Virus record (IMG/VR): IMGVR_UViG_3300042691_036093
Span: 1-20,987 of that record
From: a virus
Length of the DNA stretch: 20,987 nt
Direction: 5' to 3' (one strand)
Shown here: one piece after another, positions 1 through 20,987 of the stretch
How the letters are laid out: each line of letters opens with the position of its first letter
How positions within the stretch are numbered: position 1 is the first letter of the stretch
Notes under the pieces: generated by a model
Databases searched by the model: none
Told to the model about the DNA's origin: nothing
Seen by the model: only the letters and a program-made list of their open reading frames with translations
Translations under genes and position numbers: made by a program

Positions 1-371
1 CTACTATCCTGGGCAATATTAAGCAAGAATCTATGTTCGTGCCTAATATTTGTGAAGGTGGTAGTAGGACTCAGTACCATCACTGCGGTCGTGGTTATGG
101 TCTGATCCAATGGACATCTGCCGATCGTTATTATGGATTGGGTGATTTTGCTAAGAGATTTGGTGGAAATCCATCATCTCTTCAAACGCAACTTGGTTAT
201 CTAACGACTGAGGTTCAGTGGAAACGAATTGCTGATAGGATGAAAACTCCTGGAAAATCTATCAATCGTTACATGGACTATGCGTATAGTTGGATTGGTT
301 GGGGCATTCATGGTGCTCGCACATCATATGCTCATGAATATGCTAACCGACTGATCACGGTAGAAGTTTGA
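1..371 (+). CDS. Phage tail-lysozyme-like peptidoglycan hydrolase, C-terminal part (5' partial)
   Basis: The reading frame is open to the left edge (first full codon at base 3), so the ATG at 33 is probably internal. Reading from base 3 gives a run containing GNIKQES, then a Cys-rich stretch (NICEGG ... HHCGRG) and GLIQWTSADR. This order, with a Glu in KQES followed by the GLIQW core, is typical of the phage tail lysozyme family (glycosyl-hydrolase-like fold). The Glu encoded at 27-29 would be the catalytic acid and would be lost if translation began at 33. The C-terminal part is Trp/Tyr-rich (YSWIGWGIHG). The likely role is local cleavage of host peptidoglycan during infection or release, possibly as part of the tail or baseplate. 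Whether it is a separate protein or the end of a larger structural protein cannot be decided here. It ends at TGA 369-371, just before a GC-rich hairpin. Confidence 0.75.
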   Translation, partial: TILGNIKQESMFVPNICEGGSRTQYHHCGRGYGLIQWTSADRYYGLGDFAKRFGGNPSSLQTQLGYLTTEVQWKRIADRMKTPGKSINRYMDYAYSWIGWGIHGARTSYAHEYANRLITVEV

Positions 372-387
372 CACAATAGAATAATAT

Positions 388-410
388 GGGGGGTCAATAT
401 AAATCCCCCC
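388..410 (+). terminator. GC-rich hairpin after the lysozyme gene, possible terminator
   Basis: Six G (388-393) pair with six C (405-410) around an 11-base loop. The following bases (TCTTAAAC) are a poor U-tract, so termination may be weak or the hairpin may protect a 3' end. The loop contains TATAAAT (398-404), which is 7 of 8 bases of the T4-type late promoter followed by C instead of A; this could be chance. Confidence 0.5.
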
Positions 411-427
411 TCTTAAACAAATTTTAA

Positions 428-456
428 TTGACATAATACAAAAGTTGATTTATGAT
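428..456 (+). promoter_or_regulatory. Strong sigma70-type promoter of the porin gene
   Basis: A perfect -35 box TTGACA (428-433) is followed by a 17-base spacer and a -10 box TATGAT (451-456, 5 of 6 to consensus). The predicted start of transcription is near 463, leaving a leader of about 90 bases before the porin ATG at 554. This is the form host RNA polymerase would use without phage factors, so early or constitutive expression in the infected cell is likely. Confidence 0.8.
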
Positions 457-464
457 GTTGGTCA

Positions 465-483
465 TCTTAAGATTTGCTTAAGA
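465..483 (+). promoter_or_regulatory. Stem-loop at the 5' end of the porin leader
   Basis: TCTTAAG (465-471) and CTTAAGA (477-483) form a perfect 7-bp stem with loop ATTTG. It lies within a few bases of the predicted transcript start, a position where stem-loops stabilise some mRNAs, for example E. coli ompA. The role here is inferred. Confidence 0.5.
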
Positions 484-507
484 CGAATAAATAACGAAGA
501 TTTGCTT
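469..507 (+). repeat. 11-base direct repeat within the porin leader
   Basis: AAGATTTGCTT occurs at 469-479 and again at 497-507, 28 bases apart. Each copy contributes to one of the two leader stem-loops, so the two hairpins share a primary-sequence element and may bind the same factor or arise from a local duplication. Confidence 0.55.
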
Positions 508-521
508 TGTTGTAAATCTTC
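496..521 (+). promoter_or_regulatory. Second stem-loop in the porin leader
   Basis: GAAGATTT (496-503) pairs perfectly with AAATCTTC (514-521), an 8-bp stem with a 10-base loop, about 32 bases before the porin start codon. No Shine-Dalgarno sequence follows it. It could stabilise the mRNA or affect translation. Confidence 0.5.
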
Positions 522-553
522 ACAATGTCGTTTAGTACACAAAAAACATTTTT

Positions 554-2053
554 ATGAAAATCAAACAACTGATGTTTGCACCTGTTGCTCTTGGTATGGT
601 TGCTCCTGCTTTTGCGAATGCCGCAGATCTTAATATGGCAGCAGTCAATCAATATTCCAGTTCAGAACAAGTCTCAAGTATCACTCAATTGTCTGATGTA
701 AAGCCTACTGATTGGGCATATCAGGCACTCAGCAATCTTGTCGAACGTTACGGTTGCGTTGCTGGTTATGAAAACGGAACTTACCTTGGTGGTAAGGCAA
801 TGACCCGGTTTGAGGCAGCAGCACTTCTGAATGCTTGTCTGGATCGTGTAACTGAAGTTACCGATGAACTCAGTCGTCTTTCGAAAGAGTTTGCTGATGA
901 ACTACTTGTCATTCGTGGTCGTGTTGCCAAACTAGAAACACAGGTTGGTCAACTTCAGGCAACTCAGTTTTCTACTACTACCAAACTCAAAGGTGAAGCA
1001 ACCTTTGTTCTTGGTGGTGTAGAAGGTGCTCGTCTTGCTAATGGAACCAATGTTGGAAATACTGCATTCAACTATGATGTTCGTCTAAACTTTGACACTT
1101 CCTTCACTGGTAAGGATTTGCTGAAGACTCGTCTGCGTTCTGGCAACTTCTCTTCACAACCTTTTGGTTCTTCTTCTTCTCTGTTCAAACTGGACAAGGC
1201 AGAAAGTCTTGCAAATGCAGTGCAACTTGACCGTCTTTACTACAGTTTCCCCGCACTTGCTAAAGGTGTGACTCTGACTGCCGGTGCTCTGGTTCGTAAC
1301 ACTGAGATGGCATGGACTCCTAGTGCTTACAAGTCTGATATTCTGGACTTCTTTGCTGTTGCTGGTGCTCCTGGTGTCTATAACAAGGCAACTGGTTCTG
1401 GTTTTGGTATTCAGTATGCTCAACCTGGTAAGAAGGGTGGTATTGTTGCTGGTCTGAACTATGTTGCTCAGAATGGTAATGATAGTTCCAAGGGTCAATT
1501 TGATGAGACTGGTGCTCTGAACACTCTTGCTCAGATTGGTTATCGTGCTCCTCAGTATGGTATTGCATTTGGTTATCGTTATGGAACCGAAGGCACTCGT
1601 GTTCGTACCTTCAATGCTATTAACGGTGGTTCTGGTGCTCTTGCTTCTGGTCAATCTTCCAACAGCTATGCTATCAATGCTTACTGGCAACCTAAGAAGT
1701 CTGGTATTGTACCTTCAATCTCAGGTGCTTATGGTTGGAATGATGTTAGCCTGAATTCTCTTGGTAAGACAACTCCTACTGGTGCTACCAACTCCCAGAC
1801 CTGGTTTGCTGGTCTTCAGTGGAGTGATGTGTTTGCTAAGGGAAATGCTGCTGGTTTTGCCATCGGTGCTCCTGGTAATGCTGCTTCACTTACTGATAGT
1901 CAGAAGGCTCTGATGTGGGAAGCTTTCTATCGTTACAAAGTCAGCGATAACATTAGCATCACTCCTGCTGTGTTTTATGTTTCCAACAATCAAGGACTCA
2001 AGAATGCTTCAGATAACTATGGTGGTGTGATTCAGACGACTTTTAGGTTTTGA
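554..2053 (+). CDS. Cyanobacterial-type SLH-domain outer-membrane porin (Som/OprB-like)
   Basis: This is a 499-residue protein. A signal peptide (residues 1-23, ending AFANA) precedes a mature start at ADLN. A single S-layer-homology domain (about 46-95, with DWAYQAL, GCVAGY, AMTRFEAAALLNACLDRV) would bind peptidoglycan or its secondary polymer. A coiled-coil segment (about 97-137) and a Gly/Tyr-rich beta-barrel ending in TTFRF, with the terminal Phe usual for outer-membrane barrels, follow. Length and order match the major porins of marine Synechococcus (often annotated iron uptake porin or SomA). It is likely a host-derived auxiliary gene placed in the host outer membrane to change permeability to small solutes. 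It has its own promoter, leader and terminator, so it is expressed independently. Its G+C content and codon use (many GGT, GCT) differ from the AT-rich genes downstream. No Shine-Dalgarno precedes the start; ATG 554 is chosen because the signal peptide begins there. Confidence 0.92.
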   Translation: MKIKQLMFAPVALGMVAPAFANAADLNMAAVNQYSSSEQVSSITQLSDVKPTDWAYQALSNLVERYGCVAGYENGTYLGGKAMTRFEAAALLNACLDRVTEVTDELSRLSKEFADELLVIRGRVAKLETQVGQLQATQFSTTTKLKGEATFVLGGVEGARLANGTNVGNTAFNYDVRLNFDTSFTGKDLLKTRLRSGNFSSQPFGSSSSLFKLDKAESLANAVQLDRLYYSFPALAKGVTLTAGALVRNTEMAWTPSAYKSDILDFFAVAGAPGVYNKATGSGFGIQYAQPGKKGGIVAGLNYVAQNGNDSSKGQFDETGALNTLAQIGYRAPQYGIAFGYRYGTEGTRVRTFNAINGGSGALASGQSSNSYAINAYWQPKKSGIVPSISGAYGWNDVSLNSLGKTTPTGATNSQTWFAGLQWSDVFAKGNAAGFAIGAPGNAASLTDSQKALMWEAFYRYKVSDNISITPAVFYVSNNQGLKNASDNYGGVIQTTFRF

Positions 2054-2075
2054 TAAGTACTCATAAGATGATTGG

Positions 2076-2104
2076 AACCACCCCTTTCTGGGGTGGTTTT
2101 TTTT
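2076..2104 (+). terminator. Rho-independent terminator of the porin gene
   Basis: AACCACCCC (2076-2084) and GGGGTGGTT (2090-2098) form a perfect 9-bp stem with loop TTTCT, followed by a run of T (2099-2104). It lies 23 bases after the porin stop codon. Confidence 0.92.
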
Positions 2105-2110
2105 AACTAG

Positions 2111-2118
2111 TATAAATA
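2111..2118 (+). promoter_or_regulatory. T4-type late promoter
   Basis: TATAAATA matches the T4 late-promoter -10 element exactly, with no -35 box evident. It sits 37 bases before the ATG at 2156. In T4-like phages such sites are read by RNA polymerase carrying the gp55 sigma factor and the gp33/gp45 co-activators. I found no other exact copy on the plus strand of the window. Confidence 0.7.
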
Positions 2119-2155
2119 AGTAAAATATTTTGAAATTTATTTATAGGATTGGAAT

Positions 2156-2413
2156 ATGGAAAATATAAAAATTAGATGTCGTTCTTGTGGAAAAGAATTG
2201 GAGGGGCATCCAATAAAAACTATAACTTGTGGTTGTCCAAATATGGCAACTATTCGTGGTGGAGTCATTACAGCATTAGATTTATCTAATATAGTAATGC
2301 TGAATTTTTTTCACACCAAAGAAAAAAATAATGTATTGACAAATGAAGACATTGCTTGGCAAGAAGCACGTCGTCAAAGGAAAGTAGGACGATTGGATTT
2401 TGAAGTTCGTTGA
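2156..2413 (+). CDS. Small zinc-ribbon-like protein of unknown function
   Basis: This 85-residue protein has Cys pairs at 8/11 (CRSC) and 25/27 (CGC), separated by 13 residues, a layout suited to binding one zinc ion. A mixed middle follows, then a basic C-terminal tail (EARRQRKVGR). The motif CGCPN with ATIRGG resembles small conserved proteins of T4-like cyanophages, but I assign no function. The gene stands alone between the porin terminator and a palindromic terminator-like element, under the late promoter at 2111, which points to late expression. An AGGA-type ribosome-binding sequence lies a few bases upstream of the ATG. Confidence 0.75.
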   Translation: MENIKIRCRSCGKELEGHPIKTITCGCPNMATIRGGVITALDLSNIVMLNFFHTKEKNNVLTNEDIAWQEARRQRKVGRLDFEVR

Positions 2414-2422
2414 TATAAGTTT

Positions 2423-2445
2423 TGTAAAGTACTTTACATTTTTTT
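2423..2445 (+). terminator. Palindrome plus T-tract, likely terminator
   Basis: The 16-base perfect palindrome TGTAAAGTACTTTACA (2423-2438) is followed directly by seven T (2439-2445). As RNA it makes a 6-bp stem with a GTAC loop and a U-tract. The stem is AT-rich and so weaker than the porin terminator. As DNA the palindrome could also be a dimeric protein-binding site. Confidence 0.55.
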
Positions 2446-2472
2446 AATGTCTGTTTGGTAATCAACACAAAC

Positions 2473-2500
2473 TTGACAACCATAATGTGCTGATTATTAT
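2473..2500 (+). promoter_or_regulatory. Sigma70-type promoter before the small-gene group
   Basis: A perfect -35 box TTGACA (2473-2478), a 16-base spacer and -10 TATTAT (2495-2500, 5 of 6) are present. The predicted transcript start near 2507 lies about 20 bases before ATG 2528. It could drive the four small genes and, with no terminator visible before 3121, also gmd and the following glycan genes. Confidence 0.65.
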
Positions 2501-2527
2501 AACTAATAATATTCAACTTAAAACCCT

Positions 2528-2677
2528 ATGGATCAGCACACCTATGATAATTGGGTGAAGATTAAGGCAACTTTTGAATCTTCTGGCAATACTGACAATA
2601 TGTTCTACAAGAGGGCAGTTGAAATTGTAAAGACCAGAAGAGACCCTCTGGCAAAGTTTCTTGGTGATGAAAAATGA
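2528..2677 (+). CDS. Small hypothetical protein (49 aa)
   Basis: The frame begins MDQHTYDNWVKIKATFESSG and ends FLGDEK. The peptide is soluble and looks alpha-helical, with a segment KRAVEIVKTRRDPLAKFL resembling short cyanophage proteins of unknown role. Its TGA overlaps the ATG of the next gene (ATGATGT at 2674), which suggests translational coupling. It follows the promoter at 2473-2500. No function can be assigned. Confidence 0.6.
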   Translation: MDQHTYDNWVKIKATFESSGNTDNMFYKRAVEIVKTRRDPLAKFLGDEK

Positions 2678-2877
2678 TGTATGAGCAAGAAGAGTTTATT
2701 ACACGCACAGAAGTTCAGGAGATGATCGATGCTTCTATACGAAGACACAACCGTAATGCTTCTATCATTAGTATGTGCGTCGGTTGGGTGGTTCTTGCTC
2801 TATTTGCTGAGGGACTTTTAAGGTTGATTGGTGTTATTCCACCATTACTTCCATTTCTTAAAATTACTCTAAACTAA
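2674..2877 (+). CDS. Small single-pass membrane protein (67 aa)
   Basis: An N-terminal charged part (residues 1-29, with EEFITRTEVQEMIDAS then RRHNRN) is followed by one hydrophobic helix (about 30-63, with VGWVVLALFAEGLLRLIGVIPP). It starts with two Met codons (2674 and 2677), and the first overlaps the upstream stop. The cytoplasmic N-terminus/membrane C-terminus arrangement suggests an anchor or regulator in the host inner or thylakoid membrane. The family is not recognised. Confidence 0.65.
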   Translation: MMYEQEEFITRTEVQEMIDASIRRHNRNASIISMCVGWVVLALFAEGLLRLIGVIPPLLPFLKITLN

Positions 2878-2886
2878 TCTTTTTAT

Positions 2887-2991
2887 ATGGAAAAAGAAAA
2901 TATGAGTAGCACAATATTTTCAGCAATGATTATTTTTGGTATAATCGGACTATTCATTGTTTGGGCACTCAATCACGCATATCCACAATGA
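2887..2991 (+). CDS. Membrane microprotein (34 aa)
   Basis: The frame begins MEKENMSS, continues with one hydrophobic helix (about residues 9-28, IFSAMIIFGIIGLFIVWALN) and ends HAYPQ. An alternative start is Met6. The stop overlaps the ATG of the next gene by four bases, the same coupling as in its neighbours. Such peptides are common in T4-like cyanophages; function unknown. Confidence 0.55.
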   Translation: MEKENMSSTIFSAMIIFGIIGLFIVWALNHAYPQ

Positions 2992-3110
2992 TTTTTCATA
3001 TTGTAGAAGCACTTGCAGATAGTCCAATATGGTTAGGACTTTGTGGAGCAGGTTTGACTATTGCTCCGATTATTGGTATAATGATAATTCACAGATCACC
3101 TAAAAAGTAA
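2988..3110 (+). CDS. Membrane microprotein (40 aa)
   Basis: The peptide begins [17 protein letters not shown], has one long hydrophobic segment (about residues 14-35, Gly/Ile-rich) and ends with the basic tail HRSPKK. It overlaps the preceding gene by an ATGA junction and lies 10 bases before gmd. No function is assigned. Confidence 0.55.
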
Positions 3111-3120
3111 TATTTTTTTC

Positions 3121-4122
3121 ATGAAAATAGCATTAATCACTGGCATTACTGGGCAGGATGGTTCTTATCTTGCTGAATTACTTTTAGGAAAAGGATATGA
3201 AGTTCATGGTATTATTAGGAGGTCTTCTCTTATTAATACTTATAGAATTGATCATATTTACAATCACATTAAATTGCATTATGGAGACCTCACAGACTCA
3301 ACAAATCTTGTAAGGGTGATTCAGCAAGTTCAACCAGATGAGATTTATAATCTAGGTGCTCAGAGTCATGTGAAGGTTTCTTTTGAGATGCCTGAATATA
3401 CAGGACAAACAGATGCATTGGGGACTCTTCGTATTCTTGAAGCAGTTCGTTTGCTTGGGATGGAGGATAAAGTTCGTATCTATCAAGCATCTACATCTGA
3501 GATGTTTGGATTGGTTCAAGAAATACCACAAAAAGAAACAACACCATTCTATCCTCGTTCTCCCTATGGGTGTGCTAAAGTTTATGGGTATTGGATTACT
3601 AAAAATTATCGTGAAGCATATGGAATGTATGCTTGCACGGGGATTCTTTTTAATCATGAATCTCCTCGCAGGGGTGAGACATTTGTTACAAGAAAAGTTG
3701 TAAGAGCATTATCTAAAATTTCTGTCGGACTTCAAGATTGTTTATATCTTGGTAATTTAAATGCTAAAAGAGATTGGGGACATGCAAAAGATTTTGTGGA
3801 AGCAATGTGGTTAATGCTTCAGCAAGATAACCCTGATGATTATGTAATTGCAACAGGGAAACAATATTCAGTTAAAGAATTTGTAAATGCTGCCGGTCCT
3901 TATTTTGGTCTTCATATTGAATGGAAAGGTGAGGGGTTGGATGAAGTTGGAGTTGAAAAGTTTAGTGGAAAACCAATCATTCGTGTTGATTCTAAATATT
4001 TTAGACCGACTGAAGTAGAGACTTTATTGGGTGATGCTACAAAAGCAAAGGAAAAATTAGGTTGGGAACCTCAAATTTCATTTGAGCAATTAGTTGAGGA
4101 TATGTGTATTCATGGACAATAA
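3121..4122 (+). CDS. gmd: GDP-mannose 4,6-dehydratase
   Basis: This enzyme converts GDP-D-mannose to GDP-4-keto-6-deoxymannose, the first step to GDP-L-fucose or GDP-D-rhamnose. The 333-residue protein is an extended short-chain dehydrogenase. The NADP-binding motif [12 protein letters not shown] lies at 8-19, the catalytic Thr is in STSE (124-127), YGCAK (149-153) holds the Tyr-Lys pair, and [10 protein letters not shown] (177-186) is a Gmd signature. Length is slightly below that of E. coli Gmd (373). It heads the glycan island and overlaps fcl by 11 bases. GDP-mannose must come from the host, since no mannose-1-phosphate guanylyltransferase is visible. The gene is less AT-rich than the glycosyltransferases that follow. 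Confidence 0.96.
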
Positions 4123-5074
4123 TTCTAAAATATTGGTTGCTGGTGCCAACGGAATGGTTGGATCGGCAATTGTTAGAAATCTTGAAAGTAAAGGTTATAC
4201 TAACATCATCAAAGGAACTCGTGATGATGTAGATTTCACGAATCAAGATGAAACCGAAAGGTATTTTTGCTCAGAAGAACCTGAATACGTGTTTGTTGCT
4301 GCTGCTAAAGTTGGCGGTATTATGGCAAACAACAACTATAAGGCAGACTTTCTGACTGAGAATATCCAAATACAAACTAATCTTATTCAGCAGTCTTATA
4401 ACTTTGGTGTAAAGAAACTGTTGTTTCTTGGTTCATCTTGCATTTATCCTAAGTTTGCAACTCAACCAATTGCAGAAGACCAATTGATGACTGGTCCTCT
4501 GGAACCGACGAATGATTCCTATTCAATTGCCAAGATTGCTGGTATTATGATGTGTCAAGCATACCGTCAACAGCACGGTTTTAATGCTATCTCTCTGATG
4601 CCTACCAATCTTTATGGACCTAATGACAATTTCAATCTGGAAACTTCACACGTTCTTCCTGCAATGATTGCTAAGTTTCATAAGGCAAAGGAAGATGGGT
4701 ATGTAATTGATTATGGTGGTCCTTGGTATGGACCATCCGTAAAACTCTGGGGTGATGGTTCTGCAATGAGAGAGTTTCTGCACGTTGATGATTTAGCAGA
4801 GGCATGTTATGTCTGTATGCAGAGTTATGATGAATTAGAGCATATTAATGTTGGTACTGGTGAAGATGTTAGAATATGGGAACTTGCAAATATTATTTCG
4901 GATGTAGTTGGTTTTCCTGGAGAGATTTCTTGGGACTTCACTAAACCAAATGGAACTCCACGTAAAGTTCTTAATGTGGATAAGATTAAATCACTTGGAT
5001 GGAAACCTAAGATTGGTCTTCGTGATGGTATTGAAAAAACTTACGAATGGTATAAAAATTATGCACAATCATAA
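4112..5074 (+). CDS. fcl: GDP-L-fucose synthase (epimerase/reductase)
   Basis: This enzyme turns GDP-4-keto-6-deoxymannose into GDP-L-fucose by 3,5-epimerisation and 4-reduction. From ATG 4112 the protein has 320 residues: Rossmann motif [10 protein letters not shown] (10-19), GSSCIYP (107-113) with the catalytic Cys110, YSIAK (137-141) with Tyr137 and Lys141, and SHVLPA with His180. These are one position off E. coli Cys109, Tyr136, Lys140 and His179, which supports this start. A TTG at 4094 in frame would add six residues with no homology value; GAGGA just before 4101 can serve ATG 4112. Together with gmd it completes the de novo GDP-fucose pathway, which the GT10 enzyme at 10276 can use. 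Confidence 0.95.
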
Positions 5075-5861
5075 TTTTCCAACGATTTATTGTGCGAGTC
5101 TAAAAGAAAGCAAAGATCGTCAAGAAAATATAAAAAGACAATTTTTAGAAAATAATATTCAATCATTTCAATTTCTTTTATCAGATAGATTTGAAAATAC
5201 AAATGATATAATTGAAGGTTCTAAAGTATTTTATATTGATGATGGAACAAAGGGAGCAATAACTTCACATCTTAGAATGATAAATTATTGGTATAATAAT
5301 ACTAATGAACCTTATGGTTTCTTTTGTGAAGATGATCTGAGTTTAGAAACTATTCAATATTGGAATTTTACTTGGGAAGAATTTATTGAAAATCTACCAA
5401 AAGATTGGGATTCGATTCAATTAATGTGTGCAAGTGAAAATTCTGATGATATTAGATTGAGAAGAAGAACTTGGGATGATTTTTCTGTTGGTGCTTATAT
5501 TGTCACAAGAAAGTTTGCAAAAGTTTTAATTGATTCTTTCATAAAAGAAGATAAATTTCTTTTGGAATTTCCAAATAATAATGATTGGGTTCCTTTAGCA
5601 GAGCATTTAATTTATTACTCACCAAAAAGTGTTGTAGATAGTCAAAACTTGCAATATAATGTTTATGTTCTTCCTTTATTCGTAGAAGAAATAAAATTTA
5701 CTACTACTTTTTTTGAAAGAAAATCAAAATATTGGGGAGAAGATACTGGACTATATAAAGAAACACATAAAGGTCATCATATTGATTCTTATCATAAAGT
5801 TTTAAATTGGTGGAAAAATGTGGGAAAAAATTTATCTTTGAATGAAATATTAAATAAATGA
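5061..5861 (+). CDS. Glycosyltransferase family 25-like (LPS-type)
   Basis: The 266-residue protein resembles LPS beta-glycosyltransferases of family GT25. The N-terminal strand IYCASLKESKDRQENIKRQF matches the family opening (a strand, then a basic helix). KGAITSHLRM (64-73) is the GAxxSH-type motif, and FFCEDDLSL (87-95) supplies the acidic metal-binding EDD. WDSIQLM (116-122) follows. It should transfer a sugar from a nucleotide donor to a growing oligosaccharide on the cytoplasmic side. The frame extends upstream to 4908 but that part lies inside fcl; ATG 5061, 14 bases before the fcl stop, gives the family-like N-terminus. The gene is markedly more AT-rich than fcl. Confidence 0.8.
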   Translation: MHNHNFPTIYCASLKESKDRQENIKRQFLENNIQSFQFLLSDRFENTNDIIEGSKVFYIDDGTKGAITSHLRMINYWYNNTNEPYGFFCEDDLSLETIQYWNFTWEEFIENLPKDWDSIQLMCASENSDDIRLRRRTWDDFSVGAYIVTRKFAKVLIDSFIKEDKFLLEFPNNNDWVPLAEHLIYYSPKSVVDSQNLQYNVYVLPLFVEEIKFTTTFFERKSKYWGEDTGLYKETHKGHHIDSYHKVLNWWKNVGKNLSLNEILNK

Positions 5862-6523
5862 AATTTTTAACATTCTTGAATAGTGGATGCATAAACATTT
5901 GCAAAAATATGTTAATTTCTGCAGAAAGAGTAGGAATTGATGTAAATGATTTTTATATTGCTTGTTTAGATAGTAATGCATATGAAAATCTAAATGAATA
6001 TAAAAATGCTTTTCTTTATGTTGATCAACCAGTAGTTGAATATCAAAATTGGACTTTTGATGAAAATAGTGGGTTTAGAAATATTGTAAAAAATAAATGG
6101 AGCATTATTCAAAAAATTTATCAAGAACATAAAAATTTATGTTGGGTTGATACTGATATTGTATTTGTTGAAAATCCAATTGAATATATTTCAGGACACG
6201 AGGAAGTTCTTTTTCAGGGGGATTCTCCTGGGTCTACTTTGTGTTCTGGATTTATGGTTTTCAATGAAAGTAAAGAATGTAAACAGATGATAAACGATTG
6301 TGCTTCTTCTGAGGGGCAGGACGATCAATTAATTATTAATGATGTAGCAATTAATAAATATCCAGAAAATATTGCTATCCTAAATCGTGACTTGTTTCCA
6401 AATGGGTATGCATATTATACTGAAGGAAAAAAAGAAAATGCACTCATAGTTCATAATAATTGGATGGTTGGTGTAGATACTAAAATTGAAAAGTTTAAGG
6501 AGGAAAATTTATGGTACTTATGA
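5858..6523 (+). CDS. Nucleotide-diphospho-sugar transferase (GT77-like, GT-A fold)
   Basis: The 221-residue protein starts with a strand (MKFLTFLNSG). It carries CWVDTDIVF (95-103) with the DxD motif for metal and nucleotide-sugar binding, then SGFMVF (130-135), DDQLIIND (155-162) and a C-terminal HNNWMVG (199-205). This order is typical of the nucleotide-diphospho-sugar transferase family related to GT77. It starts within the stop of the previous gene (ATGA). Donor and acceptor are unknown. Confidence 0.75.
   Translation: MKFLTFLNSGCINICKNMLISAERVGIDVNDFYIACLDSNAYENLNEYKNAFLYVDQPVVEYQNWTFDENSGFRNIVKNKWSIIQKIYQEHKNLCWVDTDIVFVENPIEYISGHEEVLFQGDSPGSTLCSGFMVFNESKECKQMINDCASSEGQDDQLIINDVAINKYPENIAILNRDLFPNGYAYYTEGKKENALIVHNNWMVGVDTKIEKFKEENLWYL
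6497..6503 (+). promoter_or_regulatory. Strong Shine-Dalgarno of the exostosin-like gene
   Basis: AAGGAGG, near-perfect for the 16S rRNA tail, ends 7 bases before ATG 6511. It is stronger than the sites at most genes of the island and fixes the start although the gene overlaps its upstream neighbour by 13 bases. Confidence 0.7.
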
Positions 6524-7374
6524 AAAATGATGCATTAAGACCTGCATCAATATCTCCCACATATCCTCCTTATCATACTGGAGAATATCTTGAAGAATAT
6601 TTCTTTAAGAGGTGGAACAAAGAAAATATTCAATCAAATAGAGAATATATTGATGTCTTCTGGACGAATAATTTTTGCAATTCAATGTTTGCAGGTCAAC
6701 AGTATGAAAATATTCAAGAAGAGTTAGATGATGCATTAGATTCGGATGGAAAATATTTTACAGTATCTCAATTTGACGATGGGCCTTTTGAAAAATTTCC
6801 AAAAGATACTTTAATTTTTTCTGCTGGTGGGAATCGTGAAGGAGATAATATTATCCCAATTCCTTTGATTTGTAGTCCAATTCCAAAAGAATGGATTCCA
6901 AATAAAGAAAAAACCATTTTTGCTTCTTTTGTTGGTTCTAGAAATACGCATCCCATTCGTATGGATATGTGTAATCATTTATCAGGAAAGGATGGGTATA
7001 AAATTTCTGCTGGAAATTGGTCTACTGAAGTCCCTATAGACAACTTTAAACGGTTTCTAGACATAACCTGCTCTAGTAAATTTGGACTTGCTCCAAGGGG
7101 ATATGGAAAGAGTAGTTTCAGATTATATGAAATTCTTCAATTGGGTACTGTTCCTGTTTACATTTCTAACGAACACTATATTCCTTGGATGGATGAATTA
7201 GATTGGAATGATTTTTGTGTTCCTGTAAATGAAGATGAAATTGAAGACATTGATACTATATTAAAATCAATAGATGATGTAGAGTACAATAGACTTCTTG
7301 AGAATGGTAGAAAGGTTTATCAGGAGCATTTTTCTCTTGAAGGGGTATTTAAAAATATTATAAAAAGATTATGA
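6511..7374 (+). CDS. Exostosin-family glycosyltransferase (GT47-like)
   Basis: The 287-residue protein carries the exostosin signature in its C-terminal half: SKFGLAPRGYGKSSFRLYE (189-207), followed by LGTVPVYIS and the acidic DELDWNDFCV. The Rossmann-type GT-B fold binds the donor through the Arg/Glu of this segment. The middle has IFASFVGSRNTHPIR, matching the family's strand and loop before the donor domain. The acceptor is unknown; related enzymes add sugars to polysaccharides or glycoproteins. The start is set by the strong ribosome-binding site at 6497-6503. Confidence 0.85.
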   Translation: MVLMKNDALRPASISPTYPPYHTGEYLEEYFFKRWNKENIQSNREYIDVFWTNNFCNSMFAGQQYENIQEELDDALDSDGKYFTVSQFDDGPFEKFPKDTLIFSAGGNREGDNIIPIPLICSPIPKEWIPNKEKTIFASFVGSRNTHPIRMDMCNHLSGKDGYKISAGNWSTEVPIDNFKRFLDITCSSKFGLAPRGYGKSSFRLYEILQLGTVPVYISNEHYIPWMDELDWNDFCVPVNEDEIEDIDTILKSIDDVEYNRLLENGRKVYQEHFSLEGVFKNIIKRL

Positions 7375-8282
7375 ATATAGCATTATTATCTGATTATTCC
7401 ATAGAAGAATATAAAAAATGTGGAAAAGAAAAATATTGGTCAACACCTAGAGGAATATATGATGCTTTTCTAAAAGACGAAAGAATATCTGAAATAAGAT
7501 GGTATCCATTACCTAGAGGGAATGAGTTTGGATTTATTGAATTGAAAAAACAATATGATGATGGGGAATTTGTTCCTGATATTATTTTTTATATGTCTTG
7601 TGGACCTGCTAATGCGGATAAATTTTTTAATAAAGAAAATTTCCCAAAAAGTAAATTGGTTGTGGAATGTGGAGATGAACCTCAAACTTTTTCTTACAAT
7701 GTAGAGAGAACTAAAAATGCGGATTTAATACTTACTCCCGATGTTGAGTGTTATTTGCATTATAAATCAATCGGTTATGACGTAATATTTACTTCACATT
7801 GGACTGATATGAATATTTTTTATTCATCTTTTACCACATATGAACCATTTGATGTTGTAACTTCTATGTATGGTGAAAGGGGTGAAGTTGTTAGTTATCT
7901 CCAAGAAAATCTTGGATCTTCTTTTTATCTTAAAAATAATTTAAAAGATATTGAAAATGGAGATCTTTATAGAAATGGAAAAATAGTTTTCCAAAAAGCA
8001 AGAGCTGGTGAAGTCACTCGACGTATTTTTGAAGGAATGTCTTGTAAAAAAATGGTAATAACAGATAGACTTGATAAAAATAAACAACTTGAAAATATTT
8101 TTGTTGAGAATGAAGAAATTATATTTTATTCTTCCAAAGAGGAAGCACTTGAAAAGATACAATTTTATTTAAATAATGATGATGAAAGAAATCGTATAGC
8201 AGAAAATGGATATAAAAAAGTAATAGATTGCTTTACTACAAAAAATATTGTAGAATATGTTTTAACCGGAAAAGATGAATGA
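7371..8282 (+). CDS. CgeB/GT1-like glycosyltransferase
   Basis: The 303-residue protein has a GT-B layout. An N-terminal domain begins MNIALLSDYS and includes VVECGDEPQTF. A C-terminal donor-binding domain contains RRIFEGMSCKKMVITD (217-232), followed by a linker and a helix DERNRIAENGYKKV (271-284). This C-terminal pattern is that of the glycosyl transferases group 1 subset near CgeB (spore maturation protein). No DxD motif is needed for this fold. It overlaps both neighbours by four bases. Confidence 0.75.
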   Translation: MNIALLSDYSIEEYKKCGKEKYWSTPRGIYDAFLKDERISEIRWYPLPRGNEFGFIELKKQYDDGEFVPDIIFYMSCGPANADKFFNKENFPKSKLVVECGDEPQTFSYNVERTKNADLILTPDVECYLHYKSIGYDVIFTSHWTDMNIFYSSFTTYEPFDVVTSMYGERGEVVSYLQENLGSSFYLKNNLKDIENGDLYRNGKIVFQKARAGEVTRRIFEGMSCKKMVITDRLDKNKQLENIFVENEEIIFYSSKEEALEKIQFYLNNDDERNRIAENGYKKVIDCFTTKNIVEYVLTGKDE

Positions 8283-9034
8283 AAAAAATACTATTAGTTT
8301 TTGCTGACTATAATGACAATCGGCAAGAGTTTTTTGATAAGTATATGTCTCCAAGAAATCAAGAATATGCAGACAAGCATGGATTTGAGTATCTTGAGTT
8401 AAAAGAAAATTTATACAAGTATCGTGGAAGTTATACCTGGTTAAAATTTACTGTTCTTGAGCAAATGCTTGATGAAGGATACATCAAAGATGGGGATATT
8501 ATAACACACCTTGATGCTGATATGTGCGTTGCAAAAATAGATATTCCATATGAGACAACAAAATCCTTTTCATATTCTATTGATTCTGGAAATACCCATT
8601 GTATGGGATCTTTTTCTATTAAAATTAATGAATGGTCTAGACAATTAATTTCAAATGTTCTTTCTGAAGATAGATATAGATCACTTAATGATGCTGTTAC
8701 CAAACATGAAAGATTTGGATATGTAAATAGTTTTTGGCACGAGTTTAGAGAGCAGGCATCTTGGTATTCTTTAGCAGGAATTAAAAGACATTCTGATGAA
8801 CCATTTTGGAATTTACCTGATTTTGGATGGCATTCATCAAAAGATGAATGGACGGTTTATTCTTTAGAAGAACTTTATGAACACGTTGAAGTTCTTCCAA
8901 CTGCTTGGAATGTTACTGAACTTGAGGGGGAATCCTCTTGTGAATTTTTAATAAATAAGGTGTCAAAAGGAGATGTAATTATTCGTCATTTTGCTGGTGG
9001 ACAACAATGGAGAAAGGAGTGGTTTGAACAATGA
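8279..9034 (+). CDS. GT-A glycosyltransferase, GT34-like (galactosyl/mannosyltransferase type)
   Basis: The 251-residue protein starts MKKILLVFADYNDNR and has YTWLKFTVLEQML (52-64) and the metal-binding THLDADMCV (76-84). Near the end is RHFAGGQQWRKEW (236-248), where a His and Gly-rich loop often closes the donor site. The combination resembles the GMA12/MNN10-like (GT34) group. The exact sugar is unknown. It sits between a CgeB-like transferase and an FkbM methyltransferase, each sharing a 4-base overlap. Confidence 0.7.
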   Translation: MKKILLVFADYNDNRQEFFDKYMSPRNQEYADKHGFEYLELKENLYKYRGSYTWLKFTVLEQMLDEGYIKDGDIITHLDADMCVAKIDIPYETTKSFSYSIDSGNTHCMGSFSIKINEWSRQLISNVLSEDRYRSLNDAVTKHERFGYVNSFWHEFREQASWYSLAGIKRHSDEPFWNLPDFGWHSSKDEWTVYSLEELYEHVEVLPTAWNVTELEGESSCEFLINKVSKGDVIIRHFAGGQQWRKEWFEQ

Positions 9035-9654
9035 AAAAGTATTTTTTGGATTGTGGAACGAATTTAGCACAAGGTTTGATAAAATTTATAGATGATGGAA
9101 TTATAGATAGTACTTTTGAAATTCATTGTTTTGAACCAAATCCTTATGCAATTGAATTTTCAAAAAACAGATTGTTGAATAGTAAGTATAAAAATCATTC
9201 TATTATTTTTAATGAGGTTGCTTTATGGACTGAAGAATGTAGTAAAGTTTTAACATTGGAATCATTTGATGGTGAATATTTTTGCCAACAAACAGGTAAT
9301 CTTTTGGGATATGATTTAAAATCTGGTGGTGCAACTAATATTATGGGTGATGAATGGAGCAAACCTGGATGGATTGAGGATAACTGGATTGATAAAAGTT
9401 TGGAAGTTAAATGTATTGATTTTTCAGAATATTTAAAAAAAACTGTCAATGAAAATGATTATGTCATATGTAAAATGGACATTGAAGGTGCCGAATATGA
9501 TGTTCTTGGTAAACTTATAGATGATGATAGTATAGATCTAATTGATGAAATTTATATTGAATGGCACAATCATTTATTGAAGACGAATTATGATACGCAA
9601 GCATTTATTGATGAAATGAAACGTAGAAATATAAAAGTTGAGAGTTGGATTTAA
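9031..9654 (+). CDS. FkbM-family methyltransferase (copy 1)
   Basis: The 207-residue protein contains the SAM-binding motif LDCGTN (6-11), the acidic FEPNP (34-38) and the FkbM core VICKMDIEGAEYDVLGKL (145-162). FkbM enzymes O-methylate hydroxyl groups, often on sugars of LPS or exopolysaccharide. It is the first of three FkbM genes in the island; the three are divergent from one another, so they probably act on different positions. Its stop (9652-9654) is two bases before the next ATG. Confidence 0.88.
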   Translation: MKKYFLDCGTNLAQGLIKFIDDGIIDSTFEIHCFEPNPYAIEFSKNRLLNSKYKNHSIIFNEVALWTEECSKVLTLESFDGEYFCQQTGNLLGYDLKSGGATNIMGDEWSKPGWIEDNWIDKSLEVKCIDFSEYLKKTVNENDYVICKMDIEGAEYDVLGKLIDDDSIDLIDEIYIEWHNHLLKTNYDTQAFIDEMKRRNIKVESWI

Positions 9655-9656
9655 TC

Positions 9657-10274
9657 ATGAAAACTTTCATTTGTCATTGGAAAAAGTTAAAAAAAAGAAA
9701 AGAAGTTCTTTTAGAAGTTTTAAAAGAAGAAAAAATAGATGAATATGAATTTGTAACAGATTATGATGTTGATGATTGGAATATAGATGAAATTAAAAAA
9801 GAATTTCCAAAAATTTTTGAATTAAATCCAAAAGGAAGAAAGTTAAAATATTCTGAAATTTCTTTATCTTTAAAGCATATTAAAATAATTAATGAAGTCG
9901 CAGAAAAATACGATTATGCTTTAGTTTTGGAAGATGATGTAATTCTGTGTGATAATTTTCAAGAAGAATTTTTAAAGACTTTTCAACAACTTCCAGAAAA
10001 TTGGGATTTGGGGTGGGCTGGAACTTGTTGCAATCTACATTCTTATCCACCTAAAGGAATGAGAATATCTAAAACAAATGGTTCTAGATGCACTCATGCT
10101 TATATTATAAACAATAAATGTGCAAAAAAAATTTTAGATGAATTGAAATATTGTAATGATGGAGCAGATTTTTATTATAATTATTTGATTGAAAAATATC
10201 AGTTGAATAATTATTGGTTTGAACCTCCATTGGCAATACAAAATCCTGACTTTGATACAACAATACAAAATTAA
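9657..10274 (+). CDS. Glycosyltransferase family 25-like, short
   Basis: From ATG 9657 the protein has 205 residues. SEISLSLKHIKI (66-77) corresponds to the GT25 (G/E)xxxSH helix, ALVLEDDVIL (88-97) holds the EDD triad, and CTHAYIIN (145-152) plus EPPLAIQN (189-196) match the C-terminal core of LPS glycosyltransferases. A TTG at 9645 in frame would add MDLI but overlaps the upstream coding region; ATG 9657 is preferred because it gives the family start MKTFICHW. It is extremely AT-rich. It differs from the GT25-like gene at 5061, so this is not a recent duplication. Confidence 0.82.
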   Translation: MKTFICHWKKLKKRKEVLLEVLKEEKIDEYEFVTDYDVDDWNIDEIKKEFPKIFELNPKGRKLKYSEISLSLKHIKIINEVAEKYDYALVLEDDVILCDNFQEEFLKTFQQLPENWDLGWAGTCCNLHSYPPKGMRISKTNGSRCTHAYIINNKCAKKILDELKYCNDGADFYYNYLIEKYQLNNYWFEPPLAIQNPDFDTTIQN

Positions 10275-10275
10275 A

Positions 10276-11130
10276 ATGAATATATCTTTTTTAGATTTTT
10301 GGCAATACCCAAAAGCATTTAATCCAAATAATAATTTTTTTATTCATGTTATTCGTGAATTATTTGAAGAAGTTCAAGTTGTTCATCCAGAAGACGCAGA
10401 TGTAATATTTTTTAGTTCTTTTGGCACTGAAAATAGAATGTATAAAAATTGTAAAAAAGTTTTTTATACGGGAGAAAATCAAAGACCAAATTTTAAAAAA
10501 TGTGACTATTCTTTGACATTTGATTATGATAGTTATGATGGAAAAAATTTTCGTCTTCCTCTTTGGTATCTTTACATTGATTGGTTTGGGGTAATGACGT
10601 ATGATAATCCAGACTGGTTAATTCCTGAATCTTATCTTTATGATGAAAATGAATTTACAAAAAAAGAAAAGAATAAATTTTGTTCTATTGTTTTTGGTTC
10701 ACCAATAGATAGTAGATTGCAAGCAATTGATAGTATATCTAAATATAAACTAGTAGATGTTTTTGGAAAAGTAAACAAAAAATATTTTTTACCAGACGGT
10801 GAAAAATATAAATTAGATTTAATATCTAATTATAAATTTTCACTTTGTTACGAAAATTCGATTCATTCTGGATATCATACAGAAAAATTTTTACACGGAA
10901 AAATTGCAGGAAATATTCCAATTTATTATGGGAGTGATACCGTAAGTATTGATTTTAATGAACATTGTTGTATTAATGCTAGTAATATGAGTTTGGAACA
11001 ATTAAATGAAAAAATTAAACAAATAGATAGTGATGATAAATTATATCAAGAAATTTTAAATCAACCTTTATTTACAGAAAAGATAAATCTTGATATAATA
11101 AAAGAATCTTTTTATTGTATTTTAAAATAA
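10276..11130 (+). CDS. GT10 alpha-fucosyltransferase
   Basis: From ATG 10276 the protein has 284 residues and resembles bacterial alpha-1,3/1,4-fucosyltransferases such as H. pylori FucT. The N-terminal domain has KVFYTGENQRPNFKKCDYS (61-79), close to the family's GEN-rP-f segment. The donor domain has KFSLCYENS (187-195), YHTEKF (200-205) and GNIPIYYGS (212-220), the signature for GDP-fucose binding. It transfers L-fucose from GDP-fucose, which gmd and fcl in the same island can provide. An upstream in-frame ATG at 10219 lies inside the previous gene; the gap from that gene's TAA to ATG 10276 is one base. The acceptor sugar is unknown. Confidence 0.88.
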   Translation: MNISFLDFWQYPKAFNPNNNFFIHVIRELFEEVQVVHPEDADVIFFSSFGTENRMYKNCKKVFYTGENQRPNFKKCDYSLTFDYDSYDGKNFRLPLWYLYIDWFGVMTYDNPDWLIPESYLYDENEFTKKEKNKFCSIVFGSPIDSRLQAIDSISKYKLVDVFGKVNKKYFLPDGEKYKLDLISNYKFSLCYENSIHSGYHTEKFLHGKIAGNIPIYYGSDTVSIDFNEHCCINASNMSLEQLNEKIKQIDSDDKLYQEILNQPLFTEKINLDIIKESFYCILK

Positions 11131-11144
11131 ATTACTAAAAAATT

Positions 11145-11783
11145 ATGAATTATCAAAGACAACCTGATTTGCCTTATCCACAACCTTGGGAATGGATTAA
11201 AGATAATATAGAATTTTCTGATGATGAATGTTTATATGTTGATGTTGGGGCAAATGATGGTTTGATTGTTTCCAATACAGCATATTTTGATCTTGACCTT
11301 AATTGGAAGGGAATATGTATAGAACCACATCCTAGAGCATTTTCTGAATTAATAAAAAATAGAACTAATTCTATTAATTTAAATATTTGTATTTCTGATG
11401 AAGAAGGTGAAGTTGATTTTTGTGCTGTGAGTGGATATGCAGAAATGCTTTCTGGGATAGAAAAATGTTACCATCCAGACCATAAAAAAAGGATAAAATC
11501 AGAGATTGAAAAATATGGTGGCAATAAAGAAATTGTAAAAATAATTTCAAAACCATTACGACAAGTTTTATCTGAAAATGAAGTAAAAAAAGTTGATTAT
11601 CTTTCAATAGACACTGAAGGATCAGAATTGCAAATTCTCAAAAGTATTGATTTTGATGCTGTAGATATTAGAGTAATTTCCACTGAAAATTCTTCTAAAT
11701 CTGATATAAAAATATTTTTAGAAAGTAAAGGATTTGTTTTTGCTGATATGGTATGTTGTGATGAAATTTATTATAAAAAATAA
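11145..11783 (+). CDS. FkbM-family methyltransferase (copy 2)
   Basis: The 212-residue protein has DVGANDG (33-39), CIEPHP (58-63) and DYLSIDTEGSELQILKSI (151-168), a textbook FkbM arrangement. It lies directly after the GT10 fucosyltransferase, which makes O-methylation of a fucosylated glycan a reasonable guess. A central insert rich in charged residues (about 103-135) distinguishes it from copy 1. Confidence 0.9.
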   Translation: MNYQRQPDLPYPQPWEWIKDNIEFSDDECLYVDVGANDGLIVSNTAYFDLDLNWKGICIEPHPRAFSELIKNRTNSINLNICISDEEGEVDFCAVSGYAEMLSGIEKCYHPDHKKRIKSEIEKYGGNKEIVKIISKPLRQVLSENEVKKVDYLSIDTEGSELQILKSIDFDAVDIRVISTENSSKSDIKIFLESKGFVFADMVCCDEIYYKK

Positions 11784-11786
11784 ATT

Positions 11787-12512
11787 ATGAAAATAGCAGT
11801 TTGTTTTTCGGGAAAAACTAGAAATTTTGAAGATACTTATCCTTATTTTAAAAAAAATTTATTTGATAAATTTGATACTGATGTATTTGTATTTTCATCT
11901 CCCAATAAACATGGATATGATTATAATATAAACAAAATTAAAGAATTGTATGATCCTAAAAAAATTATTTTAAATGATGATAATTTTTATAAAAATATAT
12001 CTAAGGAATATAATTTTAAAGACCCATTAATACAAATGTGGTATAATATTTTTCATGCCGATAAACTAAGAAGGGATTATGAAATTAAAAATGATTTAAA
12101 ATATAATTATGTTTTTAGAATGAGATTTGATTTCTTTTTTATTAAAACTTTAAATGAAGTTTCAATAAAATTAAATGAAATAGATGATAACACTGTTGCA
12201 ATTCCATATAGGTGGAATTTTTCGGAAGTTCATCCTATGGCAAAAACTGACATGTTTTCTATAGGTACTTCAACATCTATGACAAAATATTGTAATTTAT
12301 TTGAATGTATAAATGATTATATTTTTTCTTTGCCAAAAAATAGTAATGGAACCCCTCATCCAGAATCTTTACTTGGAGTTTATTTAAATTCAATTGGATT
12401 GAATGTGATTCCAACCGAATCACCATATGAATTTGAGTATCCTAATGAAATAGATATTGGATCTAAAGAACTTTCGTTTATATCAAATTATAGAAAATCT
12501 GCATTTGATTAA
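11787..12512 (+). CDS. Unknown glycan-island protein, paralogue of the gene at 15837
   Basis: The 241-residue protein starts MKIAVCFSGKTRNFEDTY, with SGxxR at 8-12. Later it has YVFRMRFDFFF (108-118), TDMFSIGTSTSM (154-165) and PESLLGVYLNSIGL (192-205). The same four blocks in the same order occur in the protein at 15837. The RxRFDxxF block could be a variant of an acidic metal/donor site, and the neighbours are glycosyltransferases, so a GT-A-like transferase is likely but not shown. I do not recognise a named family with certainty. Confidence 0.65.
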   Translation: MKIAVCFSGKTRNFEDTYPYFKKNLFDKFDTDVFVFSSPNKHGYDYNINKIKELYDPKKIILNDDNFYKNISKEYNFKDPLIQMWYNIFHADKLRRDYEIKNDLKYNYVFRMRFDFFFIKTLNEVSIKLNEIDDNTVAIPYRWNFSEVHPMAKTDMFSIGTSTSMTKYCNLFECINDYIFSLPKNSNGTPHPESLLGVYLNSIGLNVIPTESPYEFEYPNEIDIGSKELSFISNYRKSAFD

Positions 12513-12533
12513 CTATTGTTATTGTGATATAAT
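12505..12533 (+). promoter_or_regulatory. Internal sigma70-type promoter with extended -10
   Basis: TTGATT (12505-12510, 4 of 6 to the -35 consensus), a 17-base spacer and a perfect TATAAT (12528-12533), preceded by TGA (12525-12527), the extended -10 TGn. The predicted transcript start near 12540 is about 16 bases before ATG 12556. It could restart transcription in the middle of the long island. Confidence 0.75.
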
Positions 12534-12555
12534 ACCTGTAGTAGTTTTTTTTTTT

Positions 12556-13182
12556 ATGACTGAAAGATCATACTCTAACGATCCAACAAATGTAATAACG
12601 GAGTATCAATTCTGTCCGAATGATTGTCCTTCTCAAGTATTTGATTTGCCAAATAAAAATGAAATATCAATAGTGGTTGTTGGTGCTCATGATGGTGTTA
12701 ATGGAGAACAATATGGATTGATGCCATTTCTTGATAATATTGATAATTTTAAAATCTATCTAATAGAACCAATAAAGTCATGGTTTGATCAGTTGTACGA
12801 AGTTTATGGAAAATTTGGAGAACGTGTAGTATATTTAAATTATGCAATTACTGAAAAAACTTCAAAAATAAAAATGATAGATCAGGGAGTCATGTCTAAA
12901 ATTGGTGATGGGAATTTGGTAGTTGAATCAAAATCTTGGAATGATTTTATATGTGAAAATAAAATTAATTCTATAGATATTTTGCTTTTAGATTGTGAGG
13001 GGTATGAATTTAATATCTTGAAGCAAATTAATTATGAAAAAAATCCACCAAAAAATATTAGATATGAATATGTACATTCCCAAGATAAAGAGGAGATGGA
13101 TTTGTTCTTAAAAAAAATGGGTTATGATATAACCTTAGATGATACTGACCCGACATATAATAAAGTTGCTAAAAGAGTATGA
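12556..13182 (+). CDS. FkbM-family methyltransferase (copy 3, divergent)
   Basis: From ATG 12556 the protein has 208 residues: VVGAHDG (41-47) as SAM motif, LIEPIK (69-74) and DILLLDCEGYEFNIL (141-155) as the FkbM core. It is more diverged than the other two copies (H replaces N in the glycine loop and C replaces T in the core). The frame continues upstream to 12457, but that part overlaps the previous gene and is followed by a frame through the promoter; ATG 12556 fits the predicted transcript. The leader ends in eleven T directly before the ATG and has no ribosome-binding sequence. Confidence 0.82.
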   Translation: MTERSYSNDPTNVITEYQFCPNDCPSQVFDLPNKNEISIVVVGAHDGVNGEQYGLMPFLDNIDNFKIYLIEPIKSWFDQLYEVYGKFGERVVYLNYAITEKTSKIKMIDQGVMSKIGDGNLVVESKSWNDFICENKINSIDILLLDCEGYEFNILKQINYEKNPPKNIRYEYVHSQDKEEMDLFLKKMGYDITLDDTDPTYNKVAKRV

Positions 13183-13973
13183 AGATAAAAGTTTTTGTAG
13201 TAACCTATAATAATTTTGAGTATTTAAAAAATAATATAGTATCTATTTTAAACTCTGATTTAGTTAATTATAATTATTCAATAAATGTTATTGATAATTA
13301 TTGCCAGGGAAATAAAGTAAAAAACTTTTGTTATGAAAATAATATAAATTTATTTGAAAATAAGTTAAGACCTTCTTTTTCTACAGGGCATCTATCCAGA
13401 AGTTGGAATCAATGTATTATTAATGGATTTAAAGATTTAAATAATCCCGATTGTGATATTCTTGTTTTGTGTCAAGATGATAATTTATTTTTATCTGAAT
13501 GGTGCAATGAATTGATTGGTCATCATGATACTTATGAATTTATTTCTATGGGTGGTGGTGATCAATTCCATTCATATAAACCAGAACATATTAAAAAAGT
13601 AGGTTTATGGGACGAAAGATTTTGTAATATAGGTTATCAAGAATATGATTACTTTATTAGATCTTATATTTACAATAAAGAATATTCTTCTATTAATGAT
13701 CGAAAACACAAAAGATTATATAATACTATTGGAGATAAATTTATAAGTCATGATGACCATTTGATTGGTGGTATGAGAAGTGATCCAAGACATTTAAATA
13801 GTACAAAATATCATAATATATCACATCAAATTTTAATTCAAAAATGGGGAAGTGAAATTTGGAATATTGACTACTTAAACACTTTATGTGTAAGTAAAAT
13901 ACCAAATTATGTATATTATCCTTATTTTGAAAAGGACATATATAATTTGAAAGAAAAAAATTATTTGATTTAA
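13179..13973 (+). CDS. GT2-like glycosyltransferase
   Basis: The 264-residue protein opens MKIKVFVVTYNN, the usual strand of family 2 enzymes. LVLCQDDNLFL (95-105) carries the QDD metal-binding motif in place of DxD, and VGLWDERFCNIGYQEYDYFIR (141-161) is the acceptor-side region with the ED-like acidic pair. It overlaps the upstream FkbM gene by four bases. The donor cannot be predicted. The 26-base gap after it is almost pure A/T and holds no recognisable signal. Confidence 0.8.
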   Translation: MKIKVFVVTYNNFEYLKNNIVSILNSDLVNYNYSINVIDNYCQGNKVKNFCYENNINLFENKLRPSFSTGHLSRSWNQCIINGFKDLNNPDCDILVLCQDDNLFLSEWCNELIGHHDTYEFISMGGGDQFHSYKPEHIKKVGLWDERFCNIGYQEYDYFIRSYIYNKEYSSINDRKHKRLYNTIGDKFISHDDHLIGGMRSDPRHLNSTKYHNISHQILIQKWGSEIWNIDYLNTLCVSKIPNYVYYPYFEKDIYNLKEKNYLI

Positions 13974-13999
13974 TTTTTTTATTTATTTTTATTTTTTAA

Positions 14000-15367
14000 A
14001 TGAACAGTTTAGTTATCTTTGATTTGGATGGTGTCCTAATCGACAGTAAAGATTATCATTATGAAGCATTAAATCAAGCACTTGGAAATGAGTATGCTAT
14101 CGGTAGAGAAGAACATGTAAGCATTTATGATGGTCTTCCCACAAAAGCAAAATTAGAACTTTTAACCAAGAATAAAGGTCTTCCCGTAGATCTTTATGAT
14201 AAAATTTGGAGAGAAAAGCAAGAAGCAACTCTCAAAATCTTTAATGACTGCGTTGCAAAAGATTATGAGTTGATGGGATATTTCCAACAACTTGTAGATG
14301 CTGGATATAAGATTGCTGTTGCATCTAACAGTATTCGTAATACTGTAAAGATTATTCTCTTACGTCTTGGGCTTCTGGAATTTATTGATATGTACGTCTC
14401 CAATGAAGACGTTGTTCGCAATAAACCATTCCCAGCAATGTATTGGAAGTGTATGACTGCTTTAGGTGCTCTTCCAGCAGACACTGTAATTGTTGAGGAC
14501 AGTCATATTGGTAGACAGGGAGCATTGGATAGTAAAGCGCACCTTGTTCCAGTGGAGAATAGAAAAGATTTAAATCAAGAAAAGATTAATAGGATTAAAA
14601 AGATTCTTAATGGCAAAAAACAAAAGGTTGCATGGGAGAGCAAAACTATGAATGTTCTGATCCCTATGGCAGGTGCTGGCAGTAGATTTGCTAGCCAGGG
14701 ATACACCTTCCCCAAACCTCTGATTGAAGTTAGAGGTAAACCAATGATCCAAGTAGTGGTTGAGAATCTAAACATTAAAGCAAACTATACTTTTATTGTT
14801 CAAAAGGAACACTATGAAAAGTATAATTTAAATTATCTTCTTCCACTGATTGCTCCTAATTGCAACATTGTTCAAGTAGATGGCATTACTGAAGGTGCTG
14901 CTTGTACTACTCTCTTAGCTAAACAGTTTATTGATAATGATGAACCTCTTGTAATGGCAAACTCAGATCAGTTTGTTGTTTGGGATTCAAATGAAACTCT
15001 TTATGCTTTTCAGAATGGAGAATGTGATGGAGGTATCCTGACATTCCCTGCAACTCATCCCAAGTGGTCCTATGCTAAACTTGGTGAAGATGGATATGTT
15101 GAAGAGGTTGCTGAGAAGAAGCCAATTTCAGAACATGCAACTGTTGGAATTTATTATTGGAAGAAAGGTTCTGACTATGTTAAGTATGCAGAACAAATGA
15201 TTAAAAAAGATATTAGAGTCAATAATGAGTTCTATGTTTGTCCTGTATTCAATGAAGCAATTTCTGATGGAAAGAAAATCAGAATTAAAGAAATAGAGAA
15301 AGATGGAATGTGGGGAATTGGAACACCCGAAGATCTAAACTATTTTTTGGAGAACTACAAAGAATGA
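14000..15367 (+). CDS. Bifunctional HAD hydrolase-sugar nucleotidyltransferase fusion
   Basis: The 455-residue protein joins two domains. Residues 1-190 are a HAD phosphatase of the beta-phosphoglucomutase group: DLDGVLIDS (8-16), ASNS (108-111), NKPFP (141-145) and VEDSHIG (165-171). Residues 217-455 are a nucleotidyltransferase: IPMAGAGSRF (221-230), FPKPLIEV (237-244), ANSDQ (320-324) and WGIGTPEDL (438-446). The fusion could remove a phosphate in one step and activate another sugar phosphate with NTP, or the domains may act on unrelated substrates. An internal ATG at 14648 preceded by GGGAGAG (14634-14640) could give the second domain alone. The gene is less AT-rich than its upstream neighbours. 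Substrates are not predictable. Confidence 0.88.
   Translation: MNSLVIFDLDGVLIDSKDYHYEALNQALGNEYAIGREEHVSIYDGLPTKAKLELLTKNKGLPVDLYDKIWREKQEATLKIFNDCVAKDYELMGYFQQLVDAGYKIAVASNSIRNTVKIILLRLGLLEFIDMYVSNEDVVRNKPFPAMYWKCMTALGALPADTVIVEDSHIGRQGALDSKAHLVPVENRKDLNQEKINRIKKILNGKKQKVAWESKTMNVLIPMAGAGSRFASQGYTFPKPLIEVRGKPMIQVVVENLNIKANYTFIVQKEHYEKYNLNYLLPLIAPNCNIVQVDGITEGAACTTLLAKQFIDNDEPLVMANSDQFVVWDSNETLYAFQNGECDGGILTFPATHPKWSYAKLGEDGYVEEVAEKKPISEHATVGIYYWKKGSDYVKYAEQMIKKDIRVNNEFYVCPVFNEAISDGKKIRIKEIEKDGMWGIGTPEDLNYFLENYKE
14634..14650 (+). promoter_or_regulatory. Possible internal translation start of the nucleotidyltransferase domain
   Basis: GGGAGAG (14634-14640) ends 7 bases before ATG 14648, which is exactly the first codon of the second domain (MNVLIPMAG). 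This suggests either a separate product or the remnant of two formerly separate genes. Confidence 0.4.
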
Positions 15368-15819
15368 AATTGATCGCACATAGAGGAAATTTGAATGGAC
15401 CAAATCCCACTAGAGAAAATAGTATTGATTATATTGAAGAAGCTATATCTGAAGGTTTTGACGTAGAGATTGATTTGAGACATAAAGATCAACGTTTTTA
15501 TTTGGGACATGATGAACCACAATATCATGCACCTATGACTTGGTTAGTTAAATGGAAAGACAATCTTTGGATTCATTGTAAAGAACTAGAATCTTTAGAC
15601 AAAATTTCCAATAGTCCAATAGATTTTAATTATTTTTGGCATCAGGAAGATGACTTTACGTTGACAAGCAAAAAATATATTTGGACTTATCCTGGAAAAT
15701 CTTATACATCAAATTCTGTCATTGTTATGCCAGAAATAAATTTAGATATAAATTCATTTAGTAAATTAAGAACATATGAATGTTTTGGTGTTTGTAGTGA
15801 TTATCTGAATAAAATTTAA
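15364..15819 (+). CDS. Short glycerophosphodiester phosphodiesterase (GDPD)-like protein
   Basis: From ATG 15364 the protein has 151 residues. LIAHRGN (3-9), DVEIDLR (33-39) and LGHDEP (48-53) hold the His-Arg, Glu-x-Asp and second His expected of GDPD/PI-PLC-like enzymes. Typical GDPDs are about 240 residues or longer, so the C-terminal half of the barrel is shortened or absent. It overlaps the HAD-nucleotidyltransferase stop by four bases (ATGA), which links it to that gene. It may act on a glycerophospho-substituent of the glycan or lipid. The frame extends back to 15310 within the previous gene, but the family begins at MKLIAHRG. Confidence 0.78.
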   Translation: MKLIAHRGNLNGPNPTRENSIDYIEEAISEGFDVEIDLRHKDQRFYLGHDEPQYHAPMTWLVKWKDNLWIHCKELESLDKISNSPIDFNYFWHQEDDFTLTSKKYIWTYPGKSYTSNSVIVMPEINLDINSFSKLRTYECFGVCSDYLNKI

Positions 15820-15836
15820 AAAGAAGTTTTTTTACA

Positions 15837-16520
15837 ATGAAAATAGCACTTTGTTTATCTGGTCAACCTAGATATTTGGACGAAGGATACAAACAAATTT
15901 ATGAAAATATATTATCAAAATATTCTGTTGATACATTTATTCATACTTGGTGGGATTCTGCAATTACTAATCAAAAAATGATAGGTTCTGATCATAATAG
16001 AACATATTTTTGGAAAGAAGATACTATACAATTAATAAAAGAATATTATTCCCCTATTGAATTTTTGTATGAACCACAGATAGAATTTGAAACATATTCT
16101 GATGTGAATTATGAATTACTTACTCCAATGAATGTTCATAGTATGTTTTATTCAATCCAGGAGTCGAATGAATTAAAAATAAAATATGAACAAGAGAATA
16201 ATTTTGTTTATGATGCAGTAGTTAGATGTAGATTTGATATTTTATTTAATAAATTTGATATTAAACTTATTGATTTGGATTTGAATTTAATCAATTGCTA
16301 TATGCTTAATGATGAATTTCCAAATGATCAATTTGCAATTTCATCATCATTTAATATGAACATATACTCTAAGATTTTTAGTAATTTAGAAAAGTATAAA
16401 CAATCTGGATGGACTGGATTTATTGGAGAAAGGATTTTAAAGCATCATTTAGAAATGAATAATTTAAATTTTAATAAAAAAATTCAAGACAAAATAAACG
16501 TTAATATTATAAAAAAATGA
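15837..16520 (+). CDS. Unknown glycan-island protein, paralogue of the gene at 11787
   Basis: The 227-residue protein opens MKIALCLSGQPRYLDEGY, with VDTFIHTWWD (31-40), YDAVVRCRFDILF (125-137), NDQFAISSSFNM (163-174) and GERILKHHLEMNNL (197-210). These blocks align in order with the protein at 11787 (SGxxR, VxRxRFDxxF, F-I-S-M, E-x-L with a final helix). The two are clearly related but distant. It is probably a glycosyltransferase-like enzyme judging from context and the acidic RFD block. No named family is recognised with confidence. Confidence 0.65.
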   Translation: MKIALCLSGQPRYLDEGYKQIYENILSKYSVDTFIHTWWDSAITNQKMIGSDHNRTYFWKEDTIQLIKEYYSPIEFLYEPQIEFETYSDVNYELLTPMNVHSMFYSIQESNELKIKYEQENNFVYDAVVRCRFDILFNKFDIKLIDLDLNLINCYMLNDEFPNDQFAISSSFNMNIYSKIFSNLEKYKQSGWTGFIGERILKHHLEMNNLNFNKKIQDKINVNIIKK

Positions 16521-17470
16521 AAATAGCATTTCATGATAATTCTCTTTCTTTGAGGGGAACTACTGTAGCAATTTATGATTGGGCATATTGGACTAGGCAT
16601 TATCTTGGAATTGAACCAATTATTATGTTTGATGTGAATCATTCTGCAAATGATTCTGGTGTTATTGAAAAATTTGAATCTGAATTTTCGGTATTTGGGT
16701 ATTCAAATTTAAGCCAAATTGATACTATTTTGGAAAAAAATAATTGTGATGCCTTTTTGATGGAAAAGGGAGGTGAACCAGATGGGGTACTTTCATCTGT
16801 ATGTAAAAATTTAATTAATGCTATTTCTGGAAATTGGAAATCAGAATGGGTGCATGGAGATGTTTATGCTATGGGATCTAAATGGTTATCAAAAATAACT
16901 GATTATAAAATTCCATATGTTCCTTACATGGTTTATCTTCCCAATACTGATGAAAATATGAGGAATGAACTGGGAATTCCTCAAAATGATTTAGTTTTTG
17001 GTAGAAATGGTGGATGGGAAACTTTTGATTTGGATTTTGTGAAGCAAGCAATTGTTGAAGTTTTGGAAGAAAGAACTGACATTTGGTTTGTTTTTCAATT
17101 TACCGAACCCTTTGTCAATCACGAAAGAGTGATATATCTTCCTGGAACTGCTAATTTGGAAACAAAAGTTAAATTCATTAATACATGTGATGTTATGCTT
17201 CATGCAAGACAAGTTGGTGAATCTTTTGGATTATCTTGTGCGGAATTTTCAATCAGAAATAAACCTGTTATTACTTATTACAATTCACCAGAAAAAAATC
17301 ACATAGATACTTTAGGAGAAAAGGGAATTTATTACGAAAATAAATCAGATATTCTTCATATTCTTAGAAATTTAGATAAAAATGAAATAAATGTATTAGA
17401 ATGGAATTGTTATCGGGAGTATTCTCCAGAAAAAGTAGTTCAAAAATTTAAAGAGGTTTATTTGAAATGA
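16517..17470 (+). CDS. GT4-like glycosyltransferase
   Basis: The 317-residue protein has a GT-B layout. The N-terminal domain begins MKIAFHDNSLSLRGTTVAIYD (a Gly/Thr loop that usually contacts the donor). GRNGGWETFDLDF (162-174) starts the second domain, and ARQVGESFGLSCAEF (230-244) contains the E-x7-E pair (Glu235, Glu243) of the GT4 family. NKPVITY follows. It overlaps both neighbours by four bases. The sugar is unknown. Confidence 0.82.
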   Translation: MKIAFHDNSLSLRGTTVAIYDWAYWTRHYLGIEPIIMFDVNHSANDSGVIEKFESEFSVFGYSNLSQIDTILEKNNCDAFLMEKGGEPDGVLSSVCKNLINAISGNWKSEWVHGDVYAMGSKWLSKITDYKIPYVPYMVYLPNTDENMRNELGIPQNDLVFGRNGGWETFDLDFVKQAIVEVLEERTDIWFVFQFTEPFVNHERVIYLPGTANLETKVKFINTCDVMLHARQVGESFGLSCAEFSIRNKPVITYYNSPEKNHIDTLGEKGIYYENKSDILHILRNLDKNEINVLEWNCYREYSPEKVVQKFKEVYLK

Positions 17471-18360
17471 AATCATTAGTAACAGGTGGAGCAGGATTTA
17501 TTGGATCAAATCTTGTTGATGAATTGATTGAACTTGGACATGAAGTTATTGTAATTGATAATGAATTTTCCGATGTTCATGATCAATTTTATTGGAATAC
17601 AAAAGCAAAAAATTATAAGTATGATATTCGGGATTATGAAAATACGCGACCTTTGTATGAAGGTGTAGATTATGTATTTCATCTTGCTGCTGAGGCAAGG
17701 ATTCAACCAGCAATTTTAAGTCCTATTGAAGCAGTTAGTATTAATTGTGTAGGTACTGTTACAGTCCTTCAGTGTGCTAGAGAAGCAGGAGTAAAGAAAG
17801 TGATTTATTCTTCTACATCTTCTGGTTATGGATTTAATGAAAAACCAAATCACGAAAATCAACGAGATGATTGTTTAAATCCATATTCGGTATCTAAAGT
17901 TGCTGGAGAAAAACTCTGCAAAATGTATAATGACTTATTTGGTCTTAAAACAATTTCCTTTAGGTATTTTAATGTTTATGGTGAAAGGCAACCTTTAAAA
18001 GGACAATATGCTCCAGTTATTGGTATTTTCTTACGTCAACGAAAGGATGGTGAACCTCTTACTATTGTTGGGGATGGGGAACAACGTAGAGACTTTACAC
18101 ACGTATCTGATGTAGTTCAAGCAAATATTCTTGCAGCAACAAAAGATATTGATGATGAATATTATGGTGAACTTTATAATGTGGGTAATGGTGTGAATTA
18201 CTCAATTAATGAAATTGCAAATGTTATATCTGATAAACAAATAAATATTCCAGCAAGAATTGGAGAATCACGAATTACTCTTGCAAATAATGGAAAATTG
18301 AGAACCATTTTTGGATGGAGACCTCAAGTAAATTTAATGGATTGGATTAAAACTCAATGA
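17467..18360 (+). CDS. NAD-dependent nucleotide-sugar epimerase/dehydratase (extended SDR)
   Basis: The 297-residue protein has TGGAGFIGS (6-14) for NAD, a catalytic SST (115-117), YSVSK (140-144) with the Tyr-Lys pair, RYFNVYGERQ (166-175) and GDGEQRRDFTHVSDV (202-216). These are the landmarks of the UDP-hexose 4-epimerase (GalE/WbpP)-like branch. It most likely interconverts a UDP-sugar and its C4 epimer. It lies two genes before a UDP-sugar dehydrogenase, suggesting a branch toward an acidic sugar. The exact substrate is open. Confidence 0.88.
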   Translation: MKSLVTGGAGFIGSNLVDELIELGHEVIVIDNEFSDVHDQFYWNTKAKNYKYDIRDYENTRPLYEGVDYVFHLAAEARIQPAILSPIEAVSINCVGTVTVLQCAREAGVKKVIYSSTSSGYGFNEKPNHENQRDDCLNPYSVSKVAGEKLCKMYNDLFGLKTISFRYFNVYGERQPLKGQYAPVIGIFLRQRKDGEPLTIVGDGEQRRDFTHVSDVVQANILAATKDIDDEYYGELYNVGNGVNYSINEIANVISDKQINIPARIGESRITLANNGKLRTIFGWRPQVNLMDWIKTQ

Positions 18361-19061
18361 ATTTATTGATAGAATATTTTAGATCCCCTGATTATCAGAG
18401 GCATAGTGAATATCTTACTTGTATTCACGAGAATTTGGAAAATGAGTACATTGATAAAGTTTATATTTTTATATCAGATGATGCAAAGTTAAATTTTCAA
18501 TCTGATAAAATAGAAATCATTCAAAGGGAAGAACGACCAACATATAAAGATCTTTTTGAATTTTGTAATGAAAATCTAAAAGATCAAATTTGTATTATTG
18601 CAAATGCTGATATTATTCTTGATGAAACTTTATCTGCAGTTAAAGAAACTAATTTAGATAATATTTTTGTTGCTTTAACACGATGGGAAGTATTTTGCCA
18701 AAATGGTGAGTGGTGTATTGCTCCATTTGATAATTCTTCTTCCCAAGATGTTTGGATATTTACTTCACCAATTAAAACAACTGATGAGATGGAATTTACT
18801 TTAGGTAAACCTGGATGTGATAATAAAATTGCTAAATTGATGGCAGAACAGGGATACATTTTAAAAAATCCAGGAAAACAAATAGTATGTGCTCATTATC
18901 ATATTTCTGGACATAGAAATTATAATAATGGTGATAGAATTCCTGGTCCATATACTTGCTTAGTGCCAAATAATGATATTAATACAGAAACACAACTTAT
19001 TGAAATTGATGGTTTTGATGAACAAGGACGAGCATACATTATACAGAAGGAAAGATCATAA
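18357..19061 (+). CDS. Putative GT-A-like glycosyltransferase, family not recognised
   Basis: The 234-residue protein begins MNLLIEYFRSPDYQRHSEYL. CIIANADIILD (79-89) carries a DxD-like acidic site (ADIILD) in a hydrophobic strand, as in GT-A enzymes. SQDVWIF (129-135), GKPGCDNKIA (150-159) and AHYHISGHRNY (179-189) follow, a set typical of small virus- and cyanobacteria-borne transferase-like proteins. It lies between the epimerase and the sugar dehydrogenase. The catalytic role is inferred only. Confidence 0.6.
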   Translation: MNLLIEYFRSPDYQRHSEYLTCIHENLENEYIDKVYIFISDDAKLNFQSDKIEIIQREERPTYKDLFEFCNENLKDQICIIANADIILDETLSAVKETNLDNIFVALTRWEVFCQNGEWCIAPFDNSSSQDVWIFTSPIKTTDEMEFTLGKPGCDNKIAKLMAEQGYILKNPGKQIVCAHYHISGHRNYNNGDRIPGPYTCLVPNNDINTETQLIEIDGFDEQGRAYIIQKERS

Positions 19062-19861
19062 TGAAAGTTGGAATAATCGGAAATGGATTTGTTGGTAATG
19101 CCATATACCAAAATCTAAAAAATAAGATTCAAAATTTATTTGTTTTTGATGTTGATGAAAACAAATCTTTAAATTCTTATGATGAAACTATAAATTCAGA
19201 TATTGTTTTTGTTTGTCTTCCAACACCAATGAAAAATAAAATGGGTGGAGGGTGTAATTTATCTTATATTGAATCATTTTTTGATACTCTTCCTAAAAAT
19301 CTATCTGGAATTTTTGTTATAAAATCTACTGTTCCTATTGGAACTACCGAGGAATTGAGTGAAAAAAGATTAGATCTAAAAATAATTCATAATCCAGAAT
19401 TCTTAACTGCCAGAAATTCTGTAGAAGATTTTAATAATGCTGATAGAAATATTATTGGTGGAGAAAAAGAATCATCTCAAAAACTAGAAAATTTTTATTT
19501 AAACTATTTTCCTCATATCAAAACTATTTTAGTTTCTTCTGAAGAATCTGAATCAATAAAATACTTTTCTAACACATATCTTTCAATGAAAGTTACTTAT
19601 TTTAATTTAATGTTTGATTTATGTGACAAACTTGGAATTGATTTTGAAAAAGTTAGAAGTGGTGTTTGTTTGGATAAAAGGATTGGTGAATCTCATAGTT
19701 TGGTTCCGGGTATTGATGGAGACAGGGGATTTGGTGGAACTTGTTTTCCGAAAGATTTAAATGCTCTTAATGAAACTTTTAATGATAACGATTTGAATAG
19801 TTCTATATTTTCTGAGATTTGGAATTATAACATTAAGATTAGAAAAAATATTGATTGGTGA
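19061..19861 (+). CDS. Short UDP-glucose/GDP-mannose 6-dehydrogenase-like protein
   Basis: The 266-residue protein has the NAD motif GNGFVG (7-12), CLPTP (52-56), KSTVPIGTT (88-96), NPEFL (111-115), a Lys-Asn pair (Lys167, Asn171) and GFGGTCFPKD (223-232) with the catalytic Cys228. It thus keeps the residues needed to oxidise C6 of a nucleotide hexose to the acid. The C-terminal UDP-binding domain of normal enzymes (total about 390-440 residues) is missing: the protein ends about 34 residues after the catalytic loop. It may be a natural short form or rely on a partner. The start shares one base with the previous stop (TAATG). Confidence 0.85.
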   Translation: MKVGIIGNGFVGNAIYQNLKNKIQNLFVFDVDENKSLNSYDETINSDIVFVCLPTPMKNKMGGGCNLSYIESFFDTLPKNLSGIFVIKSTVPIGTTEELSEKRLDLKIIHNPEFLTARNSVEDFNNADRNIIGGEKESSQKLENFYLNYFPHIKTILVSSEESESIKYFSNTYLSMKVTYFNLMFDLCDKLGIDFEKVRSGVCLDKRIGESHSLVPGIDGDRGFGGTCFPKDLNALNETFNDNDLNSSIFSEIWNYNIKIRKNIDW

Positions 19862-19906
19862 ATATAATTTAGAAAATCATAATACAATTAGGTATAAATT
19901 ACTACT

Positions 19907-19934
19907 AGAGGGGCTTGACCCCTCTTTATTTTTG
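19907..19934 (+). terminator. Rho-independent terminator closing the glycan island
   Basis: AGAGGGG (19907-19913) pairs with CCCCTCT (19919-19925) around the loop CTTGA, followed by a T-rich tail (TTATTTTTG). It lies 45 bases after the dehydrogenase stop. Its 3' half overlaps the -35 box of the hli promoter. Confidence 0.85.
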
Positions 19935-19943
19935 CTATATACT
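19915..19943 (+). promoter_or_regulatory. Sigma70-type promoter of the hli operon
   Basis: TTGACC (19915-19920, 5 of 6) is followed by a 17-base spacer and TATACT (19938-19943, 5 of 6). The predicted transcript start near 19950 is about 20 bases before the hli ATG at 19971. The -35 box lies in the loop and 3' arm of the terminator hairpin. Confidence 0.75.
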
Positions 19944-19970
19944 TTTGTAATGTTTCTTAACAAAACTTAT

Positions 19971-20180
19971 ATGACTGTAACAACCAATGAACGTGGTCAG
20001 CAAAATATGTGGGCAATTGAACCCCCTGTTTATATTTCTGACGAAGATGCTATCAAATATGGAATGAAGACTTATGCTGAACGTGCAGAACTTGCCAATG
20101 GACGCTGGGCAATGGTCGGTTTTGTTGCTGGTATCATTTCTTATGCTAGCACTGGCAACTTCTTCTTCGGAGTCTTCTGA
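19971..20180 (+). CDS. hli: High-light-inducible chlorophyll a/b-binding-like protein
   Basis: From ATG 19971 the protein has 69 residues. ELANGRWAMVGF (40-51) is the chlorophyll-binding signature of Hli/Scp proteins (Glu40, Asn43, Arg45), within one transmembrane helix (about 44-62) ending in FFFGVF. It would protect photosystems in the thylakoid membrane during infection, a role well known for cyanophage Hli proteins. A longer frame from 19851 or 19950 is unlikely: the first lies upstream of the terminator and promoter, the second coincides with the predicted transcript start. No Shine-Dalgarno is evident. Confidence 0.92.
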   Translation: MTVTTNERGQQNMWAIEPPVYISDEDAIKYGMKTYAERAELANGRWAMVGFVAGIISYASTGNFFFGVF

Positions 20181-20266
20181 TGACTGAAGTAATCTTCACA
20201 CTCACTGCAGTTGCCTTTTTCGTACTTTTGGGTTATGCTGTAGAGAAAGTCGCAGAAACTTACTGA
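20180..20266 (+). CDS. Membrane microprotein (28 aa) downstream of hli
   Basis: The peptide begins MTEVIFTLTAVAFFVLLGYA and ends EKVAETY. It has one hydrophobic helix with a charged tail, similar in size to small photosystem or cytochrome b6f subunits, but I cannot match it to any of them. Its ATG overlaps the hli stop (TGATG) and its stop overlaps the next ATG, so coupled translation is likely. Confidence 0.6.
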   Translation: MTEVIFTLTAVAFFVLLGYAVEKVAETY

Positions 20267-20430
20267 TGAGTGCTGGAATGCTTGGGCAACTTAGTCTTGC
20301 CCTTCAACAACTTGTAGAAGAAGGTGCCTGGTCTGATGATGATGAACTTAAAGTTTGTATCGCAGGCACCCTAAAGAAAGACAAATTTATTGTTATTCAA
20401 AACACAACTAAAAGAGGAGAAACAAAATGA
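20266..20430 (+). CDS. Small hypothetical protein (54 aa)
   Basis: The peptide begins MSAGMLGQLSLALQQLVEEG and continues AWSDDDELKVCIAG, ending with the basic tail KRGETK. It is soluble, with an N-terminal amphipathic helix. Both ends overlap its neighbours (TGATG at 20264, ATGA at 20427). Alternative start: Met5. The function is unknown. Confidence 0.6.
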   Translation: MSAGMLGQLSLALQQLVEEGAWSDDDELKVCIAGTLKKDKFIVIQNTTKRGETK

Positions 20431-20546
20431 AAAATCTTTTTACTGAAAAGGCGGAACGTATTAATGGTTGGTTTGCAATGATTGGATTCGTTGCTGCTGT
20501 CGGTTCTTATCTTGTTACTGGGCAAGTAATTCCAGGTGTATTTTGA
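20427..20546 (+). CDS. hli: Second, short Hli-type protein
   Basis: The 39-residue protein has ERINGWFAMIGF (10-21), the chlorophyll-binding core in which the usual Arg after NG is Trp, then a membrane helix and GQVIPGVF, the common C-terminus of phage Hli proteins. AGAGGAG (20413-20419), seven bases upstream, is a good ribosome-binding site. The protein would join thylakoid photoprotection complexes; the lost Arg could weaken the Glu-Arg bridge that orders the chlorophyll ligand. Confidence 0.88.
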   Translation: MKNLFTEKAERINGWFAMIGFVAAVGSYLVTGQVIPGVF

Positions 20547-20557
20547 TGGAGGTTACT

Positions 20558-20987
20558 ATGCGTAAAGAACAATATCAAGTTCCTCAAGTAGAATTCGTAT
20601 TTCGTGAGTCTGGTGAGTTTGTAAATAAAACATCTGCAGATCTTTTCGATGGAAAACGTGTGGTTATTTTTAGCTTGCCTGGTGCTTTCACTCCTACTTG
20701 CAGTGCCTATCAGTTACCTGGATTCGAAGAGAAATATGACGACTTTCTGGGTCTCGGCATCGACGATATTTACTGCATCTCTGTTAATGATGGGTTTGTG
20801 ATGAATGCCTGGGCACAAGACCAAAACATTGAGAAAGTCAAACTCATTCCAGACGGCAATGCTTACTTCACACGTTCTATGGGAATGCTTGTCAATAAGT
20901 CTAACCTTGGTTTCGGAGATCGCTCTTGGCGTTATGCTGCAGTCGTGGATAACGGAATCATCGAAAAACTATTCGTTGAAGTGGGGC
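20558..20987 (+). CDS. Type II (Prx5-like) peroxiredoxin, 3' partial
   Basis: This thiol peroxidase family reduces hydrogen peroxide and organic peroxides, here probably during light-driven infection. The frame starts at ATG 20558, preceded by GGAGG (20548-20552) five bases upstream; ATG 20546 in frame overlaps the hli stop and has no such site. PGAFTPTCS (41-49) is the active-site loop with peroxidatic Cys48, and Cys73 in DIYCIS lies 25 residues later, the spacing of the two Cys in plant type II peroxiredoxins. The frame is still open at the right edge (about 143 codons seen). It is clearly less AT-rich than the glycan genes. Confidence 0.92.
   Translation, partial: MRKEQYQVPQVEFVFRESGEFVNKTSADLFDGKRVVIFSLPGAFTPTCSAYQLPGFEEKYDDFLGLGIDDIYCISVNDGFVMNAWAQDQNIEKVKLIPDGNAYFTRSMGMLVNKSNLGFGDRSWRYAAVVDNGIIEKLFVEVG

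Follow-up and report, generated by a model that had tools for sequence, protein, structure and literature searches.

Rho-independent terminators end a transcription unit with a G+C-rich hairpin and a T tract. In E. coli, the neighbouring frd and ampC units share regulatory DNA, terminator included, and the hairpin that they share acts as an attenuator, located downstream of the ampC promoter. Cyanomyovirus promoters of the host sigma-70 type have the layout TTGAC(A)-17-TATAAT. PMC5780444, citing Doron et al. 2016, reports that T4-type middle promoters are absent from marine T4-like cyanophages, as are motA and asiA. In bacteria, promoters can lie near terminators, where a retained polymerase could restart (PMC11347151, PMC6978380); the distances range up to ~1 kb, with no fixed register.

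The phage element that we describe here has the hairpin and T tract of a Rho-independent terminator and the layout of a cyanomyovirus sigma-70 promoter. Unlike ordinary terminators, it contains the -35 box of the following promoter in its loop and 3' arm, and unlike ordinary cyanomyovirus promoters, its -35 box sits in a terminator and its spacer is the T tract. As in the bacterial cases, a retained polymerase could restart there, but in the phage element the terminator and the promoter share bases. In comparison with frd/ampC, the phage hairpin precedes the start site and has the -35 box inside it. We found no description of this overlap design in the open-access literature that we searched, and we provisionally regard it as undescribed, within the limits of that literature.

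The window, which is the whole stretch of DNA that we analyzed, is a virus record of 20,987 bases. Its genes and nearest relatives point to T4-like cyanophages, and judging from them it is a fragment of such a phage. By BLAST, its hli region is matched by 365 phage records, nearly all from Synechococcus or Prochlorococcus phages. The gene hli03 (19971-20180, + strand) encodes a high light inducible protein of 69 amino acids, which we identified by alignment with 12 phage Hli proteins; it also has a weak match to the Pfam family Chloroa_b-bind (E = 0.0002, just below the cut-off). The start codon is most likely the ATG at 19971, and an alternative ATG at 19950 falls where transcription of the hli unit is predicted to start. 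Cyanomyoviruses carry hli03 as a core gene, and clusters of LPS genes adjoin it in S-SSM7, S-SM2, and P-SSM2 (PMC3037559). In the window, it follows a glycan island of 17.8 kb, whose last gene (19061-19861, + strand, 266 amino acids) belongs to the UDP-glucose/GDP-mannose dehydrogenase family (PF03721 and PF00984). Elsewhere on the + strand, positions 554-2053 encode a full-length cyanobacterial-type porin, here in a phage contig, with SLH and OprB domains (Pfam E = 1e-7 and 6e-17, respectively), and positions 14000-15367 encode a single protein in which a HAD-type hydrolase is joined to a nucleotidyltransferase domain.

The element lies between the glycan island and hli03, on the + strand. 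The hairpin (19907-19925) has a 5' arm of AGAGGGG (19907-19913), a loop of CTTGA (19914-19918), and a 3' arm of CCCCTCT (19919-19925). Its stem of 7 bp includes 5 G-C pairs, and together with the loop of just 5 bases it has the G+C-rich stem and short loop of an intrinsic terminator; the RNA is predicted to fold with about -12 kcal/mol (z = -2.3). The T tract TTATTTTTG (19926-19934) directly abuts the stem, as in intrinsic terminators, and also serves as the promoter's spacer. Because transcripts usually end 7-9 nt past the stem, we expect the 3' end of the island's RNA at ~19931-19934. The -35 box TTGACC (19915-19920) is split: TTGA is in the loop, and CC is the beginning of the 3' arm. After a spacer of 17 comes the -10 box TATACT (19938-19943). 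Each hexamer is one base off the consensus, so the promoter scores 10/12, with the 16-18 spacing of sigma-70 promoters, and from the position of the -10 box we predict that transcription of the hli unit starts at approximately 19950. An earlier note on this DNA had reported the hairpin, the -35 box within it, and the 17-base spacing, and all of these are exact in the sequence.

Within the window, promoter-like sites are no more frequent than expected (12 vs. 10.7), so the promoter by itself is not above chance, while terminator-like sites are moderately above chance (4 vs. 1.1 expected). The significance of the promoter and the hairpin comes from the comparison across loci, not from the window alone. 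A search of the window against Rfam gave no match at the gathering thresholds. We also considered an attenuator or riboswitch and rejected it, as the hairpin is upstream of the predicted start and holds the -35 box, instead of lying in the transcribed leader.

To see how these features vary, we compared 93 regions upstream of hli03 (88 of them unique): 80 loci from IMG/VR, 12 phages, and the window. The IMG/VR loci are the top-ranked 80 among at least 565, and they are related to each other. Terminators and promoters were called by consensus, with at least 10/12 matches for a promoter. In this sample of top-ranked loci, phages, and the window, 80 of the 88 unique regions have a near-consensus promoter, and the spacer is exactly 17 in 77 of those 80. 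Both TTGAC and the -10 box are conserved. Many of the BLAST matches to relatives start at the hairpin or within a few bases of it. Also, S-SKS1 has a nearly identical hairpin and promoter but a different gene upstream, which implies that the element belongs to hli rather than to the island.

The hairpin is genuine, though not always present. We examined 78 distinct hli03 promoters for a hairpin around TTGA, which we required to have a stem of 6 bp or longer and 4 or more G-C pairs. The -35 box is inside such a terminator-type hairpin in 29 of the 78 (from the same sample of top-ranked loci, phages, and the window), as compared to 6.7 ± 2.0 if arms are swapped between loci (maximum 14 in 500 trials) and 1.9 ± 1.3 if the letters are shuffled. 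So, as in intrinsic terminators, pairing is kept while the sequence of the arms changes: the pairs include AGAGGGG/CCCCTCT, AGCACCTC/GGGGTGCT, CTCCCCC/GGGGGA, and AGGACCTC/GAGGTCCT. The predicted folding energies range from -9.0 to -16.9 kcal/mol. Could the inverted repeat be an operator that binds a protein, rather than a terminator? It is palindromic and overlaps the -35 box, as an operator might. However, the 29 hairpins have 17 distinct 8-base 5' arms, and such wide variation with pairing maintained argues against a conserved operator. Furthermore, spacers are richer in T if the hairpin is present (8.4 vs. 5.6 T in 13 nt), which a terminator needs and an operator does not. We consider an operator to be extremely improbable.

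The hairpin is missing from ~60% of the hli03 promoters, including that of Syn9. Just 1 of the 29 promoters with the hairpin also has a separate terminator in the 250 bases upstream, as compared to 13 of the 49 others (Fisher p = 0.013), so the two arrangements tend to be alternatives. This tendency supports the compact insulation between the two units that the earlier note had suggested, as does the way in which the two arms covary while the -35 box stays fixed. About 36 of the promoters lack both the loop hairpin and a separate terminator at our thresholds, and termination right before hli03 is probably common, not universal, in this data set. Two hli loci (L150 and L162) have a variant with a -35 of TTGTTT in the 3' arm of a terminator. 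Position 6 of the -35 box is something other than A in 9 of the 29 promoters with the hairpin and in 6 of the 49 others (p = 0.07), which is only suggestive of an excess.

We also scanned ten complete cyanomyoviruses, with 217 strong intrinsic terminators, for -10 boxes (at least 5/6 matches), with distances measured from the last G-C pair. A -10 box starts 8-17 bases past the stem for 69 of the 217 terminators, as compared to 18.5 ± 4.0 in dinucleotide shuffles and 16.0 for other offsets. In 27 cases, the box is exactly TATAAT (vs. 1.8 ± 1.2 in the shuffles). The -10 boxes peak at +11, with 24 sites (vs. ~1.6 per offset), and 22 of these remain without the hli sites, so the peak was not produced by choosing phages via the hli region. 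Among individual genomes, the excess is clear in S-SKS1, a close relative (16/26), and P-SSM2 (8/19), weak in Syn9 (4/20 vs. 1.8 ± 1.3), and absent from S-SZBM1 (2/24). Fused sites lie, for instance, between gp46 and a peptidase gene, before cobS, after gp23, after psbA in S-RIM32, and at both ends of the glycan island of S-SKS1. The form with TTGA in the loop accounts for 14 of the 69 fused sites, and most of the others have a -10 box with a weak or no -35 box; in 15 of the 55 sites without TTGA in the loop, TGn precedes the -10. Late promoters appear to be fused to terminators as well: of 18 late-promoter cores (TATAAAT) within 25 nt past a terminator in the ten cyanomyoviruses (L040-L136), 12 are at exactly +7. 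By these sequence comparisons, the fused stop-start design is found across cyanomyovirus genomes. The earlier note had taken the element to be local; the overlap is indeed there, but it is not confined to the window.

A chance overlap of a terminator with a promoter-like string in AT-rich DNA would fit the number of promoter-like sites in the window. But besides the shuffles and the other offsets, there is no comparable excess of -10 boxes past terminators on the opposite strand. There is also none in T4, which has similar G+C (4/27 vs. 3.5 ± 1.7), where the TATAAAT core is at +9 or +10 in 3 of 27 cases. Four stretches of host DNA gave 0/26, 0/16, 0/40, and 1/31. Because -10 boxes are rare in G+C-rich hosts, which makes them weak controls, we added two hosts of 35-42% G+C; the first two stretches are from AT-richer genomes (0/42 together). 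Given these controls, chance is a very improbable explanation. We also asked if the fused form has a host origin. In 61 genomes from the host family, the pattern GGGG..TTGAC..CCCC is not above the reversed control, although this pattern also overlooks the form in the window itself, where the C of TTGAC is paired. A host origin is unsupported.

The element is probably a bifunctional terminator-promoter: within ~40 bp, it would end the glycan island and begin hli. The RNA from the island would fold the AGAGGGG/CCCCTCT hairpin and be released in the T tract, ~5 bases ahead of the -10 box. As a duplex, the same DNA would be a host-type sigma-70 promoter with its -35 box in the loop and the T tract as its spacer; the -10 box comes right after the T tract, and the hli03 RNA would begin at ~19950. 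Because the RNA hairpin and the duplex promoter are different molecules, they can share bases, though not at the same instant. Also, the only other strong terminator on the + strand is upstream of the island (2074-2100; 11 bp with 6 G-C pairs), and between 2100 and 19907 this strand has none comparable in strength to the hairpin at 19907-19925. So transcription of the island, wherever it began, would run into hli, which again favors insulation. We infer that termination and initiation both take place here and that the reason for the arrangement is to shield the core hli unit from variable upstream genes.

Alternatively, the element might couple the two units rather than insulate them: after releasing the island's RNA, the polymerase would stay over the hli promoter, take up sigma, and restart. 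After intrinsic termination, RNA polymerase from E. coli often remains bound to the DNA, and it can start again at nearby promoters (PMC6978380; PMC6978322; PMC11347151), and the fixed register of the -10 box at +11 is compatible with this. However, compactness alone also explains the short distance, and one-dimensional diffusion needs no overlap, so we think that hand-over is unlikely. Another alternative, which we consider improbable, is that polymerases pausing and terminating on the promoter block initiation, so that hli would be low while the island is transcribed. The footprint of RNA polymerase is large enough that, with a predicted 3' end ~5 bases before the -10 box, terminating and promoter-bound polymerases would overlap. 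On the other hand, the conserved near-consensus promoters suggest selection for strong hli output.

Shielding by a bifunctional terminator-promoter hints at how the core photoprotection genes may lie next to hypervariable glycan genes whose transcription would otherwise swamp them. The design also provides a simple rule for reading the ends and starts of transcription units from the sequence of very abundant ocean viruses. More speculatively, there may be a modular switch across the genome: many terminators would be the next promoter in a fixed register, passing the same host polymerase from operon to operon, with a late version in which the T tract has become part of TATAAAT at +7. We hold this only tentatively; if it is true, then the order of operons would itself help to set expression. 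These elements are also natural templates for asking whether a polymerase restarts on the promoter where it has terminated or obstructs it.

Cyanophage-like Hli proteins (50-62% identity) are also found on contigs that are filed as non-cyanobacteria: a Rhodobacteraceae MAG (L221), a Crocinitomicaceae MAG (L222), and Nonlabens (L223). Perhaps these are phage contigs that were wrongly binned. Finally, directly after hli03 (20180-20266, + strand), the window encodes a conserved, mostly unannotated microprotein of 28 amino acids, MTEVIFTLTAVAFFVLLGYAVEKVAETY, which is likely to have a single membrane span. It has only one weak match in PHROGs. It occupies this position in most hli loci, and 151 phage records match it by tblastn. 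Across 42 distinct ORFs, the entropy by codon position is 0.78/0.36/1.27, and the ratio of nonsynonymous to synonymous changes is ~0.14.
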